NCBI RefSeq assembly: GCF_026967935.1
Contig: NZ_JAPVBL010000003.1
Span: 62,001 to 126,000 of the forward strand
Direction: 5' to 3'
From: Modestobacter sp. VKM Ac-2982
GTDB lineage: Bacteria > Actinomycetota > Actinomycetes > Mycobacteriales > Geodermatophilaceae
DNA length: 64,000 nt
Position 1 is the first letter of the stretch. Every line of letters starts with the position of its first letter. A model generated the notes under the pieces. It searched no databases. It was given only the letters and a program-made list of their open reading frames with translations, and had not been told where the DNA came from. The position numbers were made by a program, and so were the translations under genes. This document shows positions 1 to 64,000 of this stretch, piece by piece.

Positions 1-267
1 GCGAAGGTCGACCCGCGCGAGGTGGAGGCGGCGTGCCGGGCGGGGCTGGAGCTGCGGGACTGCGCCGTCGTCGGGCAGCCGCTCCCGTCGGGGCGCACGG
101 AGATCTGTGCCTACGTCGTCGCCGACCGTCCGGTGAGCCGGGCCGACCTGGTGCAGGCGCTCGGCGGCCGGCTCAGCAGCCACAAGATCCCCACCCGGGT
201 GGTGCAGCTGGACGCACTGCCCCGCGGCAGCAACGGCAAGCTCGCCCGCCAGGAGCTGCCCCGATGA
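1..267 (+). CDS. AMP-dependent acyl/amino-acid ligase, C-terminal end (partial)
   Basis: Only the last 88 residues of an adenylate-forming enzyme are present; the rest lies left of the window. The frame is open from base 1. What is visible matches the small C-terminal lid domain (AMP-binding_C): a SSHKIPTRVVQLDALPR stretch followed by GSNGKLAR, which carries the conserved A10 lysine that closes over the active site during adenylation. The stop overlaps the next start by 4 bp (ATGA), so this gene begins, or continues, the thioester-chemistry operon that follows. The substrate cannot be inferred because the pocket residues are outside the window. Confidence 0.8.
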   Translation, partial: AKVDPREVEAACRAGLELRDCAVVGQPLPSGRTEICAYVVADRPVSRADLVQALGGRLSSHKIPTRVVQLDALPRGSNGKLARQELPR

Positions 268-791
268 CCGTCACCGGTGGGCGGCCGGAGCCGTCGCCGG
301 CCGGGGACCCGGCGGTGGCGGCCCGGCTGGCCGAGGGCTCGCTGGCCGACGTGCCGCTGGCGGTGCTGCAGGCCGGTCTGCGGCTGCCGTTGCACGACCA
401 CCTCGGGCTGGAGCTGACCGGGCTGCGGCCGGTGGTGGTCGAGCTGCCGCTCACCGACCGCTGCCGCACCCAGGCCGGTCCGCTCCACGGCGGTGCGCTC
501 GCCACGCTCGTCGACGTGGCCGGCAACGTCGCCGTCGCCACCAGCGGCGCGGTCGACGTCTCCCGCTACGGCCTGGTCACCGTCCGGGCCGAGATCGACT
601 TCCGGGCCCAGCCGACCGGTGAGCGGGTCCGGGCCGAGGCCGAGGTGGTCGAGGTCGGCCGGCGGTCGGCGCGGACCGAGTGCGTCGTGCGGGACGACGC
701 CGGGCGGGTCGTCGGCCGGGCCACGCTGACCACCCGGATGCTGCCCCGCGCGGGGCTGCCCGGGACCGGCCTGGCGGGCGCCGGGTGCTGA
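264..791 (+). CDS. PaaI-family hotdog-fold thioesterase
   Basis: A 175-residue protein whose centre reads GPLHGGALATLVDVAGN, the signature of the 4HBT/PaaI hotdog thioesterases, in which the HGG loop and a nearby acidic residue activate water against an acyl-CoA or acyl-carrier thioester. The N-terminal 35 residues are Ala/Pro-rich and probably flexible. The start was chosen because its ATG overlaps the upstream stop (ATGA); the open frame extends further 5' but over the upstream gene. The downstream gene starts 7 bp before this stop. In context it is probably an editing or releasing thioesterase for the ligase and carrier protein of the same operon, which is inference. Confidence 0.8.
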   Translation: MTVTGGRPEPSPAGDPAVAARLAEGSLADVPLAVLQAGLRLPLHDHLGLELTGLRPVVVELPLTDRCRTQAGPLHGGALATLVDVAGNVAVATSGAVDVSRYGLVTVRAEIDFRAQPTGERVRAEAEVVEVGRRSARTECVVRDDAGRVVGRATLTTRMLPRAGLPGTGLAGAGC

Positions 792-2155
792 CCGCGACGG
801 GGCCGGCGAGTGGACCCACGGCTGGGGGACCACCGCTGTCCTGGCCGCAGGAGGTGCTGTGGCTGGCCGAGCGGATGCGCCCGGGCACCGTGCTGGACCC
901 GCGCTGCGCGGTGCACCGGGCCTTCTCCTTCCCCGAGCCGCCGGACCTGGAACTGCTCGGGCGGGCGCTCACCGCGGTGGTGGCGCGGCACGACGCCGTC
1001 CGCACCGTGCCGGTCCCGGAGGACGACGGGGTGCACCTGGTGGTGTGCCCCCCGTCGGCGGTGCCGGTCGAGATCGCGCCGCTGCCCCCGGGCGCCGGGG
1101 ACGACGAGGTCCGCCGCGGCGTCCTCGCCGCCGCCACCGCCCCCTACGACCTGGTGGCCGGTCCGCTGCTGCGGGCGGCCTGGCTGCCCCGCGACCGCGG
1201 CGGGACCCTGGTCCTCGCCCTGCACCACTGGGCCGGCGACGTCGCGGCCCTCGACGCGCTGCAGCAGGAGGCCGCCGAGCTGTACGCGTGCCTCCGCGAC
1301 GGCCGCCCGGCATCCCCGGCGCCACCGGGCTACGCCGCCCTGGCCGCGGCCCGGCGGGCGGCGGACCCGGCCGGGCACGAGGAGCTCTCGGCCTGGTGGC
1401 GGACGGAGCTGGCCGGGGCCCGTCGGGGTGCCCTGCCGGGCAGCGGGGCGGGCCGGACCGGCGGTGCGACCGGGCTGCTGGCCCGGCCGCTCGGCGGCCC
1501 GGCGTCGGCCGCGCTGCTGCAGCTCACCGCCGTCCACCGGGCCTCGCCGTACATGGTGCTGCTCGCCGCGATCGGCGCGTTGCTGGACGACGGGCGGGGC
1601 GAACCGGACCACCTGGACGCGATCGTCTTCACCGTCGACGGCGGCCGGTCGGGGTCGGAACGCCGGGTGGTCGGCTTCCTGTCCGAACCGCTGCCGCTGC
1701 GGCTGCGGCTGGACCGCACCCAGCCGTTCGGTGTCGCGGTCGCCGCCGCGCGGACCACGGTGCTGGCTGCGATGGGGCACCGTGACGTGCCGTTCGTCCG
1801 GCTGCTGCAGACCGCGCCCCGCCTGGCGGTCGCCCTGCTCCGCGGTCGCCGGCCGGCCACGCTGGTGCAGTACTTCTCGCCGGCCGACCTCGACCTCGGC
1901 GGCCGGCGGGGACACGTCCTGCCGACCTTCCCGGCCACCGGCGCGGTGGAGGCGCACCCGTGGGCGGTGCCGGTCGACCTGGACGTCACCGTGGAGCGGC
2001 GCGGCGACGAGCACAGCGTGGCGGTCCTCTTCGACCCCGGGCTCTGGGACCGGGTCGACCTCGAGTCCGCCCTGGACCGGCTGGAGGCCGTGCTCACCGG
2101 CGGCCTGGCCGACCCGGCGCGGCCACTGGCCCGGCTCGCCGGCGGACCGCGATGA
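785..2155 (+). CDS. Stand-alone NRPS-type condensation domain protein
   Basis: A 456-residue protein with the order of motifs of an NRPS condensation domain and no attached adenylation or carrier domain. It has an early WPQEVLWLAERM (C1-like), RHDAVRTV (C2-like, about residue 70) and the active-site motif HHWAGDV (C3, His147-His148-x3-Asp152). The usual Gly after the Asp is Val, but the second His and the Asp are kept, so condensation or esterification chemistry is possible. The GTG start overlaps the thioesterase stop; the next gene overlaps by 4 bp. Free-standing C domains join two carrier-bound or free substrates. Here the natural partner is the small acyl carrier protein at the end of the operon. 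WES/DGAT acyltransferases share the HHxxxD motif and are the main alternative. Confidence 0.75.
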   Translation: MLTATGPASGPTAGGPPLSWPQEVLWLAERMRPGTVLDPRCAVHRAFSFPEPPDLELLGRALTAVVARHDAVRTVPVPEDDGVHLVVCPPSAVPVEIAPLPPGAGDDEVRRGVLAAATAPYDLVAGPLLRAAWLPRDRGGTLVLALHHWAGDVAALDALQQEAAELYACLRDGRPASPAPPGYAALAAARRAADPAGHEELSAWWRTELAGARRGALPGSGAGRTGGATGLLARPLGGPASAALLQLTAVHRASPYMVLLAAIGALLDDGRGEPDHLDAIVFTVDGGRSGSERRVVGFLSEPLPLRLRLDRTQPFGVAVAAARTTVLAAMGHRDVPFVRLLQTAPRLAVALLRGRRPATLVQYFSPADLDLGGRRGHVLPTFPATGAVEAHPWAVPVDLDVTVERRGDEHSVAVLFDPGLWDRVDLESALDRLEAVLTGGLADPARPLARLAGGPR

Positions 2156-2213
2156 CCACCGGCGAGGCCGCGACGACCACCGGCGGGGCCGCGATGACCA
2201 CCGGCGCGACGGC
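2151..2213 (+). repeat. 21-bp tandem repeat (3 units) at the P450 start
   Basis: Three 21-bp units (2151-2171, 2172-2192, 2193-2213) begin with GAYGACCACCGGCG and differ at a few bases. They encode a repeated TTGxAAx heptapeptide at the start of the P450. Units 1 and 3 each supply an in-frame ATG (2152 and 2194), so repeat number shifts the N-terminus by whole codons without breaking the frame. Confidence 0.85.
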
Positions 2214-3390
2214 GCCGGGCCCGGTGGACTGGTTCCCGCTCCAGCTGCCCGGCGTGCCGGCCGGCCCGACGGCCGCCCGTGCGGCCGCCCTGGCGGGCAA
2301 GCGCGCCCGGACCCCCGTCGAGCCGATGGCCGCCTTCGGCGAGGACGGGACGGTGTGGACGGTCTACCGGTACGACGACGCCGCTGCGGTGCTGGCCGAC
2401 GACGCCGGGTTCTCCCTCGGGGTGGTCGAGGAGAGGTACGGCGCCGTCCTCGGCCGGTCGATGCTCACCGTGGCGCCGCGGGCCCGGCGGGCGTTGCGCC
2501 GGGTGCTCGCCACGCACCTGCACCCGGACGACCCAGCGGTGGCGGAACTGGTCGAGTCGGTCGTCACCGAGCGGGTCACGGCGCTGGCGCCGGCCGCGGA
2601 CGGCCCGGTCGACCTGGCACCGCTGCTGGCCGCCCAGGTGCCGGCGCGGGTGCTCGTCCGGTTGCTGGGGCTGCCGGAGGAGGAGTGGGCGGCGGTCGCC
2701 GGGCTGGCGTCGGCCGCGGCCGGCTTCCTGTCCGATCCGCGGGGCGCGCTGCGGGCGGCCCGGGCGCTGCGCCGGTCCTTCGCCGGGCGGCTGCACGCCA
2801 CCGGCCCCGGGGACGACGTGGTCACCGCGCTGGCACAGGTGGAGGTCGACGGGGAGCGGCTGGCCGGGGCCGAGGTGGTCGCGTCCCTGTTGCTGCTGGC
2901 CTGGGCCGGCACCGAGACCGCGCACCCGGCGGTCCTGACCTGCCTGTACGCCGTCCTCGCCCACCCCGGGTCGGCGGCGGCGGTCCGCGCCGACCCGGCA
3001 CTGGCCCTGGCGGCTGTCGACGAGGCGCTGCGCTGGGAGGCGCCGGTCCAGGTGACCTCCCGACGGGCCGAGCGCGCGACCCGGATCGGGGACACCGTCG
3101 TCCCGGCGGGCGCCACGGTGCTGGTGCACCTGGGCTCGGCCAACCGGGACGAACGCCGCTTCCCCGACCCGGACCGCTTCGACCTCGCCCGCACCGGCAG
3201 CCCGGGCCATCTCGCCTTCGGCACCGGCGTGCACCGCTGCCTCGGCTGGCAGCTGGCCCGGACCGAGGTCGCGACGTGCGTCCGGGTCCTGCTGGACCGC
3301 TGGCCGGACCTGCGGCTGGCCGAGGACTCCCCGCCACCCGAGGGCGCGGTGCTGCGCAGCCCCCGCCGGCTGCTCGTGCACCTGCGCTGA
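2152..3390 (+). CDS. Cytochrome P450 in the thioester-chemistry operon
   Basis: A 412-residue soluble bacterial P450. The landmarks are an I-helix oxygen-activation motif AGTET, the ExxR motif in DEALRWEAP, and the heme loop FGTGVHRCLGWQLAR with Cys363 as thiolate ligand. It lacks a signal or anchor and would need separate ferredoxin and reductase, neither of which is in this window. The chosen ATG overlaps the upstream stop (ATGA). A second in-frame ATG at 2194 lies at the third unit of a 21-bp tandem repeat and may be the real start. P450s encoded beside carrier proteins often hydroxylate carrier-bound amino or fatty acyl groups. That role is likely here but not proven. Confidence 0.9.
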   Translation: MTTGEAATTTGGAAMTTGATAPGPVDWFPLQLPGVPAGPTAARAAALAGKRARTPVEPMAAFGEDGTVWTVYRYDDAAAVLADDAGFSLGVVEERYGAVLGRSMLTVAPRARRALRRVLATHLHPDDPAVAELVESVVTERVTALAPAADGPVDLAPLLAAQVPARVLVRLLGLPEEEWAAVAGLASAAAGFLSDPRGALRAARALRRSFAGRLHATGPGDDVVTALAQVEVDGERLAGAEVVASLLLLAWAGTETAHPAVLTCLYAVLAHPGSAAAVRADPALALAAVDEALRWEAPVQVTSRRAERATRIGDTVVPAGATVLVHLGSANRDERRFPDPDRFDLARTGSPGHLAFGTGVHRCLGWQLARTEVATCVRVLLDRWPDLRLAEDSPPPEGAVLRSPRRLLVHLR

Positions 3391-3438
3391 GACCGCCCCC
3401 ATCCCCACCGAGCCCGATCCCCAGCCACCGGAGGACAC

Positions 3439-5007
3439 GTGCGACAGGTCCCGCTCCGTCCCAGCATGACCCTCGGTGAGGTCCTCGCCGCGGCCGCCGC
3501 AGCGGCCGGGGACGCCCGGCTGGTCGCCGACGGCACGCAGGTGACCCTGCGGGAGCTCGCCGACCGGGCGGCGGACCGGGCGGCGGAGCTGCGCGGCGCC
3601 GGCCTCGGGCCCGGGGACGCGGTGGGCCTGCTGCTGCCCAACGGGATCCGGTACGCCGAGGCCTTCTTCGCCACGGTCCTGCTCGGGGGCGTGGTCGTCC
3701 CGCTGGACAGCCAGTCGACCGACCGGGAGCTGGCCGAGGTCGGCCAGGTGGTCGACCTGCGGGCGACGGTCGGCGAGCGGGACCGTCCGCCGGCGGCCGG
3801 CCGGGTCGACGTCCTCGTCACCGGCGAGGGCTGGCGGGTCCCCGGCGACCCACCGCCGGTGCCCGGGCCGCCGGCGGTGCGCCGGCGGGACGACACGGCC
3901 GCCGTCTTCTTCACCTCCGGGACCACCGGGGCCCCCAAGCCGGTGCCGCTGACCCACCACGCCGTCGTGCGTCCGTTGATCGCCCTGCAGCGGCTGCACG
4001 CCGCCTTCTTCGGCGGGTCCCCGGTCACCCGGGTGCGGAAGGTGGCGACGGTGACGGCACGGCACGGCACCAAGCTGCTGCGGGCCAGCGGCCGGCAGAC
4101 CTGGCTGACCGCCAGCCCGTTCCGGGCGATGGCGGGACACCAGGTGCTGACCGGGTCGCTCCTGCTGGGGCACGACCTGGTGACGACCCCCGGCTTCGTC
4201 CCCCGCCGAGTCCTGGAGCTGGTCGACGCCCACGGGGTGAACGTGCTGGCCGGGACGCCGGCGATGCTGGAGCTGCTGCTCCGCGTCGAGGACCTCTCGC
4301 CGTACGACCTGTCCTCGCTGCTGGTGATCGGGCTGGGCGGCGGGCCGGCGGCCCCCGACCTCGTGGAGCGGGCGCGCGACCGGTTCGGCTGCGCGGTCAC
4401 GGTGGGCTACGGCTCCACCGAGCTGGGCGGTGGGGTGCTGGCGACCCGCCTGGAGGACCCGCTCCGGGCCCAGGCGGAGACCGTCGGCCGACCGTTCCCC
4501 GGCACGGAGGTGCGGATCGTCGACGAGTCGGGTGCCGAGGTGCCCGCCGGCACCCCCGGGGAGCTGCTGTGCCGCCCGCCGGGCGCGGCCGGGGACTCGC
4601 CCTGGGTCCACACCCGTGACCTGGGGGTCCAGGACGACGCCGGCAACATCCGGATCCTGGGGCGGGTCGACGACCTGATCGTCCGCGGCGGGCAGAACGT
4701 CCACCCCTCGGAGGTCGAACGGGTGGTCGCCGAGCTGCCGGACGTGGACCGGTGCGCGGCGGTCGGCGTGCCGGTGCACGGCGACCAGCAGGTGTGGCTC
4801 TTCGTCGTCCCCGCCGGGGAGCGGGAGCTGGCTGCCCAGGACGTCCGCCGGCACTGCCGTGCGCAGCTCGCCCCGGCCAAGCAGCCGGACCGGGTCCGTT
4901 TCGTGGCGGAGATCCCGGTGAACGAGTACGGCGAGGTGCGGCGGAACCGGCTGCGGGAACAGGCGGTCGCAGAGCTGACGGACGACCGGGAAGGGGCCAC
5001 GCAGTGA
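3439..5007 (+). CDS. AMP-dependent acyl-CoA synthetase/ligase-like protein lacking the A10 lysine
   Basis: A 522-residue ANL-superfamily enzyme with the phosphate-binding loop TSGTTGAPKPVPLTH (about residue 158), the YGSTE aromatic/magnesium motif (324-328), and the hinge GRVDDLIVRGGQNVHPSEVE. The C-terminal motif normally reads xGKxxR; here it is NEYGEVRR, with Glu499 where the catalytic A10 lysine is expected. The ligase ending at position 267 keeps that Lys. This enzyme may therefore be weak in adenylation, work only in the thioester half-reaction, or serve as a partner. Start: GTG 3439 sits very close to a GGAGGA; ATG 3466 is an alternative that drops nine residues. It overlaps the carrier-protein gene by 4 bp, which suggests that it loads it. 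Confidence 0.85.
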   Translation: MRQVPLRPSMTLGEVLAAAAAAAGDARLVADGTQVTLRELADRAADRAAELRGAGLGPGDAVGLLLPNGIRYAEAFFATVLLGGVVVPLDSQSTDRELAEVGQVVDLRATVGERDRPPAAGRVDVLVTGEGWRVPGDPPPVPGPPAVRRRDDTAAVFFTSGTTGAPKPVPLTHHAVVRPLIALQRLHAAFFGGSPVTRVRKVATVTARHGTKLLRASGRQTWLTASPFRAMAGHQVLTGSLLLGHDLVTTPGFVPRRVLELVDAHGVNVLAGTPAMLELLLRVEDLSPYDLSSLLVIGLGGGPAAPDLVERARDRFGCAVTVGYGSTELGGGVLATRLEDPLRAQAETVGRPFPGTEVRIVDESGAEVPAGTPGELLCRPPGAAGDSPWVHTRDLGVQDDAGNIRILGRVDDLIVRGGQNVHPSEVERVVAELPDVDRCAAVGVPVHGDQQVWLFVVPAGERELAAQDVRRHCRAQLAPAKQPDRVRFVAEIPVNEYGEVRRNRLREQAVAELTDDREGATQ

Positions 5008-5288
5008 CCGACGGACGACTGTCCCTGGAGGCGTTCCGGGACCGGCTGGCCGAGGAGCTCGAGGTGGACCTCGCCGACGCCGGAGCCGGCAGCCGGCTGG
5101 GTGACGACCTGGAGCTGGACTCGGTCCAGCGGCTGGAGGCCCTCGTCGCCGTGGAGGACCTGGGGGTCCACCTCCCCGACGACAGCGTCGGGCCCGAGCA
5201 GACTCTCGGGGGCCTGCACGAGCTCTACCTCCGCGGTGGCCGGCCCGGCCCTGAGCCGTTGCCCCCGCAGCTGGGCCCGGTCCCCTGA
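5004..5288 (+). CDS. Acyl/peptidyl carrier protein
   Basis: A 94-residue acidic helical protein. The phosphopantetheine site is DDLELDSVQRLE with Ser40 as the attachment residue (the family consensus is LGxDS; the preceding residue here is Asp). Length and charge fit a discrete ACP/PCP. The C-terminal 15 residues are Pro-rich and disordered. GTG 5004 overlaps the ligase stop (GTGA), so the two are translationally coupled. It is the last gene of the run, and 227 bp separate it from the arabinose transporter. The substrate it carries is unknown. Confidence 0.85.
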   Translation: MTDGRLSLEAFRDRLAEELEVDLADAGAGSRLGDDLELDSVQRLEALVAVEDLGVHLPDDSVGPEQTLGGLHELYLRGGRPGPEPLPPQLGPVP

Positions 5289-5431
5289 CGACTGACGGTC
5301 ACCCGCGACTCGCCCAGTGCGACCGCCGTCCCGGGTGCGTCGTCGCTGGATCACCTGGTCGAGCGACAGGTGAACGCGTCGTTACGCGACCGTGACGCTC
5401 AACTTGGGCGACGGGCTTGACGGACCGGGGT

Positions 5432-5445
5432 TGTTAGCGCTCACA
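5432..5445 (+). promoter_or_regulatory. LacI-family operator upstream of the sugar transporter
   Basis: TGTTAGCGCTCACA is a near-perfect palindrome centred on GC, with one mismatched pair between half-sites, and is typical of LacI/GalR-family operators. It lies about 70 bp before the binding-protein gene. A sister site with the same half-site occurs at 10793-10806 before araB, next to the LacI-family gene at 9749, so this is most likely where that repressor acts. I saw no other clear feature in 5289-5515. Confidence 0.75.
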
Positions 5446-5515
5446 CTGTCTCAGCCCGCACAGCGGCGGGCCTGCGCCATCAAGGGGGCAGATGTCTCGA
5501 AGGAGAGATGTGGCA

Positions 5516-6667
5516 GTGAACAAGAAGCTCGGTCTGACCGCCCTGGGCGCCTCGCTGGCGCTCACCCTCACCGCCTGTGGTGGCGAGGGCGCCGGCAGCA
5601 CCAACGACACCGAGAACGCAGCTCCTGAGGACCTCACGATCGGCGTCTCGATGCCGACCGAGACCTCCGAGCGCTGGATCGCCGACGGCGCCAACGTCGA
5701 GGACCAGCTCGAGGGGGCCGGGTACCAGGTCGAGCTGCTGTACGCCGGTGACGACATCCCGACCCAGTCGCAGCAGATCGACCAGATGATCGCCCAGGGC
5801 GTCGACGCACTGATCGTCGCGGCGATCGACGGCACCGCGCTCAGCGCGCAGCTGCAGAACGCGGCGGACCAGGACATCCCGGTGATCAGCTACGACCGGC
5901 TGATCCGGGAGACCGAGAACGTCGACTTCTACGTCAGCTTCGACAACTTCAAGGTCGGCGTCGCGCAGGGCACCGCCCTGCTGACCGGCCTGGGCATCAC
6001 CGACGAAGAGGGCAACCCCACCGGGGCCACCGGGCCGTTCAACATCGAGCTGTTCGCCGGCTCGCTGGACGACAACAACGCCGGCTTCTTCTTCAACGGC
6101 GCCATGTCCGTCCTGCAGCCCTACATCGACAACGGCACGCTCGTCGTCAAGTCCGGCCAGACCGGCATCGAGCAGGCTGCCACGCTGCGCTGGTCGCAGG
6201 AGACCGCCCAGCGGCGGATGGAGGACCTGCTCACCTCCAGCTACAACGACGGCTCGGTCGTCAACGGCGTCCTGTCGCCCTACGACGGCATCTCCCGCGG
6301 CATCATCACCGCGCTGCAGAACGCCGGCTACGGCCCGACGCAGGACGCGCAGCCCAAGCCGATGCCGGTGATCACCGGTCAGGACGCCGAGATCGCGTCC
6401 GTCAAGCTGATCGCCGACAACGTCCAGGACTCCACGGTCTTCAAGGACACCCGGCTGCTGGCCGAGCAGGCCGTCGCCGCCGCCACGGCCTACCTCGAGG
6501 GCGAGGAGCCGGAGGCCAACGACACCGAGACCTACGACAACGGTGTCAAGGTCGTCCCGTCCTACCTGCTCCCGATCGAGACGGTCTACCAGGACGACAT
6601 CCAGTCGGTCCTGATCGACTCCGGCTACTACACCGCCGAAGAGGTCGCCGCAGGTCAGACGGACTGA
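5516..6667 (+). CDS. chvE: Multiple-monosaccharide ABC transporter substrate-binding lipoprotein (ChvE-like)
   Basis: A 383-residue periplasmic-binding-protein-like lipoprotein. It has a Lys-rich n-region, a hydrophobic helix and the lipobox LTAC with Cys21 as the lipidated residue, followed by the Peripla_BP_4 fold (LTIGVSMPTETSERW, then DIPVISYDRLIR). This fits the ChvE/MmsE group that binds arabinose, glucose, galactose or xylose outside the membrane. The open frame starts at 5492, but GTG 5516 was chosen because AAGGAG (5500-5505) is properly spaced from it and the signal peptide then begins directly. GTG 5510 is also possible. It is the first gene of the transporter operon and is followed by strong hairpins, which fits the usual excess of binding protein over permease. 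Confidence 0.9.
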   Translation: MNKKLGLTALGASLALTLTACGGEGAGSTNDTENAAPEDLTIGVSMPTETSERWIADGANVEDQLEGAGYQVELLYAGDDIPTQSQQIDQMIAQGVDALIVAAIDGTALSAQLQNAADQDIPVISYDRLIRETENVDFYVSFDNFKVGVAQGTALLTGLGITDEEGNPTGATGPFNIELFAGSLDDNNAGFFFNGAMSVLQPYIDNGTLVVKSGQTGIEQAATLRWSQETAQRRMEDLLTSSYNDGSVVNGVLSPYDGISRGIITALQNAGYGPTQDAQPKPMPVITGQDAEIASVKLIADNVQDSTVFKDTRLLAEQAVAAATAYLEGEEPEANDTETYDNGVKVVPSYLLPIETVYQDDIQSVLIDSGYYTAEEVAAGQTD

Positions 6668-6684
6668 CGTCCGTCCCCCAGTCC

Positions 6685-6720
6685 CGGCCGGGTCCGGCAG
6701 CACGCTGTCGGACCCGGCCG
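6685..6720 (+). terminator. Strong hairpin after the binding-protein gene
   Basis: A 16-bp stem (6685-6700 with 6705-6720, one G-T wobble) closes a CACG tetraloop just after the binding-protein stop. No T-tract follows. As in other binding-protein-dependent systems, it probably acts as a partial terminator or as a 3' block to RNase that keeps the upstream message abundant. Confidence 0.6.
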
Positions 6721-6791
6721 GTTCCACCCCACCTGCCGGACACCGGCCCGTGGGGTTCCACCCCACCTGCCGGACACCGGCCCGGTGGGGT
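6721..6791 (+). repeat. Tandem 30-bp repeat forming a compound hairpin
   Basis: An exact 30-bp direct repeat occupies 6721-6750 and 6755-6784 (period 34). Each copy can fold. In the second, ACCCCACC (6760-6767) pairs with GGTGGGGT (6784-6791) and an inner GCCGG/CCGGC stem closes an ACA loop. Together with the hairpin at 6685-6720 it fills the gap between the binding-protein and ATPase genes. Confidence 0.8.
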
Positions 6792-6866
6792 GACCGCAAC
6801 TCCACATCCCGAGTGACCCGCACTCGGTGCACCCACCCCTTGTGAATGACGAGGACGACGGAGTCC

Positions 6867-8401
<1,535 letters not shown>

Positions 8402-8405
<4 letters not shown>

Positions 8406-9655
8406 CCAGGACCGTTCCCCCAGAGGCGGGTCAGACCCCACCGAACGCCGACTTCACGCCCAAGCCCGCCGGGCAGAGCGGTTCGGGCAGCATGCGCGAG
8501 TTCCTCCGCAGCAACCTGCGCCAGAGCGGCATCTACGTCGCCTTCATCGCGATCGTCGCGCTCTTCACGTTCCTGACCGACGGCACCCTCCTCAGCGCCG
8601 GGAACGTCACCAACCTGGTCCTGCAGTACTCCTACATCCTGGTGCTCGCCATCGGCATGGTCATCGTGATCATCGCCGGGCACATCGACCTCTCCGTGGG
8701 GTCGGTCGTCGCGCTCACCGGAGCCGTCTCCGCGGTGCTGGTCATCGACCGGGGCCTGCCGTGGTGGGCCGGCGTCCTGGCCGCCATCGCGGTGGGCCTG
8801 CTGGTCGGCGCCTGGCACGGCTTCTGGGTCGCCTACGTCGGCATCCCGGCGTTCATCGTGACCCTCGCCGGCATGCTGCTGTTCCGCGGGCTGACGCTCC
8901 AGGTGCTGGACAACGTCTCGCTGTCCCCGTTCCCGGCGGAGTACCGCGAGGTGGCCAGCGGGTTCCTCAACGGCCTGCTCGGCGGCTACGGCTACGACGC
9001 CTTCACCCTGCTGATCGGCGGCGTGGCGGTGGCCGGCTACGCGGTCAGCGGGTGGCGCTCTCGTGCCGCTCGGACCCGCTACGGGCAGCCGGTCGAGTCC
9101 CTGGCGCTGTTCATCGTCAAGGTCGTCGCCGTCGGCGCGGTCGTGATGGCCTTCGCCTGGCAGCTGGCCAACGCCCGCGGCCTGCCCATCGTGCTGATCA
9201 TCCTCGGTGTGCTGGCGATCGCCTACGGCCTGATCACCAAGAACACCGTGTTCGGGCGCCAGGTCTACGCCATCGGCGGCAACCTCTCGGCGGCGACGCT
9301 GTCCGGCGTCAAGGTCAAGGCCGTCAACTTCTGGATCTTCGTCAACATGGGCTTCCTGTCCGCGGTGGCCGGGGTCATCTACTCGTCCCGGTCCAACGGT
9401 GCCCAGCCCGCCGCCGGCGAGATGTTCGAGCTGGACGCCATCGCCGCCGCCTTCATCGGTGGTGCGGCGGTCACCGGCGGTGTCGGCACCGTGGTCGGGG
9501 CCATGGTCGGTGGTCTGATCATGGCGGTCATGAGCAACGGCATGTCGCTCCTGGGCGTCGACCAGTCGATCCAGTCGGTGGTCAAGGGCCTCGTCCTGCT
9601 GCTGGCCGTCGCCTTCGACGTCTACAACAAGCGGCGCGCCGGAGCCTCCCGCTGA
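8402..9655 (+). CDS. mmsB: Multiple-monosaccharide ABC transporter permease
   Basis: A 417-residue integral membrane protein of the BPD_transp_2 (RbsC/XylH/MmsB) family with about ten hydrophobic segments. It contains the family landmark [19 protein letters not shown] and, near the C-terminus, [20 protein letters not shown], which contacts the ATPase. The first 40 residues are Pro/Gly-rich and cytoplasmic. The ATG overlaps the ATPase stop (ATGA). It forms the membrane channel of the sugar transporter. The operon ends just after it at a long hairpin. Confidence 0.93.
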
Positions 9656-9679
9656 CGTAGGTCGCGGAGCCACCAAGTC

Positions 9680-9732
9680 GAGGGCGGCACCGGCGCCGTC
9701 CTCATCTCGAGGACGGCATCGGCGCCGCCCTC
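9680..9732 (+). terminator. Long imperfect hairpin after mmsB
   Basis: A 24-nt arm (9680-9703) pairs with 9709-9732 around an ATCTC loop with 21 of 24 positions Watson-Crick and one further G-T. It separates the transporter operon from the LacI-family gene and probably terminates transcription, although no T-tract follows. Confidence 0.65.
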
Positions 9733-9748
9733 TGCTGAAGGGGGGACC

Positions 9749-10783
9749 GTGCTGCCCGATGGAGCGCCGCGCGCGTTGGCACTCTCCGACGTCGCCGTGC
9801 ACGCCGGCGTCTCGCACCAGACGGTGTCCCGGGTCGTCAACGGGCACCCGAACGTGGCGCCGGCGACCAGGGAACGCGTCCAGCGGGCCATCACCGAGCT
9901 CGGCTACCGGCCGAACGCGGCGGCCCGCGCCCTGGTCACCGGGTCCACCCGCTCGTTCGGGCTGGTGGTCTCGCACATCAACCAGTACGGGCCGGCTCAG
10001 ACGCTGCTCGGGCTGGAGAAGGCCGCCCGCGCGGCCGGCTACTCCCTCGGGGTCGCCATCCTCGACGACGACAGCGAGGCGGCGATGCGCGAGGCGGTCG
10101 ACCGCTTCGTGGCCCAGTCCGTCGACGCGGTGGTCGCGCTCTCCACCTACGGCCAGGCCGTGGAGGCGCTGCGGCGGTTCGAGGCGCCGGTGCCGCTGAT
10201 CGCGGTGCAGGTGGGCCGGGACGAGTCCCGGCCCACGGTGTGGGTCGCGCAGGAGGTGGGGGCCGAGCTGGCCACGCGTCACCTGCTCGAGCTGGGGCAC
10301 CGCACGGTCCACCACGTCACCGGGCCACCGGACTCGCTGGAGGCCCGCGGGCGCGTGATCGGCTGGCGCCGTGCCCTGGAGGACGCCGGTGCGCCCGTGC
10401 CCGAGCCGCTGCACGGGGACTGGTGGCCGTCCTCGGGGCACGCGGCCGGCCGGGCGCTCGCCGCGCGGGTGCGGGCCGGGCAGGAGGACGTCACCGCCGT
10501 GTTCGTGGCCAACGACCAGATGGCGCTGGGCCTGCTCAGCGCCCTGGCCGACGAGGGGCTGTCGGTGCCCGGGGACATCAGCGTGGTGGGCTTCGACGAC
10601 GTGCCCGAGTGCGGGTACTTCAGCCCGCCGCTCACCACGGTGCGGCAGGACTTCGCCGAACTGGGCCGCCGGGGTGTCGAGCTGGTGCTCTCCCGGTTGC
10701 GTGGGGAACCGCTGGAGTCCCAGCCGGTGCTGCCGCAGCTGATCGTGCGGCGGTCCACCGGACCGGCCCGCCGGACGGTTTGA
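9749..10783 (+). CDS. LacI-family transcriptional repressor of the arabinose regulon
   Basis: A 344-residue LacI/GalR regulator. The N-terminal helix-turn-helix and hinge are textbook: LALSDVAVHAGVSHQTVSRV, then NGHPNVAPATRERVQRAI and LGYRPNAAARAL. A Peripla_BP_3-type effector domain follows, with VVGFDDVPECGYFSPPLTTVR near the end. The GTG start has a GAAGGGGGG directly upstream. It lies between the transporter operon and araBDA, and palindromic operators that it should recognise precede both (5432-5445 and 10793-10806). The likely inducer is L-arabinose or a downstream metabolite. It is not related to the AraC-type regulator of enterobacteria. Confidence 0.9.
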   Translation: MLPDGAPRALALSDVAVHAGVSHQTVSRVVNGHPNVAPATRERVQRAITELGYRPNAAARALVTGSTRSFGLVVSHINQYGPAQTLLGLEKAARAAGYSLGVAILDDDSEAAMREAVDRFVAQSVDAVVALSTYGQAVEALRRFEAPVPLIAVQVGRDESRPTVWVAQEVGAELATRHLLELGHRTVHHVTGPPDSLEARGRVIGWRRALEDAGAPVPEPLHGDWWPSSGHAAGRALAARVRAGQEDVTAVFVANDQMALGLLSALADEGLSVPGDISVVGFDDVPECGYFSPPLTTVRQDFAELGRRGVELVLSRLRGEPLESQPVLPQLIVRRSTGPARRTV

Positions 10784-10792
10784 CTGAGCTGT

Positions 10793-10806
10793 TGTTAACG
10801 CTAACA
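10793..10806 (+). promoter_or_regulatory. LacI-family operator upstream of araB
   Basis: TGTTAACGCTAACA is a near-perfect palindrome (one mismatch between half-sites), extended by T and A on each side. It shares the TGTTA/GCT half-site pattern with 5432-5445. It lies between the repressor stop and the araB start, about 80 bp before the latter. Confidence 0.78.
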
Positions 10807-10886
10807 ATCGAGCACCGTGCCGCGGCCCACAGCCGTCCGGCTCATTGCGACCACGCCCGGCACGGTGGGCGGAGAGGGCTCCTGAG

Positions 10887-12542
10887 ATGACGATGGACGG
10901 AGGCACCGCGATCACCTCCGGTCGCACCGCCCTGGGGATCGAGTTCGGCTCGACCCGGATCAAGGCGGTGCTGATCGGCCCGGACCACGCGCCGCTCGCC
11001 GTCGGCAGCCACGACTGGGAGAACCAGCTGGTCGACCGGCTCTGGACGTACTCCCTGGAGGACGTGTGGTCCGGGGTGCAGGAGAGCGTCGCCGCCCTGA
11101 CCGAGGACGTGCGGCGGCGCCACGGGGTGGAGCTGGCCGGCGTCGGTGCGCTCGGCGTCTCCGCGATGATGCACGGCTACCTGGCCTTCGACGCCGACGG
11201 TGAGCTGCTCGCGCCGTTCCGCACCTGGCGCAACACGAACACCGGTCGGGCGGCCGAGCGGCTCAGCGCCGAGTTCGGGTGCAACATCCCGCACCGGTGG
11301 AGCGTCGCGCACCTCTACCAGGCCGTCCTGGACCGCGAGGAGCACGTCGGCCGGGTCGACCACCTGACCACGCTCGCCGGGTACGTGCACTGGCAGCTCA
11401 CCGGCGAGAAGGTCCTCGGCGTCGGGGACGCCAGCGGCATCTTCCCGATCGGCGCCGACGGTGGGTACGACGCCACGATGCTGGCCCGGTTCGACCAGCT
11501 CGCCGCCGAGGCCGGGGTCGAGCTGACCCTGGCCGAGCTGCTGCCCACCATCGCCGTCGCCGGGCAGCCGGCCGGCACGCTCACCGAGGCAGGCGCGCGG
11601 CTGCTCGACCCCACCGGAGCCCTGCGCCCCGGCGTGCCGCTCTGCCCCCCGGAGGGTGACGCGGGCACCGGGATGGTCGCCACCAACTCGGTCGCCCCGC
11701 GCACCGGCAACGTCTCCGCGGGGACGTCGGTGTTCGCCATGGTGGTGCTCGAGCGGGAGCTCGCCGAGGTGCACCGCGAGCTGGACCTGGTGACCACGCC
11801 GGCCGGCGACCCGGTGGCGATGGTGCACTGCAACAACGGGGCCAGCGAGCTCAACGCCTGGGCCGGGCTGTTCGCCGAGTTCGCCCGGGCGCTGGGCGCC
11901 GAGGCCGACGCCGCCCAGGTCTTCGAGACCCTCTTCGCCGCCGCGCTGAGCGGGGCGAGCGACTGCGGCGGGATGCTCGCCTACAACTACCTCTCCGGGG
12001 AGCCGATCACCGAGTTCGAGGAGGGCCGGCCGCTCTTCCTGCGCTCGCCGGACAGCCCGCTGGACCTGGGCACCTTCATGCGGACGCACCTGTTCTCGTC
12101 CCTGGCCACGCTGCGGATCGGCATGGACGTCCTGCAGAAGTCCGAGGGCGTGCGGCTGGACCGGATGTTCGCCCACGGCGGCATGTTCAAGACCGAGGGC
12201 GTGGCGCAGCGCTTCCTGGCTGCCGCGATCGACACCCCGGTCGCCGTCGGCGACGTCGCTGCCGAAGGCGGCGCCTGGGGGATCGCCGTCCTGGCTGCCT
12301 TCGCCGCCGGTCGCGCCCCGGAGCAGAGCCTCCCGGAGTACCTGGACACCGAGGTCTTCGCCGGCGCGAGCCTGACCACCGCCGAGCCCGACCCCGCCGA
12401 CGTCGCGGGCTTCGACGCGTTCATGGTGCGGTACGTCGCCGCCCTCCCGGTCGAGCGGGCCGCCGTGGACCACGTGGCCGTCGGCGACCGGCAGACCGAC
12501 CTGACCCCGTCCGCCGACACCACCGAGGAGCAGCCGGCATGA
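10887..12542 (+). CDS. araB: L-ribulokinase (FGGY family)
   Basis: A 551-residue FGGY carbohydrate kinase. The N-terminal phosphate motif is GIEFGSTRIKAVLIG, the substrate region includes TWRNTNTGRAAERL, and the C-terminal nucleotide-binding region contains FAHGGMFKTEGVAQRF and AAEGGAWGIA. The length is close to that of known L-ribulokinases (about 560). It phosphorylates L-ribulose to L-ribulose 5-phosphate. ATG 10887 was chosen because GGAGAGGG at 10871-10878 is well spaced; the open frame begins earlier at 10845. It overlaps araD by 4 bp. By sequence alone xylulokinase is possible; the araD-araA neighbours decide the call. Confidence 0.88.
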   Translation: MTMDGGTAITSGRTALGIEFGSTRIKAVLIGPDHAPLAVGSHDWENQLVDRLWTYSLEDVWSGVQESVAALTEDVRRRHGVELAGVGALGVSAMMHGYLAFDADGELLAPFRTWRNTNTGRAAERLSAEFGCNIPHRWSVAHLYQAVLDREEHVGRVDHLTTLAGYVHWQLTGEKVLGVGDASGIFPIGADGGYDATMLARFDQLAAEAGVELTLAELLPTIAVAGQPAGTLTEAGARLLDPTGALRPGVPLCPPEGDAGTGMVATNSVAPRTGNVSAGTSVFAMVVLERELAEVHRELDLVTTPAGDPVAMVHCNNGASELNAWAGLFAEFARALGAEADAAQVFETLFAAALSGASDCGGMLAYNYLSGEPITEFEEGRPLFLRSPDSPLDLGTFMRTHLFSSLATLRIGMDVLQKSEGVRLDRMFAHGGMFKTEGVAQRFLAAAIDTPVAVGDVAAEGGAWGIAVLAAFAAGRAPEQSLPEYLDTEVFAGASLTTAEPDPADVAGFDAFMVRYVAALPVERAAVDHVAVGDRQTDLTPSADTTEEQPA

Positions 12543-13222
12543 CCGCCACCCCCACCCGCACCGAGCAGGGCACCCACCGCGCGCAGCGCGAGCACGTCGC
12601 CCACCTGCACACCTACCTCACCCGCTACGAGCTGGTCACCTGGACCTCGGGCAACGTGTCCGAGCGGGTCCCCGGCGAGGACCTGTTCGTCATCAAGGGC
12701 AGCGGCGTCGAGTACGACCAGCTGACCTGGGAGGGCATCACCGTCTGCGACCTCGACGGCAACGCCGTCGACGGCGTCCAGGCCCCCTCCAGCGACACGG
12801 CGGCGCACGCCTACGTCTACCGGAACATGCCCGAGGTGAACGGCCAGGTGCACACCCACAGCACCTATGCCGCGGCCTGGGCGGCCCGGCAGGAGGAGAT
12901 CCCCTGCGTGCTCACGGCGATGGCCGACGAGTTCGGCGGGCCGATCCCGGTGGGGCCGTTCGCGCTGATCGGCGACGACTCGATCGGCCAGGGCATCGTC
13001 GCGACGCTGCAGGGGCACCGCTCGCCGGCGGTGCTGATGAAGAACCACGGCGTCTTCACCATCGGGCCCTCGGCGAAGGCCGCGGTCAAGGCCGCCGTCA
13101 TGACCGAGGACGTCGCCCGCACGGTGCACCTCTCCCGGCAGCTCGGTGAGCCGGTCCCGATCGCGCAGGCGGACATCGACTCGCTGTACGCGCGCTACCA
13201 GAACGTCTACGGACAACGATGA
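12539..13222 (+). CDS. araD: L-ribulose-5-phosphate 4-epimerase
   Basis: A 227-residue class II aldolase/adducin-fold enzyme. Visible motifs are the phosphate-binding TSGNVSERV, the zinc-binding [12 protein letters not shown] (two of the three metal histidines) and [11 protein letters not shown] with the third His. The length matches the E. coli enzyme (231). It converts L-ribulose 5-phosphate to D-xylulose 5-phosphate, which enters the pentose-phosphate pathway. It overlaps araB upstream and araA downstream by 4 bp each, so the three form one translationally coupled unit. Confidence 0.93.
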
Positions 13223-14742
13223 GCACGAAGGAGCAGCAGGTGGCATTCGAGGGTTCGGAGATCTGGTTCCTCACCGGCAGCCAGGGGCTGTACGGCGAGG
13301 AGACCCTCCAGCAGGTCGCCGAGCAGTCGCAGCGGGTCGCCGCGACGCTGGACGGCGCTGACGCGGTGCCGGTCCGGGTGGTCTGGAAGCCGGTGCTCAC
13401 CGACGCCGGGGCCATCCGCCGGATGATGGGGGAGGCGAACGAGGACCCGAACTGCCTCGGCGTCATCACCTGGATGCACACCTTCTCCCCAGCGAAGATG
13501 TGGATCTCCGGGCTGGACGCGCTGCGCAAGCCGCTGCTCCACCTGCACACCCAGGCCGACGCCGCCCTGCCGTGGGCGACGATCGACATGGACTTCATGA
13601 ACCTCAACCAGGCCGCCCACGGCGACCGCGAGTACGGCTTCATGCTCACCCGGCTGCGTACGCCGCGCACGACCGTCTCCGGCCACGCGGGCAACCCGCG
13701 GGTGCAGGCCCGGGTCGGCTCGTGGGCCCGCGCCGCCGCCGGTGTGGCCGCCGCGCGCGGTCTGAAGCTGGCCCGGTTCGGCGACAACATGCGGAACGTC
13801 GCGGTCACCGAGGGGGACAAGGTCGAGGCGGAGATCCGCTTCGGCATGTCGGTGAACACCTGGGGGGTCAACGACCTGGTCGAGGTCGTCGAGCGCGTGG
13901 GCGACTCCGCCGTCGACGCGGTCGTCGCCGAGTACGGCGACCTGTACGAGATGGACGCCGACCTGCGCCCGGGCGGTGATCGGCACGAGAGCGTGCGCTA
14001 CCAGGCACGGGTCGAGGTGGCGCTGCGCCAGTTCCTCACCGAGGGCGGCTTCGGTGCCTTCACCACCAACTTCGAGGACCTCGGCGGCCTGCGCCAGCTC
14101 CCGGGCCTCGCCGTGCAGCGGCTGATGGCCGAGGGCTACGGCTTCGGCGGCGAGGGCGACTGGAAGACCTCGGCGCTGCTGCGGGTGCTCAAGGTCGCGG
14201 CCCAGGGCCTGCCCGGTGGCACCTCCTTCATGGAGGACTACACCTACGACCTGGCCTCGGAGACCCCGAAGATCCTCGGCGCGCACATGCTCGAGGTGTG
14301 CCCGACGATCGCCGGGGAGAAGCCGCGGCTGGAGGTGCACCCGCTGGGCATCGGCGGCCGCGAGGACCCGGCCCGGCTGGTGTTCAACGCCGCCCCCGGC
14401 GCGGGCATCACGCTGGGCTGGTGCGACCTGGGCGACCGGTTCCGCTGGGTGGCCAACGAGATCGACGTCGTCGAGCCCTCCGAGCCGCTGCCGAACCTGC
14501 CGGTGGCGCGGGCGGTCTGGGAGCCCCGGCCGGACTTCGAGACGGCGACCGAGGGCTGGCTGACCGCCGGCGGTCCGCACCACACGGTGCTGTCGACCCA
14601 GCTGGGGGCCGACGAGCTGACCGACCTGGCCGAGGTCTTCGACACCGAGCTGGTGCTCATCGACGCCGACACCACCCGGCGAAGCCTGGCCAAGGAACTG
14701 CGCTGGAGCGCCGCCTACCACCGGCTCAACCAGCGCCTCTGA
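13219..14742 (+). CDS. araA: L-arabinose isomerase
   Basis: A 507-residue enzyme of the AraA family that interconverts L-arabinose and L-ribulose, dependent on a divalent metal. Motifs in order: [13 protein letters not shown] at the N-terminus, [12 protein letters not shown] and MEDYTYDL (the two metal-binding Glu), [10 protein letters not shown] (metal His) and GGPHHTVLS (second metal His). All four metal ligands are present. The ATG overlaps the araD stop; GTG 13240, preceded by AAGGAGCAG, is an alternative that removes seven residues. It is the last gene of araBDA, followed at once by a perfect hairpin terminator. Confidence 0.95.
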
Positions 14743-14746
14743 CGCG

Positions 14747-14786
14747 CGACGACGCCCCGGCCGGTTGCCCGGCCGGGGCGTCGTCG
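14747..14786 (+). terminator. Terminator of araBDA
   Basis: A perfect 18-bp GC-rich stem (14747-14764 with 14769-14786) closes a TTGC loop and begins 4 bp after the araA stop. There is no long T-run, as usual in this GC range. Confidence 0.85.
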
Positions 14787-14813
14787 TCTGCAGGTCCGGT
14801 GGCTCGGACCACC

Positions 14814-14857
14814 GGCGCGGGTGGGTCAGCGCGCAGCCGCGCCGACCCACCCGCGCC
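14814..14857 (-). terminator. Terminator of the LysM protein gene
   Basis: A 14-bp perfect stem (14814-14827 with 14844-14857) encloses a 16-nt loop. It lies 10 bp beyond the stop of the minus-strand LysM gene and back to back with the araA terminator. Confidence 0.7.
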
Positions 14858-14866
14858 GCGCGTCGA

Positions 14867-15736
14867 TCAGTACCAGTTGTGGGCCTGGGAGTGCGCCCAC
14901 GCGGCACACGGGGTGCCGTAGCGGTCGGTGATGTAGTCCAGGCCCCAGGTGATCTGGGTGGCCGGGTTGGTGCGCCAGTCCGGACCGGCCGCGGCCATCT
15001 TCGAACCGGGCAGCGCCTGCGGGATGCCGTAGGCGCTGGAGTTCGGGTTGTCGGCCGTGGTCTTCCAGTTGCTCTCCTTGGTCCACAGGTTGTCCAGGCA
15101 GGTGAACTCGCCGGGACCCCAGCCCCGCTCGGCGACCATGGTCCGGCCGATGCTGCGGGGGTCACCGGTGGCGGTCCGGTCGGCACTGCGGCTGGCTGCC
15201 TGCTCGACCGGGCGGGGTGCCGGGGCCGCCGGCGCTGCCGGGGCCGCCCCGCCGCCGAGGGTGAGGGTCTGGCCGATGCGGAGCACGTTCGGGTTGCCGC
15301 CGATGGTGCCGCGGTTGGCGGCGTAGAGGGCCTGCCAGGTGGTGCCGTGCTGGGCGGCGATCTTGCCGAGGGTGTCGCCGGGGCGCACGACGTAGGTGCC
15401 GGTCGCCGCCGCGGGTGCGGCCGCCGGTGCAGCCGCCGGGGCCGAGCCGCCGCCGATGGTCAGCACCTGGCCGACGCGCAGCACGTTCGGGTTGCTGCCG
15501 ATGGTGCCCTGGTTGGCCGCGTAGATGGTCTGCCAGGAGGTGCCGTGGCTGCTGGCGAGCTTGCTGAGGGTGTCCCCGGGGCTGACGGTGTGGCTGCCCG
15601 TGTGGGCCTGGGCGGGTGCGATGACCCCGAAGGACATCGCTGCAGCTGCCGCGACGACCATGGCCGGGCGCGCCGCGGAAGCGAGGGCGGATCGCCCGGT
15701 GGAGCGGTCGCGCCGTGCCGTGAAGCGATTGAGCAT
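14867..15736 (-). CDS. Secreted LysM protein with transglycosylase-like C-terminal domain
   Basis: A 289-residue cell-wall protein. It has a basic N-terminus, a long hydrophobic signal peptide and a likely cleavage site after APAQA (about residue 44). Two LysM repeats follow (HTVSPGDTLSKLASSHG and YVVRPGDTLGKIAAQHG), separated and followed by Ala/Pro linkers. The last 90 residues (ESNWKTTADNPNSSAYGIPQ, later DYITDRYGTPCAAWAHSQ) resemble the lysozyme/SLT-like C-terminal domain of actinobacterial resuscitation and aggregation factors; the early Glu of ESNW is the candidate catalytic acid. It should bind and probably cleave peptidoglycan. A c-di-AMP riboswitch in its leader implies control by osmotic or wall-stress signalling, as for rpf genes. 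Confidence 0.88.
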   Translation of the reverse strand: MLNRFTARRDRSTGRSALASAARPAMVVAAAAAMSFGVIAPAQAHTGSHTVSPGDTLSKLASSHGTSWQTIYAANQGTIGSNPNVLRVGQVLTIGGGSAPAAAPAAAPAAATGTYVVRPGDTLGKIAAQHGTTWQALYAANRGTIGGNPNVLRIGQTLTLGGGAAPAAPAAPAPRPVEQAASRSADRTATGDPRSIGRTMVAERGWGPGEFTCLDNLWTKESNWKTTADNPNSSAYGIPQALPGSKMAAAGPDWRTNPATQITWGLDYITDRYGTPCAAWAHSQAHNWY

Positions 15737-15748
15737 GGGTGTGTGTGC

Positions 15749-15880
15749 CTCTCGCCGCCTGCGGAGTTAGCTGTCGGGTTCGGGCGAGAGCTGCCCGGCC
15801 GCGTGCTGCGGCTTCACCCCAAGGCCCGGAGGCCTGGTCCTGCGAGGTGGGTCCCCCGCGCCTGCCCGTGGTCTCGTGAC
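15749..15880 (-). ncRNA. c-di-AMP riboswitch (ydaO-yuaA leader)
   Basis: Reading the minus strand from about 15880 toward 15749, the conserved blocks of the ydaO/yuaA aptamer occur in order: GGGGGACCCA, TTGGGGTGAAGCCGC, GGGCAGCTCTCGCCCGAAC, CCGACAGCTAACTCCGCAGG. It ends about 12 nt before the start codon of the LysM gene. In Actinobacteria this aptamer commonly precedes cell-wall hydrolase genes and turns them off when c-di-AMP is high. The ends are approximate. Confidence 0.88.
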
Positions 15881-16119
15881 GTCCGGGCCGACGGTGGGCA
15901 GGTTCGGCGGTGTCGTCGTCCGGAGCCCGCCGTGTGGCGGACGGACCAACGTTAGGCAGGCCATCGGCCGGCAGAGCCGGTCGGCGGTGAGCTTTCCCGG
16001 GCTCCACGACGCGGTCAGCACCAGCTGTGACGGATCATGGACGCGGCGTGGACCGGTACCCCGGGGTCGTTTCCCGGTGCAACGGCATGCCGGCCGCCGC
16101 CCCGCCGCCGGGGCCGCGG

Positions 16120-16422
16120 CTCAGCGGCCGGTGAGTTCGGCAGCAGGGTGTGACAGATGTGCGTGAGTCCACCTGGTTCTGCTCACCGGACGGGTGGCGG
16201 CAGAACACCCCGGGCTGCGCCCGTAGGGGCGCGCTGGCCTGCTACGGCTCAGCGACACCGGCTGCCGTTCCATGCGGCTCACCAGGGTTGACCCGCATCG
16301 TCGGACGTGGAGCCGGGTCACAGCGCGGCTCCACGTCGGGCGGCGCGGCTTGACCCGCGCCGGAGCGCGCCGACTCACGCACGAAAGACCACACCCTGCT
16401 GTCGCACTCAGCGGCCGGTGAG
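16120..16422. mobile_element. Putative MITE-like or att-flanked element at the 3' end of a P450 gene
   Basis: An exact 16-bp direct repeat (16120-16135 and 16407-16422) flanks a 271-bp insert without a credible gene. Inside, after exactly 5 bp on each side, lie terminal inverted repeats: CAGCAGGGTGTG at 16141-16152 against 16390-16401, and GTGCGTGAGTC at 16159-16169 against 16372-16382. Further internal stems are 16176-16182/16200-16206 and 16305-16315/16326-16336 (perfect 11 bp). The right direct repeat contains the last codons and stop of the neighbouring P450, so insertion would have rebuilt the gene end. Either a non-autonomous transposon or a recombinase target is possible; no recombinase is encoded. 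In the rest of 15886-16119 I see nothing beyond the LysM promoter region. Confidence 0.55.
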
Positions 16423-17619
16423 CACGACCGGCAGGTCCTGCAGCCCGCGGATGACGAACTCCGGGCGGCGCCGGGCCGGGCGGGCCAGCTCCAGCCGGGA
16501 GGTGCGGCTCAGCAGCGCACCGAAGGAGGCCTGCAGCTCGACCCGGGCCAGCGGGGCGCCGATGCAGAAGTGCACCCCCGCGCCGAAGGAGATGTGCGGG
16601 TTCTCGGTGCGCCCCACGTCGAGGGTGTCGGGGTCGGCGAAGACGGCCGGGTCCCGGTTCGCGCTGCCCAGCAGGGCGGCGACCTTCTGCCCCCGGGCGA
16701 TGGTGACCCCGCCGATCTCGACGTCGGAGGTGGCGGTGCGCTCGAACAGCTGCAGCGGCGAGTCGTAGCGCATCAGCTCCTCGATCGCGGTCGGGAGCAG
16801 GGCCGGGTCCGCACGCAGCCGGTCCAGCTGGTCCGGGTGCTCCAGCAGCGCCAGCAGCCCGTTGCCGCTCACGTTGACCGTCGCCTCGTGCCCGGCGTTG
16901 AGCAGCAGGATGCAGGTGGTGACCAGCTCGTCCTCGGTGAGCCGGTCGCCCTCGGCGTCGCGCACCGTGACCAGGTGGGTGAGCAGGTCCTCCCCCGGGG
17001 CGGTCCGCCGCTCGGCGGCCAGCTCCCGGAGGTAGGCGACGAACTCGGCGGCGGCCCGCTCGGCGTCGGCCTCGACCTCCGTCGTCCGGCCGTACTCGTA
17101 CATCTTCACGATCGCGTTCGACCACGGGCGCAGCAGCGGCCGGTCGGCCGCCGGGACGCCCAGCAGCTCGGCGATGACCGCCACCGGCAGCTCCTCGGCC
17201 ATCCCGGACAGCACGTCGACGCCAGTCTCCCCGGCGGAGCGCTCGACGAGGGAGTCGACGAGGGAGTCGGCCAGCTCCTGCACCCAGGGCCGCAGCCGCT
17301 CGACGTGGCCGCGGGCGAACGCCGCACTGATCAGCCGGCGCAGCCGGGTGTGCGTGGGTGGCTCCATCTCCAGGATGGCGTTGCGGTGGATCAGGTTGAA
17401 GCTTTCGAACCGCTCGGCGGGGGCACGGTCCGACCAGATCCGGCCCAGCCGCCGGTCCCGCAGGACAGCGTTGGCCTCGGCGTGGCCGAAGGCCAGCCAG
17501 ATGTCCTGCTGCTCGTTCCACTGCACCGGCGCTGCGGCGCGGGCCACGGCGAAGGCCGGGTAGGGGTCGGCGACCAGGGCGGCGTCGGTCAGGTCGAACG
17601 GAGCAGGGGCCGGCGTCAC
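16408..17619 (-). CDS. Cytochrome P450
   Basis: A 403-residue soluble P450, complete. The N-terminal DPYPAFAVARAAAPV is typical of bacterial CYP105/107-like enzymes. The I-helix is LLLNAGHEATVN (AGHEAT replaces the commoner AGxET), ExxR is EELMRYDSP, and the heme loop is FGAGVHFCIGAPLAR. It starts at GTG 17619. It stands alone: upstream is the divergent DUF5926 gene and downstream is the MITE-like element whose direct repeat covers its last codons. No redox partner or biosynthetic gene is adjacent, so the substrate is unknown. It is not closely similar to the other P450 at 2152. Confidence 0.92.
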   Translation of the reverse strand: MTPAPAPFDLTDAALVADPYPAFAVARAAAPVQWNEQQDIWLAFGHAEANAVLRDRRLGRIWSDRAPAERFESFNLIHRNAILEMEPPTHTRLRRLISAAFARGHVERLRPWVQELADSLVDSLVERSAGETGVDVLSGMAEELPVAVIAELLGVPAADRPLLRPWSNAIVKMYEYGRTTEVEADAERAAAEFVAYLRELAAERRTAPGEDLLTHLVTVRDAEGDRLTEDELVTTCILLLNAGHEATVNVSGNGLLALLEHPDQLDRLRADPALLPTAIEELMRYDSPLQLFERTATSDVEIGGVTIARGQKVAALLGSANRDPAVFADPDTLDVGRTENPHISFGAGVHFCIGAPLARVELQASFGALLSRTSRLELARPARRRPEFVIRGLQDLPVVLTGR

Positions 17620-17716
17620 CGGCAGCAGCGTAGTGAACGGCCCGTGCCTGGGTGGACGTCCCGCCGCTGCGCCGGCCGTGACCCGGTGAGGGGCGGGGGC
17701 GAGGGGGTCCTTTGAC

Positions 17717-17722
17717 TACCCT
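17717..17722 (+). promoter_or_regulatory. -10 box of a probable leaderless promoter
   Basis: TACCCT lies 7 nt before the ATG at 17730. The same spacing recurs before several other genes here, which suggests transcription begins at or next to the start codon. Confidence 0.55.
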
Positions 17723-17729
17723 CGCATGC

Positions 17730-18662
17730 ATGGCCCGCACCACGACCCGCCGTCCCGCTGCCCCTGCGACAGCCGGCGAGACCAACCCGAAGGCGCCCTG
17801 CCCCTGCGGCTCCGGCCGCCGCTACAAGCACTGCCACGGCTCCGGTTACGGCCAGCCCGTGCTCCGCCCGTTCGAGGGCCTGCCCGGCGAGGTCGACTGG
17901 GTGGCGCTGCGCGAGCTCGTGCCGGCCGCCACCGCGAAGCTGACCACCACGGACGGCCGCTCGGTCACGCTGGCCAGCGTCCTGCCCGGCGGCACGCCCG
18001 CCCTGGTGCGCGCCAACGGCGAGATCCTGCTCGGCGTCCAGCTGCAGACGTCCTCCGACGACGTCAGCCGCGACCTCGGCACCGCGCTCGCCGCCGCGCT
18101 CGAGGCCCCGGCCGGCGCCCCCGTCGACCCGGGCCCGATCGGTGCCGCCGGCTCCGCCGGGCCGCGGCTACAGGAGCTGCTGGACCTCTCGGCGCCGTTC
18201 GAGGTCACCGTGCACGACGACTTCGGCTTCTGGCTCGAGGGCGCCGACGTCGACGCGGCCGCCCGGGCGAGCTTGCAGCAGGCCAACGAGATGGTGATGC
18301 CCACGGTCCGGCTGGCCGGCCTGGAGGCGGCGTACTGGTGCCGGCCGACCACCGACCGCGGGCACGTGCGCTGGGTGCGCCCCGAGCCGGAGGAGGCGCT
18401 GCTGGACGCCCTGGCCCGGCTCGGCGCGGCCGAGCAGCTCAGCCTGGGGGAGGGCACCCGCTACGCCGGTGCCTTCCGTGCGCTGGGCCTCGCCGTCCCG
18501 GTGTGGGACGTGCCGGGCGAGGTGCCCGGTGCCGAGTGGGCCGGCCCCTCGGCGGAGCTGCACTCCCGGCTGGAGGCCGCGCTGGCGGTCACCGAGCCGC
18601 TGAACGCCGACGAGCGTCGGGCCCGCGCCGGGCTGCTGTCCCGCCAGGTCACCCTGCGCTAG
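17730..18662 (+). CDS. DUF5926-family protein with N-terminal SEC-C motif
   Basis: A 310-residue actinobacterial protein. Near the N-terminus it has a SEC-C zinc motif, NPKAPCPCGSGRRYKHCHG (about residues 19-37), the same metal-binding tail found in SecA. The rest matches the conserved DUF5926 pattern (DWVALRELVPAATAKL, later VPVWDVPGEVPGAEWAGP). The family is widespread in Actinobacteria and has no assigned function; a link to protein handling is only suggested by the SEC-C motif. Start ATG 17730 fits a leaderless transcript; another ATG at 17726 is out of frame. A hairpin terminator follows the stop. Confidence 0.85.
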   Translation: MARTTTRRPAAPATAGETNPKAPCPCGSGRRYKHCHGSGYGQPVLRPFEGLPGEVDWVALRELVPAATAKLTTTDGRSVTLASVLPGGTPALVRANGEILLGVQLQTSSDDVSRDLGTALAAALEAPAGAPVDPGPIGAAGSAGPRLQELLDLSAPFEVTVHDDFGFWLEGADVDAAARASLQQANEMVMPTVRLAGLEAAYWCRPTTDRGHVRWVRPEPEEALLDALARLGAAEQLSLGEGTRYAGAFRALGLAVPVWDVPGEVPGAEWAGPSAELHSRLEAALAVTEPLNADERRARAGLLSRQVTLR

Positions 18663-18670
18663 CCGGAACG

Positions 18671-18708
18671 CCCGGTCCCCCTCGCCGATCGAGGCGAGGG
18701 GGGCCGGG
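18671..18708 (+). terminator. Terminator after the DUF5926 gene
   Basis: A 16-bp stem (18671-18686 with 18693-18708, one T-G wobble) closes a GATCGA loop 9 bp after the stop. Confidence 0.75.
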
Positions 18709-18755
18709 GCGGGCCTACCGTGGGAGCCACACAGCGGGGCTGAGAGAGGACTGAC

Positions 18756-19742
18756 GTGGGGCACGAGCACGGCGGCATGGGTTCGATGCACGTCCCGGAG
18801 CTGCCGCCGACGACCGGCCGGGTGCTGGGGCTGGACCTGGCCGCCGCCTCGCCGGTGGCCTGGCTGGCCGTGCTGCTGGCCCTCGGCTACCTGGCCGGGC
18901 TGTGGCGGCTGCACCGCCGGGGGGTGGACTGGGCGCCGTCCCGCACCGTCGCCTGGCTGATCGGGTGCGCCGTCCTCTTCCACGTCACCGCCAGCGGCCT
19001 GCAGAGCTACGGGATGGTGCTGTTCAGCCTGCACATGGTGCAGCACATGGTGCTGAGCATGATCATCCCGCTGCTGTTGCTGCTCGGCGCCCCGGTCACC
19101 CTGATGCTGCGTGCCCTCCCCGCGGCGCAGGGGCCCGCGGGGGTGCCGCGGCGGGCGCTGCTCGGTGCGCTGCACAGCCGGCTCGGCCAGCTGGTCTCCT
19201 CACCGTTCTTCACCATCCCGCTGTTCATCGCCAGCCTCTACGGCGTCTACTTCACCCCGCTGTTCGACGACCTCATGTCGACGACGGTCGGGCACACGTT
19301 CATGCTGCTGCACTTCCTGGTCACGGGGCTGCTGTTCTTCGGCCCGATCATGGCCATCGACCCGTGGCCCCGGCGCTCCGGGCACGGCGCCCGGATGCTC
19401 GAGCTGCTGCTGCCCGCGCCGTTCCACGCCTTCTTCGGCGTGATCGTGATGATGAGCAGCTCGGTGCTGCTGACCAGCTACGCCACCCCGCCGGAGTCCT
19501 GGGGCATCGACCCGCTCTACGACCAGGGGGCGGCCGGCGGCATCGCCTGGTCGTTCGGTGAGTTCCCCACCGTGCTGGTGCTGGCGGTGGTCTTCTTCCA
19601 GTGGACCCGGTCCGAGGAGCGGGCCAACCGGGCCGCGGACCGCGTGCGGGACCGGGCGATCGCCCGCGGCGAGAGCGGCGAGGACCCGGAGCTGACCGCC
19701 TACAACGAGCGGCTCCGCCGCCTGGCGGCCCAGCACCCCTGA
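18756..19742 (+). CDS. Cytochrome c oxidase assembly protein, caa3-CtaG family
   Basis: A 328-residue membrane protein with about seven hydrophobic helices. The family signature is the His-rich helix FSLHMVQHMVLSMIIPLLLL, followed by a loop with the GAPVTLMLRALPA pattern and later HTFMLLHFLVTGLLFFGPI. CtaG proteins of this type help insert copper into the oxidase. A short His/Met-rich N-terminus (GHEHGGMGSMH) could bind copper, an inference from composition. The GTG start has GAGAGGA at 18741-18747 and a TACCGT -10 box at 18716-18721. No oxidase subunit gene is adjacent. Confidence 0.87.
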   Translation: MGHEHGGMGSMHVPELPPTTGRVLGLDLAAASPVAWLAVLLALGYLAGLWRLHRRGVDWAPSRTVAWLIGCAVLFHVTASGLQSYGMVLFSLHMVQHMVLSMIIPLLLLLGAPVTLMLRALPAAQGPAGVPRRALLGALHSRLGQLVSSPFFTIPLFIASLYGVYFTPLFDDLMSTTVGHTFMLLHFLVTGLLFFGPIMAIDPWPRRSGHGARMLELLLPAPFHAFFGVIVMMSSSVLLTSYATPPESWGIDPLYDQGAAGGIAWSFGEFPTVLVLAVVFFQWTRSEERANRAADRVRDRAIARGESGEDPELTAYNERLRRLAAQHP

Positions 19743-19798
19743 CCGCGGGCTGACCGGACGCACGCGGTCGGGTCCCCGTCGGCGGAGTAGGCGCGCCC

Positions 19799-19804
19799 TA
19801 CCCT
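19799..19804 (+). promoter_or_regulatory. -10 box of a probable leaderless promoter
   Basis: TACCCT lies 6 nt before the GTG start at 19811; there is no ribosome-binding sequence in the gap. Confidence 0.55.
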
Positions 19805-19810
19805 GCCCGC

Positions 19811-20599
19811 GTGCCGTTCACCCTCGCCCACCCAGCGGTGGTGCTCCCGCTGCTGCGCACTCCCCTGGTGCCCTCCGCGCTGGTCGCCGGCGCGATGGCC
19901 CCGGACCTGCCCTACTACGTGTCGCTGCAGTGGCTCGGCGGTGACTACAACCTCACGCTGACGCACGAGTCGTCGTCCGTGCTCTGGTTGGACCCGATCA
20001 TCGGGTTGGTGCTGCTGGCCACGTTCCAGCTCCTGCTCAAGAGCCCGCTGCTCGCGCTGTTGCCGCCGTCGGCCGCCGGGCGGGCGGTGCCCGCGGCCCG
20101 GGGCTTCCGCTGGCGTGGCTCGGTGGCGCTCGGTCTCATCGCCGTCTCGCTGGTCGTCGGGGCGGTGACCCACCTGGTCTGGGACGAGCTGACCCGCTTC
20201 CCCGGTCAGCCCTGGGCGCTGCGGCTGGAGGTCGCCTTCAGCGTGCTGGGCGGGGTCGCGCTGCTGGGGTGGCTGGCCCGCTGGTGGGGGACGACGCCCC
20301 CGCAGCCGGTGCCGGACGGCGTCCTGCTGCCCCGCCCACTGCGTACCGGCGTCGCCGCGCTGCTCGCCGCGGTGGCCGTGGTGGCGGGGGCGGTCGCCGC
20401 GGCGCGGCGGTTGACGGAGATCCGGGAGGCCTACCGGGTGGACGGGGTCGTCGACCGGGTCGGTGTGGCCGAGGCGGAGCTGCGGACGTTCCTGGTCGAG
20501 GGCGGCACCGCGTTCCTCGTGGCACTGGTGGTCTACGCCGTCGGCTGGCACGTGCACCGTGCGTTCACCCGCCGCGCGGAGCAGCTCACCTCGCCCTGA
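19811..20599 (+). CDS. DUF4184-family membrane protein
   Basis: A 262-residue integral membrane protein. The N-terminus MPFTLAHPAVVLPLLR and AMAPDLPYYV are diagnostic of DUF4184, a family of unknown function recalling the metal-binding N-terminus of YdjM-type membrane hydrolases (early His, then Asp). Several helices follow, one with GAVTHLVWDELTRFPG. Function is not known. The gene converges with the sigma-factor gene 26 bp downstream. Confidence 0.85.
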   Translation: MPFTLAHPAVVLPLLRTPLVPSALVAGAMAPDLPYYVSLQWLGGDYNLTLTHESSSVLWLDPIIGLVLLATFQLLLKSPLLALLPPSAAGRAVPAARGFRWRGSVALGLIAVSLVVGAVTHLVWDELTRFPGQPWALRLEVAFSVLGGVALLGWLARWWGTTPPQPVPDGVLLPRPLRTGVAALLAAVAVVAGAVAAARRLTEIREAYRVDGVVDRVGVAEAELRTFLVEGGTAFLVALVVYAVGWHVHRAFTRRAEQLTSP

Positions 20600-20625
20600 C
20601 CGCGGGCGCGTCCGCCCGGGGCGCC

Positions 20626-21180
20626 TCAGGAGGGGCGGCGGGTGCGGGGGTGGTCGGCGGCGACCAGTGCCTCGACCAGGTCGGCGCGGGCCCGGGCCAC
20701 GCGGGAGCGGATCGTGCCGATCGGGCAGCCCACCACCTCTGCGGCCTCGGCGTAGGGCAACCCGATCAGCTGGGTCAGCACGAAGGCCTCCCGGCGCTCG
20801 GGCTCCAGCCGGTCCAGCACGTCCTGCGCGGCGACCGACCCGCCCACCTCGTCCTCCGGCACGTCGCGGAGGAGGTCGGCGAGGTCGGTGTCGTCGGAGA
20901 CCAGCACCAGGCCGCGGCGCTTCCGGGCTCGCAGGTGGTCGGCGCAGACCCGGCGGGTGATCGACAGCAGCCAGGTGCGCAGCGACGACCGGCCCTCGAA
21001 GCCCGACAGCGCCGGGAGCGCCCGCAGGAACGTCTCCTGCGTGAGGTCCTCGGCGACCTGGCGGTCGGCCAGGTGCGCGCACAGCCGCCACACGTCGGTC
21101 TGCGTCTCCCGGATCAGCGCAGCCTGAGCCTGCCTGTCGCCCTCGGCTGCGCGGGCCGCGAGACGTTCCAGCTGCCCCAC
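20626..21180 (-). CDS. ECF-type RNA polymerase sigma factor
   Basis: A 184-residue sigma-70-family factor. Region 2 reads AEDLTQETFLRALPAL and GRSSLRTWLLSITRRVCADHLR, a linker holds an acidic patch (DLADLLRDVPEDEV), and region 4 contains LTQLIGLPYAEAAEVVGCPIGTIRSRVARAR. It has only regions 2 and 4 and no extra C-terminal domain. It starts at GTG 21180. The neighbouring zinc-finger membrane protein is divergent across only 47 bp and is the obvious anti-sigma partner. The sequence resembles mycobacterial SigC-like factors, but the assignment is not firm. Confidence 0.9.
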   Translation of the reverse strand: MGQLERLAARAAEGDRQAQAALIRETQTDVWRLCAHLADRQVAEDLTQETFLRALPALSGFEGRSSLRTWLLSITRRVCADHLRARKRRGLVLVSDDTDLADLLRDVPEDEVGGSVAAQDVLDRLEPERREAFVLTQLIGLPYAEAAEVVGCPIGTIRSRVARARADLVEALVAADHPRTRRPS

Positions 21181-21192
21181 GTGGACCCTCCG

Positions 21193-21220
21193 GGAACTCT
21201 GCGGTCGTCGGCGGCGACTA
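21193..21220 (+). promoter_or_regulatory. Possible ECF-type promoter of the anti-sigma gene
   Basis: GGAAC (21193-21197) and CGACTA (21215-21220) are separated by 17 nt, a layout like ECF promoters. The -10-like box ends 7 nt before the GTG start at 21228, so the transcript could be leaderless and under control of the divergent sigma factor. Confidence 0.4.
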
Positions 21221-21227
21221 TGCCACC

Positions 21228-21998
21228 GTGAGCTGTGCAGCCTGTCGTGAGGCGGTCTCCGCCGACCTGGACGGCGAGTCCCCGGGCCTGCCGCTGGCCT
21301 GGGTCGACGAGCACCTGGGCCGGTGCCCGGCCTGTCGTGGGTGGGCCGAGGCCGCGGCGGAAGTGACCCGGCGCGCCCGGCTGTCCCCGGTCGCGGCGGT
21401 GCCCGACGTGACCGCCGCGGTGCTGAGCAGGCTGCCCGCGGTGCAGCCGGCGGTCCGCTCCCGGGCGTGGCTGGACGCCGCCCTCCGGCTCACCCTGCTG
21501 GCCGTCGGCGCCGGTCAGCTGGCGGTCAGCCTGCCGGCGCTGCTGGGCACCGGTGGTGCGGCGGCCGCCCCGGTGCACCTGGCGCACGAGACGGGGGCCT
21601 GGAACCTGGGACTGGCCGCCTGCTTCCTCGGCGTGGCCGTGCTGCCGCGGCTGGCCGCCGGGGCCCTGCCCTTCCTGCTGCCGTTCACCGCGGTGCTCGC
21701 CTGGGTCACCGTCGGCGACCTGGGGACCGGCCACGTGCACACCGGCCGGGCGGTCGGGCACCTGCTGCTGCTCGGCGGGGCGGTGCTGGTCAGCTGGCTC
21801 GCGCTGCGCAACCGTGGCGCCCGCACCGGTCCGATCGGGGAGCGGGCCGCCCGGCCGGTGACGAGGTGGGCCGTCGCCCGGGGAGCGGAGCCCGGGCGGT
21901 GGGCCGAGCGACCTGCGGTGCCCGGCTGGCGGGCAACCGGCCCGGCCGCGCGTGCCGCGGTCCGGGCCGAAGGCGGTGGCGAGCGCGCGGCCGCCTGA
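21228..21998 (+). CDS. Putative zinc-finger (zf-HC2) anti-sigma membrane protein
   Basis: A 256-residue protein. The N-terminal 45 residues carry a zinc anti-sigma motif: an early CAACREAVSADLDGE helix and EHLGRCPACRGW (HxxxCxxC). Four to five hydrophobic helices follow (about residues 85-185), then a 65-residue basic, Arg/Ala-rich cytoplasmic tail. Such proteins hold an ECF factor at the membrane until a signal releases it. The usual actinobacterial order is sigma then anti-sigma in one operon; here the two are divergent. The start is GTG 21228, with an ECF-like promoter immediately upstream. Confidence 0.78.
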   Translation: MSCAACREAVSADLDGESPGLPLAWVDEHLGRCPACRGWAEAAAEVTRRARLSPVAAVPDVTAAVLSRLPAVQPAVRSRAWLDAALRLTLLAVGAGQLAVSLPALLGTGGAAAAPVHLAHETGAWNLGLAACFLGVAVLPRLAAGALPFLLPFTAVLAWVTVGDLGTGHVHTGRAVGHLLLLGGAVLVSWLALRNRGARTGPIGERAARPVTRWAVARGAEPGRWAERPAVPGWRATGPAARAAVRAEGGGERAAA

Positions 21999-22067
21999 CC
22001 GCGTGTCCCTGGTTGACTGCCCGCGCTGACCAGCCGGTGTGACCGGCAGCTGACACGGAGGAACCCC

Positions 22068-24005
22068 ATGGACCGTCGCCTGGCCCTGGTGCCGCTCGCC
22101 GTCCTGGTCCTGGCCGGCTGTACCGGTGACGGCGAGGACGACAGCGCGGGCGCGGCGGCGACGACGGCGACCGCCGCCCCCGGCGAGGTCGAGTGGGGCG
22201 CCTGCGGGTTCGACGTCCCGGCCGGGGTGGACATCGAGTGCGGCACCCTCGAGGTGCTGGCCGACCGCGACGATCCGGGCGCCGGCACGGTCAGCCTGGC
22301 CTTCGGCGTCGTCCCCGCGGCCGCCGAGGACCCGGCCGAAGAGCCGCTCGTCTACCTCTCCGGCGGGCCGGGCCAGGGTGCGCTGGAGATCGTGCCGCTC
22401 GCGTTCGGCGAGCTGTACGAGCCGCTCGCCCAGGAGCGCGACCTGATCCTGCTCGACCAGCGGGGGACGGGGCTGACCGAGCCCTCGCTGGCCTGCGAGG
22501 AGTACAGCTCGTGGGTGCGGGAGTCGCTGGGTTCGGACGAGCCGGTCGAGGAGCTGGCAGCCCAGGCCACCGCCGCGCTGGAGGAGTGCCGGCAGCGGCT
22601 GGTCGACGAGGGCGTCGACTTCGACGACTACGACAGCGCGGCCTCCGCCGCCGACCTCGAGGACCTGCGCCGGGCGCTGGGCCACGAGGAGTGGGACCTC
22701 TACGGGATCTCCTACGGCACGCGGCTGGCGCAGACCGCCATGCGCGACCACCCCGAGGGCATCCGGGCGGTGGTGCTCGACGCCTCCTACCCGATCGACG
22801 CCGACCTCTACGAGGAGACGCCGGGCAACGCCGCCCGGGCGCTGGAGGGGCTGTTCGCCGCCTGCGCCGCCGACGCCGGGTGTGCCGAGCAGCACCCCGA
22901 CCTGGCGCAGACCGTCACCGACCTCGTCGCGGAGCTGGACGCCGAGCCGGCGACGGTCACGGTGCTCGACCCGACCACCGGCGAACGGGTGGAGGCTCCG
23001 CTGGACGGTGCCGGCCTCGTCGGGTTCCTGTTCCAGAGCATGTACTCGACCGAGCTGATCCCGTTCCTCCCGGAGGTCGTCGAGGCGGCGGCGAACGACG
23101 ACTTCGGCACGATCGGGCTGCTGCTCGGCGCCTTCGCCCAGCAGCTGGACCTGGTCAGCGTCGGCCAGCAGCTGGCCGTGCAGTGCGAGGAGGAGGTCAG
23201 CTTCAGCGACCAGGAGGTGGTGGCGGCGGCCGCCGCCGAGCACCCCCTGGTCGAGAGCTTCTTCGCCAACGCGCCCACGATGGGGCCGGCTGTCTTCGAC
23301 GTCTGCGCCGACTGGGACGCCGGCCAGCCCGGCCCGGCGGAGAACGAGGCGCTGACCAGCGACATCCCCACCCTCGTGCTGGCCGGGGAGCTCGATCCGA
23401 TCACCCCGCCGCGGTGGGGCGCGCAGCTGGCCGAGGACCTGGGCAACAGCGTCTTCGTCGAGTTCCCGTCGACCGGGCACGGCTCGGTGGGGACCCACGA
23501 GTGCGCGGTGCAGCTGACCCGCGACTTCCTCGCCGACCCGGACAGCGAGCCGGACGCCTCCTGCGTCGACGATGTCGAGCTCCCCGCCTTCACCCCGGAG
23601 GGCGTGGAGGTGGAGATGACGGCCTGGGAGAGCGAGGAGCTGGGGATCGCCGGTCTCCGGCCGGAGGGGTGGTCCGAGGTGCTCCCCGGGGCCTTCCAGC
23701 AGTCGCCGCTGGTCTCGCTGGTGCAGCAGGTGGTGCCCGGGGCGACGGCCGACCAGGTGCTCCAGCAGGTGGCCGCGCAGCTGGGCACCGGTGAGCCCCT
23801 CGAGCCGGTGGACCAGCGCGAGACCGGTTCGGCCACCTGGGACCTGTACCGGCTCGACGACCTCGGGCAGCGGATCGACCTGGCCCTGGCCGAGACCCCC
23901 GCCGGGCTCGCCGTGGTGCAGCTGGCCACGAGCCCGGCGCGCAGCGACGTCTACCGGGAGCAGGTCTTCGACCCCGCGGTGGCGGCCTTCGACCCCGGCG
24001 CCTGA
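22068..24005 (+). CDS. Secreted alpha/beta-hydrolase lipoprotein (tripeptidyl-aminopeptidase-like)
   Basis: A 645-residue exported enzyme. The signal peptide ends in a lipobox (VLAGC, about Cys18), followed by an Ala/Thr/Glu linker. The hydrolase domain has YLSGGPGQGA (oxyanion region), LDQRGTGLTEPSL, the nucleophile elbow GISYGTRLA with Ser215, the acid in ELDPITPP (Asp443) and the base in STGHGS (His471). The C-terminal TAP-like region and a further 150 residues follow. This fits the actinobacterial SCO7095/Slp-like peptidases that trim peptides outside the membrane. The start ATG has GGAGGA upstream. It converges with the arginine deiminase gene 9 bp away. Confidence 0.87.
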   Translation: MDRRLALVPLAVLVLAGCTGDGEDDSAGAAATTATAAPGEVEWGACGFDVPAGVDIECGTLEVLADRDDPGAGTVSLAFGVVPAAAEDPAEEPLVYLSGGPGQGALEIVPLAFGELYEPLAQERDLILLDQRGTGLTEPSLACEEYSSWVRESLGSDEPVEELAAQATAALEECRQRLVDEGVDFDDYDSAASAADLEDLRRALGHEEWDLYGISYGTRLAQTAMRDHPEGIRAVVLDASYPIDADLYEETPGNAARALEGLFAACAADAGCAEQHPDLAQTVTDLVAELDAEPATVTVLDPTTGERVEAPLDGAGLVGFLFQSMYSTELIPFLPEVVEAAANDDFGTIGLLLGAFAQQLDLVSVGQQLAVQCEEEVSFSDQEVVAAAAAEHPLVESFFANAPTMGPAVFDVCADWDAGQPGPAENEALTSDIPTLVLAGELDPITPPRWGAQLAEDLGNSVFVEFPSTGHGSVGTHECAVQLTRDFLADPDSEPDASCVDDVELPAFTPEGVEVEMTAWESEELGIAGLRPEGWSEVLPGAFQQSPLVSLVQQVVPGATADQVLQQVAAQLGTGEPLEPVDQRETGSATWDLYRLDDLGQRIDLALAETPAGLAVVQLATSPARSDVYREQVFDPAVAAFDPGA

Positions 24006-24014
24006 CCGATCGGA

Positions 24015-25241
24015 CTACGCGGGGACGGCGTCGCGCAGCACCGGGCAGCTCATGCACCGCGGGCCGCCCCGGCCGCTGCCCAGCTCCGAGCCGGCGATCG
24101 CGATCACCTCGATCCCGGCGGCCTCCAGGGCGGCGTTGGTGACCGTGTTCCGCTCGTAGGCGACGGCGAGCCGCGGGGCCAGCGCGAGGGTGTTGTTGCC
24201 GTCGTCCCACTGCTCCCGCTCGGCGGTCACCGGGTCGAGGCCGGTGTCGATCACCCGCAACCGGTCGATCCCCATCGCCTGCGCGGCGGCGATCAGGAAC
24301 GGCTGCGGGCCCCGCACCGACAGCTCGGCCGTGTCGGGGGACGCGTCCCCGGCCGTCACGGTCCAGGCCTGCAGGTGGTCGGCGATCGCCGGGTACATGA
24401 CCATCGCGTCGACGTCGACCATGGTGGCGACGGTGTCCAGGTGCATGGTCGCCCGCTGCTGGGCGATCGGGACGACGAGCACCGTGTGCGCCAGCCCCCG
24501 GTCGAGCACCCGCCGGGCCAGTCGCTCCGCGCCGCCGGGCGTGGTCCGTTCGCCCACGCCGACGGCGACGACGCCCGGGGACAGCAGCAGCACGTCGCCG
24601 CCCTCGAGGTGCTCCAGGTGCGGGCCGTAGAGCTGCTCGACACCGGCGAACCGGGGGTGGTGGGTGTACAGCGCCGCGGTCAGCGCGCTCTCCCGGTCGC
24701 GGGCCGGCATGGCCAGCGAGGTGACGGCGACCTGGCCGCCGACCCACACCGAGGAGTCGCGGGTGAACATCAGGTTGGGCAGCGGCGGGACGACGAAGTC
24801 CCCGCGCCCCATCAGCTCGTAGGCCAGCCCGCGGCCGCCGCGGAGCTCGTCGTGCGCGACCCCGGTGATCAGCGCCGTGGCGAGGTCCTCGGGCGCCAGG
24901 CCGTCCAGGTGGGCGGTCGTGGCGTGCTGCAGGGTGGCGCCCAGCCGCGGGTCGTCGACGGCGGCGGCGATGACCTCCGCACGGGCGGCCGGCAGCGCCA
25001 TCACCTCGGCCAGCAGCCGGTCCAGGTGCAGCACCTCGACCCCGCGCTCGGTGAGCGCCGCCGCGAACGCGTCGTGCTCCTCCTGCGCGCGCGCCACCCA
25101 GGGGACGCCGTCGAAGAGCAGCTCGTCGTTGTTGCGGGGGGTGAGCCGGCGCAGCTCGGCGCCGGGGCGGTGCAGGAGCACGGTGCGGAGCCGGCCGACC
25201 TCGCTGGTCACGCCGGGGGTCACGGGGATCGGGGCGGGCAT
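24015..25241 (-). CDS. arcA: Arginine deiminase
   Basis: A 408-residue enzyme that hydrolyses L-arginine to L-citrulline and ammonia. Landmarks are the N-terminal [57 protein letters not shown] with the active-site His, and the C-terminal [11 protein letters not shown] with the nucleophilic Cys (about 396). Length fits the family (about 410). ATG 25241 was chosen; the open frame extends 40 codons further but lacks family sequence. No carbamate kinase or antiporter gene is adjacent, so it is not part of a classical arc operon here. Confidence 0.94.
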
Positions 25242-25343
25242 GGCCCGAGCCTGCTGGATCTTGCTCGGGTCGGCCAGCCCGGAACGGGTGAGTCCGTCGG
25301 TGCGGTCCCGCAGGGGAGCCGGTCGTCGTGGTGGACTGCGGCG

Positions 25344-25598
25344 GTGACACCTGCCGACCACCCCCCTCCGTCGGCCGCCCGGGGCGGGCAGCCGCGCTGG
25401 CTCGTCGTGCTGCTGGCCGCGGGCCTGTCGCTGCTCGTGGCCGCGCTGCTGCTCGTCCTGCTGGGTCTCTTCCAGGTGGAGCAGATCGGGTCGGCCGGGC
25501 TGCTGCTGGTGCTCGTCGCGGCTGCTGTCGTGGGGGGCTTCGCCGCCCGTGCACTGGCGGCCAGGCTCCCGCCACCGGGCCGGCGCCCGCGGGGTTGA
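25344..25598 (+). CDS. Small two-helix membrane protein
   Basis: An 84-residue protein from GTG 25344. After about 20 polar residues it has two hydrophobic segments ([20 protein letters not shown] and [20 protein letters not shown]) joined by [11 protein letters not shown], and it ends in a basic [11 protein letters not shown] tail. I do not recognise a family. Base composition and codon pattern match its neighbours. It is divergent from arcA. Confidence 0.5.
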
Positions 25599-25614
25599 CC
25601 GGCCTGTCGGGCCG

Positions 25615-25656
25615 CTGATCGGAGGGCGCCTGGTCAGGGCCGCGGGCGCCGATCAG
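25615..25656 (+). terminator. Possible terminator hairpin
   Basis: CTGATCGG (25615-25622) pairs with CCGATCAG (25649-25656) around a GC-rich inner region that can pair further. It lies 16 bp after the small membrane-protein stop. Confidence 0.45.
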
Positions 25657-25707
25657 GGCAGCCTCTCCTGGCTGGCGGGCGTCCCGCGGAGCTGTCAACC
25701 TCGGGTC

Positions 25708-25998
25708 ATGACCCAGATGCTGGACATGCCCCAGGTGCAGGACTGCTCGGTCGACAGCTGTTCGTACAACGCCGACCACGCCTGCCACGCCGGCGCCATC
25801 ACCGTCGGCGGCGACCACGCCCACTGCGGCACCTTCGTCGAGATCTCGTTCCGCGCCGGGCTCGAGCGGACCGGCGTCGTCGGCGCCTGCCACCGCTCGG
25901 ACTGCGTGCACAACGAGGCCCTCGAGTGCCGCGCGTCCGCCGTGCAGGTCGGCTCGGGCGCTGACGCGGCCGACTGCCTCACCTACAGCACCCGCTGA
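25708..25998 (+). CDS. DUF1540 protein with two Cys-rich metal-binding-like repeats
   Basis: A 96-residue protein with a duplicated pattern: VQDCSVDSCSYNADHACHAG...HAHCGTF and GACHRSDCVHNEALECRA...ADCLTYS. Each copy has CxxxxC, an aromatic or His residue, Asn, and two more Cys, which matches DUF1540, a family probably binding zinc or another metal; the ligand is not established. No signal or membrane segment is present. The start ATG 25708 removes a shadow extension. It appears monocistronic. Confidence 0.8.
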   Translation: MTQMLDMPQVQDCSVDSCSYNADHACHAGAITVGGDHAHCGTFVEISFRAGLERTGVVGACHRSDCVHNEALECRASAVQVGSGADAADCLTYSTR

Positions 25999-26029
25999 CC
26001 CCCGCCGGCGTCCCTGCGGGGGTGCCGGC

Positions 26030-26461
26030 TCACGCGACCAGCTGCTCCAGCTCGTCGGCGCCGGCCACCGGCTCCAGGGCCAGCGCGGGCGTGCGCAGCA
26101 CGGTGTTGGACACCGAGAGCGCCGCGACGGGGTCGCCGTCGTCCACGAGGACGGCGCGGCCCGCGGTCGCTACCGGCCGCAGCGCGGCGAGCACGGTGCG
26201 CCGGTCGTCGGCGGCCAGGCCATCGGTCAGGTGGTCGACCAGGACGACGGACGCCGGCCCGGTGCGCGCTCCCTCGACGTCGTCCAGCCGCTGCTGCACG
26301 CTGTCGCCGGGGGCGGCGGTCAGCCGGGTCACGGCGAGGAAGGCGTGCCCTCCGGCGCACCGGGCACTGTCCGGGTCCAGGGCGGCCATGGTCGCCGCCC
26401 GTGCGCCAGCGGGACCCAGCAGCACCGTGACACCGCCGACCGGCAGTCGCAGACCCATCAC
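26030..26461 (-). CDS. Degenerate ABC-ATPase-like protein
   Basis: A 143-residue protein that looks like a shrunken ABC nucleotide-binding domain. Near the N-terminus GVTVLLGPAGARAATMAAL sits where a Walker A (GPNGxGKST) belongs, but the Lys is replaced by Ala. SVVLVDHLTDGLAADDRR resembles a Walker B plus D-loop. The helical and signature region is missing, so ATP hydrolysis is unlikely. Start is ATG 26461 or the next codon, also ATG. A DtxR/IdeR-like box lies 18 bp upstream, hinting at iron control. It could be a relic of an iron-transport ATPase or a regulatory subunit. Confidence 0.6.
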   Translation of the reverse strand: MMGLRLPVGGVTVLLGPAGARAATMAALDPDSARCAGGHAFLAVTRLTAAPGDSVQQRLDDVEGARTGPASVVLVDHLTDGLAADDRRTVLAALRPVATAGRAVLVDDGDPVAALSVSNTVLRTPALALEPVAGADELEQLVA

Positions 26462-26478
26462 ACCATCCTCGCGTCGAG

Positions 26479-26497
26479 TGAGGCGAGGCTAACCTGA
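26479..26497 (-). promoter_or_regulatory. Candidate DtxR/IdeR iron box
   Basis: The 19 bp TGAGGCGAGGCTAACCTGA match the IdeR consensus (TWAGGTWAGSCTWACCTWA) at 15 of 19 positions, including the whole right half core. The site is 18 bp before the start of the degenerate ABC-ATPase-like gene on the minus strand. Confidence 0.5.
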
Positions 26498-26533
26498 CCG
26501 GGTGGTCCGGCGCCAGTCACCGGGGCAGGGTGG

Positions 26534-26908
26534 TCAGGAGGGCGCTGGCCGGTCCGGGTCCGCGGCAGCTCCGGCGGTGGGGGAGGCTGCGCCGTCCCGG
26601 GACAGCAGGCGGGACAGCCCGGCTCGGGTCAGCGCCGGCTGCAGCTCGGCGGGCACGGCCAGCAGCCGCAGTCGTTCCCCGCGGCGCTCGGGCTTGCGGC
26701 TGAGGTGCACCAGCAGCTGCAGCCCCGCGGCGTCGATCGCGGTGACCGCGGAGAGGTCGACCCGATCCGGCCAGGCCGACGGCGGGACCAGCAACCGGAA
26801 GCGGCGCACGACCTCCCGGTCGATGCGGCCGGAGAGCCGCAGCAACGGACCGGTCTCGTCCTCGCCCGGGACCACCTCGCCGGCGGCAGGATCGAGGCCG
26901 CTGGACAC
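26534..26908 (-). CDS. STAS-domain protein (anti-sigma-factor-antagonist-like)
   Basis: A 124-residue protein. The core LLRLSGRIDREVVRRFR, then RVDLSAVTAIDAAGLQLLVH, has the beta-strand and loop pattern of STAS domains. In SpoIIAA-type antagonists the loop holds a phosphorylatable Ser/Thr (D[ST]SG); here it reads AIDAAGLQ, so that Ser is an Ala and partner switching by phosphorylation is unlikely. A short Pro/Ala tail follows. The GTG start at 26908 was chosen because homology begins just after it. It is divergent from the methyltransferase gene. Confidence 0.72.
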   Translation of the reverse strand: MSSGLDPAAGEVVPGEDETGPLLRLSGRIDREVVRRFRLLVPPSAWPDRVDLSAVTAIDAAGLQLLVHLSRKPERRGERLRLLAVPAELQPALTRAGLSRLLSRDGAASPTAGAAADPDRPAPS

Positions 26909-27050
26909 ACAGCTCCGATACCCCCGTCGAGCTGGCGAAACGTGTTCGGTCGGTGCCGACTGCCTGGTGGCGGTGCTCGTGTCACCCCGATCCTGCCCAC
27001 CCAGCGGGAACGGTGTTCCACTCTCTGGTCCGACGGTGCAGGGTGACGGG

Positions 27051-27845
27051 GTGGACACGTACACGCACGGGCACGCCGAGCCGGTCCTGCAGGCCCACCG
27101 GTGGCGGACGGCGGAGAACTCCGCGGGGTACCTGCTGCCCTGGCTGCGCCCGGGGCTCGACGTCCTCGACGTGGGCTGCGGCCCGGGCACGATCACCGTC
27201 GACCTCGCGGCCCGGGTGGCGCCGGGGCGGGTGATCGGGCTCGACGTGTCGCCCGCGCCGCTCGCGGAGGCCCGGGCGCTGGCCGAGCGGGCCGGCGTGG
27301 CGGTGGAGTTCGGGGTGGGCGACGGCTACGCGCTGGCCGCCACCGACGACTCCTTCGACGTCGTGCACGCCCACCAGGTGCTCCAGCACCTGACCGACCC
27401 GGTCGCCGCGCTGCGCGAGATGGGCCGGGTCTGCCGGCCCGGTGGCCTGATCGCCGTCCGCGACGTCGACTACGCCGCCACCACCTGGTTCCCGGCGTCC
27501 GCGGGGCTGGACCGCTGGCTGGACCTCTACCAGCGGGTGGCCCGGGCCAACGGGGCCGAGCCGGACGCCGGCCGGCGGCTCCGGTCCTGGGCGCACGCCG
27601 CCGGGCTGCGGGACACCGTGGCCACCACGTCGGCCTGGTGCTTCGCGACCCCGGACGAGCGGGCCTGGTGGGGGCGGTCCTGGGCCGGGCGGGCGACCGC
27701 CTCGGCCTTCGCCGAGCAGGCCGTGGGCGCCGGGCTCGCGACCCCGGGCGAGCTGGAGACGATCGCGGCGGCCTGGCTGCAGTGGGCCGAGGCCGACGAC
27801 GGCTGGCTGGGCATGCTGCACGGGGAGCTGATCATCCGGGTGTGA
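27051..27845 (+). CDS. SAM-dependent methyltransferase (class I)
   Basis: A 264-residue enzyme with the Rossmann motif I LDVLDVGCGPGTITVDLA (about residue 37), the acidic residue closing motif II (VIGLDVSPAPL), and motif III-like VVHAHQVLQHLTDPVAALRE. This is the UbiE/Coq5-like small-molecule methyltransferase group, soluble. The substrate is unknown. GTG 27051 was chosen since the upstream part of the open frame shows no family sequence. It converges with the MFS gene 16 bp downstream. Confidence 0.85.
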   Translation: MDTYTHGHAEPVLQAHRWRTAENSAGYLLPWLRPGLDVLDVGCGPGTITVDLAARVAPGRVIGLDVSPAPLAEARALAERAGVAVEFGVGDGYALAATDDSFDVVHAHQVLQHLTDPVAALREMGRVCRPGGLIAVRDVDYAATTWFPASAGLDRWLDLYQRVARANGAEPDAGRRLRSWAHAAGLRDTVATTSAWCFATPDERAWWGRSWAGRATASAFAEQAVGAGLATPGELETIAAAWLQWAEADDGWLGMLHGELIIRV

Positions 27846-27861
27846 CACCGCTCGGCACGGG

Positions 27862-29109
27862 TCAGATCGGCGCGGGCACCGGCTGTTCGTCGGCGTGGGC
27901 GATGTGCCGCAGCGAGCGCCAGATGAGCACGACGAACACGGCCGACCCGGCGAAGGCGAACCAGAACGGGGCGGTCACGCCAAAGTGCTGGGCGAGCACC
28001 CCGCCGATGCCCGAGCCGACCACCAGCCCGCCGTAGACGCCCACCACGTTGACGCTGCCCACCCGGCCCTGCAGCGCCGCCGGCACCGCCCGCTGCCGGA
28101 CGGCGACCGACGTCGTCCCCCAGACGAAGGCGTGCGCCCCGAACACGAAGAAGACCGGCAGGGCGACCCACGCACTCGTGGTCAGGGCCAGCGCCAGGTG
28201 GGTCAGCGTCTCCACGATCAGGCCGATCCGCATCAGGTCGCCCAGGCTGACCCGGCGGGTGATCCAGCCGTACGTCAGGCCGCCGACGATGCCCCCGACC
28301 GCGCCCACGGTGGTCACCAGCCCGAAGCCGATCTCGCCCAGCCCGATCCGCTCGGTGGCGTAGAGCACCAGCACCGACCAGGCGGCGCCGAAGGTGACGT
28401 TGAAGATCGCGATGGTCAGCACCAGGGTGCGGACGGCGGCGTGGTGCCGCGCCCAGCGCAGTCCCTCGGCGATGTCGTGCCGCATCGCCGTCCGCCGGCC
28501 CGCGACCCGCTCCCGGGGAGGCAGCAGCACCCGGGTGACCAGCACCGCCCCGAGGGCCACCAGCACCGCCTGCACGCCCAGCGCCCACGCCGCACCGACG
28601 GTGAACAGCGCGGCGCCCAACGGTGGGCCGGCGAGCTGGTTCACCGTGATGAACCCGGTCTGCAGCCGCCCGTTGGCGACTGCCAGGTCCTCCCGGGCCA
28701 CCAGCATCGGCACCAGCGTCTGCGAGCTGTTGTCGGCGAACACCTCGGCCGTGGCGAGCAGGAACAGCGCCGCCAGCACCGCGGCGATGGACACCCGGTC
28801 GGTCGCCACCGCCAGGGTCAGCACGGTGAGGACGACGGCGCGGGCGAGGTCGACGGTCAGCACGATCAGCCGCCGGTCCAGCCGGTCGGTCAGCGCTCCG
28901 GCGACGAGGCCGAACAGCAGCGGCGGCAGCCACTGCACCGTCGCGGCCAGCGCCACCAGGAAGGCGTCCCGGGTGAGCGAGGCGACCAGCAGGGGCCCGG
29001 CGGCCAGGGCGACCCCGTCCCCGAGGTTCGTCGTCCAGGACGAGGCCAGCAGCCAGCGGAAGCTGGTGCCGAGCCGCGCCGGGACCAGGACCTGACCGAT
29101 GCGGCTCAC
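27862..29109 (-). CDS. MFS transporter
   Basis: A 415-residue membrane protein with about twelve hydrophobic helices and the loop-2 motif GLVAGALTDRLDRRLIVL that marks major facilitator exporters. The N-terminal SSWTTNLGDGVALAAGPLLVASLT is typical of the enterobactin-exporter/MFS_3 group. Substrate unknown; efflux is more likely than uptake for this group. It starts at GTG 29109 and lies 57 bp downstream of the FUSC-family gene on the same strand, so the two may be co-transcribed. Confidence 0.88.
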   Translation of the reverse strand: MSRIGQVLVPARLGTSFRWLLASSWTTNLGDGVALAAGPLLVASLTRDAFLVALAATVQWLPPLLFGLVAGALTDRLDRRLIVLTVDLARAVVLTVLTLAVATDRVSIAAVLAALFLLATAEVFADNSSQTLVPMLVAREDLAVANGRLQTGFITVNQLAGPPLGAALFTVGAAWALGVQAVLVALGAVLVTRVLLPPRERVAGRRTAMRHDIAEGLRWARHHAAVRTLVLTIAIFNVTFGAAWSVLVLYATERIGLGEIGFGLVTTVGAVGGIVGGLTYGWITRRVSLGDLMRIGLIVETLTHLALALTTSAWVALPVFFVFGAHAFVWGTTSVAVRQRAVPAALQGRVGSVNVVGVYGGLVVGSGIGGVLAQHFGVTAPFWFAFAGSAVFVVLIWRSLRHIAHADEQPVPAPI

Positions 29110-29166
29110 GAACGCCAGACCTTAGCCGTGCTCAGGGACGGCGTCGTCCGGTTTCCGTTCCTGGCG

Positions 29167-30258
29167 TCAGGCAGGGGCGGGGAAGCGCACGTGCGCCTCG
29201 AGCGTCTGCAGCGACCGGTGCATCCCGACGGTGACCGCGCCGAGGGCGAAGAAGCCCTCGTCGTCGGCGATCTCGGAGCTGCGCAGCAGCGCGGTCAGCC
29301 GGTTCGACGCCGACACCGCGGTGGCGATCGCGGCGTCCCGGTCGTCGGGCTGGTCCTCGGCGGCGTGGAAGGGCAGCCGGACCACGCCGGCCAGGCCCTC
29401 CAGTGCGTCGGCGAGGACCCAGCCGGTGCCGTCGTCCACCCGGTCCAGCCCGCGCCGGTGCGGCTGGAACTCCACGACGAGCGTGGTGAGGTCGTCGACC
29501 AGGACGGCGACGCGGTCGAGCGCGCGGGACTGCGCCCGGATGCTGCCGGCCGTGCCCTGCCACCGGTTCGCCCGCGGGTTCGCCCGCCGGGCCCGCTCGA
29601 CCTGCGTCTCGGCCCGGCGCATCTGGTCCAGGGCGGCGTCCAGCGCCTCGCCCTGCTCCTCCCACTCGTGCGGGGCCGGGAGCTGGCCGTTGCGCAGCGC
29701 CACGGCGATCGTCTCCAGGTGGGCGGCCAGCGTCTCCCGGGTCCGGGCGATCCGTTCGACGGCGGTGGTCAGCTGCAGCGGCGGGAACAGCGCCGTCGTC
29801 ACCAGGACGCCGATCACCGCGCCCAGCAGGGTGAGCCCCGCGTAGCGGACGGCGTACTCGGCCGGGTCCGACGTCCCGACCGTCAGCATCAGGACGGCGG
29901 CGAAGCTGACCCAGTTGGCCTGTTCGCGGAACAGTGACCGCCACTGCTCGACCACGATCGCCAGGGCGACGATCAGCGCGATGGTCAGCGCGTTCGGCAC
30001 CGCCCGGGTGACCTCGTAGACCACGACGGCCAAGGCGAAGCCCACCAGGATGGCGGCGAGGCTGCGCCACGCCGCCGACGCGGAGTCGGCGATCGTCGGG
30101 CTGACCGCGATGACCGCACCCAGCGGCGCGTAGTAGGCGTACTCCGACAGCATCGGCGGCAGCAGCAACGCCACCTGCCACGACAGCCCGGCCGCCAGCG
30201 CCGCCCGGACCATCCGCTGCACCCAGGGCTGCTGTAGTCGCCCGATCACCCAACCCAC
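29167..30258 (-). CDS. FUSC/aromatic-acid-exporter-family membrane protein
   Basis: A 363-residue protein. Residues 15-150 form about five to six hydrophobic helices (APLGAVIAVSPTIADSASAAWR is typical of the ArAE/FUSC family). The remaining 200 residues are a soluble, largely helical cytoplasmic region with many Arg/Glu (EQGEALDAALDQMRRAETQV). Half-size FUSC proteins are believed to export aromatic or other organic acids as oligomers. It starts at ATG 30258 and is followed by the MFS gene. Confidence 0.82.
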   Translation of the reverse strand: MGWVIGRLQQPWVQRMVRAALAAGLSWQVALLLPPMLSEYAYYAPLGAVIAVSPTIADSASAAWRSLAAILVGFALAVVVYEVTRAVPNALTIALIVALAIVVEQWRSLFREQANWVSFAAVLMLTVGTSDPAEYAVRYAGLTLLGAVIGVLVTTALFPPLQLTTAVERIARTRETLAAHLETIAVALRNGQLPAPHEWEEQGEALDAALDQMRRAETQVERARRANPRANRWQGTAGSIRAQSRALDRVAVLVDDLTTLVVEFQPHRRGLDRVDDGTGWVLADALEGLAGVVRLPFHAAEDQPDDRDAAIATAVSASNRLTALLRSSEIADDEGFFALGAVTVGMHRSLQTLEAHVRFPAPA

Positions 30259-30309
30259 CCGACCAGGATGCGGCCCACCGTCCGGCCGACCGCGCTGGGG
30301 GGACGTGAC

Positions 30310-30369
30310 GTCCCTCGCCCGAGGGGCTGTCCCTCACCCGAGGGGCCGAAGTCGCGACTTCGGCCCCTC
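30310..30369 (-). terminator. 30-bp loopless palindrome with adjacent direct repeat, probable MerR-gene terminator
   Basis: 30340-30369 is a perfect palindrome without a spacer (GAGGGGCCGAAGTCG followed by its complement). It overlaps a 17-bp direct repeat (30310-30326 and 30329-30345, one mismatch). It lies 10 bp past the stop of the minus-strand MerR gene, so termination is likely. The lack of a loop is unusual. Confidence 0.65.
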
Positions 30370-30378
30370 CGGGCGAGT

Positions 30379-31137
30379 TCAGCCCTGGCGGGCGGCGTTG
30401 GTCTGGACGGCGGTGCTCACGTACTGCGCCAGACCCGGCGCGATCCGCTCGTAGTACGCGGTGAACCGCTCGTCCTCGACGTACATCCGGCCCAACCCGG
30501 TGTGCACCTCCGGCGAGCAGTCGTAGAAGTGCCGGCTGATCTGCTGCCGGTGCTCCTCGGCCAGGTCCATCGCCGCGGTGGAGTCGGCCGGCACACCGGC
30601 GGCCAGTGCGGCGGCGAACCGGCGCTCGACGTCGTCGGACTCGGCCTTGACCCGCAGCCAGTCCTCCTTGCTCATCGCCGCCGTCCGGCGCTGGGACTGT
30701 GCCCAGGCGTCGGTGTCGCCCCACTTCTCCTCGGCCTCCGCTGCGTACTCCTCCGGGAGCCAGTCGCCGAACACCTCGAACCGTTCCTCCGGGGTCAGGG
30801 AGATCCCCATCTGCCGTGCCTCCATCTCCTTCTCCACGGCCGCGACCATCGCCTGCGTGCGATCGAGCCGGTCCCGCAGCAGCCGGTGCTGCCGGCGCAG
30901 GTGCACCGCGGGGTCGGCGTCGGGGTCGTCCAGCAGGGTCGCGACCTCGTCGAGGGGGAACCCGAGCTCGCGGTAGAACAGCACCTGCTGAAGCCGGTCC
31001 AGGTCGTGGACGTCGTAGCTGCGGTAGCCCGCCGACGTCCGCTCGCTGGGCTGCAGCAGCCCGATCCGGTCGTAGTGGTGCAGCGTGCGCACCGTGACCC
31101 CGGCCAGCCGGGCCAGCTCACCCACCGTCCAGCTCAT
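30379..31137 (-). CDS. MerR-family regulator with TipAS-type antibiotic-binding domain
   Basis: A 252-residue regulator. The N-terminal winged helix is canonical (WTVGELARLAGVTVRTLHHY, DRIGLLQPSERTSAGYRSY), followed by a coiled coil and, from about residue 110, a TipAS domain (EERFEVFGDW, EEHRQQISRHFYDCSPEVHTGLGRMYV). In Streptomyces TipAL this domain binds thiopeptides and other drugs and activates transcription. A palindrome between the -10 and -35 region of its own promoter (31175-31191) suggests autoregulation. No obvious resistance gene is attached. Confidence 0.9.
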   Translation of the reverse strand: MSWTVGELARLAGVTVRTLHHYDRIGLLQPSERTSAGYRSYDVHDLDRLQQVLFYRELGFPLDEVATLLDDPDADPAVHLRRQHRLLRDRLDRTQAMVAAVEKEMEARQMGISLTPEERFEVFGDWLPEEYAAEAEEKWGDTDAWAQSQRRTAAMSKEDWLRVKAESDDVERRFAAALAAGVPADSTAAMDLAEEHRQQISRHFYDCSPEVHTGLGRMYVEDERFTAYYERIAPGLAQYVSTAVQTNAARQG

Positions 31138-31174
31138 CGCCCCTCCTCTCTCGGTGACAGAGACGACGCAACAG

Positions 31175-31191
31175 CCTGACGTCGCGTCAGG
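31175..31191 (-). promoter_or_regulatory. Candidate MerR-type operator
   Basis: CCTGACG-N3-CGTCAGG, a perfect 7-bp inverted repeat, lies 38 bp upstream of the MerR gene and downstream of a TTGCGC on the minus strand. Position and symmetry fit MerR-family operators. Confidence 0.55.
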
Positions 31192-31203
31192 CGCAACCCC
31201 CGA

Positions 31204-31229
31204 ACCACCAAAATGGCCATTTTGGTGGT
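31204..31229. repeat. 26-bp perfect loopless palindrome
   Basis: ACCACCAAAATGG followed directly by its reverse complement. The AAAATGGCCATTTT core is strikingly AT-rich for this genome. It lies between the divergent MerR and haloalkane dehalogenase genes and could be an operator or a cruciform-forming element. Confidence 0.8.
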
Positions 31230-31271
31230 CGGGGTGGTTCGGGCGGGGGGACGGCGGGGAGACCCCAGGGC

Positions 31272-32171
31272 ATGGCCGACGACGTCCGCACGCCCCTGTC
31301 CGCCGACGACCCGTTCCCGCGCTCGCGGGTGCAGGTCGCCGACCAGGAGATGGCCTACGTCGACGTGGGGGAGGGCGACCCGATCGTCTTCCTGCACGGC
31401 AACCCGACGTCGTCCTACCTGTGGCGCAACGTCATCCCGCACGTGCGGCAGCTGGGCCGCTGCCTCGCCCCCGACCTGATCGGCATGGGGGAGTCGAGCA
31501 AGCTGGCCGACCCCGGGCCGGGCAGCTACTCCTTCGACCGGCACGCGCAGTTCCTGGCCGAGTTCCTGGACACCGTCGGCGCCACCGAGCGGGTCACCCT
31601 GGTGCTGCACGACTGGGGCTCGGGGCTGGGCTTCGACTGGGCCGCCCAGCACCCCGACGCCGTGCGCGGGATCGCCTTCATGGAGGCGATCGTCACCCCG
31701 ATGCTCTGGGCGGACTGGCCGCGGGCGGCGAAGCCGGTCTTCCAGGCGATGCGCGGGGCGGACGGCGAGCGGAAGGTGCTCGACCAGAACGTGTTCGTGG
31801 AGAAGATCCTCGCCGCCGAGGTGCGGCGCGGGCTGTCCGCGGAGGCGCACGACCGGTACCGGGCGCCGTTCCGCGAGCGGGCCGACCGCTGGCCGACGCT
31901 GGAGTGGCCGCGGCAGCTCCCGATCGAGCACGTGCCGCCGGGGGTGCACGACGTCGTCGACCGCTACGGCCAGTGGCTGGCGCACAGCGACGTGCCCAAG
32001 CTGTTCGTCAACACCGAGCCGGGGTCGATCCTGGTCGGCCGCCAGCGCGAGAAGGTCCGGCGGTGGCCGGCGCTGACCGAGGTCACCGTGCCGGGTGGGC
32101 ACTTCGTGCCCGAGGACTCACCGGACGAGATCGGCCGCGCGCTGGCGGAGTGGATCCCGACGCTGCGCTGA
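31272..32171 (+). CDS. dhaA: Haloalkane dehalogenase, subfamily II
   Basis: A 299-residue alpha/beta hydrolase. Catalytic and halide residues fit HLD-II enzymes (DhaA, LinB): FLHGNPTSSYLWR supplies the halide-binding Asn, LHDWGSGLG supplies nucleophile Asp114 and halide Trp115, FMEAI supplies the acid Glu138, and GGHFVPEDSP supplies His277. Spacing of these residues parallels Asp106/Glu130/His272 of DhaA. It cleaves carbon-halogen bonds, releasing an alcohol and halide; natural substrate unknown. It is divergent from the TipA-like regulator across 134 bp holding two palindromes, but control by that regulator is only a guess. Confidence 0.92.
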   Translation: MADDVRTPLSADDPFPRSRVQVADQEMAYVDVGEGDPIVFLHGNPTSSYLWRNVIPHVRQLGRCLAPDLIGMGESSKLADPGPGSYSFDRHAQFLAEFLDTVGATERVTLVLHDWGSGLGFDWAAQHPDAVRGIAFMEAIVTPMLWADWPRAAKPVFQAMRGADGERKVLDQNVFVEKILAAEVRRGLSAEAHDRYRAPFRERADRWPTLEWPRQLPIEHVPPGVHDVVDRYGQWLAHSDVPKLFVNTEPGSILVGRQREKVRRWPALTEVTVPGGHFVPEDSPDEIGRALAEWIPTLR

Positions 32172-32219
32172 CCGACGCAGCGCTGACCGACGCAGCGCTG
32201 ACCGACGCAGCGCTGACCG
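32168..32219 (+). repeat. 15-bp tandem repeat (3.5 units) at the dehalogenase stop
   Basis: The unit CTGACCGACGCAGCG repeats exactly three times from 32168, with a partial fourth. The first unit contains the dhaA stop codon, so the gene end has been amplified downstream into the gap before the GGDEF-like gene. Confidence 0.9.
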
Positions 32220-32225
32220 GGCCGT

Positions 32226-32813
32226 TCAGTCGTCCGAGCCGGTGCCCTGGCGGTCGTGCTGGATCGAGGTCATGGCCTCGTTGGCCGAGGCGACCAGCGA
32301 CTCCGGCGTCGAGGCCCGGCCGGAGAGCGCCACCCCGACGCTGAGCCGCACGTGGTGCTCGACGCCCGGCCCCGGCCGCAGCGGCGCGTCGAACGCGGCC
32401 GCGACGCGCAGCGCGATGCCCTGCGCGTCCTCGGCGGTCTGGAGGCCGGGGCACAGCAGCACGAAGGTCTGGGCGCTGATCCGGGCGACGACGTCCCCCT
32501 GCCGCACGGCGCCGACCAGCCGGCCGGCCGCCTCGGCGCGGGCGGCGTCGGCGACGGCGGAGCCGTGGGTGTCCGCCAGGACGGCGAGGCCGTCGAGGTC
32601 GCAGGAGAGGACGGCGAGCCGGCCGGTGGTCGTGCCGGCGGCGGCCAGGGCGAGCTCCAGCCGGTCGATCAGCAGGCTGCGCACCGGCAGGCCGGTGAGC
32701 GGGTCCGCCACGGTCCGCTGCCGCAGCCGCTGCGCGAACTGGCGCTGGGCGGCGACGACCGCCGCCGTCTGCACCAGCACGTCCTGCGACTCCTCGAGCC
32801 TGATCGTCTGCAT
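32226..32813 (-). CDS. GGDEF-like protein with degenerate active site
   Basis: A 195-residue protein. A short coiled N-terminus leads into DPLTGLPVRSLLIDRLELAL, the usual start of GGDEF domains, and SCDLDGLAVLADTHGSAVAD, the metal-binding region. The active-site loop that should read GG[DE]EF is SAQTF (in RISAQTFVLLC), so cyclase activity should be lost. The later RLSVGVALS strand is kept. It may bind GTP or c-di-GMP, or act as a partner of one of the active cyclases at 35223 and 38084. It starts at ATG 32813. Confidence 0.78.
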   Translation of the reverse strand: MQTIRLEESQDVLVQTAAVVAAQRQFAQRLRQRTVADPLTGLPVRSLLIDRLELALAAAGTTTGRLAVLSCDLDGLAVLADTHGSAVADAARAEAAGRLVGAVRQGDVVARISAQTFVLLCPGLQTAEDAQGIALRVAAAFDAPLRPGPGVEHHVRLSVGVALSGRASTPESLVASANEAMTSIQHDRQGTGSDD

Positions 32814-32955
32814 GACCTCTCCCTGCTCCGGTCCCGGCGCGCGCCGGGCGTGCAGGAGGAGTCGACGTGATCCCGACGGCGCTTGACCGTCCCGGCCGGG
32901 GTCTGCCCCCTCCGGGTGCGCCGCGGGGAGCGCCCGGCGGTTCTAGGCTGCCGGC

Positions 32956-33165
32956 ATGGGCGAGGTGCTGCTGCTGGTGGTCATCGGGGTGCTGCTGCTC
33001 GCGCTCGTCGGCCTGGGGGTCCGGGCCACCGGTCGCGGGAGCGGGGCCGGGCGCAATGGCAACGACCCCGCGCGCCCCGACGACCCGGCTGACCCGGACG
33101 CCCGCGGCGCCGTCAACCGGAGCAGCTGGATGCTCGGCGGCGGTGGGGGAGGGGGCGGCGGCTGA
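32956..33165 (+). CDS. Small single-helix membrane protein with poly-Gly tail
   Basis: A 69-residue protein: one N-terminal hydrophobic helix (MGEVLLLVVIGVLLLALVGL), a polar Gly/Asn/Asp/Pro linker and a C-terminal run of nine Gly. I do not recognise a family. A TAGGCT box 6 nt before the ATG supports real, leaderless transcription. It converges with the GDT1 gene 10 bp away. Confidence 0.6.
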   Translation: MGEVLLLVVIGVLLLALVGLGVRATGRGSGAGRNGNDPARPDDPADPDARGAVNRSSWMLGGGGGGGGG

Positions 33166-33175
33166 CCGGCGGGGC

Positions 33176-33775
33176 TCAGCCGGTCAGGGCCCGGACGGTC
33201 TCCACCACCGCGATGACGGCGAACACCAGGAACAGGCCGGCGGCGATCCGGTGCAGCAGCGCCACCGGGAGACGGTCGGCGAGCTTGCGGCCCAGGAACG
33301 CGGCCAGCCCGGAGATCACCAGCAGCGCCGCCCACGCCCCGACGAAGACCGACAGCGGCTCCTCGTAGCGGGCGGCCAGCCCGGCGGTGGCCAGCTGGGA
33401 GAGGTCACCCCACTCGGCGGCGAACAGCACGCCGAAGGAGATCGCCGCCGCGCGCACGAACGAGGTCTGTTCCCGTGTCTGGACGGTGGCGGCGTCCTCG
33501 TCGCCGCCCTTGCGGGACTCCCGCCACAGCAGCACCGCGCCGGTCAGGAAGAGCACCGCGACCACGGCGCTGACCACCGCCTCGGGCAACAGGGAGAGCA
33601 GGCTGCCGGCGGTCACCGCGATCGCCACCTGCAGGCCGAAGGCCAGGCCGACGCCGACGAACACCGGCAGCGGCGGGAAGCGGGTGGCCAGCACCAGGGT
33701 GGCGAACAGCGTCTTGTCGGGCAGCTCGACGGGGAGGATCAGCACGAAGGCGGCCAGGACGACGGACAGGACCAC
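33176..33775 (-). CDS. GDT1/TMEM165 (UPF0016) family divalent-metal exporter
   Basis: A 199-residue membrane protein with the two family repeats: ELPDKTLFATLVLA in the first helix pair and EWGDLSQLATAGLAA in the second (consensus E-x-G-D-[KR]-[TS]; the first repeat has Pro for Gly). About six hydrophobic helices. Bacterial members (such as MneA/Mnx types) export manganese. A yybP-ykoY manganese riboswitch in the leader supports that substrate strongly. GTG 33775 was chosen because the family sequence starts there; the open frame extends far upstream as a shadow of larC. Confidence 0.87.
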   Translation of the reverse strand: MVLSVVLAAFVLILPVELPDKTLFATLVLATRFPPLPVFVGVGLAFGLQVAIAVTAGSLLSLLPEAVVSAVVAVLFLTGAVLLWRESRKGGDEDAATVQTREQTSFVRAAAISFGVLFAAEWGDLSQLATAGLAARYEEPLSVFVGAWAALLVISGLAAFLGRKLADRLPVALLHRIAAGLFLVFAVIAVVETVRALTG

Positions 33776-33849
33776 GAGTTCTCTCTCTGCTCGCGCCGAC
33801 CGGCGGGGCTGAGGGGCGCCTCCGTCCGGCAGCGCACCGATGGGTGGAC

Positions 33850-33955
33850 TGCGGGCGGAAGGTCTCGCCCACCCGCGGCGACGCGGGCCCGCTGACCGGG
33901 CGCGCGAGCGCGCCAGCATGTCGACCAGCGGTCGGGGGGCTACTCCCCTTCTCGG
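33850..33955 (-). ncRNA. yybP-ykoY manganese riboswitch
   Basis: On the minus strand the hallmark AGAAGGGGAGTAGC (from about 33953), then GGTCGACATGCTG and the 3' hallmark GGGCGAGACCTTCCGCCC (ending about 33853) occur in the right order and spacing for the manganese-sensing aptamer. It precedes the GDT1-family exporter gene, the classic target. The larC stop codon TAG (33942-33940) is the UAG of the conserved GGGGAGUAG. Ends are approximate. Confidence 0.88.
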
Positions 33956-35142
33956 TCCAGGAGCGTAGCCGACGCCCCCGGGTGGACCCGGTGTGCGGCT
34001 GCGGTCGCCGCCCGCAGCACCTCTTTGGCCGGCAGGCCGAGGGAGCGGGCCAGGGCGGCCACGTCCTCGAACTCCACGCTCACGTTCACGACGCGGCCGT
34101 CGAGGCGCGCGACCTTGACGCCCACCGAGCCGCCGAGGACCGCGACGCTGTGCTCGGTCCGCTGCAGCGCGACCTTCTGCACCGGCTGCACGCGCAGCCC
34201 GATGGTCGAGGTTGCGGCCACGACGACGTCCTGCACCGAGGCGCGCACCGAGGGCGGGCACAGCACCGACAGGGTGTGCGCCGGGCGGCCCTTCTTCATC
34301 AGGATGGGGGTGAGCCAGGCGTCCGAGGCGCCGGCGGCCAGCAGGTCGGCGAGGACCCCGGGCCACAGCCGGGGGTCCAGGTCGTCGACGTTGGTCTCCA
34401 GCAGCAGCCCGGTGGCCGGCTCGTCCACCGGCTCGCCGAGCACCAGCCGCACCAGGTTGGGCAGCTGCTCCGGATCCCGGCCACCGGCGCCCGAGCCGAC
34501 CCGGGCGACCCGCATCGGCGGCAGCGTCGTCCACTCCTGGACGTGCGCCGCGACCAGCGCCGCGCCCGTCGGGGTGCACGTCTCGGCCGGCACCGGCCCG
34601 GCGACCACCGGCACCCCGCGCAGCAGCTCCAGGACGGCGGGACCGGGCACCGGTACCACGCCGTGCGCCCCGCGGGCCGACCCGCTGCCCAGCGCGACCG
34701 GGGAGGCGCTCAGCCGCTCCAGCCCGAGGTGGGCGAACCCGGCGACCACACCCACCACGTCGGCCAGCGCGTCCAGCGCGCCGACCTCGTGGAAGTGCAC
34801 CTCGTCGGCGGGGACCCGGTGCACCCGGCCCTCGGCGACCGCCAGCCGCTCGAAGACGGCCCGGGCACCGTCCCGGACCGCGGGGGGCAGCGCGGCGTGG
34901 GCCAGGACCGACCGGACGTCGGCCCAGGTGCGGTGGACGTCGCTGGCCGGGGCGTGCACGTGCACCCGGGTGGCGCCCAGCCCGTGCCGGCTCGTCGCCT
35001 CGGCGGTCAGCCTGACCCGCTCGACCGGCAGCGCAGCCACGGCCGAGGCGAGCACCTCCAACGGCACCCCGGCGTCGACCAGCGCCCCGAGCAGCATGTC
35101 CCCGGAGGCGCCCGCGGCGAGGTCCAGCCACCCGATGGTCAC
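33940..35142 (-). CDS. larC: Nickel-pincer cofactor biosynthesis protein LarC
   Basis: A 400-residue single-chain LarC, the CTP-dependent nickel insertase that completes the pincer cofactor of lactate racemase. Motifs: LDLAAGASGDMLLGALVDAG at the N-terminus, DEVHFHEVGALDALADVVG, CTPTGAALVAAH, LLLETNVDDLDPRLWP, and MKKGRPAHTLSVL. Length is typical. In several bacteria it is split by a programmed frameshift; here it is one frame. It starts at ATG 35142, 80 bp downstream of the GGDEF-LarB gene. No LarE or LarA gene is visible, so the pathway must be completed elsewhere or be used differently. Its stop lies inside the downstream riboswitch. Confidence 0.92.
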   Translation of the reverse strand: MTIGWLDLAAGASGDMLLGALVDAGVPLEVLASAVAALPVERVRLTAEATSRHGLGATRVHVHAPASDVHRTWADVRSVLAHAALPPAVRDGARAVFERLAVAEGRVHRVPADEVHFHEVGALDALADVVGVVAGFAHLGLERLSASPVALGSGSARGAHGVVPVPGPAVLELLRGVPVVAGPVPAETCTPTGAALVAAHVQEWTTLPPMRVARVGSGAGGRDPEQLPNLVRLVLGEPVDEPATGLLLETNVDDLDPRLWPGVLADLLAAGASDAWLTPILMKKGRPAHTLSVLCPPSVRASVQDVVVAATSTIGLRVQPVQKVALQRTEHSVAVLGGSVGVKVARLDGRVVNVSVEFEDVAALARSLGLPAKEVLRAATAAAHRVHPGASATLLDREGE

Positions 35143-35222
35143 GCGCCGATCATGACCTGACCGAGTCGATCATCGGCACGTGGTCGCCCGACACGCCGGG
35201 CAGGGCAGCCGGACGCCGACGA

Positions 35223-38087
35223 TCAACTCGGTGGGAGGGCGGCCGTCCTCCGGGCGATGCGGGCGGCGAACACGCCGGCGGACCAGCCGTTGTCGATGTT
35301 GCTGACCACGACGCCGGGTGCGGCGGAGTTGAGCATGGTGAGCAGCGCGCTGAACCCGCCGAAGGAGCTGGCGCCCTGGCCGGCCGACGTCGGGACGGCG
35401 ACCACCGGCACCTCGGTCAGCCCGCTCACCACGCTGGCCAGCGCAGCGTCCAGGCCCGCCACCACGACGAGGCAGTCGACGTCGGTGAGCAGCGACCGGT
35501 CGGTCAGCAGCGGGTGGATCCGGCTGCCGCCGACGTCGTCGACCCGCACCACCTCGGTGCCGGTGACCCGGGCGACGAAGGCCGCCTCGGCGGCGATCGG
35601 GGTGTCGCCGCTGCTGGCGCAGAGCACGCCGACCCGGCCGACCGGCTCGGGCACCGGGCCGACCGCGGCGGACATCGCCGCGGCGTCCATCGTCGTGTAG
35701 GCGTCGTGCTCGGTGGCCAGCGCGACGAGGGTGTCGGCGCTGGCCCGCACCACCACCGCCGGGTGGCCGGGGTGTTCCCGGCGGGCCTCGCGCACCAGGG
35801 CGAGCACCTGCTCGGTGCTGCGACCGGTGCCCCAGATGACGTCCGGGCCGGTCGCCAGGACCGGCGCGACGGGGACCGGGGACAGCACCGGCGGCGGCAC
35901 GGCCGCCGCGGCGGGGGCGGGGCTGGCCACCGGCTCGGCGACCCGGGGCGCTGCCGGGTGGGTCGGGGGGCCGCCGAACAGCTCGTCCAGCGGGCTGGGC
36001 AGCCGGGGGGACGGCTGGTCGGCCGGGGCGTCGTCGGCGGCCGGCTCGACCAGCAACGGGGCGAAGCCACCGGTGGCGTCCTCGGCCTGCTCGTGGCGGT
36101 CCTCAGGGAGCGGGGAGGTCACCTCACCCACGGTGGACGACGTCGGGACGGCCACCGGCGCCGTGTCCTCCGCGGTCGGGTCGGCCTCGGCCACGGGGGC
36201 GTCGATGGCGTCCGGGGCGGTGTCGACGGCCCGCGTCTGGGTGACGCCGGAGAGCCGGACGACCCGGTCCCGCCCGGCCCGCTTGGCGTCGTAGAGGACC
36301 CCGTCGGCGGCGGCGAACAGGGTGCGCCGGTCGTCGCCGCGGGCCGCCTGGGCGATGCCGACGCTGATCCGCACCGGCACCTCGACGCCCAGGGCGGACC
36401 AGTCGTGCGTGGCGATCGAGCGGCGGATGCGCTCCATCGCCCGCTCGGCCTGCTCGGAGGTGGTGTCCGGCAGCAGGATGACGAACTCGTCACCGGCCCA
36501 GCGGCACACCTCGTCGGTGTCCCGGCAGCCGTCGACCAGCAGCTGGCCGACCGCCCGGAGCACGGCGTCGCCGGTCGGGTGCCCGGCGGCGTCGTTGATC
36601 GCCTTGAACCGGTCGATGTCGACCACGGCCAGCGCCGGCACCGCCCCCGCCGACAGCAGCCCGTCGAGCCGGGCCTCCGCGTAGCGGCGGTTGGGCAGGT
36701 GGGTGAGCGGGTCCTCGTAGGCCTGGCGGCGCAGCTGGCCGGCGGCCCGCTCGGTCTCCAGCAGGCTCTTGCGCCGGCCGAACAGCTCGACCCAGCGGGT
36801 GCGCCGCTCGTCGACCCGGTCCAGCTCGTCGGCGAGGTAGGCCTGCAGGTAGGGCAGTGCCCGGGCCGCGTCGTCCAGCTCGGCGTGCAGCGTGCAGAGC
36901 TCGCGCAGCGCGGCCCGGCGCAGCCGCGGGAGCCCGTGCTCGGTGGCGGTGGCCAGCGCGGTGGCCAGGTGGTCGTCGGCGGCCCGCGGGTCACCCGAGC
37001 GGCGGAGCGCCCGGCCCAGGCCCAGCTCTGCGGAGGCCAGGAGCGCGAGGTCGTCCGCGCCCTTCGCGGCGGAGACGACGCTGCTCAGCAGCGACCGGGC
37101 GGCGGCGTGCTCACCCAGGCCGACCAGCGCCCAGCCGTGCACGACCTGGGCGTCCAGCAGCCCGGGGACGCCGGGGTACAGCTGCCCCAGCGCCCGGACG
37201 GCGAGGTCGCGGGCCTCGGCGAAGTGCGGGGCCGCGGCGTCGGCGCCGCCGTCGTCGAGCAGCCCCTCGCCGACCTCGGCGCAGAGCGCGGCCAGCCGGG
37301 TGGCGGCCTCGGCGGCGAGCGCGTCGACGGCGTCGTCCGCGGAGACCGGGCTGGCCGCGCTGATCGCCTCGGCGGTCAGGTCCGCGGCCCGGCGCTGGTA
37401 GTCCAGCGCCAGCGGCATGAGCTCCAGGTCGGCGAGCACGGCGGCCAGCGAGCTCAACGTGTGCACCAGCAGCGGGCTCGGCGGCAGGGCCGGGTCCAGC
37501 AGGCTGGCCGACTCGACCGCCTCGTCCATGGCCGCGTCGACCCGGCGGGACAGCAGTTCGATCCGGGCGTGCCGGACCAGCCCGGCGGCCCGCTGCAGGT
37601 CGTCGTCCTGGGCGTCGAAGGCCGCGCGCGCCGAGCGGACCAGGGAGATGGCCAGCGCCGCCTGAGTGGCCGACTCCGAGCGGCTGTCGCGGTCCACGGC
37701 CTCGTCCGGGTCGTGCTGGTCCAGCGGGCCCTCCTGCTCGGGGCCGCCCTCGACCAGGGGGTCGCCCAGCAGGGAGTAGCCGGCCCGCCGGAGGCGCCGG
37801 ACCAGCAGCTCGGCGCGGAGGGTGTCCGCCCAGGCGCGGGCGAGCGAGGTGAGCGGCGCCGCCGAGTGGTCGTCGACCGGGGCGGCCGGCAGCTCGCCGT
37901 CGATCTCGCGCAGCAACGCCTCGGCCGTGTCCAGCTGCCAGTTCGTGAGCGCTGAGCTCACTTGCTGGTGCAGGAGACCGGGTGGCACCAGGGCACTGTG
38001 CCCCGGAGTCGGCGGCGTGTCACGCACCGGCGCGTCGGCCGGCCCCTCCTGCCCCACGGACCTCTCCCGGACCCGCCACGACCTCAC
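35223..38087 (-). CDS. Diguanylate cyclase (GGDEF) fused to a LarB domain
   Basis: A 954-residue fusion. Residues 1-440: helical, TPR-like sensor region. About 455-615: GGDEF domain with DPLTHLPNRR, DIDRFKAINDAAGHPTGD, the active loop AGDEF (531-535) and an intact inhibitory site RDTD (522-525), so c-di-GMP synthesis with feedback is expected. About 620-745: Pro/Ala-rich linker. About 748-954: LarB domain (PDVIWGTGRSTEQVLALVR, GVLCASSGDTPIAAEAAF, VAVPTSAGQGASSFGG, VSNIDNGWSAG). LarB carboxylates and hydrolyses NaAD to make the pincer precursor; its catalytic Cys lies in a LNSC motif, but here the motif is LNSA (Ala922). The start chosen is GTG 38087, overlapping the upstream stop (GTGA); GTG 38057 is an alternative. 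larC follows 80 bp downstream. Confidence 0.85.
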   Translation of the reverse strand: MRSWRVRERSVGQEGPADAPVRDTPPTPGHSALVPPGLLHQQVSSALTNWQLDTAEALLREIDGELPAAPVDDHSAAPLTSLARAWADTLRAELLVRRLRRAGYSLLGDPLVEGGPEQEGPLDQHDPDEAVDRDSRSESATQAALAISLVRSARAAFDAQDDDLQRAAGLVRHARIELLSRRVDAAMDEAVESASLLDPALPPSPLLVHTLSSLAAVLADLELMPLALDYQRRAADLTAEAISAASPVSADDAVDALAAEAATRLAALCAEVGEGLLDDGGADAAAPHFAEARDLAVRALGQLYPGVPGLLDAQVVHGWALVGLGEHAAARSLLSSVVSAAKGADDLALLASAELGLGRALRRSGDPRAADDHLATALATATEHGLPRLRRAALRELCTLHAELDDAARALPYLQAYLADELDRVDERRTRWVELFGRRKSLLETERAAGQLRRQAYEDPLTHLPNRRYAEARLDGLLSAGAVPALAVVDIDRFKAINDAAGHPTGDAVLRAVGQLLVDGCRDTDEVCRWAGDEFVILLPDTTSEQAERAMERIRRSIATHDWSALGVEVPVRISVGIAQAARGDDRRTLFAAADGVLYDAKRAGRDRVVRLSGVTQTRAVDTAPDAIDAPVAEADPTAEDTAPVAVPTSSTVGEVTSPLPEDRHEQAEDATGGFAPLLVEPAADDAPADQPSPRLPSPLDELFGGPPTHPAAPRVAEPVASPAPAAAAVPPPVLSPVPVAPVLATGPDVIWGTGRSTEQVLALVREARREHPGHPAVVVRASADTLVALATEHDAYTTMDAAAMSAAVGPVPEPVGRVGVLCASSGDTPIAAEAAFVARVTGTEVVRVDDVGGSRIHPLLTDRSLLTDVDCLVVVAGLDAALASVVSGLTEVPVVAVPTSAGQGASSFGGFSALLTMLNSAAPGVVVSNIDNGWSAGVFAARIARRTAALPPS

Positions 38088-39874
38088 GAGGCGACCTCCG
38101 CGCCGTCGTCGAAGGCCCAGCCGGGCCGTCGGGGGGTCGTGCCGAGCACCTCCGCCACCAGGTCGTCGACCGAGGCGTCGGCCGGCAGCACGCCGGACCG
38201 CGCGGTGGACGCAGAGGGCTGCTGCAGCCCACCGGACGCCCACACCCGGTTGCGGCCGCCCCGCTTGGCGCCGAACAGGTTCAGGTCGGCCCGGTCGAAC
38301 AGCTCCCGCCAGGTCTGCTGCCCCGGGGCGCCGGCCGGGCCGGTGGTGGCCACGCCGATGCTGACGGTCACCGGTGCGGGCATCTGCAGGTCGCCCCACT
38401 CGGCGCAGGCGACGGCGCTGCGCAGTCGTTCCATCGCGACCAGGGCCTGTGCCTCGGTGGTGCTCGGCAGCACGACCACGAACTCGTCACCGGCCCAGCG
38501 GAAGACCTCGTCGCCGGTGCGGCTGTGCTGGCGGAGCAGCTCGGCGACCCGGCGCAGCACCGCGTCGCCGTGCAGGTGCGAGTTCTGGTCGTTGACGGCC
38601 TTGAAGCCGTCGACGTCCACGACGGCCAGCGACACCGGGTCGCCGTCCAGCGGCAGCTCGGCCAACCGCCGCTCGGCGCTGCGCCGGTTGCCCAGGCCGG
38701 TCAGCGCGTCCTCGAGGGCATGCCGGCGGAGCACGGCGGTCTGCCGCTCCGCCTCGCGCAACCGGCTGCGGCGCACGAACATCTCCGCCCAGAGCTCCCG
38801 CCCGCGCCGGTGCGCCCGGGTGGTCTCGGCCCGGTAGGCCTCCAACCAGTGCAGCGCCTCGGTCGTCGACCCCATCGCCGCGGTGGTCTGCCCCAGCTCC
38901 AGCAGGCACTGGCGGTACCGGCGGCGGTCGTTGACGGCAGCGAAGGCGCCGGAGGCGTCCACCAGCAGGCCGACGGCCTCCTCGCCCGCACCGCGGTCGG
39001 CGCCGGGCCGGCCGGCGCACGACCGGCTCAGCAGCCTGGCCAGGACCAGGCCGGTGTACCCGACCAGCCACATCCCGCCGTCCCCGGCGGCCAGGTGGCG
39101 GCGCACCCGACGCAGCGGCGGCAGCGCGTCGTCGAGCTGACCGGCCAGGGTCAAGGCCCAGGCCTGGACGACGTCGAGCAGGTCGGCGTCGGCGTCGCTC
39201 GGCTCCCAGGGCAGCGCGCGGGCACTGGTCGCACACTCCAGCGCGGCCTGGGCCAGCTGGTGCGAGCGGTCGGACTGGCCGCGCCGGTGCACCGTCTGGG
39301 CGAGCTCGGCGTGCTGCTGGGCGCACAGCCGGAGCAGCTGCCACTGGTCGCCGAGGTCGGGGAGGGCGGCAGCGACCCGGGCGCCGCGGAGCGACTGGGC
39401 CACGGCGAGCTCCTCGAGGTCCAGCCGGGTCAGCGCGAGGGACAGCCAGTGGTGGGCCTGGTGCAGCGGACGGCTGGGTGGCTCCCCGGACAGCTGGTCG
39501 GCGAGCAGGCTGGCGTCCACGGCCAGGTGCATCGCCGCGTCGAACCGGTCGGCGGCCACCTCCAGGTGCGCCAGGTAGGCCAGCGTCAGGGCGTGCTCGG
39601 CGGACGGGAGGCACTCCGCGAGCGCGGCCCGGGCCGCCCCCACGGCGTCCGCAGCGCCGTCCAGGTCGTCGTCGAAGAGGGCGGCGCGCGCGGTGAAGGC
39701 GGCCGACCACGCGTCCCAGCAGGGCTCGCCGGAGGCGCTCAGGTCGTCCGCGGCCCGGCCGAACTCGTCGGCGAACACCTGGGCGTCCTCGGCGGCGCTG
39801 GCGGTCAGCAGCCGCCAGCGGGCGGTCTGCAGCCGCTCGTCGGCGGGGAGCCCTGGGGTCACGCGTCCCTCCAC
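38084..39874 (-). CDS. Diguanylate cyclase with TPR-like N-terminal region
   Basis: A 596-residue protein built like the N-terminal two thirds of the next gene: a long helical, Ala/Arg-rich TPR-like region (about 1-380), then a GGDEF domain with DALTGLGNRRSAERRL, DVDGFKAVNDQNSHLHGD, active loop AGDEF (461-465) and inhibitory site RTGD (452-455). No membrane segment or signal is seen, so the sensor is cytoplasmic. It should synthesise c-di-GMP. The stop overlaps the start of the GGDEF-LarB gene by 4 bp, so the two cyclases are made together and probably arose by duplication. It starts at GTG 39874 or 39862. Confidence 0.88.
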   Translation of the reverse strand: MEGRVTPGLPADERLQTARWRLLTASAAEDAQVFADEFGRAADDLSASGEPCWDAWSAAFTARAALFDDDLDGAADAVGAARAALAECLPSAEHALTLAYLAHLEVAADRFDAAMHLAVDASLLADQLSGEPPSRPLHQAHHWLSLALTRLDLEELAVAQSLRGARVAAALPDLGDQWQLLRLCAQQHAELAQTVHRRGQSDRSHQLAQAALECATSARALPWEPSDADADLLDVVQAWALTLAGQLDDALPPLRRVRRHLAAGDGGMWLVGYTGLVLARLLSRSCAGRPGADRGAGEEAVGLLVDASGAFAAVNDRRRYRQCLLELGQTTAAMGSTTEALHWLEAYRAETTRAHRRGRELWAEMFVRRSRLREAERQTAVLRRHALEDALTGLGNRRSAERRLAELPLDGDPVSLAVVDVDGFKAVNDQNSHLHGDAVLRRVAELLRQHSRTGDEVFRWAGDEFVVVLPSTTEAQALVAMERLRSAVACAEWGDLQMPAPVTVSIGVATTGPAGAPGQQTWRELFDRADLNLFGAKRGGRNRVWASGGLQQPSASTARSGVLPADASVDDLVAEVLGTTPRRPGWAFDDGAEVAS

Positions 39875-39975
39875 TCAGCTGTCGGGGCACGCGAGGTGCA
39901 CGTGTCCGGCCGGTGGCGAAGCAGCTCCCCCCGTACCGGTGACCCGACGGGAGTCGGGGTCCGACACGGCCGCAC

Positions 39976-39981
39976 TACCCT
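39976..39981 (+). promoter_or_regulatory. -10 box of a probable leaderless promoter
   Basis: TACCCT lies 6 nt before the pheA ATG at 39988; no ribosome-binding sequence fits in between. Confidence 0.6.
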
Positions 39982-39987
39982 CGCCGG

Positions 39988-40941
39988 ATGCCGACTGCAC
40001 CACGCAGCACAGCCCCGACGGAGTTCGCCTATCTGGGTCCCGAGGGTACCTTCGCCGAGGCCGCGCTCGGCACGGTCACCGGGGCGCTGGGAGTGGTCGG
40101 CACCCGACCGGAGGCCAGCGTCGAGGCCGCGCTGACGGCCGTGCGGACGGGGGGGTGCGCAGCCGCCCTGGTGCCGCTGGAGAACTCCGTCGAGGGCTCC
40201 GTGCCGGCCACGATGGACGGGCTGGTCGCCGGCGACCCGCTGGTGATCACCCGCGAGGTCTTCCTCCAGGTGGCCTTCGTGCTCGCCGTCCGGCGGGGGA
40301 GCACAGCGGCCGACGTGCGCACCGTGGCCAGCCACCCACATGCGCTGGCCCAGTGCCGCAGCCGGCTCGCCGAGGCCCTGCCGGGGGCCGACGTCGTCCC
40401 GGCCGCCTCCACGGCCGACGCCGCCCGCCGCGTCGCCGAGGGCGAGTTCGACGCCGCGGTCTGCGCGGCGATCGCCGCCGACCGCTACGGCCTGGACACG
40501 CTCGTCCCCGACCTGGCCGACCACCCCGGCGCCGTGACCCGTTTCGTGCTGGTGGAGCCGCCCGGCGCGCTGTCGGCCCCGACGGGGGCGGACAAGACCA
40601 CGATCTGGGCCGTGGTGCACGACCGCACCGGTGCGCTGCTGGACCTGCTGGCCGAGTTCGCGGTGCGCGGCATCAGCCTGGCCCGCATCGAGTCCCGGCC
40701 GACCCGTGAACGGCTCGGCGTCTACTCGTTCTCCATCGACATCGAGGGCCACGTCACCGACCGGCGGGTGGGCGACGCACTGGCCGCGCTGCACCGGATC
40801 TGCGCCGAGGTGCGCTTCCTCGGCTCCTACCCCCGGGTCGACGACCAGCCGGGCAAGCCGGTGGAGGAGCGGGTGGGCGACCAGGCCTTCGCCGCAGCGG
40901 AGGAGTGGGTGGCCCGGCTCCGCGCCGGGACGGCGGTCTGA
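39988..40941 (+). CDS. pheA: Prephenate dehydratase
   Basis: A 317-residue enzyme that converts prephenate to phenylpyruvate in phenylalanine synthesis. The catalytic domain shows FAYLGPEGTFAEAAL, LVPLENSVEGSVPATMD and a TRFVLVEPPG region (TRF motif). The C-terminal ACT domain with GISLARIESRPTRERLG (the ESRP motif) binds phenylalanine for feedback inhibition. Length fits the monofunctional actinobacterial type; there is no chorismate mutase domain. The gene is monocistronic; a small GTGCCC-TCTC-GGGCAC hairpin at 40975-40990 may end it. Confidence 0.94.
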   Translation: MPTAPRSTAPTEFAYLGPEGTFAEAALGTVTGALGVVGTRPEASVEAALTAVRTGGCAAALVPLENSVEGSVPATMDGLVAGDPLVITREVFLQVAFVLAVRRGSTAADVRTVASHPHALAQCRSRLAEALPGADVVPAASTADAARRVAEGEFDAAVCAAIAADRYGLDTLVPDLADHPGAVTRFVLVEPPGALSAPTGADKTTIWAVVHDRTGALLDLLAEFAVRGISLARIESRPTRERLGVYSFSIDIEGHVTDRRVGDALAALHRICAEVRFLGSYPRVDDQPGKPVEERVGDQAFAAAEEWVARLRAGTAV

Positions 40942-41046
40942 CCGTCGTCCCGACCCCGTACCCATGATCACAGAGTGTGCCCTCTCGGGCACCCGCTGCA
41001 CATCCTCTGGGCGGGACCGTCTCGTCACGTGCGCCCGGGGCAGGGC

Positions 41047-41077
41047 TTGCGCTGGAGTCCACTCCAGCTCCTAGCGT
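41047..41077 (+). promoter_or_regulatory. MerR-type promoter with 19-bp spacer and operator
   Basis: TTGCGC (41047-41052) and TAGCGT (41072-41077) are separated by 19 bp, the over-long spacing of MerR-activated promoters. A perfect 8-bp inverted repeat (GCTGGAGT-CC-ACTCCAGC, 41051-41068) fills the spacer. The -10 box ends 7 nt before the ATG at 41085. The regulator is very likely the MerR protein encoded two genes downstream. Confidence 0.8.
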
Positions 41078-41084
41078 CCCCGGC

Positions 41085-42113
41085 ATGAGAGCAGTCACCG
41101 GCCTCGCCGCCCACGGCCCGCACGAGCCGCTGCGGCCGATCGAGTTCACCCGTCGGGAGCTGCGGCCCGACGACGTCGCCGTCCGGGTCACCCACGTCGG
41201 CGTCTGCCACAGCGACCTGCACGCCGTCGGGTCACTCGCGGCCGGCGCCCCGCCGCTGGTGCCCGGCCACGAGTTCACCGGCGAGGTGACCGCGGTCGGG
41301 GCCGAGGTCACCCGCTTCCGGGTCGGCGACCCGGTCGCCGTGGGCAACATCGTCGACTCGTGCGGGCGGTGCGACAACTGCCTGGCCCACCGCGAGCCCT
41401 ACTGTCGCGAGTTCCCCGCGACGACCTACGGCGGGCGCGACCTGCACGACGGCAGCCCCACCCAGGGCGCGTACTCGACCGAGTACGTCGTCCGCGACGC
41501 CTTCGTCTACGCCCTGCCCGCCGGGCTCGACCCGGCCGCGGTCGCGCCGCTGATGTGCGCCGGGGTCACCACCTGGTCGCCGCTGAACCGCGCGGGCGTC
41601 GGGCCGGGCACACAGGTCGGCGTCGTCGGCCTCGGCGGGCTGGGCCACCTGGCGGTCAAGTTCGCCGTCGCACTCGGCGCCCGGGTCACCGTGTTCACCA
41701 CCTCGGCGGCCAAGGCGGACGCCGCCCGGGCCCTCGGCGCGCACGATGTCGTCCTGTCCACCGACGCCGCGGCGATGGACGCCGTCGCCGGCCGGCTGGA
41801 CTTCGTGCTGGACACCGCCTCCGCCGCGCACGACCTCGCGCCCTACCTGGGGGCCCTCCGGCTGGACGGGACGCTGTGCGTGCTCGGGCTGCCGGAGCAG
41901 TACGTGGTCTCACCGATGAGCCTGCTGGGCCGCACGCTGACCGTCTCCGGCTCCGGGGGCACCGTGGAGACGCAGGAGATGCTCGACTTCTGCGGCGCGC
42001 ACGGCCTCACCGCCGACGTCGAGGCGCTCCCGCTGGACCAGGTCGACACGGCGTGGGCGCGGCTGGCCCGGGGCGACGTCCGGTACCGCTTCGTGCTGGC
42101 GGTGGCCCCGTGA
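41085..42113 (+). CDS. Zinc-dependent alcohol dehydrogenase (cinnamyl-alcohol-dehydrogenase-like)
   Basis: A 342-residue medium-chain dehydrogenase. Catalytic-zinc residues lie in HVGVCHSDLHAVG (Cys, His) and PGHEFTGEV; the structural zinc is bound by DSCGRCDNCLAHREPYC. The nucleotide fold has VGVVGLGGLGHLAVKFA. The arrangement matches the CAD/YahK group, which usually reduces aldehydes with NADPH. First gene of an ADH-SDR-MerR operon; the promoter is MerR-like. The operon may deal with a reactive aldehyde or electrophile, which is inference. Confidence 0.9.
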   Translation: MRAVTGLAAHGPHEPLRPIEFTRRELRPDDVAVRVTHVGVCHSDLHAVGSLAAGAPPLVPGHEFTGEVTAVGAEVTRFRVGDPVAVGNIVDSCGRCDNCLAHREPYCREFPATTYGGRDLHDGSPTQGAYSTEYVVRDAFVYALPAGLDPAAVAPLMCAGVTTWSPLNRAGVGPGTQVGVVGLGGLGHLAVKFAVALGARVTVFTTSAAKADAARALGAHDVVLSTDAAAMDAVAGRLDFVLDTASAAHDLAPYLGALRLDGTLCVLGLPEQYVVSPMSLLGRTLTVSGSGGTVETQEMLDFCGAHGLTADVEALPLDQVDTAWARLARGDVRYRFVLAVAP

Positions 42114-42937
42114 GCCGGGTGGACTGGCGCGGGCAGACGACGCTGGTCACCGGGGCCAGCGCGGGGATCGGTGCGGAGTTCGCCCGCCAGCTGGCCGCCC
42201 GGGGCTCGCACCTGGTGCTGGTCGCCCGTCGTGCCGACCGGCTGGCGGGCCTGGCGGCCGAGCTGACCGCGGCCCACGGGGTGACCGCACGCGTCGTCCC
42301 GCTCGACCTGGCCCGGCCGGCGGCCGGGCGGGCGCTCGCCGCCGAGGTCGACCGGCAGGGCATCGCGGTCACCAGCGTGGTCAACTGCGCCGGGTTCGGC
42401 ACGCACGGGCCCTTCGCCGGAGAGGACGCCGACCGGCTGGCCGAGGAGATCGCCGTCGACGTCACCGCCCTGGTCGACGTCAGCCGTGCCTTCATCGACC
42501 GGCTGCGGGCAGGCAGCGGCGTGCTGGTCAACGTGGCCAGCATGGCCGCCTACGTGCCGAGCCCGGACATGGCGGTCTACGCGGCCAGCAAGGCGTTCGT
42601 GCTCAGCTTCACCGAGGCGCTGTGGCAGGAGTCGCTGGACAGCGGGCTGCGGGTGCTCGCCCTGTCGCCGGGCGCCACCGACACCGAGTTCTTCGACGTC
42701 CTGGGGAACGACGCCGCCGACGGCGGCCGGGGCCGGCAGTCGCCGCAGGAGGTGGTGGCCACTGCGTTCCGGGCGCTCGACCGGCGCGACCCGCCGCCCA
42801 GCGTGGCGGTCGGCCGGGCCAACCGGGCCTCGGTCCGGGCCGTGCGGCTGCTGACCCGGCGGCGCGCGGTGCTGCTGATGGCCGCGATCACCGGTCGGGC
42901 GGCCGAGGACGGGATGGCCCGCCGTGCCGCCGCCTAG
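42110..42937 (+). CDS. Short-chain dehydrogenase/reductase
   Basis: A 275-residue classical SDR: cofactor motif TTLVTGASAGIGAEFARQL, NCAGFG, catalytic Ser in VNVASMAAYVP, and YAASK with the catalytic Tyr and Lys. LVARRADRL after strand 2 suggests NADP. GTG 42110 overlaps the ADH stop by 4 bp (GTGA). The C-terminal 25 residues are basic and hydrophobic (RRRAVLLMAAITGRAA), possibly a membrane contact. The substrate is unknown; probably acts in the same aldehyde/ketone process as the ADH. Confidence 0.9.
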   Translation: MSRVDWRGQTTLVTGASAGIGAEFARQLAARGSHLVLVARRADRLAGLAAELTAAHGVTARVVPLDLARPAAGRALAAEVDRQGIAVTSVVNCAGFGTHGPFAGEDADRLAEEIAVDVTALVDVSRAFIDRLRAGSGVLVNVASMAAYVPSPDMAVYAASKAFVLSFTEALWQESLDSGLRVLALSPGATDTEFFDVLGNDAADGGRGRQSPQEVVATAFRALDRRDPPPSVAVGRANRASVRAVRLLTRRRAVLLMAAITGRAAEDGMARRAAA

Positions 42938-42947
42938 CCTGGCGGTC

Positions 42948-43424
42948 ATGACCGCGGTCACCCGGGAGACGTCCCTCGGCATCCGGCAGGTCTCCGAGGA
43001 GACCGGCCTGAGCATCGACACGCTGCGCTGGTACGAGCGAGAGGGGCTGCTGCCGCTCGTGGAGCGGAGCGCCGACGGCCGGCGGCGCTACCCGCCGGGG
43101 GCGCTGCGGTTCATCCGGCTCGTGCAGGCGCTCCGCCGCACCGGGATGCCGGTGGCCGACGTCCGGCGCTTCGTCACCCTCGGCGGCGGGGAGCTGGCGA
43201 ACCACCCGGAGCGGATGGCGCTGCTGGAGCAGCAGTGCGCCCAGATCGAGCAGCGGATGGTCGAGCTGCGCGACGACCTGACCGTGGTGCAGGCCAAGAT
43301 CGCCCAGTACCGGGAGCTGATCGCCCGCGGCGTGGACTGCGAGGACGAGCTGCCCGACGACCTGCTGGCGCAGATCTCCGCCGACCCGCGGCTGCGCGGG
43401 GTCGTGCCGGGGTTGCCCGCCTAG
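42948..43424 (+). CDS. MerR-family regulator of the ADH-SDR operon
   Basis: A 158-residue MerR protein: winged helix IRQVSEETGLSIDTLRWYER, EGLLPLVERSADGRRRYP, then a dimerisation coiled coil and a short C-terminus with one Cys (GVDCEDELP), as in the aldehyde-responsive NmlR/AdhR group. That Cys may sense electrophiles. A TAGCCT box lies 7 nt before its ATG, so it may also have its own leaderless promoter. Its stop overlaps the stop of the convergent GroES-like gene. Confidence 0.88.
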   Translation: MTAVTRETSLGIRQVSEETGLSIDTLRWYEREGLLPLVERSADGRRRYPPGALRFIRLVQALRRTGMPVADVRRFVTLGGGELANHPERMALLEQQCAQIEQRMVELRDDLTVVQAKIAQYRELIARGVDCEDELPDDLLAQISADPRLRGVVPGLPA

Positions 43425-43783
43425 AGGTAGAGGCCGGTCGACTCCTCGATCCGCTCGGCGGCGACGGCGTGCACGTCGCGCTCGCGCAGGATGATCAGGT
43501 CCTCGCCGTGCACCTCGACCTCGTGCTGGTCCTCCGGGGAGAACAGCACCTGGTCGCCGACCTTGACCTGCCGCACGCTCGGGCCGATGCCCTTGGCCTC
43601 GCCCCAGACCAGCCGCTTGGCGACCTGGGCGGTCGCCGGGATGAGGATCCCGCCGCTGGACCGGCGGTCACCGTCCTCCCTGCGGAGGGAGACCAGCAGC
43701 CGGTCGTGCAGCATCTTGATCGGCAACCCGCCGGTGTTCGCGTCGTCCTCAGGCACGTCATCGAACGCTACCCGGAGGCTCAC
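43421..43783 (-). CDS. GroES-like co-chaperone family protein
   Basis: A 120-residue protein with the Cpn10 fold: LPIKMLHDRLLVSL, SSGGILIPATAQ, GPSVRQVKVGDQVLFSPED, DLIILRERDVHAV. Unlike true GroES it lacks a typical mobile loop and is not beside groEL; it belongs to the second, actinobacterial GroES-like group of uncertain role. The GTG at 43783 overlaps the upstream gene stop (GTGA); GTG 43759 (beginning PEDDANTGG) is an alternative start. Its stop overlaps that of the convergent MerR gene by 3 bp. Confidence 0.82.
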   Translation of the reverse strand: MSLRVAFDDVPEDDANTGGLPIKMLHDRLLVSLRREDGDRRSSGGILIPATAQVAKRLVWGEAKGIGPSVRQVKVGDQVLFSPEDQHEVEVHGEDLIILRERDVHAVAAERIEESTGLYL

Positions 43784-44127
43784 CCCCAGCCGAGGGCGTG
43801 CAGCTTCTCCTCGTCGATGCCGAAGTGGTGGGCGATCTCGTGGACGACGGTGATCGTGACCTCCTCGGCCACCTGCTCCTCGTCCTCGCAGATGTCGCAG
43901 ATCGCCTCGCGGTAGACCATGATCCGGTCCGGCAGCGCCCCCGAGTGGTCCCAGCCGCGCTCGGTGAGTGCGTAGCCCTCGTAGATCCCCAGCAGGTCCG
44001 GTTCCTCGGGGTTCCGGTCCTCGACCAGCACGACGACGTTGTCCAGCAGCGCCATCAGCTCCTCGGGCACCTCGTCCAGGGCGTCGGCGACGAGCTCCTC
44101 GAAGCGGCGGAGCGGGATCGCGTCCAT
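43780..44127 (-). CDS. Zincin-like metallopeptidase family protein
   Basis: A 115-residue protein with the zinc motif VVHEIAHHFGID (HExxH plus a downstream acidic residue), preceded by acidic helices and PDRIMVYREAICD. This is the small actinobacterial metallopeptidase family (DUF1025, minimal zincin), of unproven protease activity. ATG 44127 was chosen; the open frame extends 22 codons upstream into the guaB1 region without family sequence. It is transcribed after guaB1 (10-bp gap) and overlaps the GroES-like gene. Confidence 0.86.
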   Translation of the reverse strand: MDAIPLRRFEELVADALDEVPEELMALLDNVVVLVEDRNPEEPDLLGIYEGYALTERGWDHSGALPDRIMVYREAICDICEDEEQVAEEVTITVVHEIAHHFGIDEEKLHALGWG

Positions 44128-44137
44128 CAGTGCCGGT

Positions 44138-45601
<1,464 letters not shown>

Positions 45602-46111
45602 TCAGCGCCCGTCCCGGGCGTCGGCATCACCGCGCCAGCGGCGCAGCAAGGGCAGGCCGAACCAGTTGACGACCAGGATGACGAAGACCGCGGTGGACAC
45701 CGGCACCGATGCCCACGGGCCGAACAGGACGTCGGTGACCAGGAACACGACCGAGACCAGCGCGACACCGAGCAGCGCCAGTGCGGCCACCATCTGCCTG
45801 GTCGCCGTCTTGATGAGCAGCCCCTTGTCGTGCGGCTTCCCTCGGAGCCGGTGATAGGCGCCTTCCGCCAGGAGCAGGACGACGGCCAGTGCCGTCGAGA
45901 TGAAGGCCAGGAAGAAGACGCCCTGATTCCCTGGGCTCAACCGCGGGAAGCCCGAGGCGAACGGCACGGTGAGCAAGAAGGCCAACAGCACCGTCGCGCC
46001 GGGTATCACCACGCGCAGTTCCGACGTCAGCTCGGCGAGTTCCCGGTCCAGCCTCTCTTCATCGGGCTGCTGCGGATCTGGTCGACCATCACGATCGTTC
46101 AGCTGCCCCAT
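45602..46111 (-). CDS. DUF6328-like four-helix membrane protein
   Basis: A 169-residue protein. After a charged N-terminus (about 30 residues) it has four hydrophobic helices (ATVLLAFLLTVPFASGF, VFFLAFISTALAVVLLLAEG, MVAALALLGVALVSVVFLVT, VSTAVFVILVVNWFGLPLL) and a short basic tail. The ELRVVIPGATVLLAFLLTVPF segment is characteristic of DUF6328 proteins of Actinobacteria, whose function is not known. It starts at ATG 46111. Base composition is slightly less GC-rich than its neighbours. Confidence 0.75.
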   Translation of the reverse strand: MGQLNDRDGRPDPQQPDEERLDRELAELTSELRVVIPGATVLLAFLLTVPFASGFPRLSPGNQGVFFLAFISTALAVVLLLAEGAYHRLRGKPHDKGLLIKTATRQMVAALALLGVALVSVVFLVTDVLFGPWASVPVSTAVFVILVVNWFGLPLLRRWRGDADARDGR

Positions 46112-46230
46112 GCACGGCCGCTACCCCTCCGGTGTGGTCCAGCACGCATCCGTGGAGTGGAGCGGGCATGCACGTGCTGACGACGGACTCGTCCGGATCA
46201 GCGCCGCCGGCTGTCCGGTGGGTCACCGCG

Positions 46231-47706
46231 TCAGGTCCGGACGGCGACGAGCTGGTCACCGGAGACAGGTGCGTCCGGAAGGGGAGTCCCGCCGGCGAAG
46301 CCGACCCGGGGCATCGCCGTCCACACCGGTGCCCGGCGGGTGAGGGCGGCGACCAGGCCGCGCAGCCGGAACCAGGCGTGCACCTGGCGGTAGCCCACGT
46401 TCTCCAGCACCCCGGCGGCCAGCAGGGCGAGCACGTCCCGGCCCCGGCGGTAGCGGTGGAAGGTGAACTCCTCGACCGCGATCGTGGTCGTCGACAGCAG
46501 TGTCCCCAGCGCCAGCGCCAGGCCGACCATCAGCAGCGCCGTGCCCGGGTCGAGCAGGCCCAGGCCCGCCGACAGGGCCACCGAGGCCAGCCCCACGACC
46601 TCGACCACCGGGCCGAGCAGCTCGAAGAGCAGGAAGAACGGCAGCGCGACCGTCCCCACGACGCCGTAGCGGGGGTTGCCCATCATCCGGCGGTGCTTCC
46701 ACAGCAGCTGCCCCAGGCCGTGCGCCCAGCGCGTGCGCTGCCGGCCCAGCACCTGCCACGTCTCGGGCACCTCGGTCCAGCAGACCGGCTCCGGCACGAA
46801 GACGACGCGGTGCGGACGGCGCTCGCGGCGGAGCTTCTCCTGCAGGGTGACGACCAGCTCGGCGTCCTCGGCCAGCGACCGCGGGTCCAGGCCGCCGATC
46901 TCGATGAGCAGGTCACGCCGGAACAGCCCGAAGGCCCCGGAGATGATCAGCAGCGCGTTGGCGTCGGCCCAGCCGGTGCGCCCCAGCAGGAACGAGCGCA
47001 GGTACTCCACGGCCTGGATCCGCACCAGCCAGTTCCGCGACAGCCGCGGCTCGAGCACGGTGCCCCGGTCGGTGAGCGCCCCGTTGGCGGTCCGGATCAC
47101 GCCACCGGTGGCGACGACCTGGCCCGGGTCCTCCACGAACGGCCGGGCCACCCGGAGCAGGGCGTCGGACTCGAGCAGGGAATCGCCGTCGACCATGCAC
47201 ACCAGCGGGTGCCGGGCCAGGTTGAGGGCGGCGTTGACGGCGTCGGACCGCCGCCCGACGCTGGTCTTGCGGATCACCGTCAGCGGGTCGCCGGTGGTGG
47301 CGCGGTGCACGGAGAGGACCTCGCCGTCCACCCGCAGCGCCGCCGTCGGGTGGGGGACCACCTCACGGAGGGCGTACCGGTCGGCCACCAGCTGGAAGGT
47401 CCGGTCGGTCGAGCCGTCGTCGACCAGCACCACCTCCAGGGCGGGGTATCGCTGGCCGAGCGCGGCGGCGAGGGTGTCCAGGACGCCGGCCTCCTCGTCG
47501 TGCGCGGGCACCAGCACGGAGACGGCCGGGGTCAGCGGGCTGGCGAAGATCTCGTCGTGTCCCTCGGCGCCCTTCCAGCGGCGACCGGCCGCCACCCGCC
47601 GGGCACCAGCGAGCACGAGCAGCAGCATCGTGAGGTCGAGGACGACGACGTAGCCGAAGACCGTCCAGTTCAGGGCCAGGACGACGTCGGTGGCCAGCTC
47701 TCTCAT
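46231..47706 (-). CDS. Membrane glycosyltransferase, family 2 (processive type)
   Basis: A 491-residue GT2 enzyme. One N-terminal helix, then the catalytic domain: SVLVPAHDEEAGVL, EVVLVDDGSTDRT, MVDGDSLL (metal DxD), EDAEL, and QRTRW (QxxRW), the set found in processive synthases such as PgaC and cellulose or hyaluronan synthases. Three to four C-terminal helices follow. It probably polymerises and exports a polysaccharide. ATG 47706 overlaps the HEAT gene stop (ATGA). As third gene behind a response regulator it is likely under signal control. Confidence 0.9.
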   Translation of the reverse strand: MRELATDVVLALNWTVFGYVVVLDLTMLLLVLAGARRVAAGRRWKGAEGHDEIFASPLTPAVSVLVPAHDEEAGVLDTLAAALGQRYPALEVVLVDDGSTDRTFQLVADRYALREVVPHPTAALRVDGEVLSVHRATTGDPLTVIRKTSVGRRSDAVNAALNLARHPLVCMVDGDSLLESDALLRVARPFVEDPGQVVATGGVIRTANGALTDRGTVLEPRLSRNWLVRIQAVEYLRSFLLGRTGWADANALLIISGAFGLFRRDLLIEIGGLDPRSLAEDAELVVTLQEKLRRERRPHRVVFVPEPVCWTEVPETWQVLGRQRTRWAHGLGQLLWKHRRMMGNPRYGVVGTVALPFFLLFELLGPVVEVVGLASVALSAGLGLLDPGTALLMVGLALALGTLLSTTTIAVEEFTFHRYRRGRDVLALLAAGVLENVGYRQVHAWFRLRGLVAALTRRAPVWTAMPRVGFAGGTPLPDAPVSGDQLVAVRT

Positions 47707-48782
47707 CGGGACGTCACCGGCCGGCGCCACTGCCGTGCGGTCGCGACCGCGTCGAGCGCGGCCAGCGCGGCCCGGCCCGCCGGGCTGGTGCCGACGGCCA
47801 GCACGCGGAGCCGGCCGCGGCCCTCGTCGCCGATGGCGGCCAGCGCGTCGGCGCAGGCCGCGCGCACGCCGGGGTCGGTGGCGTGCAGCCCGGAGACGAG
47901 CGGGGTGGTCCCGGCGGGGTCGCCGATCCGGCCGAGGGCCTCGGCGGCGACGCGCTGCAGCGCGGGCACCGGGCCGGTCGCGAGCAGCTGGGTGAGCTCT
48001 GCGGTGGCCTGCGGGGAGCCGATCCGGCCCAGCGCAGCGGCGGCCGCCCGCCGCACCTCCGTGGGCTGCCAGCGGTCCCGGAGCAGGGCCAGCAGGCCGG
48101 GCGTGGCGAGGGGGTCGCCGTGCACGCCCAGCACCTCGGCGGCCAGCGCCCGGGCGGGTGCGCTGCCCTCGGTGAGGGCGGTGCGCAGCGCGGGCAGGAC
48201 GGGGGTGCCGAGGTCCAGCAGGGCCATGCCGACGACGCCGACCGGCAGGGCCCGGGGACCGGCCAGGGAGACCAGCAGCGGGGTCACCGACGCCGGGTCA
48301 CCGGCCTTGCCGAGGGCGCGGGCAGCGGCGCTGCGGACGTCGGCCGACCGGTCGGTCAGGCACGCCGCGAGGGCCGGGGTGTGGTCGGTGGCGGCGGCCG
48401 AGCCCAGGAGCGTCGCGGCCCGTCCCCGCCGCCACGCGGCGCGTGCGGTGAGGTCGGCGGCGGCGCGGTCGACGACCCCGCGGGCGGCCAGCACCCGCTG
48501 CAGGGCGCGCCGGTCGCTGCCGCGCAGCTGCGGCAGCAGGTCGAGCACGAGCTCGTCGAGGAGGGCGGGGGCGGAGGTGACGTGCGGGCCGGGCGCCGGG
48601 TCGTCCCCGTCGTCGTCCAGCAGCGCGTGCACGGTGGGCATCAGCTCGGCCCGGCGCCGCGCGTCGCGGGCCTGGGTGCGGGTCCGCTGCCGGTGCTGGA
48701 GCCCGACGGCGAGCAGGAGCACGACGACCAGCCCGGCCAGCACCACGCCCAGCGCCAGGGCGACGCCGGCGACGGTGGTCAC
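47703..48782 (-). CDS. Membrane-anchored HEAT-repeat protein
   Basis: A 359-residue protein: an N-terminal helix (VALALGVVLAGLVVVLLLAVG), a basic juxtamembrane region, then about seven HEAT-type repeats (RSADVRSAAARALGKAGDPA, PTEVRRAAAAALGRIGSPQA, ALQRVAAEALGRIGDPAG). It resembles no enzyme; HEAT arrays bind proteins. It is encoded between, and overlaps by 4 bp on both sides, a single-domain response regulator and a processive glycosyltransferase. It could be the adaptor that transmits the regulator state to the synthase at the membrane, which is inference. Confidence 0.82.
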   Translation of the reverse strand: MTTVAGVALALGVVLAGLVVVLLLAVGLQHRQRTRTQARDARRRAELMPTVHALLDDDGDDPAPGPHVTSAPALLDELVLDLLPQLRGSDRRALQRVLAARGVVDRAAADLTARAAWRRGRAATLLGSAAATDHTPALAACLTDRSADVRSAAARALGKAGDPASVTPLLVSLAGPRALPVGVVGMALLDLGTPVLPALRTALTEGSAPARALAAEVLGVHGDPLATPGLLALLRDRWQPTEVRRAAAAALGRIGSPQATAELTQLLATGPVPALQRVAAEALGRIGDPAGTTPLVSGLHATDPGVRAACADALAAIGDEGRGRLRVLAVGTSPAGRAALAALDAVATARQWRRPVTSR

Positions 48783-49165
48783 ACCGGGACGCTGCCCGCC
48801 GGCAGGGCGGCGGTGACCCGGCTGACCAGCTCACGGGTGCTGAACGGCTTGGTGACGAAGTCGGTGGCGCCGGCGGCGAAACCGCGCTCCAGGTCGGGCT
48901 CCTGCGCCTTGGCGGTCAGCAGCAGGACCGGGGTGCCGGCCAGGGCGGGGTCCGGGTCCTCGCGGACGGCCCGGCAGACCTCCAGCCCGTTCATCCGCGG
49001 CATCATCCAGTCGAGCACGACCAGGTCCGGGCGGAGCTCCCGGATCGCGGCCAGGCCCGCCTCGCCGTCGGTCTCGACGGTGATGCGCAGGCCGAGCCGG
49101 CTCAGCCGGAAGGCCACGAGGTCGGCGATGACGGGGTCGTCGTCGACGACCAGGACGTGGGTCAT
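48779..49165 (-). CDS. Single-domain response regulator
   Basis: A 128-residue stand-alone receiver: VLVVDDDPVIADLV (acidic pocket), the phosphoacceptor Asp in DLVVLDWMMPRMNG, Thr in LLLTAKA and Lys in FVTKPFS. No output domain, so it works by protein contact, as CheY does. It starts at ATG 49165 and leads the regulator-HEAT-glycosyltransferase operon, whose genes overlap by 4 bp. The hybrid kinase gene is divergent 111 bp away and is the likely phosphate donor via its HPt domain. Confidence 0.93.
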   Translation of the reverse strand: MTHVLVVDDDPVIADLVAFRLSRLGLRITVETDGEAGLAAIRELRPDLVVLDWMMPRMNGLEVCRAVREDPDPALAGTPVLLLTAKAQEPDLERGFAAGATDFVTKPFSTRELVSRVTAALPAGSVPV

Positions 49166-49276
49166 GGGGCTCCGATCAGCAGGGGAGGGTGCGTCGCTCC
49201 ATCGGCAGGTCGGCCGACCGGCTGAAGCCCCACCGCCCGCCTCAAGGAACGGACGCCGCCGGTCGATCTCAGGAGG

Positions 49277-52072
<2,796 letters not shown>

Positions 52073-52085
52073 CCCCGAGCGCGCA

Positions 52086-52147
52086 AGGCACAGGAGGCTT
52101 TGCACCCGGTTTCACAGCCGAAACCGGGCGGAGAGCCTCCTGTGCCT
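52086..52147. terminator. Nested hairpin between the hybrid kinase gene and serS
   Basis: A perfect 14-bp outer stem (52086-52099 with 52134-52147) encloses a second 9-bp stem (52105-52113 with 52120-52128) with an ACAGCC loop. It starts 13 bp after the kinase stop and probably terminates it. The long, nested, symmetrical form is also what a dispersed palindromic repeat looks like. Confidence 0.65.
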
Positions 52148-52178
52148 GGAGGGGCGGGGTCGCGGCGGCCACGGCACC

Positions 52179-52184
52179 TACGAT
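52179..52184 (+). promoter_or_regulatory. -10 box of serS, probable leaderless promoter
   Basis: TACGAT lies 6 nt before the GTG start at 52191. I see no T-box elements in the short leader. Confidence 0.6.
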
Positions 52185-52190
52185 CAGGCG

Positions 52191-53495
52191 GTGATCGACC
52201 TGCGCCTCGTCCGCGAGAACCCCGACCTCGTCCGCGCCAGTCAGCGTGCCCGGGGTGCCGACGAGTCGCTGGTCGACGCGCTCCTGGCCGCCGACGCCGA
52301 GCGCCGGGCCGCGGTCAAGGCCGCCGACGACCTGCGCGGGGAGCAGAAGGCGGCCTCCCAGGCGGTCAGGAAGGCGAGCCCGGAGGAGCGTCCCGCCGTC
52401 CTGGAGCGGGCGAAGGCGCTGGCCGCGCAGGTGAAGCAGGCCGAGGAGGCCGAGCGCACCGCCGACGCGGCGCTGCACGCGCTGCACCTGCGGATCCCCA
52501 ACGTCGTCCACCCCGACGTGCCCCCGGGCGGCGAGGACGACGCCGTGGAGATCCGGACCGTCGGCGAGCTGCCCGCCTACGACTTCGAGGTGCGCGACCA
52601 CCTGCAGATCGGCGAGGCCCTCGGCGCCATCGACATGGAGCGGGGCGCGAAGGTCTCCGGCGCCCGCTTCTACTTCCTGACCGGCCCCGGCGCGCTGCTG
52701 GAGTTCGCCCTCGCCCAGCTGGCGATCACCCGGGCGGTGGCCGCCGGGTTCATCCCGGTGATCGCCCCGGCCCTGGTCAAGCCCGAGGCCATGGAGGGCA
52801 CCGGCTTCACCGGCGAGCACGACGAGGAGATCTACCGGGTCGAGCGCGACGACCTGTACCTGGTCGGCACCTCGGAGGTCGCACTGGCCGGCATGCACGC
52901 GCGTGAGGTGCTCGACCTCTCCGCTGGGCCGCGCCGCTACGCCGGCTGGTCCTCCTGCTTCCGCCGCGAGGCTGGCTCCTACGGCAAGGACACCCGCGGC
53001 ATCATCCGGGTGCACTGGTTCGACAAGGTCGAGATGTTCAGCTTCTGCGCCCCCGAGGAGGCCGAGGCCGAGCACCGCCGGCTGCTGCAGTGGGAGGAGG
53101 AGTTCCTCCAGCTCCTCGAGCTGCCCTACCGGGTGGTCGACATCGCCGCCGGCGACCTGGGCACCAGCGCCGCCCGCAAGTTCGACATCGAGGCGTGGTT
53201 CCCCAGCCAGGGCGCCTACCGCGAGCTGACCAGCACCTCGGACTGCACCACCTTCCAGTCCCGGCGGCTGGCCATCCGCAGCCGGGACGCCGACGGGAAG
53301 CCGCAGCCGGTGGCCACGCTGAACGGCACGCTCTGCGCGATCGCCCGCACCATCGCCTGCCTGCTCGAGGTGCACCAGCGGGCCGACGGCTCGGTGCACG
53401 TGCCCGCGGCGCTGCGCCCCTGGCTGGGCGGCCACGAGGTGCTCACCCCGGGCATGTCCCTGACCGCCGTCGCGGCGCCCGGCCTCCCCGCATGA
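52191..53495 (+). CDS. serS: Seryl-tRNA synthetase
   Basis: A 434-residue class II synthetase that charges tRNA-Ser (and tRNA-Sec where present). The N-terminal 100 residues form the long antiparallel coiled-coil arm ([20 protein letters not shown]). The catalytic core has [10 protein letters not shown], motif 2 [19 protein letters not shown], and motif 3 [17 protein letters not shown]. Full family length. First gene of a serS-HAD-HAD operon with 4- and 8-bp overlaps. Confidence 0.97.
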
Positions 53496-54445
53496 CCGTC
53501 CACCAGCCGGCCGGGGGCGGCCTGACCGCCCCGGCCGCGGCCGTCCACGCGGCCGAGGTCGTCGACCTGGGCGACCTGGGCGCCCGGCTCGGCGCCTGGC
53601 GGCCGAAACTGGTGGTCAGCGACCTGGACGGCACGCTGCTCGGCTCGGCCGGGGAGGTCAGCCCCCGCACCGCCGCGGCCATCGCCGCCTGCCGGGGCGC
53701 GGGCCTCCCGGTCGTCGGTGCCACCGGCCGCGGCCCGCGCCTGCTGGAGAGCGTCCGCGCCGCGCTGGGCGGCCAGGGCATCGCCGTCCTGGCGCAGGGT
53801 GGGTACGTCGTCCGGTTCGGCCGGGACGGCGCCGCGGACGAGGTGCTCCGCACCGTCGGCATGCCCCGCGACGTCGCCACCGAGGTCATCGCCGCGATCG
53901 AGGAGGTGGCCGGCGAGCTGATCGTGGCGGTGGAGGACGCGGCCGAGCAGGCCGAGGCGCTGCGCCCGCTGCGCGTCCAGCACGGCTTCGACTGGCCCTA
54001 CCCCGAACCGGCGCACCTGCTGCCCCGGCACCAGGTGCTGCCGGTCGGTGCGGTGCTCAAGGTCTTCCTGCGCTCCTCCCGGCTGGGCGAGGACGAGCTG
54101 GTCGCGCTGGCCCGCTCGGTCGTCGACCCGGCGGTCGCCGAGCTCACCCACGCCGGCCTGGGGTTCATCGAGGTGCTGCCGCCGGGGGTCACCAAGGCCA
54201 CCGGGCTGGCCGTCGTCCTGGACCAGGTGGGCGTCGGATTCGGCGACGTGCTGGTCTTCGGCGACATGCCCAACGACCTGCCGATGATCGAGGCGGTCAG
54301 CGCGGCCGGGGGCCGGGCGGTCGCCGTCGCGAACGCCCACCCCGCCGTCCGGGCCGCCGCCGGGGACCGCACCAGCGGACACGACGCCGACGGCGTCGCC
54401 CGCTACCTCGAGGCCGTGCTCGCACTGGGGGAGACAGATGTCTGA
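53492..54445 (+). CDS. HAD-superfamily (Cof/IIB type) hydrolase
   Basis: A 317-residue phosphatase-like protein. A 40-residue N-terminal extension precedes motif [12 protein letters not shown] (nucleophile and acid-base Asp); GATGRGPR gives motif II, a IIB cap domain follows, then [10 protein letters not shown] (motif III Lys) and [12 protein letters not shown] (motif IV). Cof-type enzymes dephosphorylate sugar phosphates and cofactors. The ATG overlaps the serS stop. It is paralogous to the next gene. Confidence 0.9.
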
Positions 54446-55247
54446 CTGGCGCCCGAAGCTCATCGTGAGCGATCTCGACGGCACGCTGCTGCGCAGCGAC
54501 GAGACGATCAGCGACGCGACCCTGGCCGAGCTGCGGCGCTGGGCCGACGAGGGCGTGCCGCTGGTGCTGGCCACCGGCCGCCCACCCCGCTGGATGCTCG
54601 GGGTGCGGGACCGCCTCGGCGGCGGCACCGCGATCTGCTGCAACGGTGCGGTGCTGCTGGACCTCGGGGAGTTCCGGGTGCTCGAGGAGCACCCGGTGCC
54701 GCCGGAGGTGCTCCGGCAGATCACCGGACGGCTCCGCGAACACCAGCCCGACACCTGGTTCGCGGTCGAGTACGGCGACCAGTTCCGGCACGAGCCCGTC
54801 TACCAGCCGCGCTGGGACCGGGACGCCCCCGGGGTCGCCGTGGCCACCCTGGCCGAGATGGTCGCCCAGCCGGTGGCCAAGCTGCTCGCCCGGCACGAGC
54901 GGATGGGCCGCGACGAGTTCGTCGCCCTGGTCGCCGAGATCGTGGGGGACACCGCCACGGTCACCAACTCCTCGTCGGATGCGATGGCCGAGATCTCCGC
55001 CGTCGGGATCACCAAGGCCACCGGCCTGGCCCGGCTCACCGCCGAACGCGGGCTGACGGCGGCCGACGTCGTCTACTTCGGCGACATGCCCAACGACCTG
55101 GCCGCCTTCGACTGGGTCCGGGAGGGCGGCGGCCGGGCCGTGGCGATGGCGCACGCCCACCCGGACGTGCTGGCGGCGGCCACCGACGTGACCGACTCGA
55201 ACGACGCCGAGGGCGTGGCGATGCTGCTGGCCTCCCTGCGCGCCTGA
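54438..55247 (+). CDS. HAD-superfamily (Cof/IIB type) hydrolase
   Basis: A 269-residue relative of the preceding gene without the N-terminal extension. Motif [12 protein letters not shown], motif II LATGRPP, a IIB cap with CCNGAVLLDLGEF, motif III TKATGLARL and motif [14 protein letters not shown] are all present. Its start overlaps the previous gene by 8 bp. The serS-HAD-HAD arrangement suggests co-expression, but a functional tie to tRNA charging is not evident. Confidence 0.91.
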   Translation: MSDWRPKLIVSDLDGTLLRSDETISDATLAELRRWADEGVPLVLATGRPPRWMLGVRDRLGGGTAICCNGAVLLDLGEFRVLEEHPVPPEVLRQITGRLREHQPDTWFAVEYGDQFRHEPVYQPRWDRDAPGVAVATLAEMVAQPVAKLLARHERMGRDEFVALVAEIVGDTATVTNSSSDAMAEISAVGITKATGLARLTAERGLTAADVVYFGDMPNDLAAFDWVREGGGRAVAMAHAHPDVLAAATDVTDSNDAEGVAMLLASLRA

Positions 55248-55291
55248 CCGGTCCATCAACGGACTGAGCCGTTCCGTTACCGGATCTCAGG

Positions 55292-55319
55292 TGGAGTCGT
55301 CCGTCCGTGGTGCCGATCC
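55292..55319 (+). promoter_or_regulatory. Possible sigma-28 (FliA-like) promoter of the first chemoreceptor gene
   Basis: GCCGATCC (55312-55319) matches the FliA -10 (GCCGATAA) at six of eight positions. The -35 region (TGGAGTCG, 55292-55299) is a weak match, 12 nt upstream. The parallel with the better site at 57104-57130 is the main support. Confidence 0.4.
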
Positions 55320-55366
55320 CATGGGCGAGGGGCGCGTCGGTGCGCCCGAGCGACGAGAGGCACTCC

Positions 55367-57010
55367 ATGGACGCGATGAACGACCACGCCCCCGCCACAC
55401 ATGCTCCTGACCCGGCAGATGAGCCCGGGCGCAACCCGCTGGCCCGGCTCGGACTGCGCGGCAGGCTGCTCGCGGCCTTCCTCACCGTCACCCTGATGAC
55501 CCTCGTCGTCGGCGGCCTCGGCATCTCGCGGATGGCAGCGCTCAGCCACCAGGCGGAGGTGGTCTACGAGGAGGGCGCCGTCCCGCTCCGGGACATCCTG
55601 CTGCTCCGGTCCACCTACTGGCAGTACCAGGCGACCATCTCCCGGTCCACGGGTGCGGGCCTCTCGCCGGAGATCGTGCAGGCGCTGCAGGAGCAGACGG
55701 TGACCATCCGGGAGACGCTGGACGGGCTGCGCGCCGACCTGGAGGAGGTGGCCCTCCGCCCGGCCACCGAGGCCGCGTTCCAGGACTTCCAGGCCGCGAT
55801 CACGCTGTTCGACGACACCAGCGCGCAGATGGCCGAGATCGGGGCTGCCGGCGGCGACCCGATGTCCGTGCTGCCCACGCTGATCGAGGCCGAGACCAAC
55901 GCCATCGATGCGCTCACGGCAGCCAGCGACGCGCAGATCACCGCCACCGAGGCCACCGTGCAGGAGGCCCGCGACGCCTACGCCGGCGCGCGCACCCTGA
56001 CCGTCCTGGGGATCGCGGTCGGCCTGGCCGTCTCGCTCGCGCTCGCCGTCCTGATGGCCCGCAGCGTCACCCGCCCGGTCCAGCGGATCCGGGAGACCCT
56101 GGAGCAGGTCGCCGGCGGCGACCTGCGGGTGCGCGCCGGCCGGACCGGTGGTGCCGAGCTGGGTCAGGTCGCGGAGTCCCTCGACGAGACGCTCGACGCG
56201 CTCGGCGGCGTGCTCAGCCTGGTCAACGACTCGGCCGGGCGGCTGGCCGCGGCGTCGCTGCAGCTGAACGCCGGCGCGGAGGCGATGGCCAGCAACGCGC
56301 GCAACGCTGCGGGTCAGGCCGACGTGGTGGTGGCATCGGCCGGTGAGGTGGCCTCCAGCGTGGACACGGTGTCGACCGGGTCGCAGCAGATGGAGGCGGC
56401 GATCCGGGAGATCTCGCAGAACGCCAGCGAGGCCAGCCGGGTGGCCGGTCAGGCGGTGAACGTCGCGGAGAACACGACGCGGACGGTCGGGAAGCTGGGT
56501 GACTCCTCGCAGGAGATCGCCACGGTGGTGAAGCTCATCAACGGGATCGCCGAGCAGACCAACCTGCTGGCGCTCAACGCCACGATCGAGGCGGCGCGGG
56601 CCGGTGAGGCGGGCAAGGGCTTCGCGGTGGTCGCCAGTGAGGTCAAGGAGCTGGCGCAGGAGACCGCCCGGGCGACCGAGGACATCTCCCGTCGGGTGGA
56701 GGCGATCCAGGGTGACACCGCCGGTGCGGTGGAGGCGATCGGCGAGATCAGCAACGTGATCGGTCAGATCAACGACTTCCAGGCCACCATCGCCGCGGCG
56801 GTGGAGGAGCAGACCGCGACCACCAACGAGATGAACCGCAACGTCGCCGAGGCGGCGAGCAGCTCGCGGAGCATCGCCACCGCGATCTCCGGGCTGGCGG
56901 CCGGCACGGCGGAGACCAACCAGCGGGTCGCGGAGGCCCAGCAGTCGGCGGCCGAGCTGTCCCGGATGAGCGACGAGCTGCAGGACGCCGTCAGCCGGTT
57001 CACCGTCTGA
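55367..57010 (+). CDS. Methyl-accepting chemotaxis protein
   Basis: A 547-residue chemoreceptor. TM1 (LLAAFLTVTLMTLVVGGLGI), an external four-helix-bundle sensor, TM2 (LGIAVGLAVSLALAVLMA, about 210-228), HAMP domain (RPVQRIRETLEQVAGGDLRV), then the signalling domain with the hairpin tip INGIAEQTNLLALNATIEAA that binds CheW/CheA. ATG 55367 was chosen for the GAGAGG at 55355-55360; the open frame starts at 55307. It directs motility; the ligand is unknown. The signalling half is nearly identical to the next gene. Confidence 0.93.
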   Translation: MDAMNDHAPATHAPDPADEPGRNPLARLGLRGRLLAAFLTVTLMTLVVGGLGISRMAALSHQAEVVYEEGAVPLRDILLLRSTYWQYQATISRSTGAGLSPEIVQALQEQTVTIRETLDGLRADLEEVALRPATEAAFQDFQAAITLFDDTSAQMAEIGAAGGDPMSVLPTLIEAETNAIDALTAASDAQITATEATVQEARDAYAGARTLTVLGIAVGLAVSLALAVLMARSVTRPVQRIRETLEQVAGGDLRVRAGRTGGAELGQVAESLDETLDALGGVLSLVNDSAGRLAAASLQLNAGAEAMASNARNAAGQADVVVASAGEVASSVDTVSTGSQQMEAAIREISQNASEASRVAGQAVNVAENTTRTVGKLGDSSQEIATVVKLINGIAEQTNLLALNATIEAARAGEAGKGFAVVASEVKELAQETARATEDISRRVEAIQGDTAGAVEAIGEISNVIGQINDFQATIAAAVEEQTATTNEMNRNVAEAASSSRSIATAISGLAAGTAETNQRVAEAQQSAAELSRMSDELQDAVSRFTV

Positions 57011-57026
57011 GGCAGTCCCGACCCGG

Positions 57027-57062
57027 CGGCGCCGGTCACCGCAGTCGCGGTGGCCGGCGCCG
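57027..57062 (+). terminator. Terminator between the chemoreceptor genes
   Basis: A 16-bp stem (57027-57042 with 57047-57062, one T-G wobble) closes an AGTC loop 17 bp after the first chemoreceptor stop. Confidence 0.75.
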
Positions 57063-57103
57063 TCGTCGTCCCACCCCGTGACGGCAGTCGCGCGGCACGC
57101 GGG

Positions 57104-57130
57104 TCAAGAACTCCCTACGGCTGCCGATCT
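57104..57130 (+). promoter_or_regulatory. Sigma-28 (FliA-like) promoter of the second chemoreceptor gene
   Basis: TCAAGAAC (57104-57111), exactly 11 nt, then GCCGATCT (57123-57130): the spacing and sequence fit the flagellar sigma consensus TAAAGTTT-N11-GCCGATAA, with a strong -10. It lies about 48 bp before the start codon. Confidence 0.7.
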
Positions 57131-57178
57131 CATCGCTGGTGGGCCGCACGGGCGCGCCCGTGGGCAGAAGAGGGACAG

Positions 57179-58819
57179 ATGGACGTCAGCGCGCAGGGAC
57201 CGGCAACCGCCACCGGATCGAGGACGGGCGTCTCCGGACTCGTCGGCCGGGTGGGGCTGCGCGGGCGCCTCCTGCTGGCGATCCTGCTGGTGGCACTGAC
57301 CACCCTGACCGTCGGTCTGGTGGGGATCCAGCGGATGTCGGTGCTCAGCGACAAGGCCGAGCAGGTGTACTCCGAGGGCGCCGTGCCGCTGGACGCCCTG
57401 CGTCAGCTGCAAGCCGGGTGGTGGCAGTTCTCCGCGAGCAACGCCCGGGCCAGCATCGCGTCGCTCCCGGCGGAGACCCGGGCGGCCTTCGCCCAGGCCT
57501 CGACCGAGAACCTCGCGACGCTGACCGAGGACACCGCCGCCGCCGGTGAGCTGCCGCTGTCGGCCGCCGCCCGGGTCGGCTACGACCAGTTCGCCGCGGC
57601 GTCCCAGCAGTACCTCGAGCTGCTGCAGCAGCTGTCGGCCGGCCAGGGGGCCCGCACCCCGCAGGAGACCATGGCCCTGATCGCCCAGATGAACGACACC
57701 GAGGCGGCCATCTCCGCGGCGCTCGTGGAGGCCACGGACGCGGCCGCAGCCGACGCGGTGGACACCGCAGCGGAGGCGCGGGACGCCTACACCGGCGCGC
57801 GCACCCTCACGGTGGCGATCATCGTGATCGGGCTGTTCGTCTCCGTGGTGCTGGCCCTGCTCGTCGTCCGCTCGGTGATGGGCCCCGTGCAGCGTGTGCG
57901 GGAGGTCCTCGACCAGGTCGCCGACGGCGACCTGAGCGTCCGGGCCGGCGCCACCGGTGGCGCCGAGATCGGCGAGGTCGCCCGCTCGCTGGACTCGACC
58001 CTGGAGTCGCTCAGCGGCGTGCTCCGGCTGGTCGACGACTCCGCCGGCCGGCTGGCGGTGGCGTCGCAGGCGCTGAACACCGGCGCCGCCGGCATGGCCC
58101 GCAGCGCACAGGCGGCGACCGGCCAGGCCGACGTCGTCGTCAGCTCCGCCGGGGAGGTCGCCGCCAGCGTCGACACCGTGGCCACCGGCTCCCAGCAGAT
58201 GGAGGCCGCGATCCGGGAGATCAGCCGGAACGCCAGCGAGGCGTCCCGGGTGGCCGGGCAGGCCGTCGCGGTCGCGGAGAACACCACCCGCACGGTCGGC
58301 AAGCTGGGTGACTCCTCGCAGGAGATCGCCACGGTGGTGAAGCTGATCAACGGGATCGCCGAGCAGACCAACCTGCTGGCGCTCAACGCCACGATCGAGG
58401 CCGCCCGCGCGGGTGAGGCGGGCAAGGGCTTCGCGGTGGTCGCCAGTGAGGTCAAGGAGCTGGCGCAGGAGACCGCGCGGGCGACCGAGGACATCTCGCA
58501 GCGCGTGGAGGCGATCCAGGCCGACACCGCCGGGGCGGTCTCGGCGATCGGCGAGATCAGCTCGGTGATCGGCGAGATCAACGACTACCAGGCCACCATC
58601 GCCGCGGCGGTGGAGGAGCAGACGGCCACCACCAACGAGATGAACCGCAACGTCGCCGAGGCGGCGGGCAGCTCGCGGAGCATCGCGACCGCGATCTCCG
58701 GTCTCGCCGCGGGCACCCAGCAGACCAACGAGGGCGTCGCGGAGGCGCAGCGCTCGGCGGCGGACCTGGCCCGGATGAGCGACGAGCTCCAGGACGCCGT
58801 CCGGCGGTTCACCGTCTGA
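57179..58819 (+). CDS. Methyl-accepting chemotaxis protein (paralogue)
   Basis: A 546-residue chemoreceptor with the same layout as the preceding gene: TM1 (LLLAILLVALTTLTVGLVGI), four-helix-bundle sensor, TM2 (about 205-225), HAMP (GPVQRVREVLDQVADGDLSV), and a signalling domain with the same INGIAEQTNLLALNATIEAA tip. The sensor halves differ clearly, while the signalling halves share long stretches of identical DNA, including 56 identical bases around the tip, a sign of recent duplication or gene conversion. ATG 57179 has AGAAGAGGG upstream and its own sigma-28-like promoter. Confidence 0.93.
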   Translation: MDVSAQGPATATGSRTGVSGLVGRVGLRGRLLLAILLVALTTLTVGLVGIQRMSVLSDKAEQVYSEGAVPLDALRQLQAGWWQFSASNARASIASLPAETRAAFAQASTENLATLTEDTAAAGELPLSAAARVGYDQFAAASQQYLELLQQLSAGQGARTPQETMALIAQMNDTEAAISAALVEATDAAAADAVDTAAEARDAYTGARTLTVAIIVIGLFVSVVLALLVVRSVMGPVQRVREVLDQVADGDLSVRAGATGGAEIGEVARSLDSTLESLSGVLRLVDDSAGRLAVASQALNTGAAGMARSAQAATGQADVVVSSAGEVAASVDTVATGSQQMEAAIREISRNASEASRVAGQAVAVAENTTRTVGKLGDSSQEIATVVKLINGIAEQTNLLALNATIEAARAGEAGKGFAVVASEVKELAQETARATEDISQRVEAIQADTAGAVSAIGEISSVIGEINDYQATIAAAVEEQTATTNEMNRNVAEAAGSSRSIATAISGLAAGTQQTNEGVAEAQRSAADLARMSDELQDAVRRFTV

Positions 58820-58850
58820 CCTGCGGTCCTCCGGACCACCCCGCGGTCAG
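58816..58850. terminator. Bidirectional terminator spanning two stop codons
   Basis: CTGACCTGCGG (58816-58826) pairs with CCGCGGTCAG (58841-58850) with one bulged base. The hairpin contains the stop codons of the chemoreceptor gene (plus strand) and of the convergent GAF regulator gene (minus strand). Confidence 0.6.
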
Positions 58851-60394
58851 TCGGCGAGCAGCCGGGCGCGGCGGACGGCCACCACGGCCGTTCGCGGGTC
58901 GTCCGGGCGGAGGAGCTCGGCCAGCCGGTCGTGGACGGCACCGTCGTGCTCGCCCAGGGGGTGGGTGCTGAAGGTGTACAGCAGCTCGGGGTCGTCGGTG
59001 GCCAGCACGGCGCGGCGCAGACCAGCCGTGAGCTCGTCGCTCAGCTGCCGGATCTCCGGCGCCTCCGACCGGGGCAGCACCGGTCCTCGGCAGGCGCTGA
59101 GCGCGGCGCGCACGTGCCGGGCCGCCAGCGCCCGGCCCGCGGTGTCGACGTCCGTACCGACCTCGGCCACCAGCCGGTAGGGCCGGGTCTGCAGCAGGTC
59201 CGCGCCGACCAGCGTGCGGAGCCGGCGGATCTCCCCGCGCACCGTCGTCTGGTTGCCGCGGTCGCCGTAGAGGAGCTGGGCCAGCTGCTCCCCGGTGAGC
59301 CCGTCGGGGTGCCGGGTGAGGGTGAGCAGCACCTCCGCCAGGCGCAGCGGCAGGGGGATCGCGCGGTCGTCCACCGTCACCGTGGGCGTCCCGGTCCCGG
59401 TGCACCGCAGCGACAGCACGTGCTCGACGGGGTGGGGTGCCGACCGGGTGCGGTGGACGGCGGTCCGGAGCAGGCAGCCGTCCTCGAACCGATCGACGTG
59501 TGCCTCCCGGCCGTCGGGCAGGGCGACCCGGTCGCCGTCGCCCAGCTCGACGTGCGCCGGCCACCGGTCGGCGGGCTCGGCGGCCAGCACCCGGCCGCTG
59601 GGGGTCACGAAGGCCGTCTCCTGCCCGGACCGGCTCAGCGGCAGCAGGTGCCGGAGCCGCCGGCGTTCGTCGGCGATCGCCAGCCGCACCCGCAGCTGGT
59701 CCTCCGCCAGTCGCGCGGTGGCCGCGACCAGCTGGGCCAGGGCGGGGTTCACCGCGTGCAGCGGACCGCTCACGTCGAGGACGCCGATGATCGCTCCGGT
59801 GTCCGGGTCGTGGACCGGAGCCGCGACGCAGGTCCAGGAGTGGTACGTGCGGACCAGGTGCTCCGCCGAGTGGATCTGCACCGGCGCCCCGACGGCGAGG
59901 GCGGTGCCCATCGCGTTGGTCCCGATCGCGGCCTCGCTCCAGTCGGTGCCGGGGAAGAGGCCGACCCGGTCGGCCTGGCCCAGGAGCTGCCGGTCGCCGT
60001 CGCGCCACAGGACGTGGCCGGCCGCGTCGGTCACCAGCACCAGGTGCATCGCGTCGTCGGCGATGCCCACCAGTGCGCTGCGCAGCAGCGGCATGACGGC
60101 GTTCATCGGGTGGGCGGCCCGCAGGTCGTCCAGCTCGTCGGCCGCGTGGACGACCGGCGGCGTCCGGCGCTCGGGGTCGACGTGCGCGGCGAGGCTCCGC
60201 GCCCAGGACGCCGAGACGACCGGCCGGGGGGCCCGGCGGGCGGTGCCCTGGGCGAGCACCGCGTCGAAGGTCTCAGCCAGCGCCCGCGCTCGGGCGCGCG
60301 GGTCCTCGCCGGCCAGGTGCTCTGCATCGCACGACATCGCACCCCCGGGCGGGCTCACTGCGCCGACGCCGGCACTGGCGCCGGTGCGGATCAT
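58847..60394 (-). CDS. GAF-domain transcriptional regulator (AcoR-like, no AAA+ domain)
   Basis: A 515-residue regulator. Residues 60-230 match the N-terminal sensor of AcoR-type activators (VVSASWARSLAAHVDPERR, then a GAF domain with GTDWSEAAIGTNAMGTAL and HSWTCVAAPVHDPDTG). The sigma-54 AAA+ module is absent; instead a PAS-like middle region leads to a winged-helix output (PLRLAEVLLTLTRHPDGLTG, TTVRGEIRRLRTLVG) and a helical tail. This actinobacterial form acts with ordinary sigma factors. The neighbouring diol dehydratase operon is its likely target. Start ATG 60394 (GGGGGTGAG upstream); ATG 60337 is an alternative. Confidence 0.82.
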   Translation of the reverse strand: MIRTGASAGVGAVSPPGGAMSCDAEHLAGEDPRARARALAETFDAVLAQGTARRAPRPVVSASWARSLAAHVDPERRTPPVVHAADELDDLRAAHPMNAVMPLLRSALVGIADDAMHLVLVTDAAGHVLWRDGDRQLLGQADRVGLFPGTDWSEAAIGTNAMGTALAVGAPVQIHSAEHLVRTYHSWTCVAAPVHDPDTGAIIGVLDVSGPLHAVNPALAQLVAATARLAEDQLRVRLAIADERRRLRHLLPLSRSGQETAFVTPSGRVLAAEPADRWPAHVELGDGDRVALPDGREAHVDRFEDGCLLRTAVHRTRSAPHPVEHVLSLRCTGTGTPTVTVDDRAIPLPLRLAEVLLTLTRHPDGLTGEQLAQLLYGDRGNQTTVRGEIRRLRTLVGADLLQTRPYRLVAEVGTDVDTAGRALAARHVRAALSACRGPVLPRSEAPEIRQLSDELTAGLRRAVLATDDPELLYTFSTHPLGEHDGAVHDRLAELLRPDDPRTAVVAVRRARLLAD

Positions 60395-60457
60395 CGCTCA
60401 CCCCCGGACCCCCGGCAACCACCGGCGCAGGGTCGTCGGCGCGTCCGGGCCGCTGCC

Positions 60458-60498
60458 GCAGCTCAGCCCAGGGCTGCCGCGGCAGCTCAGCCCAGGGC
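60458..60498 (-). repeat. 17-bp direct repeat at the DUF336 gene end
   Basis: GCAGCTCAGCCCAGGGC occurs at 60458-60474 and 60482-60498 (period 24). The second copy contains the last codons and stop of the minus-strand DUF336 gene, so the gene end is duplicated just downstream. Confidence 0.85.
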
Positions 60499-60891
60499 CT
60501 CCGCCGCAGCGGTGGCCACGTCGACGTCCTGGGCCACCGAACCCGCGCTCACCCCGACCGCGCCCACCACCACGCCGTCGCGGCGCAGCGGGATCCCGCC
60601 GCCGAAGGTGACCAGCCCGCCGGAGGTCTGCTCCAGGCCGTAGAGCTCGGCCCCGGGCTGCACCAGGTCGGTCAGGGCCGCCGTGGGCGCGGCCATCAGC
60701 ACCGAGGTCACGGCCTTGCGGGTGGAGATGTCGATGCTCGCCTTGATGGCGCCGTCCATCCGCCCGAACGCGAGCAGGTGGCCGCCGTCGTCGACGACGG
60801 CGACGTTCATCGGCTGGCCGATCTCCTCGGCCCGGGCGAGGCCCGCGTCCAGGACCCGGCGGGCATCGGCGTGCGAGAGCGATGTGGTCAT
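60487..60891 (-). CDS. DUF336 (GlcG/HbpS/PduO-C-like) cofactor-binding protein
   Basis: A 134-residue single-domain protein: LSHADARRVLDAGLARAEE, MNVAVVDDGGHLLAFGRMDG, STRKAVTSVLM and GGIPLRRDGVVVGAVGVSAG are all typical. Members include the heme-binding HbpS and the C-terminal domain of PduO, the adenosyltransferase of propanediol metabolism. Next to a B12-dependent diol dehydratase, a PduO-C-like role (heme or cobalamin handling) is most plausible. It is divergent from the dehydratase genes, 117 bp away. The start ATG 60891 gives the family N-terminus; GTG 60897 is an alternative. Confidence 0.85.
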   Translation of the reverse strand: MTTSLSHADARRVLDAGLARAEEIGQPMNVAVVDDGGHLLAFGRMDGAIKASIDISTRKAVTSVLMAAPTAALTDLVQPGAELYGLEQTSGGLVTFGGGIPLRRDGVVVGAVGVSAGSVAQDVDVATAAAEALG

Positions 60892-60962
60892 CGTCACAGC
60901 CAAGCAGCCCAGCGGCCTCCCGGTACAGCCCCGCCGTGGAGGCAACGAACAGGCAACGTGTG

Positions 60963-60973
60963 CTGTGTCACAG
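60963..60973. promoter_or_regulatory. Small palindrome in the diol dehydratase promoter region
   Basis: CTGTG-T-CACAG is a perfect 5-bp inverted repeat 35 bp before the small-subunit gene, in the only gap between it and the divergent DUF336 gene. It could be part of an operator for the GAF regulator; the evidence is slight. Confidence 0.3.
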
Positions 60974-61008
60974 TCCCGGTGCACGGACCGACTGGGAGGG
61001 AAGCCCCG

Positions 61009-61467
61009 ATGAGCGCCTCGTTGGACACCGGACTGACCCGCGGGGACTACCCGCTGTCGGTCAACCGGCCTGAGCTGCTGCGGACCCCGACGGGGAAACC
61101 GATCACCGCGCTGACGATGGACGCGGTGGTGTCGGGTGAGCTGTCGGCCGAGGACCTGCGGATCGCCCCGGAGACCCTGGAGCTGCAGGCCCAGCTGGCC
61201 GACGCCAGCAACCGCCCGCAGCTGGCGATGAACTTCCGGCGGGCGGCGGAGATGTGCGCGATCCCGGACGCCGAGGTGCTCGGCATGTACAACGCGCTGC
61301 GGCCGCGGGCCTCCACCGCCGCCGGGCTCGCCGCGCTGGCCGACCGGCTGGAGACGACGTGGTCCGCGCCGGTGTGCGCGGGCCTGGTCCGCGAGGCGGC
61401 CGAGGTGTACGCGCGCCGGGACCTGCTGGCCCGGGCCGGCGCCGAAGACGGAGAGGACACCCCATGA
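61009..61467 (+). CDS. pduE: B12-dependent diol/glycerol dehydratase, small subunit
   Basis: A 152-residue small (gamma) subunit: DYPLSVNRPELLRTPTGKPI near the N-terminus, LRIAPETLELQAQLADASNR, NFRRAAEMCAIPD and YNALRPRASTAAGLAALADR are family landmarks. It forms the outer part of the alpha2-beta2-gamma2 enzyme. The ATG 61009 has GGGAGGGA well spaced. Here it comes first and overlaps the large subunit gene by 4 bp; in the well-known pdu and dha operons it comes third. Confidence 0.92.
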   Translation: MSASLDTGLTRGDYPLSVNRPELLRTPTGKPITALTMDAVVSGELSAEDLRIAPETLELQAQLADASNRPQLAMNFRRAAEMCAIPDAEVLGMYNALRPRASTAAGLAALADRLETTWSAPVCAGLVREAAEVYARRDLLARAGAEDGEDTP

Positions 61468-63176
61468 CCGCGACCCAGCCCCGGCCCTCGGACCAGCCCC
61501 GGCACTCACTGCGCACCGACGTCCTGGAAGCCCGCCCGGTCAACCTCGACGGGTTCGTCGAGGAGTGGCCCGAGAAGGGTCTCGTCGCGATGGAGAGCGC
61601 GTTCGACCCGGCTCCCAGCGTGCGGGTCGAGGACGGCCGCATCGTCGAGCTGGACGGCCGGCAGCGCGCCGACTTCGACTTCATGGACACCTTCATCGCC
61701 GACCACGCCATCGACGTGGCGTCGGCCGAGGAGTCCAACGCCCTCCCCTCGGCCGAGATCGCCCGGATGCTGATCGACCCCCGCGCCTCCCGGGACGACG
61801 TGCTCGCGGTCACCCGCGGGCTGACCCCGGCCAAGGTCCTCGACGTCCTCAAGCTGATGAACGTCGTCGAGATCATGCAGGGGATGCAGAAGATGCGGGC
61901 CCGGCGCACGCCGGCCAACCAGGCGCACTCCACCAGCGCCCGGGACAACCCGGTGCAGGTCGCCGCCGACGCCGCCGAGGGGGCGCTGCGCGGCTTCGCC
62001 GAGCTGGAGACGACCCTCGGCGTGCTGCGCTACGCGCCCCTGGTGGCCATCGCCCTGCAGGTGGGGGCCCAGGTCGGCCGCGGCGGCGTGCTCACCCAGT
62101 GCGCCCTGGAGGAGGCCACCGAGCTCGAGCTCGGGATGCGCGGCATCACCGCCTACGCCGAGACGATCTCCATCTACGGCACGGAGTCGGTGTTCATCGA
62201 CGGGGACGACACCCCGTGGTCCAAGGCGTTCCTCGCCTCGGCCTACGCCTCCCGCGGGATCAAGATGCGCTTCACCTCCGGCACCGGCTCCGAGGTGCAG
62301 ATGGGCAACGCCGAGGGCAAGTCGATGCTCTACCTGGAGATCCGCTGCATCCTGATGGCGAAGGGAGCCGGGGTGCAGGGGCTGCAGAACGGCTCGATCA
62401 GCTGCATCGGGGTGCCCGGCGCCGTCCCCGGCGGGCTGCGCGCGGTGGCCGCGGAGAACCTGGTGGCCAGCATGATGGACCTGGAGTGCGCCTCGGGGAA
62501 CGACCAGTCCTTCTCCCACTCGGCGATGCGCCGGACCGCCCGGATGATGCCGCAGCTGCTGCCCGGCACCGACTTCGTCTGCTCGGGCTACTCGGCGGTG
62601 CCGAACGCGGACAACATGTTCGCCGGGTCGAACTTCGACACCGAGGACTACGACGACTGGAACACCATCCAGCGCGACTTCCAGGTCGACGGCGGGCTGC
62701 GGCACGTGCGGGAGGACGAGATCCTGCTGGCCCGGAGCAAGGCCGCGCGCGCCCTCCAGGCGCTGTTCGCCTACCTCGACCTGCCGGCGGTCACCGACGA
62801 CGAGGTCGAGGCGGCCACCTACGCCAACTCCTCCGCCGACTACCCCTTCCGGGACGTGCTGGCCGACCTCAAGGGCGCCCAGGCGGTCATGGACCGGGGC
62901 ATCACCGGGCTGGACATCGTCAAGGGCCTGGAGTCCGCCGGCTTCCACGACGTCGCCGAGAACCTGCTCACCGTGCTGCGCCAGCGCGTGTCTGGTGACC
63001 TGCTGCAGACCTCTGCGGTGCTCACCGCCGACTTCACCCCGCTGTCGGCCATCAACGACCCGAACGACTACGCCGGCCCCGGCACCGGCTACCGCCTGGA
63101 GGGCGAACGCTGGGCCGAGCTGAAGAAGCTCCGGCACGTCACGTCGGCGACCGACCCCGAGAGCGAGGTGCGCTGA
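61464..63176 (+). CDS. pduC: B12-dependent diol/glycerol dehydratase, large subunit
   Basis: A 570-residue TIM-barrel catalytic subunit. Residues match the coenzyme-B12 diol dehydratase family throughout: DFDFMDTFIADHAI, MNVVEIMQGMQKMRARRTPA, YAETISIYGTESVFIDGDDT, FTSGTGSEVQMGNAEGKSML (substrate and metal site), and GSISCIGVPGAVPGG. It dehydrates propane-1,2-diol or glycerol by a radical mechanism to the aldehyde. Full length (family about 555). It overlaps the small-subunit gene (ATGA); the medium subunit follows after 2 bp. Confidence 0.95.
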   Translation: MTATQPRPSDQPRHSLRTDVLEARPVNLDGFVEEWPEKGLVAMESAFDPAPSVRVEDGRIVELDGRQRADFDFMDTFIADHAIDVASAEESNALPSAEIARMLIDPRASRDDVLAVTRGLTPAKVLDVLKLMNVVEIMQGMQKMRARRTPANQAHSTSARDNPVQVAADAAEGALRGFAELETTLGVLRYAPLVAIALQVGAQVGRGGVLTQCALEEATELELGMRGITAYAETISIYGTESVFIDGDDTPWSKAFLASAYASRGIKMRFTSGTGSEVQMGNAEGKSMLYLEIRCILMAKGAGVQGLQNGSISCIGVPGAVPGGLRAVAAENLVASMMDLECASGNDQSFSHSAMRRTARMMPQLLPGTDFVCSGYSAVPNADNMFAGSNFDTEDYDDWNTIQRDFQVDGGLRHVREDEILLARSKAARALQALFAYLDLPAVTDDEVEAATYANSSADYPFRDVLADLKGAQAVMDRGITGLDIVKGLESAGFHDVAENLLTVLRQRVSGDLLQTSAVLTADFTPLSAINDPNDYAGPGTGYRLEGERWAELKKLRHVTSATDPESEVR

Positions 63177-63178
63177 CC

Positions 63179-63763
63179 ATGACCACCGCCACGCCCGACC
63201 GCACGGTCAGCCTCCGCGAGCTGTCCCCGGCGGTCCGCGGCACCCGGCCCGACGAGGTGGTGATCGCCGTGTCACCCGCCTTCGCCGGTCACTTCACCAA
63301 GACGATCGTGGAGGTCCCGCACGCCGAGGTGCTGCGCCAGCTGTTGGCCGGCATCGAGGAGCAGGGCGTGGGCGCCCGGCTGGTCCGGGTCCGGGACACC
63401 GCCGACCTGGCGGCCATCGCGCACATCGGGGCCAAGCTGTCCGGCTCCGGCATCTCCGTCGGGATCCTGTCCCGCGGGACGACGATGATCCACCAGAAGG
63501 ACCTGGCCCGGCTGAGCAACCTCGAGCTGTTCCCGCAGTCCCCGCTGCTGGACCCGGCGGTCTTCCGCATGATCGGCTCGAACGCCGCGCAGTACGCGAA
63601 GGGCGAGTCGCCCCAGCCGGTGCCCACCCGCAACGACCAGATGGCGCGACCGCGCTGGCAGGCGAAGGCGGCCCTCCTGCACCTCAAGGAGTTCGAGTGC
63701 ATCGAGGCCGGCCGTGGCCCGGTGGAGGTCGAGGCCGTCTTCGAGCTGACCGACGCGGGCTGA
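63179..63763 (+). CDS. pduD: B12-dependent diol/glycerol dehydratase, medium subunit
   Basis: A 194-residue beta subunit: PDEVVIAVSPAFAGHFTKTI, AHIGAKLSGSGISVGILSRG (cobalamin-contacting), TTMIHQKDLARLSNLELFPQ, MIGSNAAQYAKGESPQPVP. The N-terminus before the core is only about 20 residues and shows no amphipathic targeting helix, so packaging in a microcompartment is unlikely. It starts 2 bp after the large-subunit stop. Confidence 0.94.
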   Translation: MTTATPDRTVSLRELSPAVRGTRPDEVVIAVSPAFAGHFTKTIVEVPHAEVLRQLLAGIEEQGVGARLVRVRDTADLAAIAHIGAKLSGSGISVGILSRGTTMIHQKDLARLSNLELFPQSPLLDPAVFRMIGSNAAQYAKGESPQPVPTRNDQMARPRWQAKAALLHLKEFECIEAGRGPVEVEAVFELTDAG

Positions 63764-63764
63764 G

Positions 63765-64000
63765 GTGGGGGCGCCCGACCGCGACCCGTCGTCGGCCCGG
63801 CTGGTCGTCGGCGTCGACATCGGCAACTCGACGACCGAGGCGTGCCTGGCCGCCGTCGCCCCGGACGGGTCGGTGACGTACCTGGGCGCCGGCCTGACCC
63901 GGACCACCGGGGTCAAGGGCACCCCGGACAACACCGCCGGCGCGCTCCGGGTGGTCCGCGACGTCCTCGCCCGGGCCGGACGGCGGCCCGACGAGGTGCA
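63765..64000 (+). CDS. ddrA: Diol dehydratase reactivating factor, large subunit (partial)
   Basis: The first 78 codons of a reactivase that exchanges damaged cobalamin on the dehydratase. The actin-like ATPase phosphate motif VVGVDIGNSTTEACLA is followed by GLTRTTGVKGTPDNTAGA, as in DdrA/PduG. It starts at GTG 63765, one base after the medium-subunit stop. The rest lies beyond the right edge. Confidence 0.9.
   Translation, partial: MGAPDRDPSSARLVVGVDIGNSTTEACLAAVAPDGSVTYLGAGLTRTTGVKGTPDNTAGALRVVRDVLARAGRRPDEV

Follow-up and report, generated by a model that had tools for sequence, protein, structure and literature searches.

A GGDEF-LarB fusion protein of Geodermatophilaceae whose LarB domain has lost its catalytic residues

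LarB, the pyridinium-3,5-biscarboxylic acid mononucleotide synthase of the nickel-pincer (NPN) pathway, carboxylates NaAD with CO2 and cleaves the phosphoanhydride, yielding AMP and P2CMN, according to the excerpted text of PMC11796402, and a transient cysteinyl-pyridine intermediate is reported for LarB in a title from the reference list of that article. The deposited LarB structures (PDB 7MJ0/7MJ1/7MJ2 and 8SOQ/8STC/8STD) include, by their titles, S127A variants in complexes; position 127 has thus already been targeted by experiment. The original prediction held that LarB normally stands alone, which has to be qualified: 631 long proteins holding an ordinary LarB were found in the database, and among the 120 of them listed the commonest partner is PF01969 (LarC), with PF09861 (LarA) occurring once and some proteins showing no partner domain. 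Neither PF00990 nor a GGDEF-type motif was found among these 120. Among the open-licence papers searched, none was found that links GGDEF to LarB or to AIR carboxylase, or c-di-GMP to the nickel-pincer cofactor, and none on LarB with Cys221. The excerpts of open-licence papers retrieved on Modestobacter c-di-GMP, Geodermatophilaceae diguanylate cyclases and diguanylate cyclase pseudoenzymes do not name such a fusion protein, and a control domain of LarB origin on a diguanylate cyclase was met neither in the open-licence papers searched nor among the long LarB proteins listed.

A gene of this kind was identified in a 64,000-nucleotide stretch of the Modestobacter sp. VKM Ac-2982 genome, referred to here as the window. 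It occupies 35223..38087 on the minus strand, with its stop-side end at 35223, and as predicted a single frame encodes a TPR-like region, a GGDEF domain with an AGDEF signature and an RDTD motif five residues upstream of it, and, beyond a linker, a C-terminal LarB-like pseudoenzyme. The GTG start at 38087 gives a protein of 954 aa and overlaps by 4 bases (GTGA) the stop of an upstream TPR-GGDEF gene, and the database protein of 921 aa fits a GTG at 37988. All parts of the fusion lie on the minus strand. The N-terminal helical-repeat (TPR-like) region covers model residues 1-370 (36879..37988); it is helical in the model, its TPR_12 match is weak (21.2 bits, below the cut-off of 30.1), and several relatives carry PF17874 or PF13424. 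A long signalling helix, placed by a 37-row alignment and the model at residues 374-423 (36720..36869), is strongly conserved in that alignment, with low model confidence at 402-410. The GGDEF domain follows at residues 424-582 (36243..36719), then a disordered linker of variable length (35850..36236; pLDDT about 30, and the alignment) and the LarB-fold domain, its catalytic residues lost (35226..35849).

The GGDEF part matches PF00990 at 133.2 bits against a cut-off of 23.8, and its RxxD inhibitory site and AGDEF signature (RDTDEVCRWAGDEF) lie at 36483..36524 on the minus strand. No variation is seen across 37/37 aligned rows in AGDE, the FK-x2-ND-x2-GH stretch, a C-terminal Lys-Arg and the RxxD residues R489/D492, the last position of the signature being Phe or Tyr; which of the invariant residues are catalytic is assumed here. 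Judged by these residues, the domain looks active with feedback inhibition.

The LarB-like domain was assigned by profile and structure searches. Against NCBIfam NF033503 it scores 168.2 bits in the protein scan and 172.4 in the genome scan, both under the cut-off of 175, and the match covers profile positions 12-208 of 209, nearly the whole length of LarB; the fused domains of two relatives (G020 and G013) pass the cut-off with 178.7 and 177.3. The Pfam AIRC match is 38.6 bits (cut-off 30), and the PurE equivalog score is 25.8 bits where 149.6 is needed. LarB was absent among the best 50 rows of a structure search with the full fusion model because GGDEF matches filled the listing, and the LarB domain was then folded and searched by itself.

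To describe residue changes, positions are numbered as in L. plantarum LarB; one partial LarB (L111) and the duplicates L001, L002, L034, L035, L138 and L139 were dropped before counting. Ala922 (codon 35322..35324, minus strand) occupies the position of the catalytic Cys221, whose loss had been predicted, and Gly827 (codon 35607..35609, minus strand) that of Ser127. Cys221 is retained in 82/82 non-fused LarB rows and in 0/74 fused domains, which carry Ala (59), Ser (5), Thr (4), Gly (4) or Pro (2); it is also gone in all 79 readable loci from a named GTDB scan, one more locus having a gap. A shift of the Cys to a nearby position is ruled out, as none occurs at positions 216-226 in 71 fused domains. 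The idea that the loss was a recent event in Modestobacter sp. VKM Ac-2982 alone was likewise rejected by the 0/74 count. Ser127 is present in 81/82 non-fused rows; one fused domain has a gap there, and the other 73 carry Gly, Ala, Val or Pro. K57, R159 and Y204, near-invariant in ordinary LarB, are kept in 0% of fused domains. Of 59 near-invariant positions in all, the fused domains keep 29 and lose 12; D128, E134, D151, P199-S201 (the PTS stretch), D231 and G233 are kept in every readable one, and the residues conserved specifically in the fused form include Arg at 57, 118 and 156, with position 181 a further site of this kind. In 21 genomes holding both kinds of LarB, pairs of fused domains differ at 29% of core positions (117-244) and pairs of ordinary LarBs at 6%; for the N-terminal part (49-116) the figures are 22% and 28%. 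The fused catalytic core is therefore relaxed and the N-terminal part is not.

The fusion is widespread in the family. A protein database search returned 304 proteins at E 1e-3 or better, and the 120 of them listed all carry PF00731 together with PF00990; the organisms named among them are Modestobacter, Geodermatophilus, Blastococcus and Goekera. Among the best 80 of 277 loci in the named GTDB genome scan, all bear Geodermatophilaceae genus or family names save an UNVERIFIED record of Bacillus sp. AZ43 and a MAG named Frankiales bacterium. The pseudo-LarB is present in 74/86 family genomes, namely 71 fetched relatives, the window genome and two genomes (G024 and G053) found through the DNA beside larC; G015, with a partial match only, and G078, whose third match was unlisted, were counted as lacking it. 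Of 394 genomes in a class-level search, 86 matched at E 1e-20 or better, and 84 of these lie outside the family. The best outside match reached 220.2 bits; the two family members in the search scored 366.4 and 316.8. No match in the score range of the fusion was found among the matches listed for 60 genomes of the same order outside the family. A spread of the fusion type beyond the family was rejected, since 28/28 outside loci read (of the 84 matching genomes) keep the Cys.

A sequencing or assembly artefact that joins two genes is extremely improbable. GGDEF and LarB share one stop-free frame in 65/71 fetched relatives, in G024 and G053 and in the window (68/74 family genomes), and in 74/80 named GTDB loci, two sets that are not independent because the genomes overlap; a missed stop is thereby refuted, and nothing in favour of an artefact was found for this genome. 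Four of the six remaining relatives are cut by a contig end, as are the other six GTDB loci, and two (L055 and L073) carry GGDEF and LarB in different frames, either through misassembly or because a split is tolerated. The genome of L055 (G017) has, besides its fusion with the LarB part in a different frame from GGDEF, two full LarBs and a partial one (L110, L111, L112), three LarE matches over the cut-off and two LarCs.

Upstream of the fusion lies a tandem paralogue with a helical region and GGDEF but no LarB (38084..39874, minus strand; the gene with the 4-base overlap), and next to it the divergent pheA, encoding prephenate dehydratase (39988..40941, plus strand), which served as synteny anchor; both were found in 64/71 fusion loci of relatives, the other 7 ending at contig ends. 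Directly downstream, as predicted, is larC (Ni_insertion; 33940..35142, minus strand), the sole match in the genome, followed by a GDT1-type cation/proton antiporter gene (33176..33790, minus strand). A third, short GGDEF-type protein (32226-32813, minus strand; 79.6 bits) is encoded near the cluster, its signature by eye looking degenerate with SAQTF replacing GGDEF. A 15-base tandem repeat of about 4.2 copies (32157-32219) overlaps the 3' end of an alpha/beta hydrolase gene, and a MerR regulator with a TipAS antibiotic-recognition domain is encoded at 30379-31137 on the minus strand.

To trace the origin of the fused domain, a LarB tree was built after removal of 13 catalytic or fused-specific columns; its fine branching is unsure because it was run in short search mode. 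A single long-stemmed clade (SH-aLRT 100) unites the 27 fused rows included (of 74; 26 representatives and the window). It nests in a supported set (99) with 11 non-fused LarBs, six of them from other families of the order and five from Geodermatophilaceae genomes where no fusion was found. The LarB paired with LarE in this genome falls elsewhere in the tree, as do its relatives. larC adjoins all 11 non-fused LarBs of the supported set; such pairs also occur elsewhere in the tree (e.g. G070, G094), so larB-larC adjacency alone is no mark of descent. In four fusion-less genomes of one genus (L118-L121) the gene order is pheA, ordinary larB, larC; in fused genomes it is pheA, TPR-GGDEF, TPR-GGDEF-LarB, often with larC near. 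The simplest history is in-frame capture of an ancestral larB by a tandem TPR-GGDEF gene with another larB serving the pathway, and we infer the following order of events. In an ancestor of most Geodermatophilaceae, a tandem-duplicated TPR-GGDEF gene would have been placed between pheA and a larB-larC pair, and its second copy would have joined larB in frame. The fused LarB would then have shed the catalytic Cys, Ser and other pocket residues, as we propose because the larE-paired larB served the cofactor pathway, and the LarB fold would have stayed with part of its conserved framework.

The relation to the NPN pathway was assessed from gene content. The original prediction proposed checking for a second larB, a larE and a larA, and all three are present in this genome: an ordinary larB with its Cys adjoins larE on the opposite strand (L109; G000:C1:1402125-1403560), on another contig than the only larC match, and larA is on a third. 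That the fusion is the only LarB of the genome was therefore rejected, and the pathway, with larC and larA also at hand, need not rely on the fused domain. Presence was counted in 73 good-quality family genomes, with larE scored only over its cut-off, since sub-cut-off matches to the LarE model occur in every genome. The fusion is present in 67/73: with larB, larE, larC and larA in 22, with these except larA in 18, lacking only an over-cut-off larE in 1, with larC only in 6, and with no larA, larB, larC or over-cut-off larE in 20. Five genomes have larB, larE and larC without the fusion, and one has none of these genes. On a tree of the TPR-GGDEF part (67 rows, 64 labelled for pathway presence, 25 of these without larB and larE), at least 10 changes of pathway status are required, of which supported branches force 7, with gain and loss not separable. 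Five LarCs that occur without LarB or LarE (L065, L067, L074, L075 and L080, in G061, G084, G040, G065 and G075) look as if they are decaying.

A role of the fused domain as regulator of the nickel-pincer pathway, together with the adjacent larC, is in consequence very unlikely, and the suggested tie to cofactor synthesis is not supported. A functional link is conceivable, since larC lies near the fusion in 45/71 fetched loci and, in this genome, the one larC match adjoins it. Against this, 20/73 good genomes keep the fusion with no pathway genes present (larE scored over its cut-off), in 5/6 fusion-plus-larC genomes 24-40 of 172 near-invariant LarC sites are changed, a His-rich motif included (the sixth has 1 changed), and the two genes may be neighbours simply by descent from the pheA-larB-larC locus. 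Slow decay of a neutral passenger is slightly less probable still. Selection was estimated in six groups, four of them pathway-less, using 35/71 loci: median dN/dS is 0.08-0.35 for the fused LarB domain (pairs 0.04-0.36), 0.06-0.26 for GGDEF and 0.21-0.31 for PheA, and the fused domain is thus under purifying selection. By this measure the LarB domain evolves faster than GGDEF in 6/6 groups, and faster than PheA as well in two pathway-less ones (0.35 and 0.32); it is more relaxed than GGDEF, yet constrained. The faster evolution, the relaxed core and the two frame-broken cases fit a passenger, but dN/dS of at most 0.36 even in pathway-less groups, retention across the family and fused-specific conserved residues speak against one.

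With Cys221 and Ser127 lost, LarB chemistry is not expected of the fused domain, and the suggestion that it was possibly repurposed is judged right. The dead LarB tail seems to have been retained for a different role, perhaps in sensing or in assembly. On balance we favour a diguanylate cyclase with a pseudoenzyme regulatory domain, captured from larB, that most likely tunes the cyclase through small-molecule binding, LarB/PurE-like assembly or both. We infer cyclase activity, ligand binding and the direction of control as follows. A GGDEF dimer would make c-di-GMP with I-site feedback; the LarB-like domain would bind a small molecule without turnover, a pyridine or adenine nucleotide being the first guess, and/or would self-assemble like LarB and PurE, and would thereby set how the GGDEF domains come together, with the TPR region as a further input. 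The retention of D128, D151, the PTS stretch and D231/G233 is the reason for ranking binding first; with K57, R159 and Y204 lost, the old ligand may not fit and the ligand may have changed. Tentatively, the domain could represent a new class of c-di-GMP input domain that reports NAD metabolism to c-di-GMP output in these actinobacteria: a pyridine or adenine dinucleotide such as NaAD or NAD would enter the former active site and, with no Cys and Ser left to act on it, would stay bound. It is possible, if doubtful, that the domain is an assembly scaffold only, a multimerising LarB/PurE fold that clusters GGDEF domains and takes no ligand: two PurE structures among the fold matches listed are titled octameric, and the N-terminal part of the domain is constrained where the catalytic core is relaxed, but D128, E134, D151, P199-S201, D231 and G233 are kept seemingly beyond packing needs, and Arg 57, 118 and 156 could mark a remodelled pocket or a surface. 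An altered enzyme with Cys-free activity, e.g. dinucleotide hydrolysis without carboxylation, would suit the retained acidic D128, D151 and D231 and the dual carboxylation and hydrolysis given for LarB in the excerpted PMC11796402; it is very improbable given the relaxed core and the loss of Ser127, the residue changed in the S127A structures, and of K57, R159 and Y204.

The pseudoenzyme cyclase that we favour looks like a clear instance of a regulatory domain taken from metabolism: there is one clade, a related genus still shows the likely ancestral locus, many of these genomes also hold an ordinary LarB as internal control, and the captured domain was kept where the pathway was repeatedly lost (or gained). 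c-di-GMP research gains a possible input domain, and annotation of an AIRC/LarB domain alone would imply a nickel-pincer enzyme in genomes without the rest of the pathway. The parts are of known kinds; what appears new, within the reach of the searches, is that they are combined and that a LarB pseudoenzyme serves as a signalling domain. With the PurE/AIRC family the fused domain shares the core fold and the Pfam AIRC match. Compared with LarB itself, fused domains lose Cys221, Ser127, K57, T79, R159, Y204 and G235, and, unlike LarB, the domain is joined to a cyclase and occurs without LarC and LarE. Like the long proteins holding an ordinary LarB, the fusion has a second domain, which in those is not GGDEF among the 120 of 631 listed. 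With the GGDEF diguanylate cyclases PleD, SadC, WspR and DgcB it shares the GGDEF fold, signature, metal and I-site positions and leading helix, and it differs from them in the LarB-derived C-terminal domain beyond its disordered linker.
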